A stretch of DNA of 64,000 nt from Blastococcus aurantiacus. GTDB taxonomy: Bacteria; Actinomycetota; Actinomycetes; Mycobacteriales; Geodermatophilaceae. Of the stretch, positions 1-64,000 are shown piece after piece; position 1 is the first letter of the stretch; the number at the start of each line of letters is the position of its first letter. The DNA lies in NCBI RefSeq assembly GCF_900102425.1, contig NZ_FNBT01000012.1, positions 1 through 64,000 on the forward strand. Direction: 5' to 3'. Below the pieces are notes generated by a model. It worked only from the letters and a program-made list of their open reading frames with translations, was not told the DNA's origin and searched no databases. The translations under genes were made by a program, and so were the position numbers.

Positions 1-13
1 GAGAGGACGCGCC

Positions 14-901
14 ATGAACACCGACGAGCTGCGCGAGGCGCTGCGTCGCGACGCCGAGCTGGCCGGCCGGCCGCCCACCGACCTGGTCCCACGGGTGGCA
101 GGCCTGCGGCGGCGCAGCACCCGCCGCCGGGCCGGGGTCGTGAGCTGTGTCCTCGCGATCGCCGTGGCGGTGGGTGGGCTCACCATCCTCGACGGCGCAC
201 GGGAGCAGGACCGGGGAGCCGCCGGCCAGGACGGGAGCAGCGCTGCGGTGGCCGGCGTCGACACCGAAGCCGCCGCGGCGCGGTTCCGGGAGCTGATCGA
301 CGGGGCCGACTCGAACCGGTCATCGGTGATCGACCCCGAGACCCTGGCCGAGTACCTGCCCAACAGGCAGTACCGGGTGGTCAACGGGACGCTCACGACG
401 CTCACGGACGCGGTCGTCGTCGGATACGTCACCAGCGTCGTGCCTGGGCGCGGCTTCTACGCTCCGGAGGATGACGAGACCTCCACCATCGAGGTGCCGT
501 TCGACGACCCCCGCGCCATGTGGCGCACCGCCCACGCCGAGCTGACGGTCACGGAGGTCCTGGGCGGGGGCGTCACGGAGGACACGATCGTCGTCGGTGT
601 CGGGGTGGGGCTGTCGGCGACGTCCTTCGACGTCCTGGCCGCCGGCCTGCCCGCTCTGGGGGACATGGTCTTCTTCCTGCAGATGCCGTCCGGGGTTCAC
701 GACTACGCGCCGGACATCTGGAGGGTCGCCGAGAGCGGGGCCATGCTGGCCGAGGTGGAGGACGGGGGTCGTCTTACGCTGCCGGCGATCGAGCCGTACC
801 GGGTCGAGCGGTTCCTGGCGGCCAACCCCACGCTGGACAGCCTGCGCGAGGCGGCGCGGATGCCGACGCGTGAGGTTCCGTTCGAGACCTTGGAGGACTG
901 A
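14..901 (+). CDS. Membrane-anchored hypothetical protein
   Basis: The 295-residue protein has a basic cytoplasmic N-terminus (an RRRSTRRRAG stretch near residue 35) followed by one hydrophobic segment at about residues 40-61. An extracytoplasmic domain of about 230 residues follows with no motif I recognise. The ATG at 14 has a purine-rich GAGAGGA ribosome site. The layout (short acidic N-terminus, one membrane span, long outer domain) resembles proteins encoded behind SigE-type ECF sigma factors, but the upstream gene lies outside the window, so a regulatory role is only a guess. The N-terminus appears complete. Confidence 0.8.
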   Translation: MNTDELREALRRDAELAGRPPTDLVPRVAGLRRRSTRRRAGVVSCVLAIAVAVGGLTILDGAREQDRGAAGQDGSSAAVAGVDTEAAAARFRELIDGADSNRSSVIDPETLAEYLPNRQYRVVNGTLTTLTDAVVVGYVTSVVPGRGFYAPEDDETSTIEVPFDDPRAMWRTAHAELTVTEVLGGGVTEDTIVVGVGVGLSATSFDVLAAGLPALGDMVFFLQMPSGVHDYAPDIWRVAESGAMLAEVEDGGRLTLPAIEPYRVERFLAANPTLDSLREAARMPTREVPFETLED

Positions 902-1051
902 CGGGGAGCAGGCCTCCGGCGTCGGCGGCGGGATGGCCCCGCGGTGGCCCATAGTAGGGAGCACCGCGCGTACGGCTTCAGTCGCCCGTCGCGCGGCCGA
1001 AGCTCCGGACGCGGGATGCCCCGCTCGTCACGGCCGACCGAGGAGAGACCG

Positions 1052-1255
1052 ATGGACTACCTGCGCCGCCTCCAGGCGGAGAGCCCCGTGCTCTTCATCG
1101 TGCTGCTGTTCGTCGGCATCTTCGTCGCCTTCCAGCTGCTGCTCTTCGTCGCCGAGCTCGTGCTGGGCCCCTTCGGCCTGCCGGGCTGGGCTCCGCTGCT
1201 CCTGGTGCTCATCGCCCTGATCGTGGTGGCGCGCCGGCAGCAGAACTCGCGCTAG
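1052..1255 (+). CDS. Small two-span membrane protein
   Basis: This is a 67-residue protein with two hydrophobic segments (about residues 12-35 and 43-60) and a short basic tail (RRQQNSR). The ATG at 1052 was chosen because GAGGAGAGACC lies just upstream; an in-frame extension to 944 reads as arginine- and serine-rich non-coding sequence. The function is unknown. Small hydrophobic proteins of this kind are common in high-GC actinobacteria. Confidence 0.7.
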   Translation: MDYLRRLQAESPVLFIVLLFVGIFVAFQLLLFVAELVLGPFGLPGWAPLLLVLIALIVVARRQQNSR

Positions 1256-1561
1256 CGCCGCCGAGAACTCACACCCGGGGGCCGGTCGGCGCCGGGGGGA
1301 CGACGAGGTCGCGGCGGATGCGCAGGCGGCCCGGCAGCCGAGGGCCGGACACCGGCGGGTGGACAGTTCCTGAGCGGTCGGGACGTGCTGCCATGTCGAA
1401 CTCAACTCTCCTCGGTGCTGCGGTATGCCGGAAGCGTCGCGCAGGGGTCTGACAGTTCCGGGGACACGAGCTGGGAGCTCCCTGCCAGTTCGACCCCCCC
1501 GTCGTCACGACGGGGGAGGTCGCCTCCTCAAGAGGCGCGCGACAGCGCCCGATACGGAACT
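1256..1561. other. Intergenic region with a perfect hairpin
   Basis: About 300 bases lie between the small membrane gene and the likely start of the GGDEF-EAL gene. At 1496-1516 is a perfect 9-bp stem (CCCCCGTCG, loop TCA, CGACGGGGG). A smaller CGCCTC/GAGGCG hairpin follows at 1520-1537. An in-frame GTG at 1385 could extend the downstream gene through this region, but the added residues are low-complexity and unlike a protein N-terminus. The hairpins could terminate upstream transcription or act in the leader of the c-di-GMP gene. Confidence 0.45.
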
Positions 1562-4240
1562 GTGCGATTCCTCCGGGCGACAGAGCAGGGCAGGCGGCGC
1601 GGTGCGCCCCTGTGGCGGTACCTCACGGCCCTGGTGCTGCTCCCGCTGATCGGTGTGGCCGTCCTCGCCACCGCCGCCGCGCAGGCTCGCGCGGACGAGG
1701 CGGCCGGTGCCGAGCGTGCCGAGTCCGCCGTGCGCACGCTCGCCCTGCTCGACGTCGCCCGCCGGGCGACCGAGCAGGAGATCATCCCGGTGCTCACGCT
1801 CCACGCGGTACAGGCGCCGGAGGTCCTGGCGGCCATCGGCATCCCGCAGGAGGTGCTCGACGCACAGCGCGCGTCGGCGTCCGAGCAGGCGGCGGCCATC
1901 CGTCGGGTGACCGACGGGGCCCTGACCCAGGTCCGGGCCGGATCCCTCGGGGCCGAGGCGGCGCAGCGGGCGGAGACCGCCCTCGCCGTCCTGCGGAACC
2001 CGAACTCCTCCGTGGGGCTCGACGTCGAGAAGATCTACTACAGCTTCCTCGCGGTCTCGAACGACCTGCTGACCGCGCAGGAGGCGGTGGCTGCGGCCGC
2101 CACCTCCGAGGGCGTGCCGGCGGCGACCATGCGCGCGATCCAGGACGTCCAGACCGCCGCCCACCTGACCCACATCGCCAGCCGGCAGGCGCCGCTGTTC
2201 CTGGGCTCCCTCCTCGTGCCCAGCGACGGGAGCCTCATCGGCGCGCGGGGGGCGTGGCAGACCGCCTGGCTGGACTACACCGACGCCCGGCTCCAGATGC
2301 AGGACCTCTCGCAGGAGTCCCTCCGGGACCAGTGGGCCGCGATCGAGGACCTGCCGGCCGTCCGGGAGCTCGACGCACTCTTCACCGCCGGCTTCGCCGG
2401 CAGCGGGGGAGCCCCGACCGCCGCGACCCTCGCGGACGTCATGACGGTGCTCGCGGGCACCCAGGAGCGGGGCGCAGCCCTGGCCGACCTCGTGGACACC
2501 GCGGTCGAGAGGACCCGCCAGCTCGTCGCGCAGGACCTGGAACGCGCCAACGGAGCGCTGCACGGAATCATGGTGGTCGGCGCCGGGCTGCTCACCGGTT
2601 CCCTCGTCGGCGCGGCCTTCCTCGGCCGCAGCGTCGCCCGCGCGCTCCGCCTCCTGGCCGGTCAGGCCACCCAGATCAGCGAGGGCTCCCTGGTGGAGGT
2701 CGAGGTCGCCGGGCCGCGCGAGGTCCGCACCGTGTCCGCCGCCCTCCGCGCCGCCGTCGCCGGGTTGCGCCGCATCCAGGACCAGGCCCAGGCCGTCGCC
2801 CGCGGCGACCTGGACGACGCCCTGCTCGACCAGCCCCTGCCCGGCCCGCTCGGCGAGGTGGTGCACGCCTCGGTCCGGCAGATCGTGCACTCGGTCCGCC
2901 AGCGCGAGGAGCTGCAGTTCGCCCTGGCCCACCAGGCCACGCACGACGCGCTCACGGAACTGCCCAACCGCGCCCAGGCCGTCACGCTCGTGACCGCCGC
3001 CCTGCACCGCGGCCGGCGCTCCGGCGACATGACCGGCCTGCTCTTCGTCGACCTCGACGGCTTCAAGGCCGTCAACGACGGGCACGGGCACGCCGCCGGC
3101 GACGAGGTGCTCCGCGAGGTGGCCCGGCGGCTCTCCGCCGCCGTCCGGCCCGGGGACGCCGTCTGCCGGCTCGGCGGCGACGAGTTCGTCGTCCTCGTGG
3201 AGCAGGTGCACAAGGAGCACGACCTGCTCGAGCTGGCCCACCGCCTCATCGCCTCCGTCAGCGAGCCGATCACGGCTGCCCGCGCCCGTGTCCGCATCGG
3301 CGCCAGCATCGGGGTGGCCGTCAGCCGGGACGGCGGCACCGACGCCGACGCCCTGTTCGCCGAGGCCGACACCGCCGCCTACCGCGCCAAGGCGCACGGC
3401 CGCGGCCGCGCCGAGATGTTCGACGAGACCCTGCGTCTGCAGCTCAACCAGCGCGCCGAGCTGGAGGCGGCGATCGCCTCGGGCTTGGCCGGCGGCGAGA
3501 TGCAGGTGGCCTACCAGCCGGTCATCGACGTCGCCACCGACCGTCTGATGGGCTACGAGGCGCTCATCCGCTGGGACCGGCCGGGCGTCGGCCTGGTCCC
3601 GCCGGACCAGTTCATCCCCGTCGCCGAGAGCTCCCGCCTGATCGGCGACGTCGACCGCTGGATGCTGCACGAGGCCACCCGCCAGCTGGCGCAGTGGCGG
3701 GCCGAGTGCCCGGCCGCGCCGGGACAGCCGGACCCGACGATCGCGGTGAACATCTCCGGGCGGCACCTGGCCGATCCGCGGGTGATCACCGACGTCGCCG
3801 ACGCGCTCACGGCCTCCGGGCTGCCCGCGCGGCTGCTCGTGCTCGAGGTCACCGAGACGGTGCTGGTCGACGACCCGCTCGCCTACGAGCACCTCACCGA
3901 CCTGCGTGCCATGGGCGTGAGCATCGCCATCGACGACTTCGGCACCGGCTACACCTCGATCGGCCAGCTGCGGAACATGCCCGTGGACACGCTCAAGATC
4001 GACCGGAGCTTCGTGGCGTCCACCGAGCCCGCGCACCGCGAGCTCGTGGCGCTCATGATCCGCGCGGCGCACACCTTCGGTCTGACCGTCGTCGCCGAGG
4101 GCGTGGAGGAGCCCGCGCAGCTGGCCCGGCTGAGGGCCCAGGAGTGCGACCAGGCCCAGGGCTACCTGCTCTATCGCCCGATGCCCGCTCCCGAGGCCGG
4201 CGCGCTGCTGCGCCGGGCGGAGTCCGCCGGCACCGTCTGA
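1562..4240 (+). CDS. Membrane GGDEF-EAL c-di-GMP turnover protein
   Basis: This is a predicted bifunctional diguanylate cyclase/phosphodiesterase. From the GTG at 1562 it has 892 residues. An N-terminal transmembrane helix (about residues 18-40) precedes a helical sensor region of about 300 residues. A second transmembrane helix and a HAMP-like linker precede the GGDEF domain. The active-site GGDEF is intact at about residue 538. An RxxD (RPGD) lies exactly five residues upstream, which is the canonical inhibitory I-site. The EAL domain keeps EAL at about residue 666, the DDFGTGYTS stretch and the late AEGVE motif, so it looks catalytically competent. An upstream GTG at 1385 is possible but would add unlikely sequence. 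The ligand of the sensor region is unknown. Confidence 0.93.
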   Translation: MRFLRATEQGRRRGAPLWRYLTALVLLPLIGVAVLATAAAQARADEAAGAERAESAVRTLALLDVARRATEQEIIPVLTLHAVQAPEVLAAIGIPQEVLDAQRASASEQAAAIRRVTDGALTQVRAGSLGAEAAQRAETALAVLRNPNSSVGLDVEKIYYSFLAVSNDLLTAQEAVAAAATSEGVPAATMRAIQDVQTAAHLTHIASRQAPLFLGSLLVPSDGSLIGARGAWQTAWLDYTDARLQMQDLSQESLRDQWAAIEDLPAVRELDALFTAGFAGSGGAPTAATLADVMTVLAGTQERGAALADLVDTAVERTRQLVAQDLERANGALHGIMVVGAGLLTGSLVGAAFLGRSVARALRLLAGQATQISEGSLVEVEVAGPREVRTVSAALRAAVAGLRRIQDQAQAVARGDLDDALLDQPLPGPLGEVVHASVRQIVHSVRQREELQFALAHQATHDALTELPNRAQAVTLVTAALHRGRRSGDMTGLLFVDLDGFKAVNDGHGHAAGDEVLREVARRLSAAVRPGDAVCRLGGDEFVVLVEQVHKEHDLLELAHRLIASVSEPITAARARVRIGASIGVAVSRDGGTDADALFAEADTAAYRAKAHGRGRAEMFDETLRLQLNQRAELEAAIASGLAGGEMQVAYQPVIDVATDRLMGYEALIRWDRPGVGLVPPDQFIPVAESSRLIGDVDRWMLHEATRQLAQWRAECPAAPGQPDPTIAVNISGRHLADPRVITDVADALTASGLPARLLVLEVTETVLVDDPLAYEHLTDLRAMGVSIAIDDFGTGYTSIGQLRNMPVDTLKIDRSFVASTEPAHRELVALMIRAAHTFGLTVVAEGVEEPAQLARLRAQECDQAQGYLLYRPMPAPEAGALLRRAESAGTV

Positions 4241-4333
4241 CACGGGGACACGCCGGCAAGCTCTCTCGTGGGCATGACCAGGGCGTTCGCGGGCGGTAGC
4301 ACGCTCGGGGCGCCGGTTCCTGTCGACATGTGG

Positions 4334-4350
4334 TCCCCCTCCGAGGGGGG
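4334..4350. terminator. Short GC hairpin after the GGDEF-EAL gene
   Basis: A CCCCCT-CCG-AGGGGG stem-loop lies about 95 bases after the stop of the GGDEF-EAL gene and is the only obvious hairpin in this 270-base gap. There is no T-run, which is usual for terminators in such GC-rich genomes. It could equally be part of the leader of the next gene. Confidence 0.35.
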
Positions 4351-4512
4351 TGACCGGCCGTGTCGATGGCTTGCGCAACGATCCGGACACGCGACGTCCG
4401 ATCGGCGCCGACGCGTCGTCGTATCGCGGTCCCGGTCGCCTACCTTTCACCCATCGCGCCGCCACGGCCGGCGACGCGGTGCCCGCCTCACTTCCCCAGG
4501 GGCGGGACCTCC

Positions 4513-5148
4513 ATGGATGGATGGACTGCGATGAGCGTCATGGGTGGCTTGCCCGGAAGTGGAGTCGTCGCCGACAACGGCGTCGTCGGCTGGTGGCTGG
4601 TCGACGGCGGGGACGACGTCCCCGGCCGGGTGCTCGCGGGACCGTTCCCCGACCGCGCGACCGCCGGCTGGTCCGGCACGGCGCTGGCCGACGGATCCGC
4701 GGCACGACCGGCGTACGGCGTCCGCCGGGCCGACGGATCGCTGCGCCGGCGCCCGTCGCCGCAGGAGTGGGCGTGGCTGGACCACCTCACCGCGCAGCTG
4801 GACCGGCTGCCCGAGGACTGGGCGCCCCTGCTGGCCGAGGAGGACCCGCTGACGACGCTCGTGGTCGAGGTGACCGCGGCCCTGAACGAGGCCGGACTGC
4901 CGTTGCACGACGCCACCGGTGCCGGCGGGGCGCTGGGCGGCGCGTGCCTGACGCCGACGCCGGACCTCGACGGGGTCGTCGTCGCGTGGCGCCAGCACGA
5001 CCGGATGAGCCTGGACCAGGTGCACGGCGCCATGGCCGACTCGGCCGTGCAGCAGGCCATGAACCGGGCGCTGGCCGAGGTGCTCGCCATCAGGGGCCTG
5101 GCCCCGGAGGCCTGGGGCGGGGCCGTCGTCGTCCGCCGGGAGGCCTGA
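4513..5148 (+). CDS. Hypothetical protein
   Basis: The 211-residue soluble protein is not recognised. The ATG at 4513 follows a GGGGCGGGA ribosome-site-like stretch; a second ATG at 4531 is also possible. The sequence opens with a tryptophan-rich segment (NGVVGWWLVDGG) and holds no signal peptide, membrane span or catalytic motif that I can name. Codon use is like that of its neighbours. It converges with the PAP2 gene, with 10 bases between the two stops. Confidence 0.7.
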   Translation: MDGWTAMSVMGGLPGSGVVADNGVVGWWLVDGGDDVPGRVLAGPFPDRATAGWSGTALADGSAARPAYGVRRADGSLRRRPSPQEWAWLDHLTAQLDRLPEDWAPLLAEEDPLTTLVVEVTAALNEAGLPLHDATGAGGALGGACLTPTPDLDGVVVAWRQHDRMSLDQVHGAMADSAVQQAMNRALAEVLAIRGLAPEAWGGAVVVRREA

Positions 5149-5158
5149 GCGGACCGGC

Positions 5159-5803
5159 TCACCGCACCGGCGGCTGCTGGGCCCGCTCGCGCACGGCCAT
5201 GAGCAGGGCCGGCCAGCCCAGGGCCAGACCGGCCCCGAGCAGGGCACCGGCCACCGTGTCCGACAGCCAGTGCGCCCGCAGGTAGACGCGCGACAGCGCC
5301 ATCACGGCGCCGAACACCGCCGCGCGCACCTCCCAGCGCCAGCGCGAGGGGCCGGGGGACGCGAGGACCAGCACCAGCCCCACGGCGGTGACCGTGCCGG
5401 CGATCGCGTGGCCGGAGGGGAACGATGCCGCCGTGGTCTCGATCAGGGCGCCGGGCGGGCGCGGCCGGTCGACGGCGTCCTTCACCGGCCCGATGAACAG
5501 CTCGCTGGTGAGGACGGCGAGGGCGAAGGCGGCCAGCCGCAGCCAGTGGCGACGCCAGGCGATGAGCAGCAGCGCGGCCAGCCGGAGCGGCCAGTTGACG
5601 TAGGCGCTGCCCAGGACCGACAGCGCCTCGGCGACCGCTGTCGCCGGCTCGTTCCGCAGATCGCCGGCCCACCGCCAGACGGCGTCGTCGACCGCCTGGA
5701 CGGCGGGCCGGGTGGCCGGCACGACGACGAGGGTGGTGACCAGGGCGGCCCCGGCCAGCAGGCACCCGCTCGCCACCAGTCCCCGACGCGCGTCGACCAG
5801 CAT
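5159..5803 (-). CDS. PAP2-family membrane phosphatase
   Basis: This 214-residue integral membrane protein carries all three motifs of the type 2 phosphatidic acid phosphatase family. KDAVDRPRP is the KX6RP motif, PSGH is the second motif, and SRVYLRAHWLSD is the SRX5HX3D motif with its nucleophile His and Asp. It probably dephosphorylates a lipid phosphate or undecaprenyl pyrophosphate at the membrane; the substrate is not visible from sequence. Several hydrophobic spans are present. It ends 10 bases from the preceding plus-strand gene and lies 7 bases downstream of the flippase-like gene, so it probably closes the minus-strand operon that starts at 9183. Confidence 0.93.
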   Translation of the reverse strand: MLVDARRGLVASGCLLAGAALVTTLVVVPATRPAVQAVDDAVWRWAGDLRNEPATAVAEALSVLGSAYVNWPLRLAALLLIAWRRHWLRLAAFALAVLTSELFIGPVKDAVDRPRPPGALIETTAASFPSGHAIAGTVTAVGLVLVLASPGPSRWRWEVRAAVFGAVMALSRVYLRAHWLSDTVAGALLGAGLALGWPALLMAVRERAQQPPVR

Positions 5804-5810
5804 CAGGAGC

Positions 5811-6890
5811 TCACACCGACTCCGGCACCAGCTCGGTGCGGGGAGCGGCGTTGGGCTCGCGCCGCCACGAGCGGTTGTGCCGCCAGAACAGGTAGCTGCC
5901 CAGGCCCACGGGGATGGGCAGCACGTAGGTCAGGGCGCGGAACACCAGCACCGCGGCGGCGACCAGCGTCCGCGGCCCGCCCGCCGCGGACAGCCCGGTG
6001 ATCAGCGCCAGCTCGATGACCCCGAGCCCGCCCGGGGTGAACGGGACGGCGGTCAGCAGCCGGGCCGAGGCGAACACCGCCAGGGCCTCGACCGCGCTGA
6101 CCTGGTCGGCCTCGACCCCGACGAAGCGCAGCGCCAGCAGCAGGACCAGGAACAGCGACAGGTGGCTGATCAGGGTCGCCAGCGTGATCCAGTGCCAGCG
6201 GGCCCGGAGCAGCAGCGCCGTCCGGTCGCGGAACTTCGTCGTCGCCCGCTCCCAGCCGGTCACCGGCCCCCGGCCGAACGGACGGCGCAGCGCCGATGCC
6301 ACGCGGCCGGCGGCCGCGCCGATCCGCTCGGCCTGCTCCCGGCCGCGCAGCAGGGCGCCCAGCAGGGCGACGGAGACGACCAGCGCGGCGAGCCCGGCCA
6401 GCCCGGCGGCGACGCGGCCGGCGGAGGGTGGCGAACTGAGCGCCAGCAGCGCCAGGGCGAGCACCGGCAGCCCCAGCTTGGCGAAGTTGTTCCACAGGCC
6501 CGACACCAGCAGCGCCACCGAGGTGCGGGAGTGGGAGAAGCCCCAGGACGAGTTCATCGCGTAGGTCAGGCCCAGCGAGACGGCCGCTCCGCCGAGCACC
6601 GTGTTCGACACGGCGGTCGTCGTCTGGGTGGAGACCAGGGCCTGCCGCAGCGTCAGCCCGGGCGTGGTCGCGACCATGACGAACTGGTACGTGGCCAGGT
6701 TCCAGGCCGCGGCCACGACGAGCACCGCCATCTCCACCCAGGTCATACCGCGCACCGAGGTCCAGACGTCGGCGAGGCTGGTGAACTGGGGGAGGAACCA
6801 GACGAAGACGCCGGCGACCAGGGCCAGGGAGAGGACCGCGCCGACGAGCCGGCGTCCCTGGGGCCGGGCGGGGCCGCCGTCGCCGGTCAC
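5811..6890 (-). CDS. Flippase-like / LPG-synthase transmembrane-domain protein
   Basis: This is a 359-residue polytopic membrane protein of the lysylphosphatidylglycerol synthase transmembrane-domain (TIGR00374/UPF0104) family. It has about eight hydrophobic helices and the conserved late segment PFTPGGLGVIELAL. It lacks the cytosolic aminoacyl-transferase domain of MprF, so it probably moves or binds a lipid rather than lysylating it. The GTG at 6890 was chosen because it overlaps the stop of the upstream lipoprotein gene as GTGA, which is the junction style of this operon. Related actinobacterial proteins are often fused to PAP2 and kinase domains, which here sit on a separate gene two positions upstream. 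Confidence 0.88.
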   Translation of the reverse strand: MTGDGGPARPQGRRLVGAVLSLALVAGVFVWFLPQFTSLADVWTSVRGMTWVEMAVLVVAAAWNLATYQFVMVATTPGLTLRQALVSTQTTTAVSNTVLGGAAVSLGLTYAMNSSWGFSHSRTSVALLVSGLWNNFAKLGLPVLALALLALSSPPSAGRVAAGLAGLAALVVSVALLGALLRGREQAERIGAAAGRVASALRRPFGRGPVTGWERATTKFRDRTALLLRARWHWITLATLISHLSLFLVLLLALRFVGVEADQVSAVEALAVFASARLLTAVPFTPGGLGVIELALITGLSAAGGPRTLVAAAVLVFRALTYVLPIPVGLGSYLFWRHNRSWRREPNAAPRTELVPESV

Positions 6891-7471
6891 CGGTCGCCGT
6901 CCGCGGGGTCCAGCTCCAGCCGCCCGTCGGTCTGCTCGCGCACCGCGGCGCGCACCGCGTCGCGCGCGACGGTGCCGATGCCCTGGGTGGCGAAGCCGAG
7001 CGGTTCGGCCCGGTTCTCGCCCGAGAGCCGGAACAGCACGCTGATGCAGCCGCCCTCGAACACGTAGTGCCGGGTGCCGACGAACTCGGGGGTGACCTGG
7101 GTGACCCGCTCCCACCGCTGCATCGCGTCGCGGTCGCTGGGGATACGGGTGGCGCCCGTGGTGTCGCAGCTCGCGTCCAGCCGGATCTCCACAGCGCGGA
7201 CACCGTCCCGGTCCGAGTCCAGCCAGAAGCGGGCGTCCTCCGCCGTCGACTCCAGGCCCGAGACGTTCCATCCCAGCGGGATGGCCTCCAGGCACGGCAC
7301 CCAGGTGGCCGTGGGCACCGACTGGGCCAGCAGCACCACGCCGTTGGCGGGGGTCCCCTCGTCGCCCTCCCGGCAGGCGACCACCTCCGAGTCCAGCACC
7401 TCCGGCCGCACGCAGCCGGCGAGCGGGATCAGGGCGACGACGGCCAGCACCGCGCCACGGCGGGCCGTCAC
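6887..7471 (-). CDS. Lipoprotein of unknown function
   Basis: The 194-residue protein has an N-terminal signal sequence ending in the lipobox LAGC (Cys near residue 19), so it should be lipid-anchored outside the membrane. The mature part has four further cysteines (in ACREG, PCLEA, ASCDT and GGCIS), suggesting disulfides. It is not otherwise recognised. It starts with GTG at 7471, overlapping the stop of the PAP2-kinase gene, and ends overlapping the start of the flippase-like gene. Translational coupling implies that the three products work together. Confidence 0.8.
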   Translation of the reverse strand: MTARRGAVLAVVALIPLAGCVRPEVLDSEVVACREGDEGTPANGVVLLAQSVPTATWVPCLEAIPLGWNVSGLESTAEDARFWLDSDRDGVRAVEIRLDASCDTTGATRIPSDRDAMQRWERVTQVTPEFVGTRHYVFEGGCISVLFRLSGENRAEPLGFATQGIGTVARDAVRAAVREQTDGRLELDPADGDR

Positions 7472-9183
7472 AGCGGCGACCCGAGCAGGCCGACGGTGAC
7501 GACGGCGGCCACGCCGGCCGCCGCGACGGTGACCGCCGTCAGTCCGAACCGCCGCCAGGTCCACCGCTGGATGTGCACCGGCGGGAGCTGGAAGGGCAGC
7601 AGCCGCAGGAAGTCCGCGTGCAGGTCGCGGCCCTGCTGGCGCAGCATCCGCCGCAGCTGCGTGGGCATGGTCAGCCCGCGGGTCGCGGCGAAGGCCTCGG
7701 CGATCTCCTCGTCGGTGAACTGCCGCCGGGCCCGCGCGTAGACCCGCGCCGCGTCGGTGCGCAGGGCCAGGACCAGCATCATGTTGGCCAGGTCGACCGC
7801 CTGCCGCCACGGGCTGGGCCGAACCTCGGCGAAGGCGGAGTCGATGAGGAACAGGTCGCCGTCGCGCACGAGCAGGTTGGCCGGCTTGATGTCCCGGTGG
7901 GCCATGCCGATGTCCCACATCCGGCGCACCGCGGCCAGCCCCTGGTCGATCACCGCATCGTCGATCTCGGCGTCGCCGGCCTCCTGCGCGCCGGCGATGA
8001 ACTCGGTGACCAGCAGGTACTCGCGTTCGGGGGTGATCTCCACGATCCCCAGCGGGTGCGGCACCGGCAACGAGGCCTCCCAGAACAACCTCAGGATGTA
8101 GTCCTCGTACTGCACCAGCCGCCGGACGCTGTGGAAGGGCTTCTCGTCCTCCAGCCGCCCGTAGAGCAGCGTCCGGCCGAGCTTGTACCAGCGGTCGGAG
8201 CGCACGTGCGTGATCGCGTACAGCTTGCCGAACACGCAGCTCTCGCCCTCGCCCGTCGACGGGTGCGCCTTGACGGTGATCCGCAACGGGGTCGATCCGC
8301 CGGAGCCGGCCAGGCCGTGAGGCGTCACGTCGGTGGCGAGCAGCCCCAGCTGGTCCTGCAGCGCCCGGACGATGGCGTCGCCGCGCTCGCCGGAGACGTC
8401 CAGGTGGGCCGGGCGACCCCGGCTGTACCGAACCGGGTACACGGAGTTGGGCGTCAGCAGCCGGAAGGCGGCCAGCGGTGCCGCCACCCCGAGCACCACC
8501 CCGGCCACGATGCCCGAGGGGTGGTCCTGGGCCAGGTACAGCCGCGAGAGCGCGGTGACGACGATCAGCCCGCACACCACCCACTTGCCGATCGTGCGCT
8601 TCCGCCCGGGCGGCACCAGCGCGTACACCGTGCTGACCAGGAAGGCCGCCAGCACGGTCATGGGCAGCGACGGCATGGAGAAGCCCGACCAGGTGCCCAG
8701 CAGCTCGACCTCGAAGGGTCGCGGACGCTGCAGCGTCGTCGCCGTCAGCGCCGCGACGTTGACCACGACCAGCACGACGCCGAACCAGACGAACAGGTGC
8801 CGCCAGCGCCGGAAGGCGACGAGCATCACCAGGTTGGCCAGCCACATGACGTGCAGCGCCCGCTCGGTGGCCAGTACGCCGGCGGCGCGCGCGAGGTCGG
8901 TGCCCAGCGGGGTGCGCAGCTCGGCGAACGCCTGGAGCACACGGGTGTCGGCGACGTCGAAGTAGCGGATCGTGCCGGTGACGACCACGACCACCCAGGC
9001 CAGCACCACCGCGCCGCTGAGCGCGAGCCACCACTTGCCCGAGGCGCGCAGCTGCCGGGGCAGCGGCGGCGGCTCACCCGAGGGACGACGGCGCCGGCGG
9101 ACGCGGGCGATCGCCGGCGGGCCGGGACGTACGACCGGGCCCGTCGTGCCCGCGGCAGGGAGCGCCTGCGGCACCGACGCCAT
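7468..9183 (-). CDS. Degenerate PAP2 domain fused to a kinase domain
   Basis: This is a 571-residue fusion. Residues from about 50 to 250 form a PAP2-like membrane domain, but its motifs are degraded: the first lacks the Lys, PSGH reads PSLP, and the third reads SRLYLAQDHPSG with the nucleophile position changed. From about residue 265 to 530 is a kinase-like domain with HRDIKPANLLV as catalytic loop and LIDSAF at the metal-binding DFG position, so it may bind ATP and phosphorylate a lipid or sugar. A final hydrophobic helix closes the protein. It heads an overlapping operon with a lipoprotein and a flippase-like protein. A lipid or cell-envelope role is inferred. Confidence 0.88.
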   Translation of the reverse strand: MASVPQALPAAGTTGPVVRPGPPAIARVRRRRRPSGEPPPLPRQLRASGKWWLALSGAVVLAWVVVVVTGTIRYFDVADTRVLQAFAELRTPLGTDLARAAGVLATERALHVMWLANLVMLVAFRRWRHLFVWFGVVLVVVNVAALTATTLQRPRPFEVELLGTWSGFSMPSLPMTVLAAFLVSTVYALVPPGRKRTIGKWVVCGLIVVTALSRLYLAQDHPSGIVAGVVLGVAAPLAAFRLLTPNSVYPVRYSRGRPAHLDVSGERGDAIVRALQDQLGLLATDVTPHGLAGSGGSTPLRITVKAHPSTGEGESCVFGKLYAITHVRSDRWYKLGRTLLYGRLEDEKPFHSVRRLVQYEDYILRLFWEASLPVPHPLGIVEITPEREYLLVTEFIAGAQEAGDAEIDDAVIDQGLAAVRRMWDIGMAHRDIKPANLLVRDGDLFLIDSAFAEVRPSPWRQAVDLANMMLVLALRTDAARVYARARRQFTDEEIAEAFAATRGLTMPTQLRRMLRQQGRDLHADFLRLLPFQLPPVHIQRWTWRRFGLTAVTVAAAGVAAVVTVGLLGSPL

Positions 9184-9280
9184 GCCGGGAAATGGTGCCC
9201 CCCGGGTGGCGGCGCGACCATCCCCTTTCGTCCCGTGATCGTTCTACGGTGACCCTCCGCGAGGCGCGGGAGGTGACGTC

Positions 9281-10177
9281 GTGGGTGCTCGGGGCGCGCT
9301 CCTCGTCGTTCTGCTGCTCCTCCTCCCGGCGTGCGGCGGGCAGGCGGACCCGGCGCCCGCTCCGGCCGACGCCGTCCGGTTCGCCTCCTACGACTTCCCC
9401 GAGAACCAGATCCTGGTGGAGGTCTACGCCGAGGCGGCCCGGCGCCAGGGGGTGCCGGTGACCGTGCAGCACGGCATCGGCACCCGCGAGGTGGTGTCGC
9501 CGGCGCTCCAGCAGGGCGTCGTCGACGTCGTCGTCGACTACCTGGGGACGGCGCTGGCCTTCGCCCGGCCCGGTTTTCCCCGGCCTCCGGTAGCTCCCGA
9601 CAACATGCACGCGGTGCTCGCCCGGACCATGGGCGGGCGCGGTGTCGATGTCCTCACCCCGTCGGCGGCCGAGGACCAGAACGGCTTCGTCGTCACCCGG
9701 GACTTCGCGGCCGAGCACGGGGTCGGCACGCTGTCCGGCCTCGTGCCGCTCGCGCCGGATCTGGTCTTCGGTGGTCCGCCGGAGTGCCCCCACCGCCCGT
9801 TCTGCCTGCTGGGGCTGGAGAAGGTCTACGACATGCGGTTCGGCGAGGTCCTCGCCATGCCCACCCGCGCGGCGACGCTCGAGGCGCTGCTGTCGGGGCA
9901 GGTCGACGTCGGCATGCTGGAGACCACGGATGCACGGCTCGCCGTCGCCCCTGTGGTGCTGCTCGCGGACGACCGCGCCCTGCAACCGCGCGAGAACGTG
10001 GTCCCCCTGGTCCGTGCGGAGGTGAGCGACCGCTGGGGGGAGCGGCTGCGCCGGGCGCTGGACGAGACGAGCGCCCGGCTGACCACCGAGGACCTCGTGC
10101 AGCTCAACCGCGCGGTCGAACTCGACGGGCGCTCGCCTGCGGGTGCCGCCGCGAACTGGTGGGACGCCCGCGACTGA
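9281..10177 (+). CDS. OpuAC-type substrate-binding lipoprotein
   Basis: This 298-residue protein has a signal peptide ending in LLPAC, so it is a lipoprotein. The rest matches the OpuAC/ProX type of ABC transporter binding protein for glycine betaine, choline or related osmolytes (SYDFPENQILVEVYAEAA near the start, DNMHAVLA and a late AAANWW). The GTG at 9281 is the start. No permease or ATPase gene is adjacent, so it may serve a transporter encoded elsewhere. The ligand cannot be assigned. It diverges from the PAP2-kinase gene across 97 bases, where TACGGT at 9245-9250 could be a -10 element. Confidence 0.85.
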   Translation: MGARGALLVVLLLLLPACGGQADPAPAPADAVRFASYDFPENQILVEVYAEAARRQGVPVTVQHGIGTREVVSPALQQGVVDVVVDYLGTALAFARPGFPRPPVAPDNMHAVLARTMGGRGVDVLTPSAAEDQNGFVVTRDFAAEHGVGTLSGLVPLAPDLVFGGPPECPHRPFCLLGLEKVYDMRFGEVLAMPTRAATLEALLSGQVDVGMLETTDARLAVAPVVLLADDRALQPRENVVPLVRAEVSDRWGERLRRALDETSARLTTEDLVQLNRAVELDGRSPAGAAANWWDARD

Positions 10178-10189
10178 GCGGGTCGGGCC

Positions 10190-11014
10190 TCACGCGTCGA
10201 GGAACTCCTCCACGACCGGGGCCAGCTCCGCCGCCTCGGTGACCAGCGCGATGTGGCCGCCGCGGTAGAGGTGCAGCTGGGCGTCGGGCAGCAGGCGGGC
10301 CATGAGGCGGGCGTTCACCGACGGCACGATGGGGTCGTCGTCGCCGGCCAGGATGAGCGTCGGCTGCCGGATGAGCCGCAGGAACGGCAGGCTGCTCCAG
10401 CCGGTGCTCGCGGCCAGCTGGTAGTAGTAGCCCCGCCGCGGGCCGAGCCTGGTCTCGGCGTGCAGCGCCCGGGCCGCCCGCTCGGGATCGCTGCGCATCG
10501 TGCCGCCGTAGATCTGCCCGGCGATGCTGCGCGCGTACTCGGGGTCCCGGTGGCGCCGGGGCGTGAGCATGCGGCCGAGCACCCGCGGGTGCGCGGGGAC
10601 CATCAGGGCCCCGGTGCCGGTCGCGGCCAGCACGAGCCGGCGGCAGCGGCGCCGGTGCTGGACGGCGAAGTGCTGGGCGAGGCCACCGCCCCAGCTCAGC
10701 CCGAGGACGTCGACGTCACGGGTGAACCCGAGGCGGTCGAGCAGCCCCGCGACGACCGGGCCGAACGTGGCGAGGTTGTAGGGGACGACGGGAGGAGGGG
10801 ACCCGCCGACGCCCGGGACGTCGAAGCGGACCACGGTGCGCCGGCGGTCCAGCGCGTCGACGAAGGGCTGGAGGACCTCGAGGCTCGCGCCGATCCCGTT
10901 CATCAGCAGCAGGGGCGGCACCGTGGCGTCGGTGCCGGGCCGGACCGACGTCCGCAGGGTGCGGCCGCCGGCGGTGATCGCCCGGACCCGTTCGCGGCTA
11001 CTTGTCGAAGACAT
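10190..11014 (-). CDS. Alpha/beta hydrolase, PHA depolymerase-like
   Basis: The 274-residue alpha/beta hydrolase has the nucleophile elbow GLSWGGG, an oxyanion segment near LLLMNGIGAS and a late catalytic His in YRGGHIAL. Proteins of this layout next to PHA synthase are annotated as poly(3-hydroxyalkanoate) depolymerases, which release monomers from stored polyester. The start overlaps the end of the PHA synthase gene by 17 bases, so the two are almost surely co-transcribed. A general esterase role remains possible. Confidence 0.85.
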   Translation of the reverse strand: MSSTSSRERVRAITAGGRTLRTSVRPGTDATVPPLLLMNGIGASLEVLQPFVDALDRRRTVVRFDVPGVGGSPPPVVPYNLATFGPVVAGLLDRLGFTRDVDVLGLSWGGGLAQHFAVQHRRRCRRLVLAATGTGALMVPAHPRVLGRMLTPRRHRDPEYARSIAGQIYGGTMRSDPERAARALHAETRLGPRRGYYYQLAASTGWSSLPFLRLIRQPTLILAGDDDPIVPSVNARLMARLLPDAQLHLYRGGHIALVTEAAELAPVVEEFLDA

Positions 11015-12701
11015 AGGTGCCGGGCGCGTCGCCCAGGACCTCCAGCCCGCGGCCGAGGTCGGTGGGCGCCGGCACGTCGTCCCCGCACCGGTCGCCCAGC
11101 CAGGCGGTGAAGTCCGGCCACCAGCTGCCCTTCTCGGTGCGGGCCTGCGCCAGCCACTCCTCCGGGTCCGCCGGTGTGCTGTCCGCGACCTGGAAGGTGG
11201 ACTTCGGGTTCCCCGGCGGGTTCACCAGCGACGCGATGTGGCCGCTGGTGGAGAGGATGAAGCGGCTCTCCCCGCCCAGCAGCTGGGTGCTCCGGTAGCA
11301 GGCCTGCCACGGGCAGAGGTGGTCGGCGATACCCGCTGTGACGTAGGTGTCCACGGTGACCGTCGACAGGTCCACGGGGGTGCCCAGCATCGTCGCGCCG
11401 CCGGGCTCGGTGAGCTGGTTGCCCAGGGCGACGTCGATGAAGTCCCGGTGCAGCCCGGCGCTCATCCGGGTCGTGTCCGCGTTCCAGAACAGGATGTCGA
11501 AGTTGGGCGGCGGCTTGCCCTGCAGGTAGTTGTTGACCCAGTAGTTCCAGATCAGGTCGTTGGGGCGCAGCCAGGCGAACACCTCGGCCAGTTGGGCGCC
11601 GTCCAGGTAGCCCTTCTGGCGCGACCGCTCCGTCGCCGCGCGCACCGACTCCTCGTCCATCAGCGCCGAGACCGTGCCGGCCCGCGACCAGTCGAGGACC
11701 GTGACGGCGAAGCTGGCCGCGCTCACCCGGTCCTGGCGGCCGGTCGCGGCCAGGCGGGCCAGCACCATGGCGGCGATGATGCCGCCGGAGCAGAAGGCCT
11801 GGAGCGCCACCCGCTCGCTGCCGGAGGCCTTCTCCACGGCGTCCATCGCGTCCAGCAGCGCCTGCCCGTAGGTGTCCAGGTCCCAGTCGGCGTGCCGCGC
11901 GTCGGGGTTGCGCCAGGAGATCATGAAGACCTGCTGGCCGGCGGCGAGGTAGTGCTCGACGATGCTGCGGCCCGGCGCGAGGTCGGTGATGTAGTACTTG
12001 TTGATCGTCGGCGGCACGATCACCAGCGGTACCTCGCGCACGGTGTCCGTCGTCGGCCGGTAGCGGATCAGCTCGAACACGTCGGTGCGGAACACGACCA
12101 CGCCGGGGGTCACCGCCAGGTCCTCACCGACGGTGAAGGCATCCGGCTCGACCATCGAGGGCACCCGCGGCGGTGCCGCGAGGTCGGTCGCCATGCGCCG
12201 CAGGCCCTCCACCACGTTCCTGCCCCCGGTGTCGATCAGCGCCTTCCAGCCCAGCGGGTTGAGCACCGGCACGTTGGACGGCGCGAGCGCGTCGACGAGG
12301 TTGGTCGCGGTGAACCGGATCCGCTCGTCGTCCTGCCAGTCCAGGTCGGCGTCCTCGATCAGTTCCCAGGTGGTGCGCGCGGCGGCCAGATGGGTCTGCA
12401 TCGCCCGCCGCAGCAGCGGGTTGCCCGACCAGGCGGGGTCGGCGAACCGCTTGTCCTTGCGGCCCGGCGCGAGCTCGGACCGGCCCAGGGTGATGCGGCC
12501 CAGTTCGCGCGCCAGCTCACCGGTCCGCCGCGCCACCGTGCCCGGCCGGCGGGCGAGGGCGGTGCCGAAGCGCAGCGCGGTGCCCGCCGGCGGCACCATC
12601 CGGCGCAGCGGGCCGCGCGCAGCGTCCACGAGGACCATGTCCAGGCCCATCGCGGCGTCCGCCGCCCCGTCCGGGACCTCCGACTGCGCCGTCGTCGCCA
12701 T
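10998..12701 (-). CDS. phaC: Polyhydroxyalkanoate synthase
   Basis: This 567-residue enzyme polymerises hydroxyacyl-CoA monomers into carbon-storage polyester. It has the N-terminal PhaC domain followed by an alpha/beta-hydrolase core. The nucleophile is Cys at about residue 304 in AFCSGG, the lipase-like box with Ser replaced by Cys as in all PHA synthases. The acid (AGIADHLCPW) and His (STSGHIASLVNPP) positions are both visible. The length fits class I/II enzymes. An alpha/beta hydrolase overlaps its end and an acyl-CoA dehydrogenase lies upstream, which suits supply of monomers from fatty acid oxidation. Confidence 0.93.
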   Translation of the reverse strand: MATTAQSEVPDGAADAAMGLDMVLVDAARGPLRRMVPPAGTALRFGTALARRPGTVARRTGELARELGRITLGRSELAPGRKDKRFADPAWSGNPLLRRAMQTHLAAARTTWELIEDADLDWQDDERIRFTATNLVDALAPSNVPVLNPLGWKALIDTGGRNVVEGLRRMATDLAAPPRVPSMVEPDAFTVGEDLAVTPGVVVFRTDVFELIRYRPTTDTVREVPLVIVPPTINKYYITDLAPGRSIVEHYLAAGQQVFMISWRNPDARHADWDLDTYGQALLDAMDAVEKASGSERVALQAFCSGGIIAAMVLARLAATGRQDRVSAASFAVTVLDWSRAGTVSALMDEESVRAATERSRQKGYLDGAQLAEVFAWLRPNDLIWNYWVNNYLQGKPPPNFDILFWNADTTRMSAGLHRDFIDVALGNQLTEPGGATMLGTPVDLSTVTVDTYVTAGIADHLCPWQACYRSTQLLGGESRFILSTSGHIASLVNPPGNPKSTFQVADSTPADPEEWLAQARTEKGSWWPDFTAWLGDRCGDDVPAPTDLGRGLEVLGDAPGTYVFDK

Positions 12702-12785
12702 CGCATCTCCTCCGGGCTCGGGTGTGACTCAGCCCACTGAAGCACACCTCCGCGGCACCGGCAGGGGCGCGGGGATCGGACCGGG

Positions 12786-13967
12786 TCAGGTGATCGCGCT
12801 GGTGCCCGTGACCGCCCGCCCGACGATGAGCGTGTTCACCTCGCGGGTGCCCTCGTAGGAGTAGATCGCCTCCGCGTCCGCGGCGAACCGGGCCACGTGG
12901 TTCTCCAGCAGGATGCCGTTCCCGCCCATCAGCTCGCGCGCGTAGCCGACCGTCTCGCGCATCCGCATGGTGCAGAACGCCTTGGCCAGCGACGCCTGCT
13001 CGTCGGTCATCGTGTCGGCGTCCTGGAGCTGGGAGAGCCGCGCGCACATGGCGGCCGAGGCGGTGATGTTGCCGAGCATCCGCACCAGCAGGTCCTGCAC
13101 CAGCTGGAACTCCGCGATCGGCTGCCCGAACTGCTCGCGCTCGGTGGCGTAGCGCAGGGCGTGCTCGTAGGCCCCGCGCGAGCAGCCGACCGAGGACCAG
13201 GCGACGCCGGCGCGGGTCATCCGCAGCACCTTCGCCGTGTCGCGGAAGCTCCTCGCCTCCTGCAGCCGGTTCTCCTCCGGCACGCGGACGTCGTCGAGCG
13301 TGATGACCGCGTTCTGCACGACCCGCAGCGCGATCTTGTCCTTGAGGTCGACGGTGGAGTAGCCCGGCGTCCCCTTCTCGACGACGAAGCCGAGGACGTC
13401 GTCGGTCTCCTCGTCCTTGGCCCAGATGATGATCAGGTCGGCGAAGCTGGCGTTGCCGATCCACTTCTTCTGGCCGTTGAGGATCCAGGTGTCGCCCTCG
13501 CGGCGGCAGGTGGTCTGGGCCCCGCGGGCGATGTCGGAACCGGCCTCGGGCTCGGTGAGGCCGAACGCGCCGATCAGCTCCATGCGCGCCATCGCCGGCA
13601 GCCAGCGCTGCTTCTGCTCCTCCGAGCCGCAGAGGTAGATCGAGCCCATCGCCAGCCCGCCGTGCACGCCCATGAACGTCGAGAGCGAGGCGTCGCCGCG
13701 GGAGAGCTCCATGGCGAGCATGCCGTCGAACAGCGAGGAGCGACCCGGGCAGCCGTAGCCCGAGTAGGGGTTTCCGGCGATGCCCAGCTCGGCCAGTCCC
13801 GGGATCAGCTCGTGCGGGAACTCCGCCCGGGTCCAGTAGTCGTTGATGACCGGCTCGACCTGGGTGTCCATGAACGCCCGCACCCGGTGCAGCAGCGCCC
13901 GCTCGTCGTCGGCCAGCAGCGCCTCCAGGTCGTAGAAGTCCGAGGTCTCCGGCGGGCGCTCGCTCAT
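12786..13967 (-). CDS. Acyl-CoA dehydrogenase, GcdH-like
   Basis: The 393-residue flavoprotein has the full acyl-CoA dehydrogenase fold. It carries FGLTEPEAGSD for FAD/substrate binding, the WILNGQKKWIGNAS segment and the late YSYEGTREVN, where the Glu is the expected catalytic base of the short-chain/glutaryl-CoA branch. The sequence most resembles glutaryl-CoA dehydrogenase-like members, but the substrate cannot be fixed. The ATG at 13967 is preceded by GGGAGACCC. It lies 84 bases upstream of phaC in the same direction and may share its transcript. Confidence 0.9.
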   Translation of the reverse strand: MSERPPETSDFYDLEALLADDERALLHRVRAFMDTQVEPVINDYWTRAEFPHELIPGLAELGIAGNPYSGYGCPGRSSLFDGMLAMELSRGDASLSTFMGVHGGLAMGSIYLCGSEEQKQRWLPAMARMELIGAFGLTEPEAGSDIARGAQTTCRREGDTWILNGQKKWIGNASFADLIIIWAKDEETDDVLGFVVEKGTPGYSTVDLKDKIALRVVQNAVITLDDVRVPEENRLQEARSFRDTAKVLRMTRAGVAWSSVGCSRGAYEHALRYATEREQFGQPIAEFQLVQDLLVRMLGNITASAAMCARLSQLQDADTMTDEQASLAKAFCTMRMRETVGYARELMGGNGILLENHVARFAADAEAIYSYEGTREVNTLIVGRAVTGTSAIT

Positions 13968-14099
13968 GGGGTGGGTCTCCCTGCAGTCGTGAGGACGTCG
14001 ATGGCCCCTACCCGGGCCGGGACGCGCGCAACGTGACGAATGCCCGTGCACCCGATCGGGCACTACGGGGCCTTCCGACGTCCCAGAGGAGCGCACCCC

Positions 14100-14804
14100 G
14101 TGAGATCCATCGCCGACCAGACCGAGGAAGAGCTCGGTGGGCCGGGCAGCGTGCTGGTCCGCCAGCGCCGCGACCACATCGCGCTCGACCGCCTGCTGCA
14201 CGACCTCGACGGGGCCACCGGTGCCGCCCAGGAGGAGGTGCTCAACCGCATCGACCGGCTGGTGTTCAGCCACGCCTTCGCGGAGGAGACCGTCATCTGG
14301 CCGGTGGTCCGACGCGTCCTGCCCGACGGGGAGGCGCTGACCCTGCAGATCGAGGAGGAGCACCAGGAGGTCAACGAGCTCGTCACCGCGATCGAGCGGG
14401 ACGGGCTCGACCACCCCGAGCGCCCGGCGCGGCTGCGCCGCCTGGTCGAGGTGCTCCGCGAGGACGTGCGCGACGAGGAGGACGTCATGTTCCCCCGCCT
14501 GCAGGAGATGCTGAGCACCGCCGAGCTGCGCGCCCTGGGCCGCCGCTGGGAGATCATGCGCCGCATCTCGCCGACCCGGCCGCACCCGACGGTGTCCCGC
14601 CGTCCGCCGGGCAACGCCCTGTCCGGGCTGCCGCTGTCGCTCATCGACCGGACGCGCGACGTCGTGGACGCCGGCGTGCGGCGCGCACCGGACCGGTTCG
14701 TCCCGGCCGGGCGGACGCTGAGCAAGGGCCTGGCCGGGCTCGCCGGGGTCATCGAACGGATGCCACCCTCGCGCAAGGGCGACCTGCCCCCGACCAGCCG
14801 CTAG
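14100..14804 (+). CDS. Hemerythrin-like HHE domain protein
   Basis: This is a 234-residue soluble protein with an HHE (hemerythrin) helical bundle over about residues 15-145. Visible metal-ligand candidates are His in RRDHIALD, His and Glu in FSHAFAEE, and His in EEEHQEV. At the fourth helix the usual HxxxEE reads DVRDEED, so the last His ligand appears to be Asp. The C-terminal 90 residues are basic and unrecognised. GTG at 14100 follows AGAGGAG. Such proteins bind di-iron or oxygen, or serve in iron or redox stress; the altered ligand makes the chemistry uncertain. Confidence 0.85.
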   Translation: MRSIADQTEEELGGPGSVLVRQRRDHIALDRLLHDLDGATGAAQEEVLNRIDRLVFSHAFAEETVIWPVVRRVLPDGEALTLQIEEEHQEVNELVTAIERDGLDHPERPARLRRLVEVLREDVRDEEDVMFPRLQEMLSTAELRALGRRWEIMRRISPTRPHPTVSRRPPGNALSGLPLSLIDRTRDVVDAGVRRAPDRFVPAGRTLSKGLAGLAGVIERMPPSRKGDLPPTSR

Positions 14805-14820
14805 CCACCCCGAGAACGCG

Positions 14821-14858
14821 CTGAAGGCCCCCTCCCAGCACCGGGAGGGGGCCTTCAG
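14821..14858. terminator. Bidirectional intrinsic terminator
   Basis: A perfect 16-bp inverted repeat (CTGAAGGCCCCCTCCC, loop AGCACC, then the exact complement) lies between the convergent hemerythrin-like and YihY genes. It is placed 16 bases after one stop and 18 bases from the other. It lacks a T-run, as is usual in high-GC actinobacteria. Confidence 0.85.
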
Positions 14859-14876
14859 CGTGTCGTGGTGCGGGCC

Positions 14877-15926
14877 CTACGTCGTCTGCTTGTCCTTCGG
14901 GTTGGCGCGGGCGTCGAGCTGGATCTCCTTGTCCGCCCTCGGCACGCCCTCCTTCAGCTCCTTGGTCCGCTCGATCTCGGCGTCCATCTCGATGCCGAAG
15001 AGCAGGGCCACGTTGATCAGCCAGAACCAGATGAGGAAGACCACGACGCCGGCCAGCGCGCCGTACGTCTTGTTGTAGCTGCCGAAGTTGCCCACGTAGA
15101 AGGCGAACGCGGCCGAGGCCACGATCGCCACGAGGATGGCGACGCCGGCACCGGGGCTCACCCACTTGAACCCGCGCAGCTTCACGTTCGGGGTCGAGTA
15201 GTAGAGGACGGCGATCATCAGGGCCAGCACGACGAGCACGACCGGCCACTTGGCGATGTTCCAGATGGTCTGGCCGGTCTCGCCGACACCGATGGCCGAG
15301 CCGATCGCGTCGACCACGGGGCCGCTGAGCACGAGCAGGGACAGGATGACGGCGGCGAACAGGATGCCGACCAGCGTGACCAGTAGCTGGAGCGGCTTGA
15401 GCTTCCAGACCTTGCGTCCCTCGGGCGTCTCGTAGACGACGTTGGCCGCGCGGGTGAAGGCGCCGACGTAGCCCGACGCCGACCAGACGGCCGTCGCGAG
15501 ACCGATGATCAGCGCGAAACCGGCCGTCCCGCTGTTGCCGGCGATCTGCTCGATCGCGGGGTTGAGCGTCTCCGCGGCCGACTCCGGCACGACCTCGGTG
15601 AGCGCGTCGGTGAGCTGCTGCGGGTCGGTCAGCAGGCCCACGATGGACACCAGGGCGATGAGCGCGGGAAACATCGCCAGGACGCCGTAGTAGGTGAGCG
15701 CCGCGGCCCAGTCGGTGAGGTTGTCCTCGCTGAACTCCTTGAGCGTGCGCTTGATCGTCCCCCCCGTCGTCGGGCTCGGGTCGGCGCCGACGGGCGCGAA
15801 GTCGGCGCGCGTCCCGCTGATGACGTCGTTGTCCGGCGCCGGGTCGGCGGAGGCACGGTTGCCCTCGAAGCCCGCCTCGCTGGTGGAGCTGCTCGCGTTG
15901 CTGGACGAGCCGGTGGGTCGGGTCAT
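14877..15926 (-). CDS. YihY/BrkB-family inner-membrane protein
   Basis: This 349-residue protein has a Ser/Asn-rich cytoplasmic N-terminus of about 70 residues, then six hydrophobic helices typical of the YihY/virulence factor BrkB family (WAAALTYYGVLAMFPALIAL at the first helix). A charged tail (DAEIERTKELKEG and onward) ends the protein. The family is of unknown biochemical role; it was once called ribonuclease BN by mistake. ATG at 15926 follows CCGGAGGACTCC. No operon partner is visible. Confidence 0.9.
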   Translation of the reverse strand: MTRPTGSSSNASSSTSEAGFEGNRASADPAPDNDVISGTRADFAPVGADPSPTTGGTIKRTLKEFSEDNLTDWAAALTYYGVLAMFPALIALVSIVGLLTDPQQLTDALTEVVPESAAETLNPAIEQIAGNSGTAGFALIIGLATAVWSASGYVGAFTRAANVVYETPEGRKVWKLKPLQLLVTLVGILFAAVILSLLVLSGPVVDAIGSAIGVGETGQTIWNIAKWPVVLVVLALMIAVLYYSTPNVKLRGFKWVSPGAGVAILVAIVASAAFAFYVGNFGSYNKTYGALAGVVVFLIWFWLINVALLFGIEMDAEIERTKELKEGVPRADKEIQLDARANPKDKQTT

Positions 15927-16236
15927 GGAGTCCTCCGGGTCGGGGAAGGCGCGGAGCCCTCGGATCGGGGGAGTGGTTCCCCGGACCGTCCGCTTCCATG
16001 CCGCCCCCGGCGTGCCGTTGCGAAACGGAGACCGCCGGAAAACCGAACTTCGGCGACCGCAGCGCCCCGCCGCACCAGGTGTCGGTCGGGGGAACGGGAT
16101 GACTCTCGTCACACACCGTCAGGTGAACTTCACAATCGACGATTGAGACGGACCGGGACGGGGGACAGAGGCTCTCGAACACGAGCCGCCGTCCCTGACC
16201 CGACGGCGGGCCGAATGCTTGGGGGAGAGAACAACG
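15927..16236. other. Divergent intergenic region with clustered palindromes
   Basis: This 310-base gap separates yihY from a small membrane gene. Close to the latter lie TGAC-TCTC-GTCA (16100-16111), GTGAACTTCAC (16123-16133) and CAATCGACGATTG (16133-16145). The last two are perfect odd-centred palindromes that share one base. They may be operator sites for the small membrane gene; no -10/-35 pair is convincing. Confidence 0.4.
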
Positions 16237-16404
16237 ATGGTGATGTGGCCGGCCGTGACGCTGATCGGCTTCCTGGTCCTGACGGCCCTGGTCGTTTTCA
16301 TGGGCATGCAGTCCACCGCCCGCTACGAGCGCGAGCGCGCCGAGGGCACCTCCGGTGCCCGGCACGCCAGCCCGGAGACGGTGGGCGCAGCTCGAGCCGC
16401 CTGA
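16237..16404 (+). CDS. Small single-span membrane protein
   Basis: This is a 55-residue protein with one hydrophobic helix (about residues 4-25) and a charged tail (RYERERAEG). ATG at 16237 was preferred because GGGGGAGAGAAC lies 5-15 bases upstream; a TTG at 16219 would place that ribosome site inside the gene. Function is unknown. It stands alone between two terminators, with clustered palindromes upstream, which suggests its own regulated promoter. Confidence 0.65.
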   Translation: MVMWPAVTLIGFLVLTALVVFMGMQSTARYERERAEGTSGARHASPETVGAARAA

Positions 16405-16417
16405 CCGACGAAGCTCG

Positions 16418-16454
16418 GACGCCCCGCCCGCTCCCTTGGAGCCGGCGGGGCGTC
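16418..16454. terminator. Intrinsic terminator
   Basis: An 11-bp GACGCCCCGCC/GGCGGGGCGTC stem continues inward with a GCTCC/GGAGC extension. It lies 14 bases after the small membrane gene and 43 bases before the end of the convergent acyl-CoA dehydrogenase gene, so it can serve both. Confidence 0.8.
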
Positions 16455-16496
16455 CTGCTGTCCGGGGACTTTCGGTACAGAAAGTGCCTGGGCGGG

Positions 16497-18293
16497 CTAG
16501 AGGACGGCGGGGTCGACGTCGAGCACCGTGCGGTCCAGTGACTCGAGCAGGTCGAACTGCGCGCCGGTGCGCGGCAGCTCCCAGCGCCAGAAGTAGCGGG
16601 CCGCCGCGCGCTTGCCCTCGTAGAAGGCACCGGTCCCGCTGCCGGTGGCCAGCGCCTGCTCCAGCCACAGCCAGGCGACGACGACGTGGCCCGCGGCCTC
16701 CAGGTAGACGTGCGAGTTGGCCAGCGCGAGGTCGGGGTCGCCGGTGCCCCACAGCGTCGCCGTCACCGCACCCAGCCGGGCGAGCGCGGCGTCGAGGTCG
16801 GCCGCGAACCCTGCCCACTCCGTACCCGCGGCCCGCGCCGTGGTCGCGGTGATCGTCTCGGTGAGCAGCACGAGCCCGGCCCCGCCCTGCAGCACCACCT
16901 TGCGGCCCAGGAGGTCGAGCGACTGGATGCCCTGCGTCCCCTCGTGGATGGGGTTGAGGCGGTTGTCCCGGTAGAACTGCTCGACCGGGTAGTCGCGGGT
17001 GTAGCCGTAGCCGCCGTGCACCTGGATGGCCAGGTCATCGGCCGCCAGACCCCACTGCGACGGCCAGGCCTTGGCGATCGGGGTGAGCGTGTCGAGCAGC
17101 AGGTGCGCCCGGTCCCGCTCCTCGGCGCTCTCGGCGGTCTGCTCCTCGTCGACCAGCCGCGCGCAGTACAGGCCCAGCGCCAGCCCACCCTCGGCGTAGC
17201 TCTTGGCGGCCAGCAGCATCCGGCGGACGTCGGGGTGCTCGACGATCGGCACCATCGGCGAGGCGGGGTCCTTCGCGCCGGCGGGACGGCCCTGCGTGCG
17301 GGTGCGTGCGTAGTCGAGGGCGTGCAGGTAGCCGGTGTAGCCGAGCACGGACGCGCCCACCCCGACGCCGATCCGCGCCTCGTTCATCATGTGGAACATG
17401 TAGGTCAGGCCGCGGTTCTCCTCGCCCACGAGATAGCCGACCGCGCCGGCCCGCCCGCCGGGGGTGTGCACGCCCTCGCCGAAGTTCAGCAGCGTGTTCG
17501 TCGTCCCCCGGTAGCCCATCTTGTGGTTGAGCCCGGCCAGGACGACGTCGTTGCGCTCCCCGAGCGACCCGTCGTCGCCGACGAGGACCTTGGGGACGAC
17601 GAACAGCGAGATGCCCTTCACGCCGGCCGGACCGCCGGGCACCTTGGCCAGCACCAGGTGGACGATGTTCTCGGTCAGCTCGTGGTCCCCGCCGGAGATC
17701 CACATCTTGTTGCCGGTGAGCCGGTAGCTGCCGTCGTCCTGGCGCTCGGCCTTGGTCGTGATGTCGGCGAGCGAGGAGCCGGCCTGCGGCTCGGACAGCG
17801 CCATGGTGCCGAACCAGCGGCCCTCGACCATGGGGGCGACGAAGGTGTCGATCTGCTCCCGGCTGCCGTGCGCGAGGAGGAGCCGCGCGTTGGCCATGGT
17901 GAGGAACGGGTAGGCCGACGTGCCGATGTTGGCCGCCTGGAACCAGGCCAGCACGGCCTGACCGACGGTGTGCGGCAGCTGCATGCCGCCGAACTCCTCG
18001 TCGAACGAGCCGGCCATCAGCCCGGTCTCGGCGAAGACCGCCAGCGCCCGCGCGACCTCGGGGACGAGCACGACCTTCCCGTCGACCATCCGCGGCTCGT
18101 TCTCGTCGGCCGTGCGGTTGTGCGGCGCGAAGTGGTCGGTGGCCACCTGCGCGGCCAGGTCGAGCACCGCGTCGAAGGTCTCCCGCGAGTGCTCGGTGAA
18201 CCGCGGCCGCTTGGTCAGCGCCTCGACGTCGAGCCACTCGTGGAGCAGGAAGTCGAGGTCGCGGCGGGACAGGATGAGCGACGAGCTGGCCAT
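16497..18293 (-). CDS. Acyl-CoA dehydrogenase with C-terminal extension
   Basis: The 598-residue enzyme belongs to the long acyl-CoA dehydrogenase group (mycobacterial FadE5-like layout). It has MALSEPQAGSSLADI for FAD/substrate contacts, then the VHGGYGYTRDYPVEQFYRD segment and HEGTQGIQSLDLLG, whose Glu is the catalytic base. A C-terminal helical domain of about 140 residues follows. ATG at 18293 is the start. It probably oxidises medium- or long-chain acyl-CoA and would supply the nearby PHA enzymes, but it is separated from them by other units. Confidence 0.92.
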   Translation of the reverse strand: MASSSLILSRRDLDFLLHEWLDVEALTKRPRFTEHSRETFDAVLDLAAQVATDHFAPHNRTADENEPRMVDGKVVLVPEVARALAVFAETGLMAGSFDEEFGGMQLPHTVGQAVLAWFQAANIGTSAYPFLTMANARLLLAHGSREQIDTFVAPMVEGRWFGTMALSEPQAGSSLADITTKAERQDDGSYRLTGNKMWISGGDHELTENIVHLVLAKVPGGPAGVKGISLFVVPKVLVGDDGSLGERNDVVLAGLNHKMGYRGTTNTLLNFGEGVHTPGGRAGAVGYLVGEENRGLTYMFHMMNEARIGVGVGASVLGYTGYLHALDYARTRTQGRPAGAKDPASPMVPIVEHPDVRRMLLAAKSYAEGGLALGLYCARLVDEEQTAESAEERDRAHLLLDTLTPIAKAWPSQWGLAADDLAIQVHGGYGYTRDYPVEQFYRDNRLNPIHEGTQGIQSLDLLGRKVVLQGGAGLVLLTETITATTARAAGTEWAGFAADLDAALARLGAVTATLWGTGDPDLALANSHVYLEAAGHVVVAWLWLEQALATGSGTGAFYEGKRAAARYFWRWELPRTGAQFDLLESLDRTVLDVDPAVL

Positions 18294-18345
18294 GACGACA
18301 GTGTCCCCGACTGCACCATCGTCACGCCGTCGCCCGCTACCTGCC

Positions 18346-18417
18346 GTTGATCATCGCCCTGGTGCTCGCCGCGGCGGCGTGTCCCGCCGCGTCGAGAGCA
18401 CGGAGGCGATGATCAAC
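18346..18417. repeat. 72-base bipartite palindromic element
   Basis: The outer arms GTTGATCATCGCC (18346-18358) and GGCGATGATCAAC (18405-18417) are exact complements. Inside them GTGCTC pairs with GAGCAC and GCGGCGG pairs with CCGCCGC around a six-base loop. The result is a long imperfect hairpin in the gap between the MFS stop and the acyl-CoA dehydrogenase start. It could be a terminator for the efflux operon, but its length and AT-containing arms look more like a small dispersed palindromic element. Confidence 0.6.
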
Positions 18418-18430
18418 AGTGGTTGGCGAG

Positions 18431-20182
18431 TCAGCGGGTCGGGTCGTCCCCGGGGCGGCCGACCGGCGGCGGGGTGGACGTCGGCGCGGCCGCGCCCGCT
18501 CCGTGCATGGCCTGCTCGCCGGCGTCCCCCTCGTCGGTGGCCGCCCCTTCGGACTCCTGCAGGGCCTGGATGCCTGACTTGTCGCTCAGCTTCAGCTGCG
18601 GCAGGAACAGGAAGACGAAGAACCCGATCGCGACCACGCCTGCGGCGATCAGGAAGACCAGGTCGATGGTGGCCGTGAAGCCCTCGCGGAAGGGCGCCAC
18701 GAGGAGCGGGAACTCCGCGATGCGGGTGGTGTCGGCCAGGAGTCCGTCCATCCCGCCCTGCGCGAGCTGCTGCGCCTGGCCGGCCGCCTCGGGGTTCTCC
18801 GCGGCCGTCTCGGCGATGCGCCCGCCGACCTCGGTGGGCAGGCGGGTGAACAGGACGGACAGGAAGGCCGCGGTACCGATCGTGCCGCCCATCTGGCGGA
18901 AGAAGGTGACCGACGAGGTCGCCACCCCGATCTCGCGCGGGGAGACGGCGTTCTGCACGGCGAGGATGACCGGCTGGAAGTTGAACCCCAGACCCAGGCC
19001 GAGCATGACCATGAACGGCACCATCAGCCAGACCGAGGTGTCTGCCTTGACGACGAAGGACAGGGACAGCAGGGCGATCACCATCAGCGCGACGCCGACG
19101 AGCGGGAACGTCTTGTACTTCCCCGTCCTCGAGATGGTGGTGCCGGAGATGATGCCGCCGCTCATGATGCCGAGGACCAGCGGCGTCATCTGCAGACCGG
19201 CCACGGTCGGGCTGGAGCCGTGCACGATCTGGAGGTACTGGGGCAGCAGCAGCAGCCCCCCGAACATGCCGGCGCCCATGACGACCGAGCCGACACCGCT
19301 CACCGTGAATGTGCGGTTGCGGAACAACCGCAGCGGCAGCAGCGCGTCGTCCCGGTAGGCCCGCTCGGCCGCCATGAACAGCAGGAAGCCGACGGCGCCG
19401 ATGGCGTAGCAGGCCAGCGCGCGGCCGGAGCCCCAGCCCCAGATGCGGCCCTGCTCGGCGACGACGAGCAGCGGCACCAGGAAGGTGATCAGCGCCAGCG
19501 CGCCGGGCCAGTCGATGCGGTGCTCGCGGCGCTCGTGCGGCAGGTGCAGCACCCGCCAGATGGTGACGAACGCGATCGCGCCCAGCGGGACGTTGATGAA
19601 GAAGATCCAGCGCCAGCCCTCCAGGCCCAGCAGGGACCCCTGGCCGGCGAAGAAGCCGCCGATGACGGGCCCGAGCACGCTGGAGGATCCGAAGACGGCC
19701 ATGAAGTAGCCCTGGTACCGCGAGCGTTCCCTCGGCGGGACGATGCTGCCGATGATCACGAAGGCCAGCGCCATGAGGCCACCGGCGCCGACGCCCTGCA
19801 CCGCTCGGAAGGCGGCCAGCTGGTACATCGAGTCGGCCATGCCGCACAGGACCGAGCCGACGACGAAGATGCCGATCGCGAACAGGTAGAACGGCCGCGG
19901 CCCGTAGATGTCGGAGAGCTTGCCGTACAGCGGGGTCGCGATCGTCGAGGTGATGAGGAACGCCGTCGTCGCCCAGGCCTGCAGGTCGTAGCCCTGCAGG
20001 TCGTCGGCGATGGTGCGGATCGCGGTGGAGACGACGGTCTGGTCGAGCGCCGCCAGGAACATCGCGACCATCAGGCCGACGAGAATCGTGACGATCTGGC
20101 CGTGGCTGAACGTGCCGTCGGCGTCGGGCGCCGCGGCGTCGCGGCGCCGGGCCCCCCGTTCGGCTGCGGTGGTCTGGCTCAT
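18431..20182 (-). CDS. MFS drug efflux transporter, DHA2 (EmrB/QacA) type
   Basis: The 583-residue protein has 14 predicted membrane helices and the DHA2 signature near the first helix (AALDQTVVSTAIRTI, motif D1). Motif A reads GKLSDIYGPRPFYL. It should export drugs or toxic organic compounds using the proton gradient. A hydrophilic tail rich in Pro, Ala and Asp ends the protein. The ATG at 20182 overlaps the stop of the MarR gene as ATGA, so regulator and pump form one transcript, the classic layout for a ligand-induced efflux operon. Confidence 0.93.
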   Translation of the reverse strand: MSQTTAAERGARRRDAAAPDADGTFSHGQIVTILVGLMVAMFLAALDQTVVSTAIRTIADDLQGYDLQAWATTAFLITSTIATPLYGKLSDIYGPRPFYLFAIGIFVVGSVLCGMADSMYQLAAFRAVQGVGAGGLMALAFVIIGSIVPPRERSRYQGYFMAVFGSSSVLGPVIGGFFAGQGSLLGLEGWRWIFFINVPLGAIAFVTIWRVLHLPHERREHRIDWPGALALITFLVPLLVVAEQGRIWGWGSGRALACYAIGAVGFLLFMAAERAYRDDALLPLRLFRNRTFTVSGVGSVVMGAGMFGGLLLLPQYLQIVHGSSPTVAGLQMTPLVLGIMSGGIISGTTISRTGKYKTFPLVGVALMVIALLSLSFVVKADTSVWLMVPFMVMLGLGLGFNFQPVILAVQNAVSPREIGVATSSVTFFRQMGGTIGTAAFLSVLFTRLPTEVGGRIAETAAENPEAAGQAQQLAQGGMDGLLADTTRIAEFPLLVAPFREGFTATIDLVFLIAAGVVAIGFFVFLFLPQLKLSDKSGIQALQESEGAATDEGDAGEQAMHGAGAAAPTSTPPPVGRPGDDPTR

Positions 20183-20691
20183 CGGAGGACTCCAGGTGCG
20201 GGCGTGGCGGCCGCGTCGCCCGGCAGGGCGGCGGCGAGGTCGTCGAGAAACCGGCCCAGCAGGCCGGTGAAGGTGGCCAGGTCGTCGCCGGTCCAGCCGG
20301 TGGTGACGCGCTCCAGGACGGCGGCGCGGTCCCGGTCCAGCTGTTCGAGGGCGGCCAGGCCGGCGTCGGTGACGATCAGCCGGGTGGCCCGGCCGTCGGA
20401 CTCGTCGGCCACCCGTCGCACCAGGCCCTCCTCGACCAGCGTGGCGACGTGCCTGCTGACGGTCGAGGGGTCGGCGCGCAGGTGCTCGGCCAGCGCGCCC
20501 TGCCGGAGCGGACCCATCCGCGCCAGCGGGTAGAGCAGCACGAGAGCGGCCCGGTCGCGGGGGTCGGAGGACAGGTGCACCTTGGCGGCGGAGACCAGCC
20601 GCATCATGCGGGGGAGCTGCTCCGACAGCACGGCCATCGACCGGTCGCGCGGGGCGGTGGGCGCCTCGTCGAGGCCGGGGGTGCTGGACAT
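20179..20691 (-). CDS. MarR-family transcriptional regulator
   Basis: The 170-residue protein has a winged helix-turn-helix (RQGALAEHLRADPSTVSRHVATLVEEGLVRR) and the wing segment DESDGRATRLIVTDAG typical of MarR. It probably represses its own operon, including the downstream MFS pump, and is released by a small ligand. Upstream on the minus strand TTGCTT and TACCCT, 18 bases apart, make a likely promoter. It diverges from hrpA. Confidence 0.92.
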   Translation of the reverse strand: MSSTPGLDEAPTAPRDRSMAVLSEQLPRMMRLVSAAKVHLSSDPRDRAALVLLYPLARMGPLRQGALAEHLRADPSTVSRHVATLVEEGLVRRVADESDGRATRLIVTDAGLAALEQLDRDRAAVLERVTTGWTGDDLATFTGLLGRFLDDLAAALPGDAAATPAPGVLR

Positions 20692-20724
20692 GTCGGCCCT
20701 TCGATCGCGTCTGGTACGTCGTCA

Positions 20725-20754
20725 AGGGTAAAAGCAGTTGGTGGATGCAAGCAA
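20725..20754 (-). promoter_or_regulatory. Candidate promoter of the marR-MFS operon
   Basis: On the minus strand a -35 TTGCTT (20754-20749) and a -10 TACCCT (20730-20725) are 18 bases apart. This places the start of transcription about 25 bases before the marR ATG. The stretch is clearly poorer in GC than its surroundings. Imperfect inverted repeats GTAAAAGC (20728-20735) and GCGCTTTAC (20761-20769) flank it and could hold the MarR operator. Confidence 0.45.
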
Positions 20755-20885
20755 ACAGTTGCGCTTTACATCGACTGTGATCTCGATGACGTCGCGAGCG
20801 CGCGGGCCGGTCAGTGGGATCCTGGGGAGCCGGTGGCGCGAGGCTGCCGGTACCCCGACGACCCCGACAGGAACGCGAGCACCCG

Positions 20886-23800
20886 GTGAGTTCTCCGCAG
20901 GACGACCTCCGCGCGCGCCTCGCAACCCTCACGCTGGCCGATGAGCACCGGCTGCGCCGGCGCCTCGACGGCCTGCGCACCGTCCGGGACGCCGCGGCCC
21001 GCGAGCGGCAGCGCGAGCGCATCGTCGACGAGGTCGCCGCTGCCGAGGAGCGCATCGCCCGGCGACGAGCGGCCGTGCCGGTCATCACCTATCCCGAGGA
21101 CCTCCCGGTCAGCGCACGCCGGGACGACATCGCGGCGGCGCTGCGGGACGCGCAGGTCGTGGTGGTGGCCGGGGAGACCGGTTCCGGCAAGACGACGCAG
21201 CTGCCCAAGATCGCCCTGGAGCTCGGGCGGGGCGTGCGCGGCCGGATCGGGCACACGCAGCCGCGGCGCATCGCCGCCCGCAGCGTGGCCGAGCGCATCG
21301 CGGAGGAGCTCGACACCCCGCTGGGCGAGGCCGTCGGCTACAAGATGCGCTTCAACGACCAGGTGTCGGACTCGACGCTGGTCAAGCTCATGACCGACGG
21401 CGTGCTGCTGGCCGAGATCCAGCGCGACCGGCTGCTGCGCCAGTACGACATGATCATCCTCGACGAGGCCCACGAGCGGAGCCTCAACATCGACTTCCTG
21501 CTGGGCTACCTCGCGCAGATCCTGCCGCGGCGCCCGGACCTGAAGCTGGTCATCACCTCGGCGACCATCGACGTCGAGCGGGTGGCCGCACACTTCCGCG
21601 GCGCGCCGATCATCGAGGTCAGCGGGCGCACCTACCCGGTCGAGGTCCGCTACCGCCCCGTCGTCGACCCCGATGCGAAAGCGGACGACGAGGGCTACGA
21701 CCCCGACAGGGACCAGGTCAGCGCCATCCTCGACGCCGTCGACGAGCTCACCGCCGAGGGGCCCGGCGACATCCTGGTGTTCCTCGCCGGTGAGCGGGAG
21801 ATCCGCGACACCCAGGACGCGCTGACCGAACGCGGGCTCCCGAACACCGAAATCGTGCCGCTCTACTCACGGCTGTCGGCGGCCGACCAGCACAAGGTGT
21901 TCGCCCCGCACACCGGGCGGCGGATCGTGCTGTCGACGAACGTCGCGGAGACCTCGCTGACCGTCCCGGGCATCCGCTACGTCATCGATCCGGGCACCGC
22001 GCGCATCTCCCGGTACAGCCTGCGCACCAAGGTGCAGCGGCTGCCGATCGAGCCGGTCAGCCAGGCCTCGGCCCGGCAGCGGTCGGGCCGGTGCGGCCGG
22101 CTGGGCCCGGGCATCGCGATCCGGCTGTACACGGAGGACGACTTCGAGGCGCGCCCGGAGTTCACCGACCCCGAGATCCTGCGCACCAACCTGGCCTCGG
22201 TGCTGCTGCAGATGGCCGCCCTGGACCTGGGCGCGGTCGAGGAGTTCCCGTTCGTCGACCCGCCGGACCGGCGCGCCGTCGCCGACGGCGTGGCCCTGCT
22301 CGAGGAGCTGGGCGCCCTCGACGAGCAGGGGAAGCTCACCCCCACCGGCCGGTCGCTGGCAGCGCTGCCGCTGGACCCCCGCATCGCCCGCATGGTGGTC
22401 GAGGCCGACCGCCGCGGCGTGCTCGAGGAGGTCCTGGTCATCGCCGCCGGACTGACCATCCAGGACCCGCGCGAGCGGCCGACCGAGCACCAGCAGGCCG
22501 CCGACGACCTGCACCGCCGCTTCGCCGACGAGAACTCCGACTTCCTGGCGCTGCTCAACCTGTGGCGCTACCTGGGCGAGCAGGCCGACGCACTGAGCGG
22601 CAACCAGTTCCGCCGGACGGTCAAGCGGGAGTTCCTGCACTACCTGCGCATCCGCGAGTGGCAGGACCTGCACGGCCAGCTCCGCGGCACCGCGCGGCGG
22701 CTGGGCATGAACCTGGGCGAGCCGGCGACCGAGCCCGACGAGCGGGGCATCACCGCCGCGCTGCTGGCGGGGCTGCTGTCGCACGTGGGCATGCAGGCGG
22801 AGCCGGTCAAGCAGCGGGACGGCAAGCCGGGGCGGCCGGGCCGGGAGTACCTCGGCACCCGCAACACCCGTTTCGTCCTGGCCCCCGGAACGCCGCTGGC
22901 GAAGAAGCCGCCCCGCTGGGTGGTCGCCGCCGAGCTCGTCGAGACCAGCCGGCTGTTCGCCCGCACGGTCGCGCGCATCGACCCGGAGACCGTCGAGAAG
23001 CTGGCCGACCACCTGGTGAAGCGCCAGTACTCCGAGCCACGCTGGGACGCCAAGCGCGGTTCGGTCGTCGCCACCGAGCGGGTCACCCTGTACGGCCTGC
23101 CGATCGTCGTCGGCCGGCGGGTGCAGTACGGCTCGATCGACCCGGAGATCTCCCGCGAGCTGTTCATCCGGCACGCCCTCGTGCAGGGGGAGTGGACGAC
23201 GCACCACCGCTTCTGGGCGGACAACCAGCGGGCGATCGAGCAGGTGGCGCAGCTCGAGGAGCGCGCCCGCCGGCGGGACATCGCCGTCGACGACGAGACG
23301 CTGTTCGAGCTCTACGACGCGCGCCTCCCCACCGACGTGGTCTCCACGCGGCACTTCGACCGCTGGTGGAAGCGCGCCCGGCACGAGACGCCGGACCTGC
23401 TCACCTTCACCCCGGCCATGCTGACGGACGCCGCGGCCGCCGGGCAGGTCGACCCGGACGACTACCCCGACGAGGTCGAGCTGTCCCAGGGGTTGTCGCT
23501 GCCGCTGTCCTACGCGTTCGCGCCCGGCGCCCCGCAGGACGGCGTCACCGTCGACGTGCCGCTGGGCGTGCTGGACTCGGTGGCCCAGCGGACGTCGGGG
23601 GAGTCGCTGGCGTTCACGGTTCCCGGGCTGCGCGAGGAGCTGGTGACCGCGCTGCTGCGGACGCTGCCCAAGCAGACGCGCCGCGCGCTGGTGCCCATCC
23701 CGGACCGCGTGCGCCAGGTGCTGCCGCACATCGATCCCGGTGAGCCGCTGCTGCCGGCGCTGGAGCGCGAGCTGCGCCGCGCCGCCGGCGTCGTCGTCCC

Positions 23801-24833
23801 ACCGGACGCCTGGCAGCCCGGGCAGGTGCCCGACCACCTGCGGGCCACGTTCCGGGTCCTGGACGACCAGCAGCGCCCGCTGGCCACCGGCAAGGACCTC
23901 GCCGCGCTCAAGGCGCAGGTGGCGCCGCAGGCGCGGGCCACGCTGGCCGCCGCCGCGGCCTCCGTCGAGCGCAGCCGGATGACCACCTGGGACGTCGGCA
24001 CGCTGCCGCGGACGGTCGAGGTGCGCCGCGGCGACCACCTGGTCACCGCCTACCCCGCGCTGGTCGACGAGGGCGGGACGGTCGGCGTGCGGGTCGTCCC
24101 GACCGAGGTGGAGGCCACCCGGCTCACCTGGCGCGGGGCGCGGCGCCTTCTGGTGCTGGTCGCCGGTTCGCCCACCAAGCAGGTCGTGAAGACCCTGGGC
24201 CCGCGCACCCGGCTGGCCCTGCAGTTCAACCCCGACGGCGAGATCCCGGCGCTGGTCGACGACTGCGTCGACGCCGTCGCCACCGAGCTGATCGCCGCCG
24301 CCGGAGGACCCCCGCGGGACCAGGCCGCCTTCGAGGCGCTGGTCGCGACGGCGAAGCGCGAGCTGCACCCGCTCACCGTCGACGCCGTGCAGAAGGTGGA
24401 GGCGGTGCTGACCCAGGCGCGCGAGGTGGCCGTCGCCATCGGCGCCGCGCCGGGGCGCCGGGTGCCCGAGGCGGCGATCGCCGACCTGCGCCGCCAGATG
24501 ACCGGCCTGCTGCACCGCGGCTTCGTCGCCGCGGCCGGCCGGCGCCGGCTACCCGACCTCGTCCGCTACCTGCGGGCCATGGCGCACCGCCTGGAGAAGC
24601 TGCCGGCCAACGCCGTCCGCGACGAGCTCTGGACGGCGCAGGTGGCCGCGGTGACCGCCGAGTACGAGCAGCTGCGGGCGCAGGTGCCCTCCACCGGGGC
24701 GCCCGACGACCCGGTGGCGCGGGTGCGCTGGATGATCGAAGAGCTGCGGGTCGGGCTCTTCGCGCAGGGCATCGGCACGCCGCGCCCGATCAGCGAGCAG
24801 CGCGTCTACAAGGCCATCGACGCCCTCATCTGA
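20886..24833 (+). CDS. hrpA: ATP-dependent RNA helicase HrpA
   Basis: The 1315-residue DEAH-box helicase has motif I GETGSGKTT (about residue 97), the DEAH box in LDEAHERS (about residue 193), motif III SAT and motif VI QRSGRCGR. The OB/HA2 region and a long C-terminal DUF3418 domain follow, as in bacterial HrpA. It unwinds RNA and is linked to mRNA processing or rescue of stalled ribosomes in other bacteria. GTG at 20886 was chosen over longer in-frame starts; ribosome-site evidence there is modest. The length matches the family. Confidence 0.95.
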   Translation: MSSPQDDLRARLATLTLADEHRLRRRLDGLRTVRDAAARERQRERIVDEVAAAEERIARRRAAVPVITYPEDLPVSARRDDIAAALRDAQVVVVAGETGSGKTTQLPKIALELGRGVRGRIGHTQPRRIAARSVAERIAEELDTPLGEAVGYKMRFNDQVSDSTLVKLMTDGVLLAEIQRDRLLRQYDMIILDEAHERSLNIDFLLGYLAQILPRRPDLKLVITSATIDVERVAAHFRGAPIIEVSGRTYPVEVRYRPVVDPDAKADDEGYDPDRDQVSAILDAVDELTAEGPGDILVFLAGEREIRDTQDALTERGLPNTEIVPLYSRLSAADQHKVFAPHTGRRIVLSTNVAETSLTVPGIRYVIDPGTARISRYSLRTKVQRLPIEPVSQASARQRSGRCGRLGPGIAIRLYTEDDFEARPEFTDPEILRTNLASVLLQMAALDLGAVEEFPFVDPPDRRAVADGVALLEELGALDEQGKLTPTGRSLAALPLDPRIARMVVEADRRGVLEEVLVIAAGLTIQDPRERPTEHQQAADDLHRRFADENSDFLALLNLWRYLGEQADALSGNQFRRTVKREFLHYLRIREWQDLHGQLRGTARRLGMNLGEPATEPDERGITAALLAGLLSHVGMQAEPVKQRDGKPGRPGREYLGTRNTRFVLAPGTPLAKKPPRWVVAAELVETSRLFARTVARIDPETVEKLADHLVKRQYSEPRWDAKRGSVVATERVTLYGLPIVVGRRVQYGSIDPEISRELFIRHALVQGEWTTHHRFWADNQRAIEQVAQLEERARRRDIAVDDETLFELYDARLPTDVVSTRHFDRWWKRARHETPDLLTFTPAMLTDAAAAGQVDPDDYPDEVELSQGLSLPLSYAFAPGAPQDGVTVDVPLGVLDSVAQRTSGESLAFTVPGLREELVTALLRTLPKQTRRALVPIPDRVRQVLPHIDPGEPLLPALERELRRAAGVVVPPDAWQPGQVPDHLRATFRVLDDQQRPLATGKDLAALKAQVAPQARATLAAAAASVERSRMTTWDVGTLPRTVEVRRGDHLVTAYPALVDEGGTVGVRVVPTEVEATRLTWRGARRLLVLVAGSPTKQVVKTLGPRTRLALQFNPDGEIPALVDDCVDAVATELIAAAGGPPRDQAAFEALVATAKRELHPLTVDAVQKVEAVLTQAREVAVAIGAAPGRRVPEAAIADLRRQMTGLLHRGFVAAAGRRRLPDLVRYLRAMAHRLEKLPANAVRDELWTAQVAAVTAEYEQLRAQVPSTGAPDDPVARVRWMIEELRVGLFAQGIGTPRPISEQRVYKAIDALI

Positions 24834-24848
24834 GGCGCGGGCCGGCGC

Positions 24849-25235
24849 TCAGCCGGTCGGCCCCGCCGGGTCCGCCTGGTCGGTCTCCCGCAGCAGGGCC
24901 GAGATGCGCTGCCGGGTGACGCCGAACAGCGCGGCGATCCGGTTGATGCTGATCTGCTCCGCCTGCAGGGCGGCGGCCTGCTCGCGCCGCCAGACGTGGC
25001 CGGCCGCGGAGAGCGAGGCGAGCACGGTGGAGATGCGCTCGACGATGAGCGGGCGTGCCTCGCTGGTCACGACGTCCAGCCAGGCCGTGCCCTCCCGCCG
25101 GTGCTGGAGGAGCGTGTCCGCTCGGGCGCGCGCCTGCACCAGCTCGTCCACGCATCGGTCGATCTCGGTGACCAGGTCGGCCAGCGCGCGATCGGCACCA
25201 TCCCGTGGCGTGGAGGTACCGGTCTCCGTGCCCAT
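24849..25235 (-). CDS. Small HTH DNA-binding protein
   Basis: The 128-residue protein has a helical N-terminal half. Its C-terminal helix-turn-helix (ISINRIAALFGVTRQRISALLRE) resembles those that read short palindromes. ATG at 25235 follows GAGGAG. It faces an array of TTGC/GCAA boxes that begins 65 bases upstream and would be its natural target, giving autoregulation together with control of the divergent ATPase gene. No family name is certain. Confidence 0.8.
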   Translation of the reverse strand: MGTETGTSTPRDGADRALADLVTEIDRCVDELVQARARADTLLQHRREGTAWLDVVTSEARPLIVERISTVLASLSAAGHVWRREQAAALQAEQISINRIAALFGVTRQRISALLRETDQADPAGPTG

Positions 25236-25299
25236 GACACGTCTCCTCGCTGCGCGTCTTCCGCCGTTGACAGGTCGCACTCTACCAAACTGAATAGGT

Positions 25300-25386
25300 G
25301 TTGCATGCAACCCTCCTTGCGACGCAACCCCTCTGGCATGCAATAGCCCTTGCGCATGACGCCGTGTCGTGGTTGGTTGTACGCAA
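25300..25386. promoter_or_regulatory. Array of TTGC/GCAA palindromic boxes
   Basis: Five related boxes lie between divergent genes. They are TTGCATGCAA (25301-25310), TTGCGACGCAA (25317-25327), TGGCATGCAA (25334-25343), TTGCGCATGA (25350-25359) and TTGTACGCAA (25377-25386). The first four have centres 16 to 16.5 bases apart. The first two are perfect palindromes. This looks like a repeated operator for a cooperative DNA-binding protein, most likely the adjacent HTH protein. Confidence 0.6.
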
Positions 25387-25442
25387 CGCAGTCGCGGGGA
25401 ACCGACCGACGGGCTGCGACCTCGCCGCAGATCGGAAATCCC

Positions 25443-25832
25443 ATGTCCAGCCGCAACGCCAGCTTCGACCTACCTCCTACCGCGCGCAGCGTGCGCGTCG
25501 CCCGCCACGTCGTCCTGGAACTCCTGCGGGCGTGGCGGGTCCCGCACGACGGGGAGGATGCCGCGCTGCTGGTCACCGAACTGGTCGCGAACGTGGTGGA
25601 CCACGTCCGGGGTGACGATGACCTGACGCTGGAGGTCGGCACCTCCGAGGACTGGCTGCGGATCGCCGTCGTCGACGGGTCCGCGGTGCGCCCCGTCGTG
25701 CGCGAGCTGACGCTGGACGAGCCGCGCGGCCGGGGCATGCGGATGGTGCAGGCGATCGCTGACCGCTGGGGGGCCGAGGACCACGGCGGCGGCAAGCGGG
25801 TCTGGTTCGAGCTCCGCCCGCCGGGCATGTGA
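25443..25832 (+). CDS. RsbW/SpoIIAB-like ATP-binding protein
   Basis: This 129-residue GHKL-type ATPase domain has the N-box TELVANVVDH, the G1-like VVDGS segment and the G2-like GRGMRMV. Stand-alone domains of this kind in actinobacteria are anti-sigma or anti-anti-sigma kinases or serine kinases of partner-switching systems. No sigma factor or STAS partner is adjacent. ATG at 25443 is used. The upstream box array suggests control by the divergent HTH protein. Confidence 0.88.
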   Translation: MSSRNASFDLPPTARSVRVARHVVLELLRAWRVPHDGEDAALLVTELVANVVDHVRGDDDLTLEVGTSEDWLRIAVVDGSAVRPVVRELTLDEPRGRGMRMVQAIADRWGAEDHGGGKRVWFELRPPGM

Positions 25833-25904
25833 TCATCCGGCTGGTTTGCCGTCGCCCGTGATCGGGGACGGGTGAATTGCACACGACCCAGAGAGAGGAC
25901 GGCG

Positions 25905-26072
25905 ATGAGCGAGCCGAACAACACGCAGGCCGCGGGCGAGGGCGTCTCCGACGAGGAGATGATCGAGAGCGTCGCCTCGCAGACCGACAGCGCCTCGGAG
26001 CACGCCGACGTGGCGGGCAAGGACTGGGACGGGGACGCCTCGCAGGCGCCCGCCCCCACCAGCGAGGCCTGA
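25905..26072 (+). CDS. Small acidic hypothetical protein
   Basis: This is a 55-residue, strongly acidic, hydrophilic protein (EGVSDEEMIESVASQ) without membrane span or cysteine. It is probably disordered. ATG at 25905 has a good AGAGAGGAC ribosome site, and a terminator follows at once, so it appears to be a real single-gene unit. The function is unknown. Confidence 0.65.
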   Translation: MSEPNNTQAAGEGVSDEEMIESVASQTDSASEHADVAGKDWDGDASQAPAPTSEA

Positions 26073-26085
26073 GAACAGACGCAGC

Positions 26086-26117
26086 CGGTCCCGGTTCCCC
26101 AGGGGGAGCCGGGACCG
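26086..26117. terminator. Intrinsic terminator
   Basis: A 15-bp stem (CGGTCCCGGTTCCCC against GGGGAGCCGGGACCG, one G-U pair) lies 14 bases after the small acidic gene. It also lies 25 bases from the end of the convergent cysN gene, so it can serve both. Confidence 0.8.
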
Positions 26118-26141
26118 TTCGCGTGCGGGGCCCGTCGAGGG

Positions 26142-27455
26142 CTAGGGGGCGACGAGCATGCCCGCGCCGACGGTGGCGTTGGTCGCCTCGTCGACGAGGA
26201 TGAACCGCCCGGTGGCCCGGTTGCGGGCGTAGTCGTCCACGAACAGCGGCTGCGTGGTGCGGAGCTTCACCCGCCCGATGTCGTTGAGCCCGAGATCGGC
26301 GGCGTCCTGGTCGCGGTGCAGCGTGTTGACGTCGAGGCGGTAGACGACGTCCTTCACCACGCCGCGCACCGAGCGCGTGGTGTGCTTGATCGCCAGCCGC
26401 TGCCGCGGGCGCAGCGGCTCGTCGGTCATCCAGCAGACCATCGCGTCGAGGTCCTGCGTGACGTGCGGTGCGTTGGCCGGGCGGCAGATCAGGTCGCCGC
26501 GGGATACGTCGAGGTCGTCGGCCAGCCGCACGGTCACGGACATGGGCGGGAACGCCTCGTCCACCGGGCCCCGCGGGCCGTCGATGCCGGCGATCGTCGT
26601 CGTCAGGCCGCTGGGCAGCACCTGGACCTCGTCGCCGGTGCGCAGCACGCCGCTGGACACCCGGCCGGCGTAGCCGCGGTAGTCGTGGTGGGCGTCGGAC
26701 TGCGGGCGGATCACGTACTGCACCGGGAACCGGGCGTCGACGAGGTTCCGGTCGCTGGCCACGTGCACGTGCTCCAGGTGGTGCAGCAGCGACGGCCCCT
26801 GGTACCAGGGGGTGTTCGCCGAGCGGGTGACCACGTTGTCGCCGTTGAGCGCCGAGATGGGGACGACCGTCAGGTCCGGGATGTTCAGCTTCGCGGCGAA
26901 GGCGGTGAACTCGTCACGGATCGCCTCGTAGGTGGCCTCCGACCAGTCGACGAGGTCCATCTTGTTGACCGCCACGACCAGGTGCGGCACCCGCAGCAGC
27001 GAGGCGAGGAACGCGTGCCGCCGGCTCTGCTCGAGCATCCCCTTGCGGGCGTCGACGAGCACGATCGCCAGGTCCGCGGTCGAGGCGCCGGTGACCATGT
27101 TGCGGGTGTACTGCACGTGCCCGGGGGTGTCGGCGAGGATGAACGTCCGCCGGGGGGTGCTGAAGTACCGGTAGGCGACGTCGATGGTGATGCCCTGCTC
27201 GCGCTCGGCGCGCAGGCCGTCGGTGAGCAGCGCGAGGTCCACGTAATCGCCCTTGCTGGCGCGCTCGACCGCCTCGTACTGGTCTTCGAAGACGGCCTTG
27301 CTGTCGTAGAGCAGCCGGCCGATGAGCGTGCTCTTCCCGTCGTCGACGGAACCGGCCGTGGCGATCCGCAGGATGTCCTTGCGGGCGACGGCGATGTCGT
27401 GGGCCTGTTCGGCGGCGGGGGAGTGCAGGTCGACGGGCTCGTCCACGGGGGTCAT
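26142..27455 (-). CDS. cysN: Sulfate adenylyltransferase large subunit (GTPase)
   Basis: CysN couples GTP hydrolysis to adenylation of sulfate by CysD, giving adenosine 5'-phosphosulfate. The 437-residue protein has an EF-Tu-like GTPase domain: G1 in GSVDDGKST, DTPGH as G3 and NKMD as G4. Two beta-barrel domains follow. It stops where APS kinase domains begin in bifunctional CysNC, so it is CysN only. It lies downstream of cysD on the same strand, but about 290 bases away instead of the usual overlap, because a small gene on the opposite strand sits between them. Confidence 0.95.
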   Translation of the reverse strand: MTPVDEPVDLHSPAAEQAHDIAVARKDILRIATAGSVDDGKSTLIGRLLYDSKAVFEDQYEAVERASKGDYVDLALLTDGLRAEREQGITIDVAYRYFSTPRRTFILADTPGHVQYTRNMVTGASTADLAIVLVDARKGMLEQSRRHAFLASLLRVPHLVVAVNKMDLVDWSEATYEAIRDEFTAFAAKLNIPDLTVVPISALNGDNVVTRSANTPWYQGPSLLHHLEHVHVASDRNLVDARFPVQYVIRPQSDAHHDYRGYAGRVSSGVLRTGDEVQVLPSGLTTTIAGIDGPRGPVDEAFPPMSVTVRLADDLDVSRGDLICRPANAPHVTQDLDAMVCWMTDEPLRPRQRLAIKHTTRSVRGVVKDVVYRLDVNTLHRDQDAADLGLNDIGRVKLRTTQPLFVDDYARNRATGRFILVDEATNATVGAGMLVAP

Positions 27456-27523
27456 CTGTCGGTCTCCTGGCAGCGGACGGCGGGGCGGCGCACCCTGGGG
27501 CGCGGAGCCCGGAAGAGGTGCGC

Positions 27524-27751
27524 ATGTTCGTGTTCGCGGTGGCCGCGCCCGCGCTGCTGGTCGTCCTGCTGGGCTATGCGGTGGGCTACGCCGCGGGCGC
27601 GTGGTTCAGCGACCTGTTCGGCGCGTCGTCCCCTGTCGTGGCCGAGCGGGTGGGCTGGACCACCGGGCTGCTGCTGCTGGCCGTCGTCGTGCGCGTCCTG
27701 CTGCTGCTCCGGCGCCGGCGCATCCGGCGTCTGGATGGCCATCAGAAGTAG
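27524..27751 (+). CDS. Small two-span membrane protein between cysD and cysN
   Basis: This 75-residue protein has two hydrophobic helices (about residues 2-26 and 41-60) and an Arg-rich tail (RRRRIRRLDGHQK). Third codon positions are almost all G or C until the last few codons, where it overlaps the 3' end of cysD by 10 bases, which supports real coding. ATG at 27524 follows GGAAGAGG. It runs opposite to both cys genes, so the cysD-cysN transcript would be antisense to it. The function is unknown; a membrane role in sulfate metabolism is only suggested by position. Confidence 0.65.
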   Translation: MFVFAVAAPALLVVLLGYAVGYAAGAWFSDLFGASSPVVAERVGWTTGLLLLAVVVRVLLLLRRRRIRRLDGHQK

Positions 27752-28650
27752 CCCTCCTTCTTCCGGTCCTCCATGGCGGCGTCGCTGACCTTGTCGTCGC
27801 CGCGCGTCGCGCCGCGCTCGGTCATCCGGGTCACCGCGATCTCGGCGATGACCTCCTCGACGGTGGTCGCCTCGGACAGGACCGCGGCGGTGAGGTTGGC
27901 GTCGCCGACGGTGCGGTAGCGGACGGTCTCGCGCCGCACCTGCTCGCCCTCGCGCGGCCGGATGAACTCGTTGACGGCGTAGAGCATCCCCTGGCGCTCG
28001 ACGACCTCCCGCTCCTGCGCGAGGTACAGCGACGGGATCGCGATCTCCTCGCTGAGGATGTACTGCCAGATGTCGAGCTCGGTCCAGTTCGACAGCGGGA
28101 AGACGCGGATCGACTCACCGAGGTGGATCCGGCCGTTGTAGAGGTCCCACAGCTCGGGGCGCTGGTTCTTCGGGTCCCACTGGCCGAACTCGTCGCGGAA
28201 GGAGAACATCCGCTCCTTGGCGCGGGCCTTGTCCTCGTCCCGCCGGGCGCCGCCGAACAGCGCGGTGAAGCCGTGCTCCTCGACCGCGTCCAGCAGCACC
28301 GGGGTCTGGATCCGGTTGCGGGAGCCGTTGGGCTCCTCCTTGACCGTGCCCGCGGTGATCGCGTCCGGGACCGAGGCGACGACCAGCTCCACGCCGAGCT
28401 CGGCCACGCGCTTGTCGCGGAACTCCAGGACGTCCGGGAAGTTCAGCCCGGTGTCCACGTGCATCACCGGGAACGGGATGCGGGCCGGGGCGAAGGCCTT
28501 CCGGGCCAGCTCCAGCATCACGATGGAGTCCTTGCCGCCGGAGAACAGCAGCACCGGCCGTTCCAGCTCGGCGACGACCTCACGGATCACGTGGATGGAC
28601 TCGGCCTCCAGCGTCTCCAGCTGGCTGAGCCGGTAGTCGGGCGTGGTCAC
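27742..28650 (-). CDS. cysD: Sulfate adenylyltransferase small subunit
   Basis: CysD makes APS from ATP and sulfate in complex with CysN. It has the PP-loop SGGKDS near residue 40, then the FGGARRDEDKARAKER segment, and ends in DRKKEGYF, typical of CysD. The GTG at 28650 gives 302 residues, the usual length, with GGAG upstream; an in-frame ATG at 28683 would add 11 residues. A cysQ-like gene lies upstream on the same strand. No cysH, cysC or sulfate permease is in the window. Confidence 0.95.
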   Translation of the reverse strand: MTTPDYRLSQLETLEAESIHVIREVVAELERPVLLFSGGKDSIVMLELARKAFAPARIPFPVMHVDTGLNFPDVLEFRDKRVAELGVELVVASVPDAITAGTVKEEPNGSRNRIQTPVLLDAVEEHGFTALFGGARRDEDKARAKERMFSFRDEFGQWDPKNQRPELWDLYNGRIHLGESIRVFPLSNWTELDIWQYILSEEIAIPSLYLAQEREVVERQGMLYAVNEFIRPREGEQVRRETVRYRTVGDANLTAAVLSEATTVEEVIAEIAVTRMTERGATRGDDKVSDAAMEDRKKEGYF

Positions 28651-28734
28651 GGGGTGAGATCTCCGGGGTTCGGGGGCTGGCACGTCCTGAGCACCAACCC
28701 CATCGGATCGGTGCGGATTCCCCTCCAGTGTCCG

Positions 28735-29472
28735 CTATCGCCCCGTGCGGACCGCAGCCAGGATGGGCTCCGCCAGCTCCGGGCGGCAGACGACCAGGTC
28801 GGGCAGGGAGAGCTCGGCTTCGTTGTAGACCAGCGGTGCGCCGTCGATCCGGGTCGTGGACAGGCCGGCGGCGCGGGCGACGGCGACGGGTGCCGCGGAA
28901 TCCCACTGGTACATCCCGCCGGAGTGCACGTAGGCGTCGACCTCGCCGCGCACCACGGCCAGCACCTTGTAGCCCGCCGATCCCATCGGCACGAGCTCAC
29001 CGCCCAGAGCCAGGGCGACGGCGTCGGCCTCCGCCGGGGGACGGGTGCGGCTCACCGCGATGCGGACCGGTCCGTTCCGACGTGCGGGAGGTGCGGGCGC
29101 GGGCTCGGTGACCAGGACCTGGTCCAGCGCCGGCAGGGCGACGGCGGACGCGCCCAGCTCGCCGTGGGCCCACAGCGCCACGTGCACCGCCCAGTCGGCG
29201 CGGCCGGCCTCGCCGTACTCGCGGGTGCCGTCGAGGGGGTCCACGATCCACACCCGGTCGGCCGACAGCCGCCGCTCGTCGTCGGCGGCCTCCTCGCTGA
29301 GGACGGCGTCGCCGGGGCGCTCCGCGGCGAGCACCGCGCTGATCGCCTCCTGCGCGGCCGCGTCGCCGGCGTCGCCCAGGGCGCGGCCGGTCAGGGCGCC
29401 GTCGGCCCGCAGCGCGAGCAGCACGCCGGCGGCGGCTCGGGCGGCGGAGGCGGCGACCGCGACGTCGTCCAC
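28735..29472 (-). CDS. CysQ-like 3'(2'),5'-bisphosphate nucleotidase
   Basis: This 245-residue member of the inositol monophosphatase/FBPase superfamily has EEAADD and WIVDPLDGTREY as metal-binding motifs and the late WDSAAP. It likely removes the 3'-phosphate from PAP, a by-product of sulfate assimilation and sulfotransfer, which fits its place directly upstream of cysD. GTG at 29472 was chosen; it lies five bases after the thioesterase gene. An inositol phosphatase role is a less likely alternative. Confidence 0.88.
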   Translation of the reverse strand: MDDVAVAASAARAAAGVLLALRADGALTGRALGDAGDAAAQEAISAVLAAERPGDAVLSEEAADDERRLSADRVWIVDPLDGTREYGEAGRADWAVHVALWAHGELGASAVALPALDQVLVTEPAPAPPARRNGPVRIAVSRTRPPAEADAVALALGGELVPMGSAGYKVLAVVRGEVDAYVHSGGMYQWDSAAPVAVARAAGLSTTRIDGAPLVYNEAELSLPDLVVCRPELAEPILAAVRTGR

Positions 29473-29476
29473 CGGG

Positions 29477-30187
29477 TCAGGCCAGCCGCAGCGCGGTCGC
29501 GTCACCGGGACGACGCGGCGGTGCGTGGTTGCCCGACGCGTCGGTGACGGCGCCGAAGTAGGCGGCCTGCTTCTCGGGGCGGGGCAGGACGAACAGGCCA
29601 CGCGCCTCGACCAGCACCTTCTCGGGGGCCGAGGCGAGGGCGATGGTGCCCGAGATGTTCGCCTTGCGCCCCTCGTGCGACTCCACGCGGGCGCGCAGCA
29701 CCAGGGGGGTCTGCAGCGGCAGCGGACCGCGGTAGTCCAGCTCGAGGTGGGCGGTCATGCCCCACAGGCCGGCGGCGCCGGCGGCGCTGCCCAGCATCTG
29801 GTCCATGAACAGCGCGCTCATGCCGCCGTGCACGAAGGTGGGCGGGCCCTCGTAGGCCAGCCCGAGGGTGACCTCCGCGACGACGCCGTCGCCCTCGGCT
29901 CGGACGACGAGCGGGGGTGCCAACGGGTGTGCGATGCCGGTGACCGGGTTGAACACCCGGCGGCCCTCGGACGGGTCGTCCAGGCGGGGCAGCTGGGCGG
30001 CCGGCCGGGGGTTGCCGTCGATCCGGGCGATGGCCGCCCGCACCAGCTCCGCGGCCGCCGCGACCTCGCCGGTCGGCGCCGTCGTGGTCACCGAGGCCTC
30101 GATCAGCTCGCGGAGGGCATCGCCCAGGTCGGTCGTCGCCGTCATCAGTTCGGCGTCGGGCGCGGCGCCGCTGTCGTTCGAGGTCAC
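29477..30187 (-). CDS. PaaI-type hotdog thioesterase
   Basis: The 236-residue protein has a C-terminal hotdog fold of the PaaI thioesterase family with the HGGMSALFMDQ signature. An extra N-terminal region of about 90 residues has no clear motif. It should hydrolyse an acyl-CoA of unknown chain. It is the first gene of the run toward cysQ and cysD (five bases before cysQ), perhaps only by transcriptional convenience. Confidence 0.85.
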   Translation of the reverse strand: MTSNDSGAAPDAELMTATTDLGDALRELIEASVTTTAPTGEVAAAAELVRAAIARIDGNPRPAAQLPRLDDPSEGRRVFNPVTGIAHPLAPPLVVRAEGDGVVAEVTLGLAYEGPPTFVHGGMSALFMDQMLGSAAGAAGLWGMTAHLELDYRGPLPLQTPLVLRARVESHEGRKANISGTIALASAPEKVLVEARGLFVLPRPEKQAAYFGAVTDASGNHAPPRRPGDATALRLA

Positions 30188-30209
30188 GTCCGAATGGTGA
30201 CAGGCGGCC

Positions 30210-31730
30210 TCAGCCGGGCCGGTCGGCGGTCCCGTCCGCGGTGCCGGCCGCCGGTGCCGGTGGCCCGCCGCGGTGCAGGCCCACCGTGAAGGTCGCTCCG
30301 CGGCCAGGGGCGGTGTCCAGCGCGATCGTGCCGCCGTGCGCCTCGACCAGGGAGGCGACGATGGCCAACCCCAGTCCGCTCCCGCCCGCCTCGGCGCCGT
30401 CGCCGTTCCGGGTGCGGGAGGTGTCGGCCCGGTAGAACCGCTCGAACGCCCGGGCGGCGTCGGCGGCGTCCATGCCCGGCCCCTCGTCGCTCACCCGCAG
30501 CAGCAGCACGTCGCCGCCGGCGTCCTGGCCGACGGAGACGCCGACCCGCGTCCCCGGCGGGGTGTGCGTGAGGGCGTTGGTCACCAGGTTGCCCACCACC
30601 TGGCGTAGCCGGCCCTCGTCGCCCAGCACGACCGGGACGTCGGTGAGCGACTCGTCCAGGTGCAGGGTGATGGGTCGCTCGGGCTGCACGGCGCGGGCGT
30701 CGTGCACGGCGTCGCCCGCGATGGCCGCGAGGTCGACGGGCGTCAGGGAGAGCGGACGGCGCTGGTCCAGGCGGGCGAGCAGGAGGAGGTCCTCCACCAG
30801 GACGCCCATGCGGGAGCCCTCGGCCTCGATACGCGACATCAGCCGGGCGACCTCCTGGTCGGAGCCGACGGCGCCTTGCCGGTAGAGCTCGGCGAACCCG
30901 CGGATCGACGTCAGGGGGGTGCGCAGCTCGTGGCTGGCGTCGGCGACGAAGCGGCGCATCTTCTCCTCCGAACCGCGGGCCTCGGCCTCGGAGGCCTGCT
31001 GCGCGCGGAAGGCGCTCTCGATGCGGGCCAGCATCCCGTTGAGCGCGGTCGACAGCCGGCCCACCTCGGTGCGCTGGTCGCCCTCGGGCACGCGCTGGGA
31101 CAGGTCGCCCGCGGCGATCGCCTGCGCGGTGCGCTCGACCTCCGCCAGCGGACGCAGGCTGTTGCGGACGAGCAGGTACCCGGCGACGCCGAGCATCGCG
31201 AGGACGGCGAGGCCGACGAACACCTCGATGCGCACCAGCCGGCCGATCGCCTTCTCGTCGTCCTCCAGGTCGATGCCGACGACCAGGGTGTAGCCGTCGG
31301 GGAGCCGGCCGGTCATGACCCGCCAGCTCGTCCCGTCGTCGGCGCGGACGGTGACGGCGGCGCGGTCGTACTTCCCGTCGTCCATGCGCACCGGGTCGAT
31401 CTCGGGGATGCCCTCCGCGTCCGGCGGTCCCTGGAGGTCCACCACCTCGGTCGCGCCGGGTCCGTAGCACCCGTAGTACGCCGCGCGTGGTCCCGGTGAC
31501 TGGTAGCCACCTTCCAGGCAGGCCCGGAACTCCTTCGGGCCCGGCTGGCTGACCGCCGACCGCAGGGCGTCGTCCTGCTGGTCGGTCAGGTAGTCGCGCA
31601 GCAGCGACGTGGTGGCGAACCCGGTCGCGAGCAGGGCCAGGGCGACGAGCGCGACCAGCAGGGCGACCAGCGTGATCCGCAGCGGGACCCGTGGGCCGCT
31701 GCGGACGGGAGCCGGGGAGGGTTCGGTCAT
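30210..31730 (-). CDS. Sensor histidine kinase
   Basis: The 506-residue membrane kinase has an N-terminal helix (about residues 18-40), an outer domain of about 130 residues with two Cys, a second helix, a HAMP domain and the dimerisation/phosphoacceptor helix with DASHELRTPL. An HATPase domain follows (NLVTNALTHTPPG, DEGPGM, GSGLGLAIV). The ATG overlaps the stop of the response regulator as ATGA, so they are a cognate pair. The layout matches the mycobacterial TcrY/PhoR type; the signal is unknown. Confidence 0.94.
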   Translation of the reverse strand: MTEPSPAPVRSGPRVPLRITLVALLVALVALALLATGFATTSLLRDYLTDQQDDALRSAVSQPGPKEFRACLEGGYQSPGPRAAYYGCYGPGATEVVDLQGPPDAEGIPEIDPVRMDDGKYDRAAVTVRADDGTSWRVMTGRLPDGYTLVVGIDLEDDEKAIGRLVRIEVFVGLAVLAMLGVAGYLLVRNSLRPLAEVERTAQAIAAGDLSQRVPEGDQRTEVGRLSTALNGMLARIESAFRAQQASEAEARGSEEKMRRFVADASHELRTPLTSIRGFAELYRQGAVGSDQEVARLMSRIEAEGSRMGVLVEDLLLLARLDQRRPLSLTPVDLAAIAGDAVHDARAVQPERPITLHLDESLTDVPVVLGDEGRLRQVVGNLVTNALTHTPPGTRVGVSVGQDAGGDVLLLRVSDEGPGMDAADAARAFERFYRADTSRTRNGDGAEAGGSGLGLAIVASLVEAHGGTIALDTAPGRGATFTVGLHRGGPPAPAAGTADGTADRPG

Positions 31731-32485
31731 GCTCCCCGCGGCAGGCGGAGCGTGTAGCCGACCCCCCGGATGGTGTGCAGCAGGCGGGGCTCGGTCGTGT
31801 CGATCTTGCGGCGCAGGTAGGAGATGTAGGACTCCACCACGTTGGCCTCGCCGTTGAAGTCGTAGTTCCACACGTGGTCGAGGATCTGCGCCTTGGAGAG
31901 CACCCGCCCGGCGTTGGCCATCAGGTAGCGCAGGAGCTTGAACTCGGTCGGGGACAGGCTGATCAGCGTGCCGGCCTTGATGACCTCGTGGCTCTCCTCG
32001 TCCAGCTCGATGTCGGCGAAGGTCAGCCGTGGGGCCTCCGCCGCCTGCTGGGCACCAGCGGTGCGCCGCAGCACCGCGCGGATGCGGGCGATCACCTCGT
32101 CGAGGCTGAAGGGCTTGGTCACGTAGTCGTCCCCGCCGAGCGTCAGCCCGGACACCTTGTCCTCCGCGGCGTCGCGCGCGGTCAGGAACACCACCGGGGT
32201 GCGCCGGCCGGACTCGCGCATCCGGCGGACGACGCCGAACCCGTCGAGCCCCGGCATCATCACGTCGAGCACGAGCAGATCGGGGCGGAAGGACTCCGCG
32301 AGGGCGAGCGCCTGCTGGCCGTCGGCGGCCGTGGCGACGTCGAAGCCGGCGTACCGCAGGCTGGCCGAGAGCAGCTCCCGGATGTTCGGCTCGTCGTCCA
32401 CCACGAGCAGCCGGGCCTCGGGGGCGCGGGTCTGCGAACTTCCGGCCACGGATCCTCCGGTGGTGCGAGCGGGTGCCGTCGTCAT
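31727..32485 (-). CDS. OmpR-family response regulator (PhoP/TcrX-like)
   Basis: The 252-residue protein has a receiver domain with the acidic pocket VVDDE, phosphoacceptor Asp in LVLDVMMPG and Lys in VTKPF, followed by a winged-helix DNA-binding domain (SPTEFKLLRYL to RGVGYTLR). It closely resembles M. tuberculosis PhoP/TcrX, which are not orthologues of the phosphate regulator PhoB by name alone. It is co-transcribed with the kinase that follows. ATG at 32485 gives a short, low-complexity tail before the receiver. Confidence 0.94.
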   Translation of the reverse strand: MTTAPARTTGGSVAGSSQTRAPEARLLVVDDEPNIRELLSASLRYAGFDVATAADGQQALALAESFRPDLLVLDVMMPGLDGFGVVRRMRESGRRTPVVFLTARDAAEDKVSGLTLGGDDYVTKPFSLDEVIARIRAVLRRTAGAQQAAEAPRLTFADIELDEESHEVIKAGTLISLSPTEFKLLRYLMANAGRVLSKAQILDHVWNYDFNGEANVVESYISYLRRKIDTTEPRLLHTIRGVGYTLRLPRGA

Positions 32486-32552
32486 GGGATCGAGCGTGAC
32501 GGTGCCAGCTGCGGTCGGTCTGGACGCTACCTGTGAGGCGGCTGGGAGAGCC

Positions 32553-33365
32553 TCAGCCGGCAGGCGCCATCGCGCGACCGCGGCGCCAGTACCCGATCGC
32601 GTGGTGCTGGGCCCGGCCCAGCCCCCACCGGCCGCGCAGGTCGGCCCGGATCGCCCGGACGGCGGCCGACTCGGCGCCGACCCAGGCGAAGACGTCGTCG
32701 GTGCCCGGCGGGTCGAGGGCGGCGACCGCGTCCACGAGCAGCGTGCCCTCGCCCGGAGGCGTGCCGTTGCGGTGCAGCCAGTGCACGGCGATCCCCGGTG
32801 GTGCGGCGAGCGGCTGCTCCTCCTCCGGCCCGGCGACCTCGAGCAACGCGACGCCCGTCGTCCCCGGATCGGCGCCGGCCAGCAGCCGGCTGATCGCCGG
32901 CAGCGCGGTCTCGTCGCCGGCGCACAGCAGCCAGCGGGCCGGTCGCTCGGCCAGGGAGGCCGCACCCGCGACGGCCAGCAGCGCGCCGGGGTGGGCGGCC
33001 GCGGCCCAGGCGGCGGCCGGTCCGTCACCGTGCAGCACGAAGTCGATCTCGATCTCGCCGGCCACCGGGTCCTGACGGCGGGCGGTGTAGCTGCGCAGCG
33101 CGACGCCGTGGCTGCCCTGGGGCCAGACGATGCGGCCGTCGCGCTGGATGCGGGGCCAGCGGGGCTCGGCGTCGCCCACCCGGGGCACGAGCAGGTTCAC
33201 CGTGGGACCGGCGGCGGCGACGGCGTCCGGGTGGCCGCTCAGCAACACCCGGCGCACCGAGGGAGTCACGTCGCTGACCGCGGTCACGGTGAGGACGTCG
33301 ACGGCGCGCAGGCCGTCCGGCGCAGGTCCGTCCAGGGGTGGGCCGGCGGGGGAGGACACGGACAC
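32553..33365 (-). CDS. Siderophore-interacting protein (ViuB-like)
   Basis: This is a 270-residue flavoprotein of the SIP/ViuB ferric-siderophore reductase family. RSYTARR is the FAD-binding motif, a LLCAGDETALPA segment lies near the NAD(P)H site, and the C-terminal family stretch WAWVGAE-like (FAWVGAESAAVRA) is present. It should release iron from imported siderophores by reduction. GTG at 33365 starts it. A TAACCT -10 element ends seven bases upstream, so the mRNA may be leaderless. No siderophore transporter is adjacent. Confidence 0.92.
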   Translation of the reverse strand: MSVSSPAGPPLDGPAPDGLRAVDVLTVTAVSDVTPSVRRVLLSGHPDAVAAAGPTVNLLVPRVGDAEPRWPRIQRDGRIVWPQGSHGVALRSYTARRQDPVAGEIEIDFVLHGDGPAAAWAAAAHPGALLAVAGAASLAERPARWLLCAGDETALPAISRLLAGADPGTTGVALLEVAGPEEEQPLAAPPGIAVHWLHRNGTPPGEGTLLVDAVAALDPPGTDDVFAWVGAESAAVRAIRADLRGRWGLGRAQHHAIGYWRRGRAMAPAG

Positions 33366-33673
33366 CCCTGGAGGTTAGTGCGGTGCCGGCGGGGCCGACC
33401 CGGCCGTCCCCGGGGGAATGGGGTCGACCGGGCCGGCGATCGCGGACGGCGCACGTGACGCAGCGTGAGGGTCGGCTCCGCCCGACTCCGCCCGACTGCG
33501 GTGCGTTCTCCGTCGACGAGCACGCTAGGTGACCGGACGCCCCCTGGCAGCGCCCGCACGGGTGAGGCCTGCTCCCGAACGGGTGATCGAGCCGACGCGC
33601 CCCCGGATGTGTGTTGCGGACCCACGGCGGGCACGGGGAGCCCACCACCGTCCACGAGCGCGAGGAGCCGGTC
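33366..33673. other. Divergent intergenic region
   Basis: About 308 bases lie between the siderophore-interacting gene and the DUF2945 gene. On the minus strand TAACCT (33377-33372) is a plausible -10 that would start transcription at the GTG itself. The same bases read AGGTTAG, half of an IdeR/DmdR-type iron box, but no second half is visible. I see no gene or strong hairpin in the rest. Confidence 0.35.
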
Positions 33674-33883
33674 ATGGCAGACGACTTCAAGAAGGGTGAC
33701 CACGTCACCTGGAAGAGCCACGGCGGCACCGCCGAGGGGACCGTCGAACGGAAGATCACCTCCGACACCGAGGCCTCCGGCCGGAAGGTGAAGGCGAGCA
33801 AGGACGAGCCGCAGTACGAGGTGAAGAGCGAGAAGAGCGGCGGCACCGCCGTCCACAAGCCCTCCGCGCTCGACAAGGACTGA
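33674..33883 (+). CDS. DUF2945 (hypervirulence-associated Tudor-like) protein
   Basis: This is a 69-residue charged protein of the DUF2945 family (FKKGDHVTWKSHGGTAEGTVERKI), a small SH3/Tudor-like barrel found in bacteria and fungi. It ends in KPSALDKD, as most members do. Its biochemical role is unknown. ATG at 33674 follows GAGGAGCCG. It lies 38 bases before the DUF2795 gene and they probably share a transcript. Confidence 0.85.
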   Translation: MADDFKKGDHVTWKSHGGTAEGTVERKITSDTEASGRKVKASKDEPQYEVKSEKSGGTAVHKPSALDKD

Positions 33884-33921
33884 TCCACCCGGCACCCGCC
33901 GGGCAACAGACAGGAGACGAC

Positions 33922-34386
33922 GTGACCGAGCCAGGAGACGCCTTCGCCGGCGTCAGCGCGCGGAGCACCAAGCACAACCCGCGGGTCGACGAGGAGCTGG
34001 AGCACGAGATCCAGGGGATGCTCAAGGGCGATCGCCCCACCCGTTCCGAGGAGTGGCGCGAGGTCGAGCCCGTCGCCGAGGGCGACCCGGACCTGACCGC
34101 GAGTCCGACGAGCACGCTCACCGGTGGGGTTCCCCAAGGGATGACCGAGGACGCCGTCGTCGCCCGCGCCGAGCTGGCCCGCTGGCTGACCCGGGCGCCG
34201 TTCCCGGGCACGCGCACCGACCTCATCGAGCAGGCGATGGACAACCGGGCGCCCGACGCCGTGGTCGCCGAGCTGGAGCGGCTGCCCGAGGGCGAGACCT
34301 ACGAACGGATCGGCGACGTGGCCCGAGCCCTCGGTTATCCGACGGAGACCGGTCCCGGCCCCGGCGCCACGGAGGGGCAGGACTAG
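33922..34386 (+). CDS. DUF2795 domain protein
   Basis: The 154-residue hydrophilic protein has two regions resembling the DUF2795 fold: RWLTRAPFPGTRTDLIEQA and LERLPEGETYERIGDVARALGYP. DUF2795 proteins are small, stress-associated and of unknown function. GTG at 33922 follows ACAGGAGACGAC. It converges with the repeat protein gene, 16 bases away, with no clear hairpin between them. Confidence 0.8.
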   Translation: MTEPGDAFAGVSARSTKHNPRVDEELEHEIQGMLKGDRPTRSEEWREVEPVAEGDPDLTASPTSTLTGGVPQGMTEDAVVARAELARWLTRAPFPGTRTDLIEQAMDNRAPDAVVAELERLPEGETYERIGDVARALGYPTETGPGPGATEGQD

Positions 34387-34402
34387 GAGAAGGACCGCAC
34401 GA

Positions 34403-35275
34403 TCATCCTTCGTCCCGGGCTTCCTCCTCGGCGATCTCCTCCGCCCCGCGGCGGCGGAAGAGGCGGGAGCCCGGGAAACCCTTCACGACCTGACGCATGT
34501 CCTGCACGGTGTCGACCAGGTCGCTCAGGTTGGGGCCCACGTCCCCGAGAGTTTCCAGGATCGGGAGGATGTCCTCGTCCAGGTGGACGATGAGCTGCGG
34601 CAGCCGGTCCACGAGGGTGACCAGGGCCTGGACCTCGTCCGGCTCGAGGCTCGTCGCCAGCCGGCGGACCGACGGCGCCAGCGCGGTGAGCGCCGGCGCG
34701 TAGTCGTCGAGGATCGGCTCGACGCGCCCGACCATGCCCTCGGCCCGCCCGACGAGGGCGTCGGCCCGGGACGACGTCGCCTCGACCCCGCCGATAGCGG
34801 CGTCGGCCTTGTCGTTGGTCTTCCCGACGGCCTCGATAGCGGTGTCGGCCTTCGTGTTGGTCCGCGCCACGGCCTCGATGGCCTCGTCGGCCTTGTCGTT
34901 CGTGCGCCCCACCCCCTCGATGGCGGCGTCGGCCTTGTCGTTCGTGCGCCCCACCCCCTCGATGGCGGTGTCGGCCTTGGTGTTGGTCCGGTCGACGGCC
35001 TCGATGGCCTCGTCGGCCTTGTCGTTGGTGCGAGCGACCCCCTCGATGATCTCGTCGGCGCGGTCCACCACCCCGTCGACCCGGGCCAGCAGGGACGACA
35101 CCTGGTCGAGCAGCTCCTCCACGCGGCCCAGCACCGACGCCACGCGCGGGACCAGCGCGAGTGCGTCCGCCACCCCGTCGCGTGCGCCGGTGACAGCGGC
35201 GACGACATCGGAGGGGCCGGGGATCGAGGGCAGTCTCACCTCCAGCACGCTACGCACGTCCTCCGTTGCGCACAT
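34403..35275 (-). CDS. Protein with 14-residue helical tandem repeats
   Basis: The 290-residue protein has no signal peptide or certain membrane span. Residues 82-165 are six tandem 14-residue repeats of the form RTNDKADEAIEAVD, with weaker copies on either side. The 14-residue period equals four helical turns, so a long amphipathic or coiled-coil rod is likely. A hydrophobic C-terminal region and a basic SRLFRRRG motif near the end follow. ATG at 35275 is used, though a GTG at 35248 has the better ribosome site spacing. Function is unknown. It diverges from the LCP-like gene. Confidence 0.75.
   Translation of the reverse strand: MCATEDVRSVLEVRLPSIPGPSDVVAAVTGARDGVADALALVPRVASVLGRVEELLDQVSSLLARVDGVVDRADEIIEGVARTNDKADEAIEAVDRTNTKADTAIEGVGRTNDKADAAIEGVGRTNDKADEAIEAVARTNTKADTAIEAVGKTNDKADAAIGGVEATSSRADALVGRAEGMVGRVEPILDDYAPALTALAPSVRRLATSLEPDEVQALVTLVDRLPQLIVHLDEDILPILETLGDVGPNLSDLVDTVQDMRQVVKGFPGSRLFRRRGAEEIAEEEARDEG
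34781..35032. repeat. Six 42-bp tandem repeats within a coding region
   Basis: Six 42-base units encode the 14-residue repeats at residues 82-165. Some neighbouring units are nearly identical at the DNA level (GCGTCGGCCTTGTCGTTCG recurs), so copies arose recently or are homogenised. Copy number could vary between strains. Confidence 0.85.
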
Positions 35276-35420
35276 CTCCGTGGCACGCCATCGGATGGGC
35301 CGAGCCAGCGTGCGCGCGTTGCGCGCGTCGACCGGTCGGGGCGCCCGGCTTCCGTATCGTGGAGGGCTGCCGCCTCCCGGGCGGAACCAGAACAGACCAC
35401 GAACAGAGGTGTCGACACCG

Positions 35421-37253
35421 GTGGGGGACGAGCCGACGGCCGACGACGCGGGCGCCCGCGGCGTTCCCGACGGCTCCCGGCGACGACGGGGCGCAGCCGA
35501 GCCGCTGACCGTCGAGCAGCTGCTGGCCCGACCGGGCGGCCCCACCACCGGCGGCCGCCGCGCCGCCCGCCGCCAGGGCGCGCAGCCCTCGGCGCCGTCC
35601 GCGCCGCCGCCCGGTGTGCGCAACGGCCTGCCGCCGGTACCCGGCGCCGCACCGCGGCCGGCCCTCCCCCCGGTGCCCGGCGCACCCGCCGACTGGCAGC
35701 CCGACCCCCGGCCGTCGCGCCGCAGCGGCCCGATACCGCCCCTGCCCGGCACCGTCCCGCCGCCGGTCCGCACCGGCGCCACCCGCCTGCGGCCCCCGCG
35801 TCCCGTACGACGGGAGCTCACCCCGGGCCGCCGCCGGCTGGTCCGCGCCGCGATCGCGCTGGCGGCCGTCGCCGGAGTGGTACTGCTCTACCACCTCGGT
35901 CTCTACTTCTACGTCGACCAGAAGATCAGCCGGGTCGAGGCCCTGGCCACCGACGGCCCGGAGATCCTCGCCGCCCAGCTGCAGGAGGCCTCCGAGACCT
36001 ACCTCGTCGTGGGCACCGGCGTGCCGGACCAGGAAGGGCCCGCCTCGGTCGCGACGCTGCTGGCCTCCGTCTCCGAGGACGGCGAGCGCGCGGTGCTGGT
36101 GGGCTTCCCGCCGACGGCGCTGGTCGACACCCCGGCGTGCCGCTCGGCCGACGGCGAGGTGCGGGCTCCCACGACCGAGGCCTTCGCCCGCTCGCTGCTC
36201 GACGGCGGGCCCTCCTGCATGGTGCGCGCGGTGCAGCAGCTGTCCGGGGTCCGGGTCGACCACTACCTCGAGGTGGACCTGGCGCGGCTGCCCGGCATGG
36301 TGGACGCGCTCGGCGGCGTCCCGATGTGCGTCGTCCCCTCGAGGGCGACGGCGGCGGCAGCGGTGCCTCCGCCCTCCGGTGCGTCGGAGCTCTCCGGCGA
36401 GGCCGCCGCGGGCTACCTGCGGCCCGCGGGCGACGGGACGGACGCCACCGGGACCGCGGTCGCCGAGCGCACCCAGCGACTGCTCACCTCGACGCTGCGC
36501 GCGGCGATGTCCCGGGACGTCGTGCTGGATCCGCCCACGCTGGCCCGCTTCCTCAGCCGGGCGGCCGAGGCGCTGACCGTCGACGAGCAGACGACGCTCG
36601 GGGACCTCCGGGCACTGGCGACGTCCCTCGGGAACGTCTCCGGCGACGCCGTCGCCCGCACCGGCCTGCCGGTGGCGCAGGTCGGACACGTGCCCGCCGG
36701 CGGCGAGGAGGCCTTCGTGCTGCTCGACGGGGCGGGGACCCGGTCCCTGTTCGACGCGGTGATCGACGGCAGCCGGGTCCCGGACGGCTTCGCCGCCGAG
36801 AACGACGCCCCGTCCGAGGCCGCGGGGGAGGAGCCGCCCGCGGAGGCCGCCGTCGCCGCGGATCCGCAGACCGCCCTCGTACCGCCGGCCGAGGTGTCCG
36901 TCGACGTCCTCAACGGGACCGGTACCCGCGGCCTGGCCGCCACGGTGGCCGACGCGCTGCGGGCCGGGGGCTTCGTGGTGGGGACGGTGGGCAACGCGGA
37001 GGGCACCGTCAGCCAGTCCGTGGTGCGGCACGGTCCCGGCACCGTGGCGCAGGCTCGCACCGTGGCCGCCGCCGTCCCCGGTGCCGTGCTGCAGGGCAGC
37101 GACTCCCTCGGGGACACCGTGCAGCTGGTCATCGGTCCCGGCTACGAGTCGGTGGTCCCGGTGCCGCCCCCGGCCCCCGCTCCGGAGCCGCAGCCCGAGG
37201 CGGACACGGCAGCGGCCGCCCCCGTTCCGGGAGCGGCCGCCGTCCGCTGTTGA
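35421..37253 (+). CDS. Degenerate LCP-family protein with LytR_C domain
   Basis: The 610-residue protein has a Pro/Ala-rich cytoplasmic N-terminus of about 140 residues, one membrane helix, an LCP-like domain and a C-terminal LytR_C domain (VSVDVLNGTGTRGLAATVADAL). LCP enzymes attach glycopolymers such as arabinogalactan to peptidoglycan. Here HYLEVDLARLPGMVDALGG is conserved. The polyprenyl-phosphate-binding Arg and Asp are missing: the RSDT-type motif is absent and SIPRD reads GFPPT. It may be non-catalytic. GTG at 35421 was chosen; GTG at 35409 is possible. Confidence 0.85.
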   Translation: MGDEPTADDAGARGVPDGSRRRRGAAEPLTVEQLLARPGGPTTGGRRAARRQGAQPSAPSAPPPGVRNGLPPVPGAAPRPALPPVPGAPADWQPDPRPSRRSGPIPPLPGTVPPPVRTGATRLRPPRPVRRELTPGRRRLVRAAIALAAVAGVVLLYHLGLYFYVDQKISRVEALATDGPEILAAQLQEASETYLVVGTGVPDQEGPASVATLLASVSEDGERAVLVGFPPTALVDTPACRSADGEVRAPTTEAFARSLLDGGPSCMVRAVQQLSGVRVDHYLEVDLARLPGMVDALGGVPMCVVPSRATAAAAVPPPSGASELSGEAAAGYLRPAGDGTDATGTAVAERTQRLLTSTLRAAMSRDVVLDPPTLARFLSRAAEALTVDEQTTLGDLRALATSLGNVSGDAVARTGLPVAQVGHVPAGGEEAFVLLDGAGTRSLFDAVIDGSRVPDGFAAENDAPSEAAGEEPPAEAAVAADPQTALVPPAEVSVDVLNGTGTRGLAATVADALRAGGFVVGTVGNAEGTVSQSVVRHGPGTVAQARTVAAAVPGAVLQGSDSLGDTVQLVIGPGYESVVPVPPPAPAPEPQPEADTAAAAPVPGAAAVRC

Positions 37254-37366
37254 GCTAGGTCGTGAGGAGTGGGGCCCGGAGGGTCCCGCGACCGAGCGAC
37301 CGACGCGCTCCGTGCCGCAGGGGTACGGCTCCTGGCCGCGGTGTCGTCCGGAGGACGACGATGTGC
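37254..37366. other. Convergent intergenic region
   Basis: This 113-base gap lies between the ends of the LCP-like gene and pstB. I see no gene and no strong hairpin; short GGGCCC-type repeats are the only structure. Confidence 0.5.
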
Positions 37367-38146
37367 TCAGCCGAAGCGGCCGGAGATGTAGTCCTCCGTC
37401 GCCTTCTGGTCGGGGTTGCTGAAGATCTTCTCGGTCGGGTTGAACTCGATCAGCCGGCCGGGCTGCCCGACGCCGTTGAGGTTGAAGAAGCCGGTCTGCT
37501 CGCTCACCCGCGCCGCCTGCTGCATGTTGTGCGTGACGATGACGATGGTGAACCGCTCCTTGAGCTCGGCCATCAGGTCCTCGATGGCGAGCGTGGAGAT
37601 CGGGTCGAGCGCCGAGCACGGCTCGTCCATGAGCAGCACGTCGGGCTCGACGGCGATCGCACGGGCGATGCACAGCCGCTGCTGCTGGCCACCGGACAGG
37701 CTCGAGCCCGGTCGGTCGAGGCGGTCCTTGACCTCGTTCCAGAGGTTGGCGCCCTTGAGCGACTTCTCGACCAGGTCGTCGGTGTCGGACTTCTTCATCC
37801 GGTTGTTGTTCAGCCGGTTGCCTGCGATGACGTTGTCGTAGATGGACATCGTCGGGAACGGGTTGGGCCGCTGGAAGACCATGCCGATCTGGCGGCGGAC
37901 GTTCACCGGGTCGACGTCCGACCCGTAGAGGTCCTGGCCGTCCATGACGACCTTGCCCTCCACACGCGCGCCGGGGAGTACCTCGTGCATCCGGTTCAGC
38001 GAGCGCAGGAAGGTCGACTTCCCGCAGCCCGAGGGGCCGATCAGCGCGGTGATGCTGCGCGGCTCGATGGAGACGTTGACGCCCTCCACGGCCTTGAAGT
38101 TGCCGTAGAAGATGTTGAGGTCGGAGACCTCGATGCGCTTGGCCAC
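37367..38146 (-). CDS. pstB: Phosphate ABC transporter ATPase
   Basis: PstB powers high-affinity phosphate import. The 259-residue protein has Walker [10 protein letters not shown], the Q-loop in VFQRPNPFP, the signature LSGGQQQR, Walker B LLMDEP and the switch His in THNMQQA. The PstB-specific NNNRMKKSD region is present. It ends the pstSCAB order on the minus strand. No phoU follows in this window. Confidence 0.97.
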
Positions 38147-38171
38147 GTGATGTCCTCCTGGTGGGGCTCGG

Positions 38172-39248
38172 TCAGCGACCGGTCTTGGGAGCGAAGAAGC
38201 GGCTGATCAGGCGGGCGAGGATGTTGAGCGCCATCACGAAGACGATCAGGACGAGCGCCGCCGTCCACGCCCGGTCCAGGAACGCCTGCGTGGCCGTGCC
38301 CGGCTGCGTGAGCTGGTAGTACGCGAACACCGGCAGCGTCGCCATGCGTCCGTCGAATGGGTTCAGGTTGGTGCCGGTGATGAGCCCCACGGTGATGAGC
38401 AGGGGAGCAGTCTCGCCGATGACGCGGGCCACCGACAAGGTGATGCCGGTCCCCAGCCCGGCGATGGCCGTGGGCAGCACGACCTTGACGACGGTGCGCC
38501 ACTTCGGCACGCCCAGGGCGTAGCTGGCCTCCCGCAGCTCGTTCGGGACGAGCTTGAGGACCTCTTCGCAGGACCGTACGACCACCGGGATCATCAGCAC
38601 GGAGAGGGCGACGGCGCCCATGACGCCGGCGCGGAAGCTGTTCCCGAACAGCAGGGTGAACAGGGCGAAGGCGAAGAGGCCAGCGACGATCGACGGGATG
38701 CCGGTCATGACGTCGACGAAGAACGTGATCGCCTTCTTCAGGCGGCCGGTGCCGTACTCCACCAGGTAGATGGCGGTCAGCAGGCCGATGGGCACCGAGA
38801 TGACCGTGGCGAGGGCGGTGATGACCAGCGTGCCGATGATCGCGTGGTAGGCGCCCCCACCCTCGCCGACCACCCGGAACATGGAGGCCGAGAAGAAGTC
38901 GGCGTCCAGCCGGGCCAGACCCCTGTCGAGCACCGTGTAGACGAGGGAGACGAGCGGGACCATCGCGATGCCGAAGGCGGTCGTCACCAGCGAGGTCACG
39001 AGCCGGTCGGTCGCCTTCCGTCGCCCCTCGACAGCACGCGAGGCGACGTAGACGGCCAGCGTGCCGAGGATGACGCCGTAGATCACGGTGGAGGTCACGC
39101 TGAAGCCGGTCAGGGCCGAGAGCCCGGCCCCGAGGGCGATGCCGGCGAGGAACAGGCCCAACGGGGCGAACCGGGGCAGGCGTCGCTCCACCCGTACCGG
39201 GTCCTGGCCGGGGGAGGAGGTCGGACGCAGCTGGGTGGTGGTGGACAT
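38172..39248 (-). CDS. pstA: Phosphate ABC transporter permease
   Basis: This is the 358-residue inner-membrane permease PstA, with an N-terminal extension of two or three helices before the ABC permease core. The EAA-like loop is in [24 protein letters not shown]. With PstC it forms the phosphate channel. The ATG at 39248 overlaps the pstC stop as ATGA, so translation is coupled. Confidence 0.96.
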
Positions 39249-40198
39249 CAGTTGGCTCCGGAGAAGTCGGCGCGCCGGTTCACGACCCAGCGGGCGAGCA
39301 TGTTGACCAGGAGGGTGATCAGGAACAGCACCAGGCCGCTCGCGATGAGGGTGTTGACGCCCAGCCCGGTGGCCTCGGGGAACCGCAGTGCGATGTTCGA
39401 CGCGATCGTCGAGGGGCTCGAGTTGCTGATCAGGTTCACGGTGGCGCCGGCGCCGCCGGAGAGCACGATGGCCACCGCCATGGTCTCGCCCAGGGCCCGG
39501 CCCAGGCCGAGCATGGCGCCGGCGATGACGCCGGATCTGCCGTAGGGCAGCACCGCCATCTTGATCATCTCCCAGCGGGTGGCACCGAGGGCGAGCGCCG
39601 CCTCGCGGTGCAGCGCCGGCGCCTGGCTGAAGACCTCGCGGGCGATCGCCGAGATGATCGGCAGGATCATGACCGCCAGCACCAGGCCGACGGTGAACAT
39701 CGTGCGGCCGCTCGTGGAGGCGGGGCCGGCGAAGAACGGGATGAAGCCCAGGTTGTCGGCCGCCCAGAGGTGGAAGGGGACGAGGGTCGGCGCCATGACG
39801 GCCAATCCCCAGAAGCCGTAGACGACGCTCGGGATGGCCGCGAGCAGGTCGATGACGTAGCCCATCGTGGCGGCGATCCGCCGCGGGGCGTAGTAGGTGA
39901 TGTAGAGCGCGATCCCGACTGCCAGCGGGGTGGCGATCAGCAGGGCGAGCACGGCGCCGAGGAGCGTGCCCACGACGAGCGGGCCGATGTAACTGGCCAG
40001 GCCCTCACCGCCGGGGATGTCCTCCGCAGGGGCGGTGAGGGCTGGGATCGCCTCGCTGATGAGGAAGGCGGCGACGCCGGCGAGGACGAGCAGGATGAAG
40101 ATGCCGGAGCCCTGGGCGCTACCGGCGAAGATCCGGTCTCCCGGCCTCCGCACGGCGCGCTGCTGCGGGGGTTCGGACGGGGCCTTCGTGGCGGTCAC
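39248..40198 (-). CDS. pstC: Phosphate ABC transporter permease
   Basis: The 316-residue permease PstC has six core helices and the EAA-like loop APALHREAALALGATRWE. The GTG at 40198 was preferred because GGAG lies six bases upstream; an in-frame ATG at 40231 would add 11 His/Pro-rich residues and has no ribosome site. A strong hairpin separates it from pstS. Confidence 0.95.
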   Translation of the reverse strand: MTATKAPSEPPQQRAVRRPGDRIFAGSAQGSGIFILLVLAGVAAFLISEAIPALTAPAEDIPGGEGLASYIGPLVVGTLLGAVLALLIATPLAVGIALYITYYAPRRIAATMGYVIDLLAAIPSVVYGFWGLAVMAPTLVPFHLWAADNLGFIPFFAGPASTSGRTMFTVGLVLAVMILPIISAIAREVFSQAPALHREAALALGATRWEMIKMAVLPYGRSGVIAGAMLGLGRALGETMAVAIVLSGGAGATVNLISNSSPSTIASNIALRFPEATGLGVNTLIASGLVLFLITLLVNMLARWVVNRRADFSGAN

Positions 40199-40252
40199 CG
40201 CTGCTCCATGGGGATCGTGCGTGGGGTGCATGGGCCCGGGGGTCCGGGCGGT

Positions 40253-40293
40253 GCGATGGCCCGGGACGTCGGTCGGACGTCCCGGGCCATCGC
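40253..40293 (-). terminator. Attenuating hairpin between pstS and pstC
   Basis: A perfect 17-bp stem (CGATGGCCCGGGACGTC and its complement), extended by one further pair, has a five-base loop. It starts 12 bases after the pstS stop. In transcription order it lies between pstS and pstCAB. It probably ends or stabilises part of the transcripts, giving more binding protein than membrane components. Confidence 0.85.
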
Positions 40294-40304
40294 GGGTGCC
40301 AGTG

Positions 40305-41420
40305 TCAGCTGGCGGCGGTGATGGCGTCGACCACCGTCTGAGCCTGCTCGCGCAGACCCTCGGAGATCGCGGCGCTGCCGGCGTTCTCCTCGGCGGCCGC
40401 CTGGCCGTCCTCGCTGATCACGTACTCCATGAACGCCTTGACGTTGTCGGCCGTCTCCTGGTCGTCGTACTCGATGCAGCCGATGTGGTAGCTGACCAGC
40501 ACGACCGGGTACTCGCCCGAGCCCTCCGTCGCCCGGTTGACCTCGATGGCGAAGTCGTACTCGCCGCGGCCCTCGACGGCCGGGGAGTTCTCGACGACGG
40601 CCGAGGCCGACTCCGAGCTGGGAGCGACGAACTCCTCGCCGACCCCGACGCTGACGACGCCCAGGTCGCCGGCCCGGCTGGCGTCCGCATACGTGACGGC
40701 TCCGACCGTGCTCTCGACGACGCCGACCACACCGCTGGTCTGGTTGGCGGCCTCGCCGCCCTGCAGCGGCCAGACGCCGTCCGGCTCGGAGGTCCACACG
40801 TCACCGGCGGCCTGGAAGAGGTAGTCGGTGAAGTTGTCCGTGGTGCCCGAGTCGTCGGCGCGGTGGACCGGCGTGATCGCGAGGTCGGGCAGGGTCGCGT
40901 CCGGGTTGTCGGCGGCGATCGCCGGGTCGTTCCAGTTGGTGATCGCGCCGGTGAAGATGCCCGCGATGGTCTGCGGTGCCAGGTTCAGCTCCTCGACGCC
41001 CTCGAGGTTGAAGATGACGGCGATCGGCGAGATGTAGTTGGGCAGTTCGAAGATCTCGCCGCCGGCGCAGCGCTCCTGCGCGGCGGTCAGCTCCTCGTCG
41101 TCCAGCGCAGCGTCCGAGCCGGCGAAGTCAGCGGCGTCGGCGAGGAACTGCTCGCGTCCACCACCGGAGCCGACCGGGTCGTAGCTGAAGTTGACGTCCG
41201 GGTACTCGCCCTGGAAGCCGGCCTGCCAGGCCTCCATCGCCGACTGCTGGGCGCTCGAACCAGCGCCGACGAGGTCGCCGGTGAGCTCGGCGGCGTCGCC
41301 TGATCCGCCGCCGCTCCCGGTGCCCTCGGACTCGTTGGAAGCGCCGCACGCGCTGAGCGCGAGGGTGCCGGCGAGCGCCACGGACAGGGTGGTGGCGCGC
41401 GTCTTGGTGCTGAGCTTCAA
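40305..41420 (-). CDS. pstS: Phosphate-binding lipoprotein
   Basis: This 371-residue periplasmic-type binding protein has lipobox LSAC (about residue 25) and the phosphate-ligand segments GAGSSAQ, GSGGGREQF, FAGSD and RADDSGTTDNF. It delivers phosphate to PstCAB. A 7-bp stem-loop (GCCCGGA/TCCGGGC, 41440-41458) lies in the leader 20 bases before the ATG. GTTCACC direct repeats further upstream suggest PhoP control during phosphate starvation. Confidence 0.97.
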   Translation of the reverse strand: MKLSTKTRATTLSVALAGTLALSACGASNESEGTGSGGGSGDAAELTGDLVGAGSSAQQSAMEAWQAGFQGEYPDVNFSYDPVGSGGGREQFLADAADFAGSDAALDDEELTAAQERCAGGEIFELPNYISPIAVIFNLEGVEELNLAPQTIAGIFTGAITNWNDPAIAADNPDATLPDLAITPVHRADDSGTTDNFTDYLFQAAGDVWTSEPDGVWPLQGGEAANQTSGVVGVVESTVGAVTYADASRAGDLGVVSVGVGEEFVAPSSESASAVVENSPAVEGRGEYDFAIEVNRATEGSGEYPVVLVSYHIGCIEYDDQETADNVKAFMEYVISEDGQAAAEENAGSAAISEGLREQAQTVVDAITAAS

Positions 41421-41516
41421 CTCAGTGCCTCTCGACTTCGCCCGGACGTCTTCCGGGCAGCATGGGACCTACGAGAGGGACGCTAGGGAGCCGAAGTGGC
41501 CGCATTCCGGTTGCTC

Positions 41517-41589
41517 GGTGAACGCGGGGTGAACGCCCATCGAGGTCTGGGCAATGGTGTGGCAGCCGTCATACGTCCAACGGGTGAAC
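41517..41589 (-). promoter_or_regulatory. PHO-box-like direct repeats upstream of pstS
   Basis: On the minus strand GTTCACC occurs at 41534-41528 and 41523-41517, exactly 11 bases apart, and again at 41589-41583. An 11-base direct repeat of GTTCACC is the known PhoP (PHO) box of Streptomyces. TAGCGT (41485-41480) is a possible -10 closer to pstS. The region also lies just past the end of mshD, so pstS is its only sensible target. Confidence 0.7.
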
Positions 41590-41617
41590 CGGCGCGTGGC
41601 GTACCCCCGAACGGGTC

Positions 41618-42526
41618 TCAGGCCCCTTCGCGACGCCAGGAGACGTCGACGGCGAAGCGGGTGAACCCGCGGCGTTCGTAGAGACGCACGGCGGCCTCGT
41701 TGTCCTCCTCGACGTAGAGCAGGACCGAGCGCAGCCGCTGCCGCCGCAGGTGTGCCAGGCCGAGATCGGTCAGCGCGCCGCCGAGCCGCAGCCCCTGGGC
41801 GTCCGGGTCGATGCCCAGCACGTAGATCTCGCCCACCGGGTCGGGCCCGGCGTCGCCCGCCGGGTGCACCTTCGTCCAGTGCGAGCCCAGCAGCGTGCCG
41901 CCGGCGTCCGGGTCCCCGCGCCAGGCCATGAGGAAGCCGGCGGGGTCGAACCACGGCTCGCCCTCCCGCACCGAGAGGTCGGCCGCGGTCATGCGCCCCT
42001 GCTCGGGGTGCCAGTCGAAGGCCCGCGCGTTCACCCGCAGCCAGGCCTCCTCGTCGCGGCCCGGGCGGAAGGGGAGCACGCGGACGTCGTCCGGGAGCCC
42101 GGGCCGGGGGTCGGCCTCGATGCCGGCCGCGTCGGTGTCGTCGAAGTGCAGGCGCATCTGCAGCAGCACCCGCGCGCGGGTGAAGCCGTGCGGCGCCAAC
42201 AGCTCCGCCGATCCGGGCAGGTCGCCGTGCGCCCAGACGCTCAGCGGCCGGTCGCCGGCCAGCTCGAGCAGCTGCCGGAGCAGCGCCCGGCCGTGCCCGC
42301 GTCGCCGGAACGCCGGGTGCACCACCAGCTCGGCCGTGCCGTCGTCGTAGCGGGCGTAGCCGGCCAGCTCGCCCGCGTCGTGGACCGCGAGGTCGGAGCC
42401 GTCCCCGGTGCCGTGCTGCAGCCTGAGCTCGCTCTCCTCCGAGACCGGGCGGACGCCGTCGGCCGCCGCCGCGGCGCGCAGCAGCGACAGGACCGCGTCG
42501 ACGTCGACGCGGGGCTGGGAGCTCAT
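41618..42526 (-). CDS. mshD: Mycothiol synthase
   Basis: MshD acetylates the cysteinyl amine of Cys-GlcN-inositol, the last step in mycothiol synthesis. The 302-residue protein is two fused GNAT domains: the first has FRRRGHGRALL, the second GIDPDAQGLRLGGALT as acetyl-CoA loop. The diagnostic ARAFDWHPEQGR lies between them. It sits eight bases after glnR on the same strand, an order also seen in mycobacteria. Confidence 0.95.
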   Translation of the reverse strand: MSSQPRVDVDAVLSLLRAAAAADGVRPVSEESELRLQHGTGDGSDLAVHDAGELAGYARYDDGTAELVVHPAFRRRGHGRALLRQLLELAGDRPLSVWAHGDLPGSAELLAPHGFTRARVLLQMRLHFDDTDAAGIEADPRPGLPDDVRVLPFRPGRDEEAWLRVNARAFDWHPEQGRMTAADLSVREGEPWFDPAGFLMAWRGDPDAGGTLLGSHWTKVHPAGDAGPDPVGEIYVLGIDPDAQGLRLGGALTDLGLAHLRRQRLRSVLLYVEEDNEAAVRLYERRGFTRFAVDVSWRREGA

Positions 42527-42533
42527 CGCCCCA

Positions 42534-43265
42534 TCAGACCAGCTCGGCGTCGCTCTCGACCTGCGGGGTCCGGGTCGTCGCGTCGGCGACCTGCTGGTCC
42601 AGCTTGTAGCCGACGTTGCGCACCGTGCCGATGAGCGCCTCGTGCTCGGTGCCGAGCTTGGCGCGCAGCCGCCGCACGTGGACGTCGACGGTGCGGGTGC
42701 CCCCGAAGTAGTCGTAGCCCCAGATCTCCTGCAGCAGCTGGGCGCGGGAGAAGACCCGGCCCGGGTGCTGGGCCAGGTACTTGAGGAGCTCGAACTCCTT
42801 GTAGGTGAGGTCGAGCGGGCGCCCGCGGAGCTTCGCCGAGTAGCTGTGCTCGTCGATGACCAGCTCCCCGGCCTGCGTCACGCCCTTGTCGGCGCCGTCG
42901 GCGGGGGTGGACGCGGCCAGCCGGCGGGCCGTGGCCCACTTGAGCCGGGCGTCGACCTCGGCGGGACCCGCGGTGTCGAGCAGGACGTCGTCCACGCCCC
43001 AGTCCGCCGACAGGGCGACCAGGCCGCCCTCGGCGAGGACGGCGACCAGCGCGGCGGCCACACCCGTGGAGGAGAGCAGCCCGCACAGCGTGCGGGCGCG
43101 GATGAGGTCGTGACGGGCGTCGACGAGGACGACGTCGCCGGAGTCGCCGTCGAGCAGGCTGGACAGCTCGGGGGCGACCACGCGGACCTGGTGACCGAGC
43201 AGGCCCAGCGCGGGCAGCACCTCGGTCGTCGCCTGTCGCGCCGAGGTCATGAGGACCAGTCGCAT
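42534..43265 (-). CDS. glnR: Orphan OmpR-type nitrogen regulator GlnR
   Basis: This 243-residue regulator has an atypical receiver (VLVDARHDL at the phosphoacceptor region, [19 protein letters not shown] later) with no partner kinase. Its winged-helix domain carries the GlnR stretch [18 protein letters not shown] and [15 protein letters not shown]. GlnR controls glutamine synthetase, ammonium transport and other nitrogen genes in actinobacteria. The neighbours mshD and an LmeA-like gene match the mycobacterial glnR locus. Confidence 0.94.
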
Positions 43266-43434
43266 GTCGTCTCCTCGCAGGGTTCCCACGACGCGCAGCC
43301 GTGGCAGCCGTCGACGACGCTGTCGAGGTGAGTGGGCAGGATAACCGACGCGTCCCGGCAGGGGCAGGCCCGACGCGGAACCCCCCTCGCGGCGGTGAGC
43401 TGCCGGAGGCCCGGCGTCTGCCACCATCGGAGCC

Positions 43435-44283
43435 GTGAGCAGCGCCGCACCGACCTCCCGCCTGACCGCGCGGGAGCACCACCTGCCGGCGGCCGTGTTC
43501 GCGGTCCTCGCCGTCGCGCTGCTCGTGGGCCTGCCGGAGCTGCTCGGCCAGACCGGGCGGCTGGCCGCCGTGCTCGTGCTGCAGCTGGGGCTGGTCCTGT
43601 GCTGGGTGCTGGTCACCGGCGCCCAGGGCTTCGCCGGTTCGCTGGCCGTGGGCGCCGGCGCCGCGGTCGCCGCGGACCTGGCTCTCGTGCTGCCCGAGGA
43701 CCCGGAGCTGGGCGATCTGCTCGCGGTCGTCGGGGTCGGGTTCCTGGCGGTCGTGGTGCAGCAGATGCTCCGCCGTCCCCGGCACGACCTCGTCGCCTCG
43801 CTGTCGGTCGCGGTGCTCATGCTCGTCGCCGTGGCCTCGCTGGCGGCCCTCCTGCTGCTCGGCCGCACCGACGACGGCTCCGAGCGGGCCCTCGTGGCCC
43901 TGCTGGCCGTCGGCACGGCGCTGGTCGTGGGCCACGTCGTGGACCTGGTCCTGCCCCGGCCGCAGCTCGCCGACGGCGTTCCGCGCGGACTGGTCGGCGC
44001 CGTCCTCGCCGTCCTCGCCGGGGCCGCGGTGGCCGTCGTGGCGGCCGGTCTCGTCGGAGACGTGCTCGACGAGCAGCGCTCCCTCGTGCACGGGGGCGTG
44101 GTGGCCGGGGTGGCGGCGCTGACCGGTCTGGTGGCCAGCTACGTCGTCGTCGGCGCCACGGCGGAGGAGGACGAGCCGGCCGACGAGCAGCGGTTCTCCC
44201 GGTGGGTGCTCCCGGTGATCCAGGTGGCCCTCCCCGTCGCTGCGTGCGCACCGGTCGTCCTCGCCCTGCAGGCGACGCTGTGA
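43435..44283 (+). CDS. Polytopic membrane protein of unknown function
   Basis: This 282-residue protein has about eight hydrophobic helices, short loops and no catalytic motif I can recognise. GTG at 43435 is used. It diverges from glnR across 169 bases and lies 10 bases before the LmeA-like gene, so the two are probably co-transcribed. A role in cell-envelope lipids is suggested only by that neighbour. Confidence 0.8.
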
Positions 44284-44293
44284 CGCGGTCCCG

Positions 44294-44986
44294 GTGAGGG
44301 CGCTGCTGGTCGTCCTCCTCCTGCTCGCCGGCCTGACCCTGCTGGCCGACCGGGTCGCGGTGGGCATCGCGGAGGACCGCGTGGCCGACCAGCTGGCCGG
44401 CAAGGGCGGCCTGGTCGGCACCCCGGAGGTGGACATCACCGGGTTCCCGTTCCTCACCCAGGTGGTCGCCGGCCGCTACGAGGACGTGCGGGTCTCGCTC
44501 GACGCCGAGGAGCTGGGGCAGCCTGCGGGCACCCGGGCGGCGGTCTCGCTGCGCGGCGTGCAGGTGCCCTTGAGGACGGTGCTGTCCGGGTCGGTGCAGC
44601 AGGTGCCGGTGGACCGCATCGACGGCACCGCGACGCTGGCGTACGACCTGCTGGCGGCGCAGCTGGGCAGCGACGCCACGGTCGCCCGGGAGGGCGACGG
44701 GCTGCGGATCACCCGGACCGTCGAGGTCCTCGGCCGGACGCTGCCGGTGACCGCCGCCGGAACCGTCGTCCTCGAGGGCGACCAGCTGGTCGTCGACGTC
44801 GAGGAGGCCGCGGGGGCGGGCGTGGACATCCCCGACGTCCTGGTCGACCGGGTCAGCAACCTGCTGGACCTGCGTTACACCGTCCCGCAGCTCCCCTTCG
44901 GCCTGCAGCTCACCGGGGTCGCCCCCGGCGCGGAAGGCGTCGAGGTGCGGGTGGAGGCGACCGACGCGGTGCTGACCGCGGAATAG
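44294..44986 (+). CDS. DUF2993 (LmeA-like) protein
   Basis: The 230-residue protein has an N-terminal signal anchor (residues 1-18) and a DUF2993 domain (GTPEVDITGFPFLTQVVAGRYEDVRV). LmeA (Rv0817c in M. tuberculosis) is a periplasmic DUF2993 protein needed for mannan elongation of lipomannan, and it lies beside glnR there as here. Orthology is supported by synteny; whether this organism makes lipomannan cannot be judged. GTG at 44294 is the start. Confidence 0.85.
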   Translation: MRALLVVLLLLAGLTLLADRVAVGIAEDRVADQLAGKGGLVGTPEVDITGFPFLTQVVAGRYEDVRVSLDAEELGQPAGTRAAVSLRGVQVPLRTVLSGSVQQVPVDRIDGTATLAYDLLAAQLGSDATVAREGDGLRITRTVEVLGRTLPVTAAGTVVLEGDQLVVDVEEAAGAGVDIPDVLVDRVSNLLDLRYTVPQLPFGLQLTGVAPGAEGVEVRVEATDAVLTAE

Positions 44987-45015
44987 CAGCCCGGCGCGGC
45001 TCCGTTGCCCCGGAC

Positions 45016-45357
45016 GTGACGGAGCAGACCCTGCCGGCCGCGGAGGCCCTCGCCCGGCTCGGGGTGCGTCCGGAGCAGGCCGACCTCACCGTCGTCCAGT
45101 TCTCGACGGCGTTCTGCGGGCCGTGCCGGGCGACGAGGGCCCGGCTGCAGCAGCTCCGCACCACCCGGCCGGGCCTGGCCTACGTGCACGTGGACGCGGA
45201 GAGCCACCTCGACGAGGTTCGCGCCCTGGACGTCCGCAGCACCCCGACGCTGTTCTTCCTCGACCGCGCGGGAGCGGTGCTGGGACGCGCCGACTCCGCA
45301 CCCGCGGCGGCGGAGCTGACCGCCCTCGTCGACGCCCGGCTCGGGCGCCACGGATGA
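45016..45357 (+). CDS. Thioredoxin-family protein (ThiX-like)
   Basis: The 113-residue thioredoxin fold has active site CGPC in FCGPCRATR and the cis-Pro in RSTPTLFF. It has no signal peptide, so it is cytosolic. It should reduce disulfides or carry sulfur. It corresponds in position to ThiX (Rv0816c) of M. tuberculosis, between the LmeA-like gene and the cysA2 operon. GTG at 45016 starts it. Confidence 0.9.
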   Translation: MTEQTLPAAEALARLGVRPEQADLTVVQFSTAFCGPCRATRARLQQLRTTRPGLAYVHVDAESHLDEVRALDVRSTPTLFFLDRAGAVLGRADSAPAAAELTALVDARLGRHG

Positions 45358-45374
45358 TCCGTTATCCTCGCGCC

Positions 45375-45449
45375 GTGGGCATCCTGCTGACCTCGCGCCG
45401 CACAGTCGACCTGTGCCGCGTCGGCAGCTGCCTCTGTCCGGCTCCCTGA
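45375..45449 (+). CDS. Cysteine-rich leader peptide upstream of cysA2
   Basis: This is a 24-residue peptide starting with GTG, with three Cys in its second half (LCRVGSCLCPAP) and the LTSRR start common to actinobacterial leader peptides. TATCCT at 45363-45368 is a -10 element that would place the transcript start at the GTG, so the mRNA is probably leaderless. Cys-rich leaderless peptides before cysA2-sseC are known in mycobacteria as cysteine-responsive attenuators. Ribosome stalling on the Cys codons would affect expression of the two genes downstream. Confidence 0.75.
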   Translation: MGILLTSRRTVDLCRVGSCLCPAP

Positions 45450-45450
45450 G

Positions 45451-45489
45451 GACGGCACATCCGTCGTCCAGACGCGCGCGAACGCCGTC
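45451..45489 (+). promoter_or_regulatory. Possible attenuator after the leader peptide
   Basis: Right after the leader stop, GACGGC (45451-45456) can pair with CCGTC at 45461-45465 or, alternatively, with GCCGTC at 45484-45489. The two pairings exclude each other, as needed for a translation-sensitive switch. The stems are short and this is an inference. Confidence 0.35.
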
Positions 45490-45592
45490 GGGATGCCCCT
45501 TTCCCCCTGATCTGCGCGTTCGGGCGAACCGCGGCCGGCCGCCGCATCCCTGACCGATCCACCGCACACCGATCATCCGGAGGACCACCACC

Positions 45593-46420
45593 ATGAGCCG
45601 CAACGACGTGCTCGTCACCGTCGACTGGGTCCAGGAGCACCTGGGCCAGCCCGGCATCGTCTTCGTCGAGGTCGACGAGGACACCAGCGCCTACGACGGC
45701 GGCCACATCGAGGGCGCCGTCAAGCTGGACTGGAAGCAGGACCTCCAGGACCCGCTCCGCCGCGACTACCTCGACAAGTCCGCGTTCGAGGCGCTGCTGT
45801 CCTCGCGCGGCATCAGCAACGACGACACCGTCGTGCTGTACGGCGGCAACAACAACTGGTTCGCCGCCTACGCCTACTGGTACTTCAAGATCTACGGCCA
45901 CCGCGACGTCAAGCTCATGGACGGCGGCCGCAAGAAGTGGGAGCTCGACGGGCGCCCGCTGTCCAAGGACGCCGTCCAGCGGCCCGCCACGCAGTACGTC
46001 GCGAGCGAGCCCGACCTGTCCATCCGCGCCTTCCGCGACGAGGTCGTGGCCGCGATCGGCAGCAAGAACCTCGTCGACGTGCGCAGCCCCGACGAGTTCT
46101 CCGGCAAGATCCTCGCCCCGGCGCACCTCCCGCAGGAGCAGTCGCAGCGCGCCGGCCACGTGCCCACGGCGATCAACATCCCGTGGAGCAAGGCCGCCAA
46201 CGAGGACGGCACCTTCAAGAGCGACGAGCAGCTCGCGGCGCTGTACGGCGAGCAGGGCTTCGACGACAGCTTGGAGACCATCGCCTACTGCCGCATCGGC
46301 GAGCGCTCGAGCCACACCTGGTTCGTGCTCAGCGAGCTGCTCGGCAAGAAGAACGTCAAGAACTACGACGGCAGCTGGGTCGAGTACGGCTCGCTGGTCG
46401 GCGTCCCGATCGAGAAGTGA
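45593..46420 (+). CDS. cysA2: Thiosulfate sulfurtransferase (rhodanese)
   Basis: This 275-residue enzyme has two rhodanese domains. The C-terminal one carries the active-site loop with Cys in YCRIGERSSHTW. It transfers sulfur from thiosulfate or a similar donor to a thiol acceptor. The close match in form and context is CysA2/CysA3 of M. tuberculosis, followed by sseC. ATG at 45593 follows CGGAGGACC. A Cys-rich leader peptide precedes it, suggesting control by cysteine supply. Confidence 0.94.
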   Translation: MSRNDVLVTVDWVQEHLGQPGIVFVEVDEDTSAYDGGHIEGAVKLDWKQDLQDPLRRDYLDKSAFEALLSSRGISNDDTVVLYGGNNNWFAAYAYWYFKIYGHRDVKLMDGGRKKWELDGRPLSKDAVQRPATQYVASEPDLSIRAFRDEVVAAIGSKNLVDVRSPDEFSGKILAPAHLPQEQSQRAGHVPTAINIPWSKAANEDGTFKSDEQLAALYGEQGFDDSLETIAYCRIGERSSHTWFVLSELLGKKNVKNYDGSWVEYGSLVGVPIEK

Positions 46421-46428
46421 GCTGACCC

Positions 46429-46722
46429 ATGTGCGGAGCACCGAAGCAGGGCGGCACCCTCGCGGGCATCGACCTGAGCACGCAGACGGTGATCCAGGGC
46501 TCGGTCTGGCACGACGGCGCCCCGGTGGCCGGTGCCTACGTCCGGCTCCTGGACGGCACCGACGAGTTCACCGCCGAGGTGGTGACCAGCCCGGAGGGTG
46601 AGTTCCGGTTCTTCGCCGCCCCCGGCACGTGGAAGGTCCGTTCCCTGGCCGCGGTCGGCAAGGGCGAGCGGGTCATCGACGCCGAGGTCGGCCTGAACGA
46701 GACCACCGTCGTCATCGAGTAG
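46429..46722 (+). CDS. sseC: DUF1416 protein SseC
   Basis: The 97-residue protein of the DUF1416/SseC family begins MCGAPKQGGTL and has a beta-sandwich-like sequence (GSVWHDGAPVAGAYVRLLD). It always accompanies CysA-type sulfurtransferases in actinobacteria. Its exact role in sulfur transfer is unknown. It starts eight bases after cysA2, and a strong terminator follows. Confidence 0.93.
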   Translation: MCGAPKQGGTLAGIDLSTQTVIQGSVWHDGAPVAGAYVRLLDGTDEFTAEVVTSPEGEFRFFAAPGTWKVRSLAAVGKGERVIDAEVGLNETTVVIE

Positions 46723-46777
46723 GAACCGCGTCCCCGCACCGCTCGCGGCGAGCTCGCGAGCGGGGGCAGGCAGCATG

Positions 46778-46821
46778 CAGCAGGGCCCGTCCCCCACACC
46801 ACTGGGGGACGGGCCCTGCTG
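46778..46821. terminator. Intrinsic terminator of the cysA2-sseC operon
   Basis: An 18-bp perfect stem (CAGCAGGGCCCGTCCCCC and its complement) with an eight-base loop lies 56 bases after the sseC stop. There is no T-run. It is one of the strongest hairpins in the window. Confidence 0.88.
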
Positions 46822-46935
46822 TGCCGGACCGGTTCGTCCGGCTCATGCATCCCGACCGCCTCTGAGGTCCCAGGCACCTCAGGAACGTCCCGCCACGTCG
46901 CCGGCGGAGCGTCCGCTTGAGGCAGCCTCACCGGC

Positions 46936-48189
46936 ATGGACACGACGGTGCGGCGCTACGCCTTGTGGTCGGTGCCGGCGGTCACCCTCGGACTCCTGAG
47001 CCTGGTCCTCGAACTGACCGGCCGGTGGCTCGTCGTGGGTGTCCGGGACCTGCCGACGTTCCTCGACCTGGCGCAGGTGACCTACAACGCCGACTGCACC
47101 GACCCGTCCGCCGGCACCGTCGGTGCAGCCGTCTGCGATCCCGCCGGCCGGGCCTACAATTACCCGCCGGTGTGGACCGAGGCGTTCCGGCTGCTCGGCG
47201 TCGGTGGCGCGGACACGCTCTGGTTCGGCTCCGTGCTGGTCCTCGGCGGGCTCGTCGCGCTGAGCGCCTTCTACGGGCACTTCCTCGGCCGGCCCACACC
47301 GGGCCGGGTCGCCGTGGTGACGGCGCTGACCGCCTCCCCGCCGATGTTCCTCATGGTCGCGCGCGGGAACACGGACCTGTTCGTCCTCGTCGCGCTGGTG
47401 ACGGCTGCCCTGCTCATCTCGTCCGGCCGCGCCTGGTGGGCGGTCCCGTTCGTGGCGGTCTCCGCCGGCCTGAAGCTGTTCCCCTCGGGAGCGGTCCTGG
47501 CGTTCGGCCGCCTCCGCCAGTTCCTCGTCGTGACGGCGTGCAGCCTCGTGTCGCTCGGGCTGCTGGCTCTCCCGTACTGGAAGGAGATCCGGGCGGCCAC
47601 GCCGAGCGTCAACGTGACGACCTTCGGTGCCGGGGTGCTACCTGCCTTCGGCCGCATGCACGACTTCGGCCCGATCTACAACCGGGACCAGGTGATCGGG
47701 GTGCTGTCGTTCGTCGTCGTGTTCCTGGTACTCCTGACCGTGCCGGTGCTCCGTCGCGCAGCCCGTGCGGTCGCGGACGGTCTGCGGCCGAACGAGGCGG
47801 CCACGACCGCGGTCCTCATCGGCGCAGGCCCGGCCCTGGTCACGTACCTGCTCACCAGCAGCTTCGACTACCGGACGTTCTCGTTGTTGTTCGTGTCCGC
47901 CGGATGTCTGACCGTGAATGCCGCCGGGGCGCGCTTCCTGGTGGGCTCGTTCCTCGTCGCCTTCTGGCTGAGTGGCCGCCGTACCGAGATCCAGTTCCTC
48001 GGGGACGCCCTGCACGCGGTGGCGATGCCGTTCCTGGCTCTGATCCTCGTGGCTCTTCTCGTCCCACGGATGCCCGTCGTGTCGCGCTGGGCGCTGACCC
48101 GGAGCCTGTTCCCGGCCGGCACCGACGCAGTGGTCGAGCACGACGTCGGACGGGACCCGTCCCGGATCCCGCTCGCCGCCGTCCGGTGA
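46936..48189 (+). CDS. Polytopic membrane protein, GT87/DUF2029-like
   Basis: The 417-residue protein has about ten hydrophobic helices. The first outer loop (residues about 40-75) has acidic residues and two Cys, and LMVARGNTDLFVLVAL resembles the conserved helix of GT87/DUF2029 polyprenol-phosphate-mannose mannosyltransferases. A transferase role on cell-envelope glycans is therefore possible but unproven. ATG at 46936 is the start. It stands alone. Confidence 0.75.
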   Translation: MDTTVRRYALWSVPAVTLGLLSLVLELTGRWLVVGVRDLPTFLDLAQVTYNADCTDPSAGTVGAAVCDPAGRAYNYPPVWTEAFRLLGVGGADTLWFGSVLVLGGLVALSAFYGHFLGRPTPGRVAVVTALTASPPMFLMVARGNTDLFVLVALVTAALLISSGRAWWAVPFVAVSAGLKLFPSGAVLAFGRLRQFLVVTACSLVSLGLLALPYWKEIRAATPSVNVTTFGAGVLPAFGRMHDFGPIYNRDQVIGVLSFVVVFLVLLTVPVLRRAARAVADGLRPNEAATTAVLIGAGPALVTYLLTSSFDYRTFSLLFVSAGCLTVNAAGARFLVGSFLVAFWLSGRRTEIQFLGDALHAVAMPFLALILVALLVPRMPVVSRWALTRSLFPAGTDAVVEHDVGRDPSRIPLAAVR

Positions 48190-48217
48190 GCAGGGCATCG
48201 CGCCTCCGTCGGGCGAG

Positions 48218-49459
48218 TCAGGACACGCCGGGCGGCAGGACGTTCGGGCCGGCCTCGGGCGGCCGCGGGCGGTCCTCGCGGTAGGCGCGCACGGCGACGA
48301 CGGCGACGTCGTCCTGACCCGCCAGGGGGACCAGCCGCTCCAGGATCGTGTCCAGCAGCCTGTCGAGCTGCTCCCCGGCGAGATCGCGCAGCGCCTCCTG
48401 GAGCCGGGCCATGCCCTCGTCGAGGTCCGATCCACGCCGCTCCACGAGCCCGTCGGTCACCAGGAACAGGGTGTCCCCGGGCTCCAGCTCGACGGTGTGG
48501 TCGTGTCGTGGGGCCTCAGGGTCGACGCCGAGCATCAGGTCCGGCCGGGTGTCGAGCACCCGTGAGCTGCCGTCGGGGGAGAGCAGCAGCGGGGGGACGT
48601 GGCCGGCGTTGCTCCAGCGGAGCACCCGGCGGCCGCTCACCGGGACGTCGGGGTGGCGCTCCACGCGGGCGAGGATGGCGGTGGCCAGGGTGCCGACGGC
48701 GAGGCCCTGGGCGGCCCGATCGGTGCGGCTCAGCGTCGCCGCCGGGGGCTCGTCGTTGTCGTAGGACAGCGCCCGCAGGAGCCCGCGCAGCTGACCCATG
48801 GCGGCGGCGGCGTCGCTGCCGTGGCCCACCACGTCGCCGATCGCGACCACTGTCGCGCCGTCGGGCTGCAGGAACGCGTCGTACCAGTCGCCGCCGACCA
48901 GGGCCTCGTGGCCGGCCGGCTGGTACCGGACGACGACGTGCAGGTGGTCGGGCTCCGGTGGCGGGGTGAGCAGCGCCTCCTGCAGCCGGTCGGAAAGCGC
49001 CCGGGACGCACTGGCCTCCCGGGCCAGCCGGTCGATCTCCGCCGCCTGCTGCTCGGCCTCCCGCCGCTCGGTGAGGTCGCGGAAGGAGACGATGACGCCG
49101 GTCACCACGCCGTCCTCGACGGTCGGCACCGCGATCAGCTCCACCGGGACCGGGGTGCCGTCCTTGCGCCAGAACACCTCGTCGCCGGCGGTGACCGTCC
49201 GGCCCGTGCGCAGGGCCTGCCAGACGGGGCACTCCTCCCGCGGGTAGGGCGATCCGTCGAGGCGGTGGTGGTGCAGCAGGCGGTGCTGGTCGACCGTGCG
49301 CTGCTCGTCCAGCGGATAGCCGGTGATGCGGACGGCCGAGGGGTTCACGAACTCGACGCGGCCGTCGGCGTCCAGGCCGTAGATCCCGTCGGCGACGTTG
49401 GCCAGCACCCATTCGTAGCGGGCGAGCGCGCGTGCGAGCTCCTCCTCGGGCGTCCGCAC
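48218..49459 (-). CDS. PAS-SpoIIE (PP2C) phosphatase
   Basis: The 413-residue soluble protein has an N-terminal PAS domain (VLANVADGIYGLDADGRVEFVN, ending at SFRDLTERREAE), a short coiled linker, and a SpoIIE-type PP2C domain. Metal-site residues are in GGDWYDAF, IGDVVGHG and the late DDVAVVAVR. Such enzymes dephosphorylate anti-sigma-factor antagonists in partner switching. No cognate STAS or anti-sigma gene is adjacent; the RsbW-like ATPase at 25443 is too far away to be linked by context. Confidence 0.9.
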   Translation of the reverse strand: MRTPEEELARALARYEWVLANVADGIYGLDADGRVEFVNPSAVRITGYPLDEQRTVDQHRLLHHHRLDGSPYPREECPVWQALRTGRTVTAGDEVFWRKDGTPVPVELIAVPTVEDGVVTGVIVSFRDLTERREAEQQAAEIDRLAREASASRALSDRLQEALLTPPPEPDHLHVVVRYQPAGHEALVGGDWYDAFLQPDGATVVAIGDVVGHGSDAAAAMGQLRGLLRALSYDNDEPPAATLSRTDRAAQGLAVGTLATAILARVERHPDVPVSGRRVLRWSNAGHVPPLLLSPDGSSRVLDTRPDLMLGVDPEAPRHDHTVELEPGDTLFLVTDGLVERRGSDLDEGMARLQEALRDLAGEQLDRLLDTILERLVPLAGQDDVAVVAVRAYREDRPRPPEAGPNVLPPGVS

Positions 49460-49523
49460 GCGTACCTCCGCTCCACCACCGGGGACGTGCCGCCCGGTGG
49501 CCGCCCGGGCGCTCGACGCCAGC

Positions 49524-50282
49524 CTAGTGGGCGCGGGGAACGGCAGCCCTGGACCGGCGGAGCCGGCGGTGGATCTGCCAGGCCGCGGCCAGCACCAGGG
49601 CGACGCCGAGTGCGGTGCCGCCTCCCCACGTCGCTCCCGCGTAGGCCGCCTTGCGGACGTCGGGGGCGGTGAGGGCGCCAGCGACGCCGGCCATCAGCCC
49701 CGACCCGGCGATCACCACCCAGGCAGGCCAGGCCGCCGGCCGGGCCGCCAGCGGCCCGCGCGGTGCACGCCGCCACCAGCGCGCCAGCCAGAGCAGCAGG
49801 ACGACGCCGCCCACGACGCCGCTGGCGTACTGCAGCCAGCGGTACCCCGGCAGCGGGCCCCATTCCCTCGCCAGCGCCGGCAGGTGCTCGGTGCCCCACC
49901 GGCCGGCGTGCGTGAACTCGTCCCAGAGCACGTGGGTGGCGGCGCCGACGACCAGCGCCAGTGCCACGAGGACGATCGCCGGGACGCTCCGGACCCGGGC
50001 CGCGAGGCCGGGGCGGACACCGGTGAGCCGGGTGCGCAGGGCTCCGGGTGCCCAGGCCAGGGCGGGCTCGGCGAGCACCCCGTGCCAGACGACCCAGGCC
50101 AGCCCGCCGAGCAGGAGGTCGGAGGTCACCAGGGCCGTCGCGGTGTGCGTGTCCCAGGGGATGTCGACCGGCAGGTAGTAGGGCAGGTCGGGGGCGATGC
50201 TGCCGATGACCAGCGCGGACGCGGGCAGCGGCGTCCGCAGGAACGGCAGGACGGCGGCCGCGTGGCTCGGGGTGAACGGCAC
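49524..50282 (-). CDS. DUF4184 membrane protein
   Basis: This is a 252-residue membrane protein that starts MPFTPSHAAAVLPF, the DUF4184 signature. An IAPDLPYYLPVD and a late HVLWDEFTH segment carry conserved acidic and His residues reminiscent of membrane metal-dependent hydrolases (YdjM-like). About six hydrophobic helices are present. It starts one base before the TetR gene ends, so both share a transcript. Its role is unknown. Confidence 0.88.
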   Translation of the reverse strand: MPFTPSHAAAVLPFLRTPLPASALVIGSIAPDLPYYLPVDIPWDTHTATALVTSDLLLGGLAWVVWHGVLAEPALAWAPGALRTRLTGVRPGLAARVRSVPAIVLVALALVVGAATHVLWDEFTHAGRWGTEHLPALAREWGPLPGYRWLQYASGVVGGVVLLLWLARWWRRAPRGPLAARPAAWPAWVVIAGSGLMAGVAGALTAPDVRKAAYAGATWGGGTALGVALVLAAAWQIHRRLRRSRAAVPRAH

Positions 50283-50960
50283 TCAGAGTCCGAGCAGGGC
50301 GGCGAGGTCGGTCATGGCGCGGTCGAAGTAGCGGTCGCCGTCCTCGACCGATCCGACGAAGTGCCCGAACAGCTCGAAGCTCAGCGTGCCGAACACCGAG
50401 CTCCACGCCAGCAGCGCGCGCACCCGCACGGTGTCGTCGATGGCCGGGTGCTCGCCGCCGAGGACCGCAGCCGCGTCGTCGCTGATCAGCGCGGGGTCCC
50501 GCTCCCCGGTGCCGTCGGGGAGCGCGCCCGACCGCGCGGCGTCGCCCAGGATCCGGCCGAGGACCACCCCGACCCGGGAGGCGGCCGGCACGGTGTCCTG
50601 CGGCGCCGAGTAGCCGGGCACCGGAGAGCCGTAGAGCAGCGCGTACTCGTGCGGGTGGGCCAGGGCCCACGACCGGACGGCACGGCAGACCGCCAGCCAG
50701 CGCGACCGCGGGTCGGCGCCGGGGGAGTCGGCCGCCTCCGCTGCCTCCCCGAGGGCGTCGTACCCGTCGATGATCAGCCGGGTCAGCAGGTCGTCGCGAC
50801 TGGGGAAGTAGCGGTAGACCGCCGAGGAGACCAGGCCCACCTCGCGGGCGACGGCGCGCAGCGAGAGGGCGGCGGCTCCGACCTCGGCCAGCTGCCGGCG
50901 CGCGGCGTCGGTGATCTCCGCGGTCAGCTCGGCGCGGACGCGCTCCCGGGCGGTGGGCAC
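50283..50960 (-). CDS. TetR/AcrR-family regulator
   Basis: The 225-residue regulator has an N-terminal helix-turn-helix (LSLRAVAREVGLVSSAVYRYFPSRDDLL) and a C-terminal WHG-type ligand domain (HPHEYALLYGSPVPGY). GTG at 50960 was selected; the upstream gap of 129 bases holds three AGAGCN3GCTCT-type palindromes that are likely its operators. It should repress itself, the DUF4184 gene and the divergent epimerase. Confidence 0.92.
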   Translation of the reverse strand: MPTARERVRAELTAEITDAARRQLAEVGAAALSLRAVAREVGLVSSAVYRYFPSRDDLLTRLIIDGYDALGEAAEAADSPGADPRSRWLAVCRAVRSWALAHPHEYALLYGSPVPGYSAPQDTVPAASRVGVVLGRILGDAARSGALPDGTGERDPALISDDAAAVLGGEHPAIDDTVRVRALLAWSSVFGTLSFELFGHFVGSVEDGDRYFDRAMTDLAALLGL

Positions 50961-50997
50961 CGGTCGAGCATGCCGGACGAGATCACTGATCGCAAGG

Positions 50998-51066
50998 GAG
51001 AGCACCGCTCTTGACAGCGTGCGGACGGCGGGTGGAGCATCGCTCCTGACCGAGAGCGTCGCTCTC
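50998..51066. promoter_or_regulatory. Three TetR-type operator palindromes
   Basis: GAGAGC-ACC-GCTCTT (50998-51012), GGAGC-ATC-GCTCC (51034-51046) and GAGAGC-GTC-GCTCTC (51052-51066) share one pattern, a five- or six-base arm around three bases. A perfect -35 hexamer TTGACA (51011-51016) for the plus-strand epimerase gene overlaps the end of the first box, so a bound repressor would block it. Confidence 0.75.
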
Positions 51067-51089
51067 GCCGAAGCAGCAGGGAGCGCGTC

Positions 51090-52019
51090 ATGGGACTGCA
51101 CGTCATCGTGGGCAAGGGGCCGGTCGGCACGACGACCGCCGAGGAACTGGTCGGCCGTGGGCACACCGTGCGGGTGCTGTCCCGCAGCGGCGGGACCTCC
51201 TCGGACTCCGTCGAGCACCGCAGCGTCGACGCTGCCGACGCCGGGGCGCTCACCCGGGCGGCCGCGGGTGCCGACGTCCTCTACAACGCGGTCAACCCGG
51301 CCTACCACCGCTGGCCGACCGACTGGCCGCCGGTGGCCGCGGCGCTGCTCACCGCGGCCGAGCGCACCGGAGCGGTCCTGGTCACCATGGGCAACCTCTA
51401 CGGGTACGGGCGGCCGACGGGGCCGATGACGCCGGACACGCCGCTCGCGGCCACCGACGTCAAGGGGCGGGTCCGCAACCGGATGTGGGCCGATGCGCTC
51501 GCCGCACACGCGGCGGGCCGGGTGCGGGTCGCCGAGGCCCGCGCTGCGGACTTCGTCGGTCCGCAGGTGCCCGCCGGCCAGTCGCACCTGACGCGCCAGC
51601 TGCCGGCGCTGCGCGCCGGAGGCCGTGCGTGGGTCGTCGGGGATCCCGACGTGCGCCGCAGCTGGGCCTACCTGCCCGATGTGGCCGCCACGCTGGCCAC
51701 CCTCGGTACCGACGAGCGGGCGCTGGGACGTGCCTGGCACGTGCCCACCACGGCCCCGCGCAGCCAGCGGGAGGCGCTGGCCGATCTGGCGGAGGCGATG
51801 GGTGCGCCCGCGGTGCGGGTCAGCGGCATCCCGTGGCCGGTGCTGCGGGCGGTCGGGCTCGCCGTCCCGATGATGCGGGAGGTCGTGGCCATCCGGCACC
51901 AGTGGGACCGGGAGTACGTCTCGGACGGCAGCGCGACGACGGCCGCCTTCGGGCTGGCGGCCACGCCGTGGGAAGACGTGGTGGGCGCGACGGCCGCCGC
52001 CCTCCGCGAGCCCGCCTGA
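51090..52019 (+). CDS. NAD-dependent epimerase/dehydratase-like protein
   Basis: The 309-residue extended short-chain dehydrogenase-like protein opens with the Rossmann segment GLHVIVGKGPVGTTTAEEL; the glycine pattern GKGPVG differs from the usual GxxGxxG. NLYGYG carries the Tyr region, though the YxxxK pattern is not clear. The substrate is unknown. It is divergent from the TetR regulator and probably its main regulated target. Confidence 0.85.
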   Translation: MGLHVIVGKGPVGTTTAEELVGRGHTVRVLSRSGGTSSDSVEHRSVDAADAGALTRAAAGADVLYNAVNPAYHRWPTDWPPVAAALLTAAERTGAVLVTMGNLYGYGRPTGPMTPDTPLAATDVKGRVRNRMWADALAAHAAGRVRVAEARAADFVGPQVPAGQSHLTRQLPALRAGGRAWVVGDPDVRRSWAYLPDVAATLATLGTDERALGRAWHVPTTAPRSQREALADLAEAMGAPAVRVSGIPWPVLRAVGLAVPMMREVVAIRHQWDREYVSDGSATTAAFGLAATPWEDVVGATAAALREPA

Positions 52020-52054
52020 GGCCGCGGTCCCCGCCCGTCACTACCGTGGTCGGC

Positions 52055-52159
52055 ATGGTTTCTGCCTGGGTCCTCGTCACCCTGGCGGCGCTCGCCGCGC
52101 TCGCCTGCGGCTACGGCGCCGTGCGGACCTCGCGCCGCCCGAAGGCGGGCCGGCGATGA
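52055..52159 (+). CDS. Very small membrane peptide
   Basis: This is a 34-residue peptide: one hydrophobic helix (residues 3-20) and a basic tail (RTSRRPKAGRR). It ends overlapping the next ATG as ATGA, which suggests translational coupling and argues that it is real. There is no clear ribosome site and no known family. Confidence 0.4.
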   Translation: MVSAWVLVTLAALAALACGYGAVRTSRRPKAGRR

Positions 52160-52704
52160 GCGCGCCCACGGAGCTGCCGGTCCCCGACACCGTCGACGTC
52201 CGCAGCGGCCCCGAGGTCTCCGACCAGCTGCTGTCGGTGCTGCCGCTGCTGGGGGAGTGGCACGGGGAGGGCGTCCTCAGCGGCACAGCTGCGGGTTCCG
52301 ACAAGGATCTCCGGTTCGGCCAGTGGGTGCGGTTCAGCCACGACGGGCGCGGCTTCCTGGCCTACGACTCGCGCACCTGGCGGCTCACCGACGACGGGCA
52401 GGTCGTCGGGCCGGACGTCCGGGAAACCGGCTTCTGGCGCCCTCGCGGCGACGGCGACGACGTCGAGCTGCTCGTGGCCGGTGCGGACGGGGTGCTGGAG
52501 ATCTACGTCGGCGCCGCCCGCAGCACGACGAGCTGGGAGCTGGCGACCGACGTCGTGGCCCGCACGCCCGACGCCCCCGAGGTGACCCGAGCCGTTCGCC
52601 TCTACGGGATCGTCGAGGGCGCGCTCATGTACGCCGTCGACCGCGCCGTCGGAGGCGGGGAGCTGCGGCCCACCATGTCCGCCCGGCTGGAGAGGATCCG
52701 ATGA
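52156..52704 (+). CDS. FABP/nitrobindin-like beta-barrel protein
   Basis: This 182-residue protein of the nitrobindin/DUF1794 family has the GEWHGEG signature near residue 33 and a late LYGIVEGALMYAVDRA strand. Nitrobindins bind heme through a late His (PHLAA in mycobacterial Rv2717c); here the corresponding stretch reads LRPTMSARL, so the axial ligand appears lost. It may bind another small hydrophobic molecule. Both ends overlap neighbours by four bases (ATGA). Confidence 0.85.
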   Translation: MSAPTELPVPDTVDVRSGPEVSDQLLSVLPLLGEWHGEGVLSGTAAGSDKDLRFGQWVRFSHDGRGFLAYDSRTWRLTDDGQVVGPDVRETGFWRPRGDGDDVELLVAGADGVLEIYVGAARSTTSWELATDVVARTPDAPEVTRAVRLYGIVEGALMYAVDRAVGGGELRPTMSARLERIR

Positions 52705-54431
52705 CCGACGCGCTCCCCACCACCCCGCCGTCGCCCGGCTCCCCCGCCACCCCGAGACAGGTGGCCGACGGCTACGTGGCCTCCGCCTGCGAGCTCGACC
52801 CGATCCTGGCCACCTCGCTCGGCGTCCGCCCGGGCGACGACCGGCTGCCCGACCTCTCGCCGGAGGGGCTCGAGGCCGAGGTGTCCCTGGTCCGCGCCAC
52901 CCTGGCCGAGCTCGACCGCGTGCTGGCGGAGGACCCCGCGCTGGACGACGATCCGGTGGAGCGGCGGTGTGCCCGGCTGCTGCGGGAGCGGCTCACGGCC
53001 GAGCTCGACGCGCACTGGGCGGGGGAGGGCTTCCGCTCGCTGAACATCCTGTTCAGCCCGGTCCACTCGGTCCGCCAGGTGTTCACGCTCATGCCGACGG
53101 CGACCGACGAGGACTGGGCCGTCATCGCCCGCCGCATCGCCCGCGTACCGGAGGCCTACCGCGGCTACCGGGAGACCCTCGAGGAGGCGGTGCGCCGCGA
53201 CCTGCTGGTCGCCCCCCGCCAGGTGCGCACCGTCGTCGAGCAGCTCGACCAGTGGCTGGCCGGCCCGTTCTTCACCTCGTTCGTCGCCGCGGGGCCCGAA
53301 GCGCTCCAGCCGGAGCTGCTCGCCGCCGCCGCGGCCGCCGACGCCGCCGTGGCCGACATCCGCGACCACCTGCGCGACGAGTACGGCCCCCGCACCGAGG
53401 GCGTGCCCGACGCCGTCGGCCGCGACCGCTACGCGATGGCGGTGCGCCGCTGGACCGGCTCGGACCTCGGGCCGGACCAGGGGCTCGAGGAGGTCTACGC
53501 GTGGGGCTGGGCTGAGCACAAGCGGATCCTGGCCGAGCAGCGGACCGAGGCAGACCGGGTGCAGTCCGGGACGACCCCGATGGAGGCCATGCGGCTGCTC
53601 GCGACCAGCGGGCCGGCCGTCGAGGGCGTCGAGGAGATTCGCGTCCGGCTGCAGTCGATGATGGACGAGGCGATCGCCGAGCTCGACGGCACGCACTTCG
53701 ACCTCGCCGAGCCGCTGCGCCGGGTCGAGGCGATGATCGCGCCTCCCGGCAGCGCGGCGGCGCCGTACTACACCCGCCCCTCGCAGGACTTCTCCCGCCC
53801 GGGCCGCACCTGGCTGCCCACGCTGGGCCGAACCCGGTTCCCGCTCTGGGACCTCGTCTCGATCTGGTACCACGAGGGCGTTCCCGGCCACCACCTCCAG
53901 CTGGCGCAGTGGGCGTACGTCGCGAAGCAGCTCTCGACCTACCAGACCTCGGTGGGCTCGGTGAGCGCGAACGTCGAGGGCTGGGCGCTCTACGCCGAGC
54001 GGTTCATGGACGAGCTGGGCCACTTCTCCGACCCGGGCACCCGGCTGGGTTTCCTCGACGCCCAGCAGCTGCGCTCGGTGCGGGTGGTCATCGACATCGG
54101 CATGCACCTGCAACTGCCGATCCCGGACGACGCCGAGGGTGCGCTGGCCGGGCACCGCGGGCAGCCGTGGACGCCGGACCTGGCGCGGGCCTTCCTCGGC
54201 GAGAACTCCGGTGCCTCGCTCGCCTTCCTCGACAGCGAGCTGGTCCGCTACCTGGGCATCCCGGGCCAGGCGATCGGCTACAAGCTCGGCGAGCGGGCGT
54301 GGCTGGCCGGGCGGGAGAAGGCGCGGCAGGCCCGGGGCGAGGCCTTCGACCTCAAGGCCTGGCACATGGCCGCGCTGTCCCAGGGGTCGCTGGGTCTCGA
54401 CGACCTCGAGGCCGAGCTCGCCCGGTTGTAG
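52701..54431 (+). CDS. DUF885 metallopeptidase-like protein
   Basis: The 576-residue soluble protein of the DUF885 family has the zinc-binding motif HEGVPGHH in WYHEGVPGHHLQLAQ, followed by EGWALYAERFMDELG, whose Glu is the likely third ligand. It resembles thermolysin-like carboxypeptidases; the substrate is unknown. It starts with ATG overlapping the preceding stop. Confidence 0.92.
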   Translation: MTDALPTTPPSPGSPATPRQVADGYVASACELDPILATSLGVRPGDDRLPDLSPEGLEAEVSLVRATLAELDRVLAEDPALDDDPVERRCARLLRERLTAELDAHWAGEGFRSLNILFSPVHSVRQVFTLMPTATDEDWAVIARRIARVPEAYRGYRETLEEAVRRDLLVAPRQVRTVVEQLDQWLAGPFFTSFVAAGPEALQPELLAAAAAADAAVADIRDHLRDEYGPRTEGVPDAVGRDRYAMAVRRWTGSDLGPDQGLEEVYAWGWAEHKRILAEQRTEADRVQSGTTPMEAMRLLATSGPAVEGVEEIRVRLQSMMDEAIAELDGTHFDLAEPLRRVEAMIAPPGSAAAPYYTRPSQDFSRPGRTWLPTLGRTRFPLWDLVSIWYHEGVPGHHLQLAQWAYVAKQLSTYQTSVGSVSANVEGWALYAERFMDELGHFSDPGTRLGFLDAQQLRSVRVVIDIGMHLQLPIPDDAEGALAGHRGQPWTPDLARAFLGENSGASLAFLDSELVRYLGIPGQAIGYKLGERAWLAGREKARQARGEAFDLKAWHMAALSQGSLGLDDLEAELARL

Positions 54432-54570
54432 GCCTCAGCGCTCGCGGGGGTGGCCGTTCGTGCACGAACCGTCGCCCCGGAGGCCCGCAGACGACGGTTC
54501 GTGCACGTACTGCACTCAGGTGAGGCGGGTCGGCATCGCCAGGACGCCGTCGCCTCAGCGCTCGCGGGGG
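54432..54570. repeat. Direct and inverted repeats in a convergent gap
   Basis: A 19-base direct repeat, GCCTCAGCGCTCGCGGGGG, occurs at 54432-54450 and 54552-54570. Between the copies a 15-base inverted repeat (GTGCACGAACCGTCG at 54460-54474, complement at 54492-54506) can form a hairpin and contains the palindrome GTTCGTGCACGAAC. The second direct copy encodes the C-terminal end of the following minus-strand gene. The hairpin may terminate both genes. Confidence 0.65.
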
Positions 54571-55289
54571 CGGGGGTTGAGGGTGTCGGCCGAGAAGGCG
54601 GTCGAGTCGTCCGGCCCGGTCGGAGCGGCCTCCAGCCCGGGCGTGCCGAGCAGCTCCGCGATGCACGCGGCCGAGCCGCCCACGTAGGTGCTGGTCATGT
54701 CGATGTCGGTGACGACGCACCAGGCGTGGTCGGCCGGCCACCAGACGTTGGCGCTCTGCTCGTGCGGTTCGGGCGCGAGGTTGCGGACGGCGTCTGTGAC
54801 GGCGCCGCGCACGAGGACGACGTCGTGCTTGCCGCGCAACAGCAACCGGGGCGGGACGTCGGGGTCGGGCAGGTCGAAGCCGAAGCCGTCCCACCGGCCG
54901 AACACGCAGTCCTCCGGCGTGGTGGTGTGCCGGGCGAGGACGGCGGCCAGCCGGGCGGCCACCGTCACGGGCAGGTGCCCCTCCGCGGGGCCGTCGTCCC
55001 AGAACGCGGCCTGGTGCTCGGAGGGCTGGGCGTCCCAGCTGCCGGTGACGGTGTGCCACTGCATCAGCAGATGGGCGGTGGTGCCGTTGTACGCGGCCAC
55101 CTCGGCCCAGCTCACCTCGACGTCGTCGTCCCCGTCGTAGCGGACCGCGGGGTGGAACACCCGCGCGTAGGCCGCGAAGGTGGCGGGGAGGAGGGCGGCC
55201 ACGGTGGCCGGGTCGCCGCGACGGCGCGCGGCGGAGATCCACACGCCGCAGGAGACGTCGGTCTCGACCGGGAGGCCTCCGAGTTCCAT
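54555..55289 (-). CDS. Hypothetical protein
   Basis: The 244-residue soluble protein is not recognised. It is rich in Trp and Asp (CVFGRWDGFGFDLPDPDVPP), with a motif-like stretch WCVVTDIDMTSTYVGGS near the C-terminus. ATG at 55289 is used, though no strong ribosome site is visible. The last codons lie in a 19-base direct repeat shared with the neighbouring intergenic region. Confidence 0.75.
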   Translation of the reverse strand: MELGGLPVETDVSCGVWISAARRRGDPATVAALLPATFAAYARVFHPAVRYDGDDDVEVSWAEVAAYNGTTAHLLMQWHTVTGSWDAQPSEHQAAFWDDGPAEGHLPVTVAARLAAVLARHTTTPEDCVFGRWDGFGFDLPDPDVPPRLLLRGKHDVVLVRGAVTDAVRNLAPEPHEQSANVWWPADHAWCVVTDIDMTSTYVGGSAACIAELLGTPGLEAAPTGPDDSTAFSADTLNPRPRER

Positions 55290-55609
55290 GGGGCGCAACC
55301 TACCGGGGAAACGGACAACCCCCGGGCTGTTCCGCGGCGCTGTCCTCCGGAGAGGGAGCTGCACGCGGGCCGACTGGACAAATGTCGGCGGCCCGGGGGT
55401 CGGGTGACTGTCCGGTTCTCGCTCGCCGCCGTACGACGGACGGGCGATCTGCCGTCGTTCAAACTGTCGTCTGAACGGGCGGCCCATCTGGACGGCGGCT
55501 AGCGGACAGCCACCTCACGAGTCCTGTACTCAAGCAAAGTTACGGACCACCTCCTCTCTCGTGTACGACGACGGTACGTCGGCCCGGGAGGCTCCGGCAA
55601 CCGAAAAAG
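55290..55609. other. Intergenic region
   Basis: This 320-base gap lies between the start of the hypothetical gene and the end of nhaA, both on the minus strand. A GTTCA/TGAAC inverted repeat and a locally AT-richer patch around 55530 are the only structures. I see no gene, and no promoter that I would defend. Confidence 0.5.
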
Positions 55610-57028
55610 TCAGCTCTCGGCGAACGGGGGACGGGGCTGCGCCGACGGCGCCGGGCCCCTCCGGTCCGGGTCGTGCTCGGCGTCGTCGTCGACCGTCCGC
55701 CAGAGCGGTCGCGCCGGGCCGATGTCCTCAGGGGCCTCGTAGACGTCGGGGATGCCGTCGGCGTCGACGTCCACCCGCTCCTGGGCGGAGATCTCCCGGT
55801 AGCGACGGTTGCGCAGCCGCAGGATCACCGACGCCAGGACGGCGGCCAGCACGGTGCCGGCCAGGATGCCGACCTTGGCGTGGTCGTAGCTCTCGCTCTC
55901 GGCGCCGTACGCGAGCTCGGTGATCAGCAGCGAGACCGTGAAGCCCATCCCGCCCAGGAGGGCGAGACCGACGACGTCGGTCCAGCTCAGCTGCTCGTCG
56001 AGCTCGGCGCGGGTGAAGCGGGACACCAGCCACGTGGCGCCGGTGATCCCGATCGCCTTGCCGGCGACGAGGCCGAACATGATGCCCAGCGCGATGCTGT
56101 CGCCCAGGGACTCGCCCAGGCCCGAGACGCCGCCGACGGCGACGCCGGCGGAGAAGAACGCGAACACGGGGACGGCGAAGCCGGCCGACAGCGGGCGGAG
56201 CCGGTGCTCGAAGTGCTCCGCCAGCCCCGGTCCCGCGTCCGGTCCACCGGCCGCCTCGCTGCGGACCACGGGCACGGTGAAGGCCAACAGCACGCCGGCC
56301 ACCGTCGCGTGGATACCTGACTCGTGCATGAAGACCCAGGTGAGCGCGGCCAGCGGCAGGAGCAGCCACCAGGAGCGGACCCGCTTCTGCACCAGGAAGC
56401 CGAACAGGGCGAGCGGCAGCAGCGACAGCAGGAGGGCCGGGACGTCGAGCGCGGCGGTGTAGAAGATCGCGATGACGACGATGGCCAGGAGGTCGTCGAC
56501 GACGGCCAGCGTGAGCAGGAACGTCCGCAGGGCGCTGGGCAGGTGGGTGCTGATCACCGCCAGGACGGCGAGGGCGAAGGCGATGTCGGTGGCCGACGGG
56601 ATCGCCCAGCCGCTCAGCGCGCCGTCGGCCCCGCCCAGGTTGAACAGCACGAAGATCAGGGCGGGCACCGCCATCCCGCCGACGGCGGCGGCGATCGGCA
56701 GCGCCGCGCGCCGGGGCTCCCGGAGGTCCCCGGCGACGAACTCGCGCTTGAGCTCCAGCCCGGCGACGAAGAAGAAGATCGCCAGCAGGCCGTCGGCAGC
56801 CCAGGTGCCGAGCGTCAGGTCCAGGTGCAGCGACGCCGGCCCGACGCGGGTGTCGCGGAGGGTCTCGTAGCTCTCCGCCCACGGGGAGTTCGCCCAGACG
56901 AGCGCGATGGCGGCGCCGAGGAGGAGCAGGGCTCCGCCGACGGTCTCCTTGCGCAGGACGGAGGCGACGCGCTGCGCCTCGGCCCACGATCCGCGGGCGA
57001 GGAGACGGTTGGAGGCGGTGCTGGGCAC
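55610..57028 (-). CDS. nhaA: Na+/H+ antiporter NhaA
   Basis: The 472-residue antiporter exports sodium in exchange for protons. It has about twelve helices and the ion-binding pair Asp-Asp in [16 protein letters not shown], plus [14 protein letters not shown] hydrophilic C-terminal tail of about 70 residues contains [12 protein letters not shown], a thrombospondin-type-3-like calcium-binding sequence, which is unusual for NhaA. ATG at 57028 is the start. Confidence 0.94.
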
Positions 57029-57098
57029 GGGGGCGGCTCCGGGAGAGGGGTCGGGAAGGACGTTGCCGACCAGACTTCCCGGCGCACCAGGAGTCAGG

Positions 57099-57947
57099 CT
57101 ACCGGGCGAGGAGCTCCTGCACCCGGGCGGTGAGCCCGGCGTCGGTGCGCCGCACCCCGTCCAGCGTGTGCACCGCGGCGGCCCCCCGCACCCCCGACAG
57201 CAGCCACACCGCGTCGGCGGCGTGCAGGTCGTCGACGGTGCCGCGGGTGCGCGCCGTGGGCCAGCCGGTCTCCTCCGCGCGTTCGAACAGCCGCGCGACG
57301 GTCGTGCCGGGCAGGATGCCGGTCTCGACCGGCGGCGTGTGCAGCGTGCCGCCGGCGGCCCACGCGACCGTCGACGTCGGCCCCTCCAGCAGTTGCCCCT
57401 CCAGGGAGGTCAGGACGACGTCGTCGGCGCCGAGCCGGTGCGCGTGGCGGTAGGCGGCCATGTTCACCGCGTAGGAGAGCGTCTTGGCCCCGCCCAGGAG
57501 CCACGGTGCCTGGGCGCGGAGGTCGGCCGGGACGCCGAGGGACAGGCTGACCACCGAGACCCCGGAGGTGCGCTGGCGGACGGTCTCCTCGGGCACCGGC
57601 GCCAGCAGGGCGAGCGCGGTGGGCGGCGCGCCGTCGCCGGGACCGCGGGTGAGGAAGAGCCGGAGCAGCCCCTCGGTCCCCGCCGGCCACCCGTCGAGCA
57701 CGGTGTCGGCGAGGGCCCGCCAGACGTCGTCCCCGGGGTGGTCGAGCTCCAGCAGCGCGGCGGACCGCTGCATGCGCGCGAGGTGCGCGGCCAGGTGCGG
57801 CGTGGCCCCGTCGACCACCGCCACGGACTCGAAGACGCCGTCCCCGCGGACCAGCCCCTGGTCGGAGGCGGTGAGGACGGGCTCGTCGGCCGGGACGGCC
57901 ACGGCCGCGCCGTCCCGCCAGATCGCCACGCTGCGCTGTTCGGTCAC
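57099..57947 (-). CDS. Class IV aminotransferase / aminodeoxychorismate lyase-like
   Basis: The 282-residue PLP enzyme is of fold type IV. The catalytic Lys is in [14 protein letters not shown]; the phosphate-binding [12 protein letters not shown] is present. It could be PabC (4-amino-4-deoxychorismate lyase for folate) or a D-amino/branched-chain aminotransferase. GTG at 57947 was chosen; ATG at 57974 is possible. It diverges from the fur gene, with 38 bases between the starts. Confidence 0.88.
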
Positions 57948-57985
57948 CGGTCCAGACTGCCCGACGCCGGGCATAGGGTCGCGGC

Positions 57986-58489
57986 ATGGGGCACGACCAC
58001 GATCCGGGGCACGCCGGCGGGCACGTCGCGGTCGGGACGGCCGGCGACGGGAGCGCACCGCTGGCCGAGCGGCTGCGGGCCCGCGGTCTGCGGCTGACCG
58101 CCCAGCGGCGCCGGGTGCTGGCGGCCGTGGAGGCCCTGGAGCACGCCACCCCGGAGACGATCGGCGCCCGGTTGCGCGAGGAGGCCGGAGCGGAGGGCTC
58201 GGCTCCCGACGCCTCGACCGTCTACCGCAACCTGGAGCTGCTCGAGCGGCTGGGCCTGGTGTGGCACACCCACCTGGGCAAGGGGGCGCCGGTCTACCAC
58301 GCCTCCGAGCACCCCCACGTGCACGTCGTGTGCGCCTCCTGCGGGGAGATCTCCTCGGTCGCTCCGGATCTCCTGGACAGCGCCGCGGAACGTCTGGCCG
58401 CCGATCTGGGTTTCACCGTGGACGTGGGACACGTCGCCCTGTCCGGGACGTGCCGCGCGTGCCGCGAACGAGCATCGGAGACCCCATGA
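57986..58489 (+). CDS. Fur-family metalloregulator
   Basis: The 167-residue regulator has a winged-helix domain (LRARGLRLTAQRRRVLAAVE, DASTVYRNLELLERLGLV) and a metal domain with HPHVHVVCASCG and a second CRAC pair, the structural zinc site of Fur/Zur proteins. The N-terminus is His-rich (MGHDHDPGHAGGH). Whether it senses iron, zinc or another metal is not decided. It overlaps the start of ygfZ by four bases. Confidence 0.9.
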   Translation: MGHDHDPGHAGGHVAVGTAGDGSAPLAERLRARGLRLTAQRRRVLAAVEALEHATPETIGARLREEAGAEGSAPDASTVYRNLELLERLGLVWHTHLGKGAPVYHASEHPHVHVVCASCGEISSVAPDLLDSAAERLAADLGFTVDVGHVALSGTCRACRERASETP

Positions 58490-59607
58490 GTTCCACCCTG
58501 CTGTCCCGCCCGGGCGCCGTCGCCGTCGAGGACCCGGCGGACGCCGCCTTCGCGGTGGCCGCCCACTACGGGGACCCGCTGCGGGAGCAGCGGCTGCTCG
58601 CCGAGGGTGCGGGGCTGGTGGACCGCAGCGACCGCGACGTGCTCGCCGTCCCGGGTGCCGACCGGCTCTCCTGGCTGCACAGCCTCACCAGCCAGCACCT
58701 CGACCGGCTGGGTGACGCGACCGGCAGCGAGGCGCTGGTCCTCTCCCCGCAGGGGCACGTGGAGCACCACCTGGTGATCACCGAGCTGGGAGGGACGACC
58801 TGGGCCGACGTCGAGCCCGGCACGGGTGCCGCGCTGCACGCCTTCCTCGAGAAGATGCGCTTCATGCTCCGGGTCGAGCCGCAGCTCCTGACCGCGCAGT
58901 GGGCGGTGCTCTCCCTCGTCGGGCCGCGGGCGCTCGACGTGCTCGCCGCGGCCGGACTGCCCGCCCCCGCCGCGGAGTACGCGGTCGAAGCGCTGCCCGA
59001 CGGCGGGTTCGTGCGTCGCATGCGGCCGATCGGCGACGGCACGGCCCTCGTCGTCGACCTGGTCGTGCCGCGCGGCTCCGTCGGCGTCGTCGCCGACCGG
59101 CTGCTCGCCGCCGGCGCGGGACTCGCAGGGGTGCAGGCCTACGAGGCGCTGCGCGTCGAGGCCCGCCGTCCCCGGCTGGGCCGGGACAGCGACCATCGCA
59201 CCATCCCCAACGAGCTCGAGTGGCTGACCAGCGCCGTGCACCTGGACAAGGGCTGCTACCGCGGGCAGGAGACGGTCGCCCGCGTGCACAACCTGGGCCG
59301 GCCGCCGCGCCGGCTGGTGCTCCTGCACCTGGACGGCGTCAGCGAGGACCTCACCGAGCCGGGTGCCCCCGTGCTGGCGGGCGCCCGCGAGGTCGGCCGG
59401 GTCGGGACGGTCGTCCGGCACCACGAACTGGGCGTCATCGCGCTGGCCCTGGTCAAGCAGTCGGTGACCCAGGACGCCGCGCTGACCGTGGGTGGCTCGA
59501 CCGCCGCCATCGACCCCGACGACGCGGTCGCGGAGGTCGACGACACCCGGGCGGCGGCGCGGGACCGGATCCGGGCGGTCCGGTCTGCGACGATGCCCCG
59601 GGCGTGA
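58486..59607 (+). CDS. ygfZ: Folate-binding protein YgfZ
   Basis: This 373-residue protein of the GcvT-like YgfZ family has the diagnostic KGCYRGQET. YgfZ uses folate to help assemble or repair certain Fe-S enzymes. The ATG overlaps the fur stop, so a metalloregulator and an Fe-S maintenance factor are translationally coupled, which points to iron for that regulator. Confidence 0.93.
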   Translation: MSSTLLSRPGAVAVEDPADAAFAVAAHYGDPLREQRLLAEGAGLVDRSDRDVLAVPGADRLSWLHSLTSQHLDRLGDATGSEALVLSPQGHVEHHLVITELGGTTWADVEPGTGAALHAFLEKMRFMLRVEPQLLTAQWAVLSLVGPRALDVLAAAGLPAPAAEYAVEALPDGGFVRRMRPIGDGTALVVDLVVPRGSVGVVADRLLAAGAGLAGVQAYEALRVEARRPRLGRDSDHRTIPNELEWLTSAVHLDKGCYRGQETVARVHNLGRPPRRLVLLHLDGVSEDLTEPGAPVLAGAREVGRVGTVVRHHELGVIALALVKQSVTQDAALTVGGSTAAIDPDDAVAEVDDTRAAARDRIRAVRSATMPRA

Positions 59608-59650
59608 CGAGACCGTGCGGAACGAGAAGCTGACCGATGGAGGACGCACC

Positions 59651-60208
59651 GTGAGTGCCAAGACGAGTCCCGCCGGCGGCGCCGCCGTCGACGCGCTGCT
59701 GGAGCCGGCGTTCCTCGAGGACGCCACCCGCCGCTCCATGGCCGAGGTGCGCACCCTGCGCCGCCAGGCCGAGCAGGAGGAGGTCAACCTCTCCTACACC
59801 CGGCGGCTGCTGCAGGGACGGCTGGACATCGTGCGCCGCGAGCTGCAGCGCCGCGCCGAGCACGACGGCCGGTCGCTGGTCGAGCTCCTCCCGGAGATTT
59901 TGGCCGAGAAGGGCCGCGGGCCGGCCCATGGCCTGGGCCGGCACCAGACGGTGCAGCCGGCCAACCCCGACGCCTACGAGTCGTGGGTCAACGCGCTGAC
60001 GCCGGGGGTCGACCTCTCCTCGATCACCGAGCTGAGCGACGCCAAGCTGGAACAGGGCGCGCGTGCGCTCGCCGAGGCCGAGGTCGGGCTGTCCGAGCGG
60101 CGCCGCGGCGTGCAGCAGGTCATGGACGCCCTCGCCGGCGAGCTCGGTCGCCGGTACCGCGACGGCGAGGCCGACGTCGCCGCGCTACTGGCCGACGAAG
60201 GGCGATGA
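59651..60208 (+). CDS. rsiG: RsiG-type c-di-GMP-binding anti-sigma factor
   Basis: This 185-residue helical protein contains two exact copies of the RsiG c-di-GMP motif E(X)3S(X)2R(X)3Q(X)3D. The first is E44-S48-R51-Q55-D59, the second E144-S148-R151-Q155-D159. In Streptomyces, RsiG loaded with c-di-GMP holds the sporulation sigma factor WhiG; two copies fit the intramolecular dimer form. WhiG/FliA is not in this window. GTG at 59651 follows GGAGGACGCACC. It overlaps the asparaginase gene by four bases. Confidence 0.88.
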   Translation: MSAKTSPAGGAAVDALLEPAFLEDATRRSMAEVRTLRRQAEQEEVNLSYTRRLLQGRLDIVRRELQRRAEHDGRSLVELLPEILAEKGRGPAHGLGRHQTVQPANPDAYESWVNALTPGVDLSSITELSDAKLEQGARALAEAEVGLSERRRGVQQVMDALAGELGRRYRDGEADVAALLADEGR

Positions 60209-61179
60209 GCACCTCACCCTGGCCGGAGAACCCCGTCCTGGTCGAGGTCGAGCGGTCCGGGTTCCTCGAGTCGGTGCACCGCGGCTCGCTCGTGGTGCTG
60301 GGCGCCGACGGCGAGGTGCTGCTGGCCGCAGGAGCGGTCGACCGGCCGATGCTCCCGCGCTCGTCGAACAAGCCGGTCCAGGCCACCGCGCTGCTCGCGG
60401 CCGGCTGGGTGGCCGGCTCGGCCGCCGAGCTGGCCATCGCCGCCGGCTCGCACAGCGCTGAGGACGCCCACCGCGAGCGCGCCGCGGCGATCCTCGGCGC
60501 GGCCGGCCTGACGGCTGAGCACCTGGGCTGCCCGCCGGCGCTGCCGCTGCACGAGGCGACCCGGGCGGCCTGGCTGGTCGAGGGCCGGGCGCCGGACCGG
60601 CTGGCCATGAACTGCTCGGGCAAGCACGCGGCGATGCTCGCCGCCTGCGTGGCGGCCGGCTGGCCGGTCGAGGGGTACCTCCACCGCGACCACCCGCTGC
60701 AGCGGGCCATCGAGGAGCGGCTGGGCCAGGCGGCCGGCGAGCCGGTGTCCGCCGTCGTCGTCGACGGGTGCGGCGCCCCGCAGCACGCGCTCTCGCCGAC
60801 CGGGCTGGCCCGCGGCGTCCTCTCCCTCGTCCAGGCCGAGCCGGGCTCGCCCGGGCGGGCGGTGGCCGACGCCATGCGGGCCGAGCCGTGGTTCGTCGCC
60901 GGCACCGGCCGCGAGGACACCGCCCTGATGCAGGCCGTCCCCGGCCTGCTGGTCAAGGGCGGTGCCGACGGCGTGCACGTGGCCGCCGTCCCCGGTGGGG
61001 GCGCGGTGGCGCTCAAGCTCGACGACGGTGGTGACCGCGGCCGGATGCCCGCGCTCGCCGCGGGTCTGCGTCGGCTCGGGGTGCCCGCAGAGCAGCTCGC
61101 CCCGTGGTTGCAGCTCCCGGTCGCCGGGGGCGGAGGAGTCGTGGGGGCGGTCCGCCCGTCGGCCGCGCTCGCTTCCTGA
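60205..61179 (+). CDS. L-asparaginase II family protein
   Basis: This 324-residue enzyme of the asparaginase II (PF06089) family has SSNKPVQATALL near the start and MNCSGKHAAML in the centre, both conserved. It should hydrolyse asparagine to aspartate. It lacks a signal peptide. It is translationally coupled to rsiG (ATGA overlap); why an asparaginase follows an anti-sigma gene is not clear. Confidence 0.9.
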   Translation: MSTSPWPENPVLVEVERSGFLESVHRGSLVVLGADGEVLLAAGAVDRPMLPRSSNKPVQATALLAAGWVAGSAAELAIAAGSHSAEDAHRERAAAILGAAGLTAEHLGCPPALPLHEATRAAWLVEGRAPDRLAMNCSGKHAAMLAACVAAGWPVEGYLHRDHPLQRAIEERLGQAAGEPVSAVVVDGCGAPQHALSPTGLARGVLSLVQAEPGSPGRAVADAMRAEPWFVAGTGREDTALMQAVPGLLVKGGADGVHVAAVPGGGAVALKLDDGGDRGRMPALAAGLRRLGVPAEQLAPWLQLPVAGGGGVVGAVRPSAALAS

Positions 61180-61215
61180 CCTGCGACGACGAGTGTGACC
61201 AGGCCCTCACCGCAG

Positions 61216-61266
61216 TGCTAGCAGCTCTGCTTGCAGGAGCTAGCACCGGCGATTAGTGTCGTGGAC
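61216..61266 (+). promoter_or_regulatory. Leaderless promoter with three TGCTWGCA boxes
   Basis: TTGCAG (61231-61236) and TAGTGT (61254-61259), 17 bases apart, form a -35/-10 pair that places the transcript start at the GTG of the XRE gene. TGCTAGCA (61216-61223), TGCTTGCA (61228-61235) and AGCTAGCA (61238-61245) lie around the -35. The outer arms GTGCTAGC and GCTAGCAC are also exact complements. The boxes are likely operators, probably for the XRE protein itself. Confidence 0.65.
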
Positions 61267-61800
61267 GTGCAGACACCGGGAGAGTTCGTCCGCGAGCAGG
61301 TGAGCACGGTCCGCGAGAAGGTGGACCGGGTCGCCGGCAGCGTGGCGGAGTCGGTCGTCGAGGCCACCAGTGCCTCGACGAACAACGTCACCGCCGTCGG
61401 CTCGCAGGTGGGCAACTACATCCGCGAGCAGCGCAGTGCCGCCCAGGTGTCCCTGCGGGAGCTGGCCCGCACCGCCGGCGTCAGCAACCCCTACCTGTCC
61501 CAGGTGGAGCGGGGCCTCCGCAAGCCGTCAGCGGAGATCCTCGCGTCGATCGCCCGGGGCCTGAAGATCTCGGCCGAGTCGCTCTACGAGCAGGCGGGGA
61601 TCCTCGACCGGCGCTCCGGGAACCCGGACACCGTCGCGGCGATCCGCTCGGACGAGGCGTTGTCCGAACGGCACAAGGCCGTGCTGCTGGAGCTCTACGA
61701 GACCTACGTCCGTGAGCACCGCGCCAGCACGGTCCGCGAGGCCGCACCGCAGGCCGCACCCGGCAACTCCCCTTCCCACCCTTCCAAGGAGTCGGCATGA
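61267..61800 (+). CDS. XRE-family regulator (Rv0474-like)
   Basis: The 177-residue protein has an N-terminal helical stretch of about 50 residues and an XRE helix-turn-helix (VSLRELARTAGVSNPYLSQVERGLRKPSAEILASIARGL). A leaderless start at GTG 61267 is favoured by the promoter position; GTG 61261 is an alternative. It is coupled to the HbhA-like gene by an ATGA overlap. Gene order matches M. tuberculosis Rv0474-hbhA-Rv0476. Confidence 0.9.
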   Translation: MQTPGEFVREQVSTVREKVDRVAGSVAESVVEATSASTNNVTAVGSQVGNYIREQRSAAQVSLRELARTAGVSNPYLSQVERGLRKPSAEILASIARGLKISAESLYEQAGILDRRSGNPDTVAAIRSDEALSERHKAVLLELYETYVREHRASTVREAAPQAAPGNSPSHPSKESA

Positions 61801-62579
61801 CCACCACCCAGACCGTCAAGCAGTACGGCGAGCTCGCCGTGGCCCAGGGCCGCTCGCTGGCCGAGCAGGCCCGCACCCCGATCCTGGCCGTCGTCGGCGC
61901 AGGTGACCTGGCCGTCGAGCGCGCCAAGAACGTCCTCGACCAGTTCCGCAGCAAGGCCGAGGCGCTGCCGGGCGAGGCGCAGGTCCAGGCCGACCTCGCC
62001 GTCCGCGAGGCCCGCACCCGGGCCACCGAGGCCGCCGGCACCGCCCGCACCACGGCGCAGCAGCTGGCCGAGGCCGTTCGCCCCGACGCCGTGCGCAGCA
62101 CCGTCGCGCAGCTGGTGGAGATCGCCCGCACGCAGGCCACCACCACCCTGGACACCCTGGCCGAGCGCGGTGCCGAGGTCGTCGAGGACCTGCGCCGCCA
62201 GCCCGGCTTCCGCCGGGTCGTGCGTCGCGCCGAGAGCGCCGTCGACGCCGTCGAGGACACCCTTGAGGACATCCTCGAGGAGACCGCCGAGGCCGTCGTC
62301 GAGGCCTCCAACGAGGTCACCTCGGTGGCGCAGAAGACCGCCGCCAAGGCCAGCAAGGCCGCCGCGAAGGCGGAGTCGTCGGTCGACGCCGCCGCCGACG
62401 CCGCCAAGAGCGAGCTCGAGGACGCCGTCGAGGCGCCGAAGGCCGCCAAGAAGCCGGCCGCCAAGAAGAGCAGCGCCGCCCGCACGTCCACCAGCAAGAC
62501 GACGACGGCGCGCGTCACCCGGGCCCGGACCGCCAAGCGGGCCGACGCCACGGCCGTGCCGGCCAAGCGCAACGGCTGA
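61797..62579 (+). CDS. HbhA-like Lys/Ala-rich protein
   Basis: This 260-residue, almost wholly helical protein has coiled-coil character and ends in a Lys/Ala/Arg-rich tail of about 55 residues (KKPAAKKSSAARTSTSK) like the heparin-binding hemagglutinin HbhA. In M. tuberculosis HbhA is a surface adhesin also linked to lipid inclusions; in a soil organism a role at storage granules or in the envelope is more likely. There is no signal peptide, as in HbhA. A terminator follows. Confidence 0.85.
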   Translation: MTTTQTVKQYGELAVAQGRSLAEQARTPILAVVGAGDLAVERAKNVLDQFRSKAEALPGEAQVQADLAVREARTRATEAAGTARTTAQQLAEAVRPDAVRSTVAQLVEIARTQATTTLDTLAERGAEVVEDLRRQPGFRRVVRRAESAVDAVEDTLEDILEETAEAVVEASNEVTSVAQKTAAKASKAAAKAESSVDAAADAAKSELEDAVEAPKAAKKPAAKKSSAARTSTSKTTTARVTRARTAKRADATAVPAKRNG

Positions 62580-62596
62580 CGCACCACCCCACGAAC

Positions 62597-62633
62597 CAGG
62601 GCCCCGGAGCTGCGCGAGCGCTCCGGGGCCCTG
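62597..62633. terminator. Intrinsic terminator after the hbhA-like gene
   Basis: A 14-bp perfect stem, CAGGGCCCCGGAGC with its complement and a nine-base loop, starts 17 bases after the stop. It separates the regulator-hbhA unit from the DUF2516 gene. Confidence 0.85.
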
Positions 62634-62715
62634 TCGCGTCCCGACCCGACCCCGCCGGGTGGTGTCGGGCCGTCGGACGACCGGTCGCGGAGCCGGCGGC
62701 GAGTAGGCTCGGGTC

Positions 62716-63003
62716 ATGGCGGAGTTCGAGGGGCTGGTCTTCCTACTCCTGTACTACGCCGCCCAGGCGCTCACCGTGTGGGCCTTCGTCGACGCGCTGA
62801 TCCGCCCCGCGAACGGTTTCGTGGCGATGGGCAAGCTCACCAAGCCGGCCTGGCTCGCGATCACCGGTCTCGCCGCTGTGATCATCTTCCTGACGAAGAA
62901 CCCCATCGCGCTGCTGGGCCTGCCCGCGATCATCGCCGCCGTCGTCTACCTGGTCGACGTGCGCCCGGCCGTGCGCGGACTGCACCGCGGCAACGGCTGG
63001 TGA
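62716..63003 (+). CDS. DUF2516 membrane protein (Rv0476-like)
   Basis: This 95-residue protein has three hydrophobic helices; its form matches the DUF2516 family (WAFVDALIRPANGFVAMGKL and VDVRPAVRGL near the end). The function is unknown. The order XRE regulator, HbhA-like, DUF2516 is the same as Rv0474-Rv0476. Confidence 0.92.
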   Translation: MAEFEGLVFLLLYYAAQALTVWAFVDALIRPANGFVAMGKLTKPAWLAITGLAAVIIFLTKNPIALLGLPAIIAAVVYLVDVRPAVRGLHRGNGW

Positions 63004-63031
63004 GCTGAGCGTTCCGCTCGTTCCTCGGGGC

Positions 63032-63871
63032 TCAGCGGGCGAAGACGCCGGCCGGCGGCTCGGGTGAGGGCTGCGCCTCGGCGTCCGTGACCGGCAGCGC
63101 CTTCCCTGCGAAGCGCACGAGGTCCTCGCCGTCGACCACCCGCGAGGGCATCGGGTCCCGCGCGCACGCCCGGGTGAGGCCGGCCAGCGGCAGGTCGGCG
63201 TCGGACGCCACGGCCACGAGGTTGCCGAAGCGCCGGCCGCGCATCGTGCCCGGTTCGGCCAGCAGGCACACGTGTGCGAACACCTGCCGCAGCGTGGCCA
63301 CCTGGCCGCGGGCGAACCGCAGGGGAGGCCCGTCGGCCACGTTGGCCGCGTAGACCCCGCCGGGCCGGAGCACGCGCGCGACGTCGCGGGCGAACTCCAG
63401 GGTGGTCAGGTGCGCGGGCGTCCGGGCGCCGGCGAAGACATCGGTGACGACGACGTCGGCGCTCGCCGGATGCAGGGTCGCCAGCGCGGCTCGGGCGTCG
63501 CCCGCCCGCACCCGGACCCGGGCATTGCGGGGCAGCGGCAGGTACTCGCGGACGAGGTCGGTCAGGGGCTGGTCGATCTCGACCACGCGCTGCCGCGAGC
63601 CCGGCCGCGTGGTGGCGACGTACCGGGGCAGGGTCAGCGCACCCCCGCCGAGGTGGACGACGTCCAGCGCAGCGCCCGCCGGGGCGGCGAGGTCGAGCAC
63701 GTGGCCCATGCGGCGGACGTACTCGAACTCCAGGTGGGTGGGGTCCTCGAGGTCCACGTGCGACTGCGGCGTGCCGTCGACCATCAGCACCCACGACCCG
63801 TCGCGGTCGGCGTCGGCCAGCAGCTCGGCGGTCCCGGCGGCGACGGGCACCGGGCCGGGAGGCGTGCGCAT
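63032..63871 (-). CDS. Spermidine-synthase-like methyltransferase fold protein
   Basis: The 279-residue protein has a Rossmann methyltransferase fold of the spermidine synthase type: GGGALTLPRYVA as nucleotide loop, VVEID as acidic strand end, and VVVTDVFAGARTPAHL at the active site. The catalytic Asp pair of true spermidine synthases is not certain. Such proteins are common in actinobacteria and are often not polyamine enzymes. It overlaps the upstream gene as TGATG. Confidence 0.85.
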   Translation of the reverse strand: MRTPPGPVPVAAGTAELLADADRDGSWVLMVDGTPQSHVDLEDPTHLEFEYVRRMGHVLDLAAPAGAALDVVHLGGGALTLPRYVATTRPGSRQRVVEIDQPLTDLVREYLPLPRNARVRVRAGDARAALATLHPASADVVVTDVFAGARTPAHLTTLEFARDVARVLRPGGVYAANVADGPPLRFARGQVATLRQVFAHVCLLAEPGTMRGRRFGNLVAVASDADLPLAGLTRACARDPMPSRVVDGEDLVRFAGKALPVTDAEAQPSPEPPAGVFAR

Positions 63872-64000
63872 CAGCCCCCGGCCGCCGCGAGCAGTGCCGC
63901 CTCGCGCTCGGCCGGGAGGTCCACCGCCAGCGGCGGCTCGCCGCGCTCGCGGTCCCAGGCGACGACGTCGGCCGCCGTCTGCTCCAGCGGGGTCGCGGTC
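63871..64000 (-). CDS. C-terminal part of an epimerase/reductase-like gene (partial)
   Basis: Only the last 43 codons are in the window. They read TPLEQTAADVVAWDRERGEP and end in ERE-AALLAAAGG. This resembles the tail of NAD-dependent epimerase/dehydratase-like reductases, in which a TLADTxxW-type helix precedes a final LTxERE helix. The 5' part lies beyond 64000. The stop overlaps the next start, so the pair is co-transcribed. Confidence 0.55.
   Translation of the reverse strand, partial: TATPLEQTAADVVAWDRERGEPPLAVDLPAEREAALLAAAGG

Follow-up and report, generated by a model that had tools for sequence, protein, structure and literature searches.

Genome comparison suggests that an RsiG switch governs flagella instead of spore formation in Blastococcus aurantiacus

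In Blastococcus aurantiacus, genome comparison suggests that the RsiG switch governs flagella instead of spore formation. The window, a stretch of 64,000 nucleotides (contig NZ_FNBT01000012.1), carries rsiG and was analysed together with the genome assembly (4.16 Mb, 18 contigs, 97 % complete). The best explanation as a whole, and one that is held to be moderately probable, is a two-step flagellar cascade of RsiG, WhiG and a FliA-like sigma factor. At high c-di-GMP, the two helices of RsiG would bind a c-di-GMP dimer and keep WhiG inactive. When c-di-GMP falls, WhiG would be freed and would act at the TCA-N16-TGCCGATRA promoters of the basal-body operon and of fliA, and the FliA-like sigma factor, with its changed region 2.4, would in turn act at the flagellin promoter TCAAG-N15-GCCGTA(A/G). 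RsiG would take the place of FlgM as the gate and stand at the head of the cascade. We infer that RsiG binds c-di-GMP and WhiG in this organism, and also the direction of control, in which high c-di-GMP corresponds to the non-motile state.

By its sequence, the 185-residue product of rsiG is RsiG, and since RsiG has already been reported in 16 of 16 Geodermatophilaceae, in a paper whose available text also gives the motif, the structures and the pilus targets in Rubrobacter (PMC8325347), the protein is an ordinary member of its family. The Pfam family RsiG (PF22802) is matched at 94.5 bits (cut-off 27), in two stretches of the same reading frame, and the RsiG of S. venezuelae in 6pfj aligns with residues 9-181 (E 1.2e-22). 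Both copies of the c-di-GMP motif are exact, E-X3-S-X2-R-X3-Q-X3-D, at the residues given in the original prediction, which is confirmed on the identity of the protein as well; twin-motif RsiGs are defined by a pair of E(X)3S(X)2R(X)3[Q/H](X)3D motifs, one per helix, and this is what the product contains. All ten motif residues are intact in 74 of 75 RsiG sequences (that of the window and those from 74 loci in named genomes), the single exception being L317, with C in place of S148. Because of the PF22802 score, the 6pfj match and the conservation in relatives, the motif pair is not a chance occurrence.

The AlphaFold model (mean pLDDT 84, pTM 0.79) has the motifs on two long helices, and a fold search of the PDB with it returned, at E <= 0.001, only 6pfv_T, 6pfv_E and 6pfj_T, all of them RsiG. 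The overall fit to the solved RsiG, an antiparallel coiled coil, is moderate (TM 0.57 by query and 0.63-0.69 by target, rmsd 5.9). A genome-wide search for RsiG gave two matches, both of them stretches of the rsiG reading frame, and so no other RsiG. The Pfam scan of the protein, taken to E 10, contained RsiG and three weak other families, with FlgM absent. The nearest RsiGs listed, from which the very nearest records may be left out, are those of Blastococcus sp. DSM 44205, Blastococcus sp. TML/M2B and B. aggregatus (95-96 % identity).

Table 1. Features of the rsiG region and of the proposed cascade. Plain positions are those of the window; the others carry the handle of a contig (C) of the genome (G000) or of a locus (L).
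Feature	Position	Strand	Basis or remark
rsiG, twin-motif c-di-GMP-dependent anti-sigma factor (predicted)	59651..60208	+	Pfam, PDB sequence match, motifs, fold; GTG 59651, TGA 60208
c-di-GMP motif 1, E44-S48-R51-Q55-D59 (EVNLSYTRRLLQGRLD)	59780..59827	+	within helix 30-72
c-di-GMP motif 2, E144-S148-R151-Q155-D159 (EVGLSERRRGVQQVMD)	60080..60127	+	within helix 130-170
Fur-family regulator	57986..58489	+	conserved neighbour, 71/74 loci; neighbourhood comparison, Pfam
YgfZ/CAF17-like folate-binding protein	58486..59607	+	conserved neighbour, 72/74 loci; ATG at 58486, Pfam scan begun one codon inside it
Asparaginase II family protein	60205..61179	+	conserved neighbour, 73/74 loci; 4-base overlap with the rsiG stop here
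GGDEF-EAL enzyme with RxxD I-site	1562..4240	+	Pfam EAL 235 bits, GGDEF 153 bits; frame open from 1385
WhiG (L005)	G000:C12:41069-41866	-	best PDB matches are S. venezuelae WhiG chains
FliA-like sigma factor (L006)	G000:C13:415110-416090 (L006:1066-2043)	+ in L006	inside the flagellar cluster
Promoter-like site, TCA-N16-TGCCGATRA	C13:415079		before fliA
Promoter-like site, TCA-N16-TGCCGATRA	C13:422946		before the basal-body operon (flgB-like...fliF-fliG...)
Promoter-like site, TCAAG-N15-GCCGTA(A/G)	C13:419375		before flagellin
Exact TCA-N16-TGCCGATRA site	C18:238452	-	seven bases before the gene of a 300-residue membrane-like protein

A search of the genome with sigma region 3 led to six places, two of which are relatives of sigma-28. 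One is WhiG, whose best PDB matches are the WhiG chains of 6pfj and 6pfv (E 1.4e-91 and 1.7e-91). The other is a FliA-like sigma factor related to WhiG (E 2e-28), the gene of which sits between flgN and the flagellin gene. By sequence, the remaining four places look like three sigma factors of the SigA/HrdB type and one of the SigF/SigB type. The original prediction depended on a WhiG/FliA-type sigma factor being encoded in the genome; since WhiG is there, and the second sigma-28 relative besides, it stands on this point.

According to the available text of PMC8325347, residues K57, G61 and R62 of WhiG contact c-di-GMP in the solved RsiG-WhiG complex, and the published numbering agrees with the alignment used here. 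All three are retained in 30 of 30 WhiG relatives, and the cognate WhiG with the contacting K, G and R is encoded in the same genome as RsiG; the RsiG-WhiG pairing is nearly certain. The FliA-like sigma factor reads VN(A/T)VA(A/S)R at the same stretch in 34 of 34 sequences, some genomes being counted through two loci, and therefore neither register gives a counterpart to K57 or G61; at the position of R62, the HMMER register has A and an alignment by eye has R. Were RsiG to sequester the FliA-like flagellar sigma factor directly, the relatedness of the two sigma factors and the arginine alignable to R62 would be accounted for, but the lysine and glycine that WhiG keeps in every relative would have no counterpart, and this arrangement is very improbable. 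Because the FliA-like protein is without the contact lysine and glycine, the target of RsiG is most likely WhiG, through which RsiG would reach flagellin only indirectly. The earlier suggestion that the switch may act on flagella, not sporulation, agrees with the flagellar and chemotaxis genes found in the genome and with Blastococcus RsiGs being the closest, and it has to be amended in that control of flagellin is likely indirect, via WhiG. For the budding that was suggested alongside flagella, the analysis turned up no evidence either way.

Two classes of promoter-like site are found at the flagellar genes. Before flagellin, the recurrent sequence is TCAAG-N15-GCCGTA, often preceded by TTCGCC and followed 47-65 bases on by a sequence that resembles a ribosome site; before fliA and before the basal-body operon, it is TCA-N16-TGCCGA. 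Both were counted by one rule at nine spacers (13-21), with dinucleotide shuffles as the control (N17 means 0.1-2.0), and the fliS-to-flgB regions counted were about 2-3 kb each; the loci without usable upstream sequence, namely L100 and L115 for flagellin (2/31) and L363 for rsiG (1/74), were left out. TMA-N17-GCCGA was present before fliA in 14 of 21 regions (shuffle mean 0.6) and missing from the other 7/21, present in 18 of 19 fliS-to-flgB regions (shuffle mean 2.0) and before flagellin in 1 of 29. TMA-N17-GCCGT preceded flagellin in 26 of 29 cases (shuffle mean 0.1), with 0/21 before fliA and 0/19 in the fliS-to-flgB region. At the other eight spacers (13-16 and 18-21), the three sets gave 0-4 matches for GCCGA and 0-5 for GCCGT. 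The GCCGA and GCCGT classes have the same spacing and separate by gene.

Upstream of whiG, neither TMA-N17-GCCGA nor TMA-N17-GCCGT was found (0/30 each), and upstream of rsiG the counts at N17 were 0/73 for GCCGA and 3/73 for GCCGT. GCCGA at N20 reached 9/73 upstream of rsiG against a shuffle mean of 0.7; because these nine matches share one TCAAGC(A/G)GTC stretch in the end of ygfZ, 148-181 bases before rsiG, a coding stretch common to several loci can by itself outnumber the shuffled control. Support for the flagellar sites comes from the promoter class following the gene and from the recurrence of the sites elsewhere in the genomes.

In region 2.4, the sequence is RIRGA in 30 of 30 WhiG relatives and RLQGA in all 20 FliA-like sequences that cover the region, and the FliA chain of 6pmi, like WhiG, has RIRGA. 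The occurrence of RLQGA alongside a GCCGT rather than a GCCGA promoter of flagellin may reflect a natural shift in the specificity of sigma-28. The FliA of E. coli reads GCCGATAA, and that of Actinoplanes reportedly reads CTCA(N15-17)GCCGAA, a sequence that would be similar to the GCCGA class; one FliA-type sigma factor could read both classes. Because WhiG has RIRGA as in the FliA of 6pmi, sigma factors of the WhiG type are published as reading GCCGATAA (PMC8325347, available text) and the FliA-like protein has RLQGA, the GCCGA class is assigned to WhiG, which would read it, and the GCCGT class to the FliA-like sigma factor. This assignment of sigma factor to promoter is the weak step of the model, and the published WhiG consensus misses these sites.

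A different division of labour would have RsiG gate WhiG by c-di-GMP, the FliA-like sigma factor read all flagellar promoters, and WhiG control surface, differentiation or c-di-GMP enzymes. It is the FliA-like gene that lies inside the flagellar cluster, the flagellar genes of this genome are without a match to the published WhiG consensus, and in other bacteria one sigma-28 reads the flagellar sites. However, the -10 sequences fall into two classes split by gene, region 2.4 differs constantly between the two sigma factors, and the GCCGA class is nearer to the published WhiG target GCCGATAA, so that this division is possible but doubtful.

The published WhiG consensus, TAAA-N15-GCCGATAA (PMC8325347, available text), has no exact match in this genome, and with up to two mismatches it has 24 genome matches, of which none lies in the flagellar cluster; the sole match with a single mismatch is at C10:182306. 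The flagellar GCCGA sites differ from it in having TCA and a spacer one base longer. The search for promoters of the sigma factor, as originally proposed, gave no exact match to the published consensus and located the TCA-N16-TGCCGATRA class, which WhiG may read, at fliA and the basal-body operon. As a list of regulon members the published-consensus search was dropped, 11 of the 24 matches being copies of an interspersed palindromic repeat. This repeat, TTTTCCGCGGTAAAGCG-N-CGCTTTACCGCGGAAAA with variants, occurs among other places at C17:237448, C18:128995, C9:482375, C11:212547, C13:322819 and C16:24187, and not in the window; to judge by eye, some copies come after a stop codon, and the repeat may be a terminator or an element of the REP type. 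A CAAGT-based search (19 matches against 36 in the reversed control) and a TCAAG-N15-GCCGW search (47 against 34) were not used as counts.

Three sites in this genome match TCA-N16-TGCCGATRA exactly, one before fliA, another before the basal-body operon and the third at C18:238452. Some Geodermatophilaceae change cell form, and the RsiG-WhiG pair is the same as in Streptomyces, from which a Streptomyces-like switch serving cell differentiation or sporulation could be argued; with two of the three exact matches at flagellar genes, such a role is very improbable. WhiI, a WhiG target in sporulation, also speaks against it, since simple motile actinobacteria that have WhiG are reported to lack it (PMC4255298, available text). 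Among 20 genomes searched, five with matches listed hold 15 exact sites, and with a spacer one base longer there are two exact sites in the 20 genomes and none in those five. Three more of the 15 lie, by position and sequence, in flagellar regions (G035, G028 and G039), one precedes cheB in G028, and others precede a membrane-GAF-GGDEF gene in G061 and G035 (proteins 74 % identical), a family-2 glycosyltransferase (G061), a 107-residue reading frame (G035) and a lipoprotein-like protein (G039).

With at most one mismatch, TCA-N16-TGCCGATRA gives 28 matches in this genome (3 exact and 25 with one mismatch). The reversed pattern gives 3, but it makes a poor control, since reversal does not preserve codon bias; most one-mismatch matches look like chance in coding sequence. 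Fifteen of the 25 were inspected, and those before motility or signalling genes, which are cheA, cheB and a GAF-histidine kinase-receiver gene, are named here; the other inspected sites stand before a GH26-type protein (L280), before doubtful frames or before no gene. A site at a methyl-accepting-protein gene (L291) was dropped, as the start found is internal.

Exact TCA-N16-TGCCGATGA sites of note also stand before two other kinds of gene. The 300-residue protein behind C18:238452 (L279:743-1645, - strand, G000:C18) is membrane-like by eye and has no Pfam family, and a relative in G035 (L299:698-1558, - strand, 58 % identical) has an exact site at the same distance; the protein is a candidate for a new motility or c-di-GMP component. 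In G035 and G039, the site lies 33-34 bases upstream of ECF-type sigma genes (L302:1107-1664, +, and L304:1013-1570, -), which suggests that an ECF-type sigma factor may form a further tier of the cascade.

The neighbours of rsiG are well conserved (Table 1), and an HTH gene stands beside it in 72 of 74 loci. The median distance from the rsiG stop to the asparaginase start is -1 base, and as the starts are close or overlapping, the two genes may be on one transcript. A functional tie of RsiG to asparaginase could point to this distance, to the presence of the neighbour in 73 of 74 loci and to a start with a 4-base overlap in 22 of the 59 judgeable loci (of 74, 14 were not judgeable and one, L319, is without an asparaginase match). 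The overlapping start is missing, however, in the other 37 of 59, L319 has rsiG but no match to asparaginase, and the Fur, YgfZ and HTH neighbours are conserved about equally, which makes such a tie extremely improbable. ATGA is found at the junction in 11 of 74 loci, fewer than have 4-base overlapping starts of any kind. L319 comes from the Blastococcus MAG RYN_119, where the HTH gene comes immediately after rsiG. The coupling to asparaginase that had been remarked on earlier is thus real as a conserved adjacency, is without any sign of a functional link, and would be best read, from gene order, as old synteny.

The GGDEF-EAL enzyme of the same window has the RLGGDEF and EAL motifs, and its RxxD I-site is separated from GGDEF by five residues, in agreement with the active site and I-site originally described. 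It may supply or remove the c-di-GMP to which the RsiG switch would respond.

Cells of the source organism probably swim, to judge from their genes and from their relatives. In a survey of the family, 76 genomes were searched for RsiG, flagellin, WhiG and the FliA-like sigma factor. RsiG was present in 68 and flagellin in 67, every one of these with RsiG; WhiG of at least 82 % identity was found in 65 and the FliA-like sigma factor in 66, with G045 having flagellin and no FliA-like sigma factor among the matches listed. RsiG and flagellin are jointly missing in eight genomes of three genera (g6, g9 and g11), all of them fragmented assemblies of 190-550 contigs, so that the joint absence reflects few events or partly missing data and is weak evidence for a link. 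The RsiG-positive genomes without a close WhiG match, G033, G054 and G072, are all at most 81 % complete. In G033 (genus g9, 74 % complete), RsiG was matched in one stretch (profile 3-50), a WhiG-like protein of 52 % identity was found and flagellin was not.

The 2021 paper on RsiG evolution studied target promoters in two Rubrobacter species (PMC8325347, available text), and a study of flagella across the actinobacterial phylum, which cites that paper and gives counts of c-di-GMP enzymes, names no link of RsiG to flagella in its available text (PMC10746217). RsiG targets or flagellar wiring in Geodermatophilaceae were not found in print among open-licence papers. With two promoter classes and two sigma factors, the output of RsiG in this family becomes a directly testable question. 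For motile actinobacteria without FlgM in general, chances are about even that RsiG gates flagellar transcription, with WhiG above a re-specialised sigma-28 (RLQGA, GCCGTA promoters). If true, flagella would be a third output of RsiG, beside sporulation and pili, and motility could be proposed as its ancestral output, sporulation being a later use.

Among known systems, RsiG-(c-di-GMP)2-WhiG of S. venezuelae (6pfj, 6pfv) shares the twin-motif RsiG with the same motifs (39-40 % identical by the fold search) and a WhiG with K57, G61 and R62. Streptomyces, however, is non-motile and its switch blocks sporulation, whereas the likely output here is flagella, with a second sigma-28 proposed below WhiG. 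A GGDEF-EAL antagonist of RsiG, RmdB, is known in S. venezuelae (PMC13232838, available text), and the window too carries a GGDEF-EAL enzyme. In Rubrobacter radiotolerans, the (RsiG)2-(c-di-GMP)2-WhiG complex (7lq2-7lq4) is likewise a c-di-GMP-armed anti-WhiG in a unicellular host, with dgc/pde genes among the predicted targets, but its RsiG is a single-motif homodimer, in contrast to the twin-motif protein here, and its output is type IV pili. In the FlgM-FliA system of E. coli and the FlgM-SigD system of B. subtilis, an anti-sigma factor similarly restrains sigma-28 in flagellar control; unlike these, RsiG has no FlgM match, and its gate, as proposed here, would be c-di-GMP instead of export and would lie at the top of the cascade.
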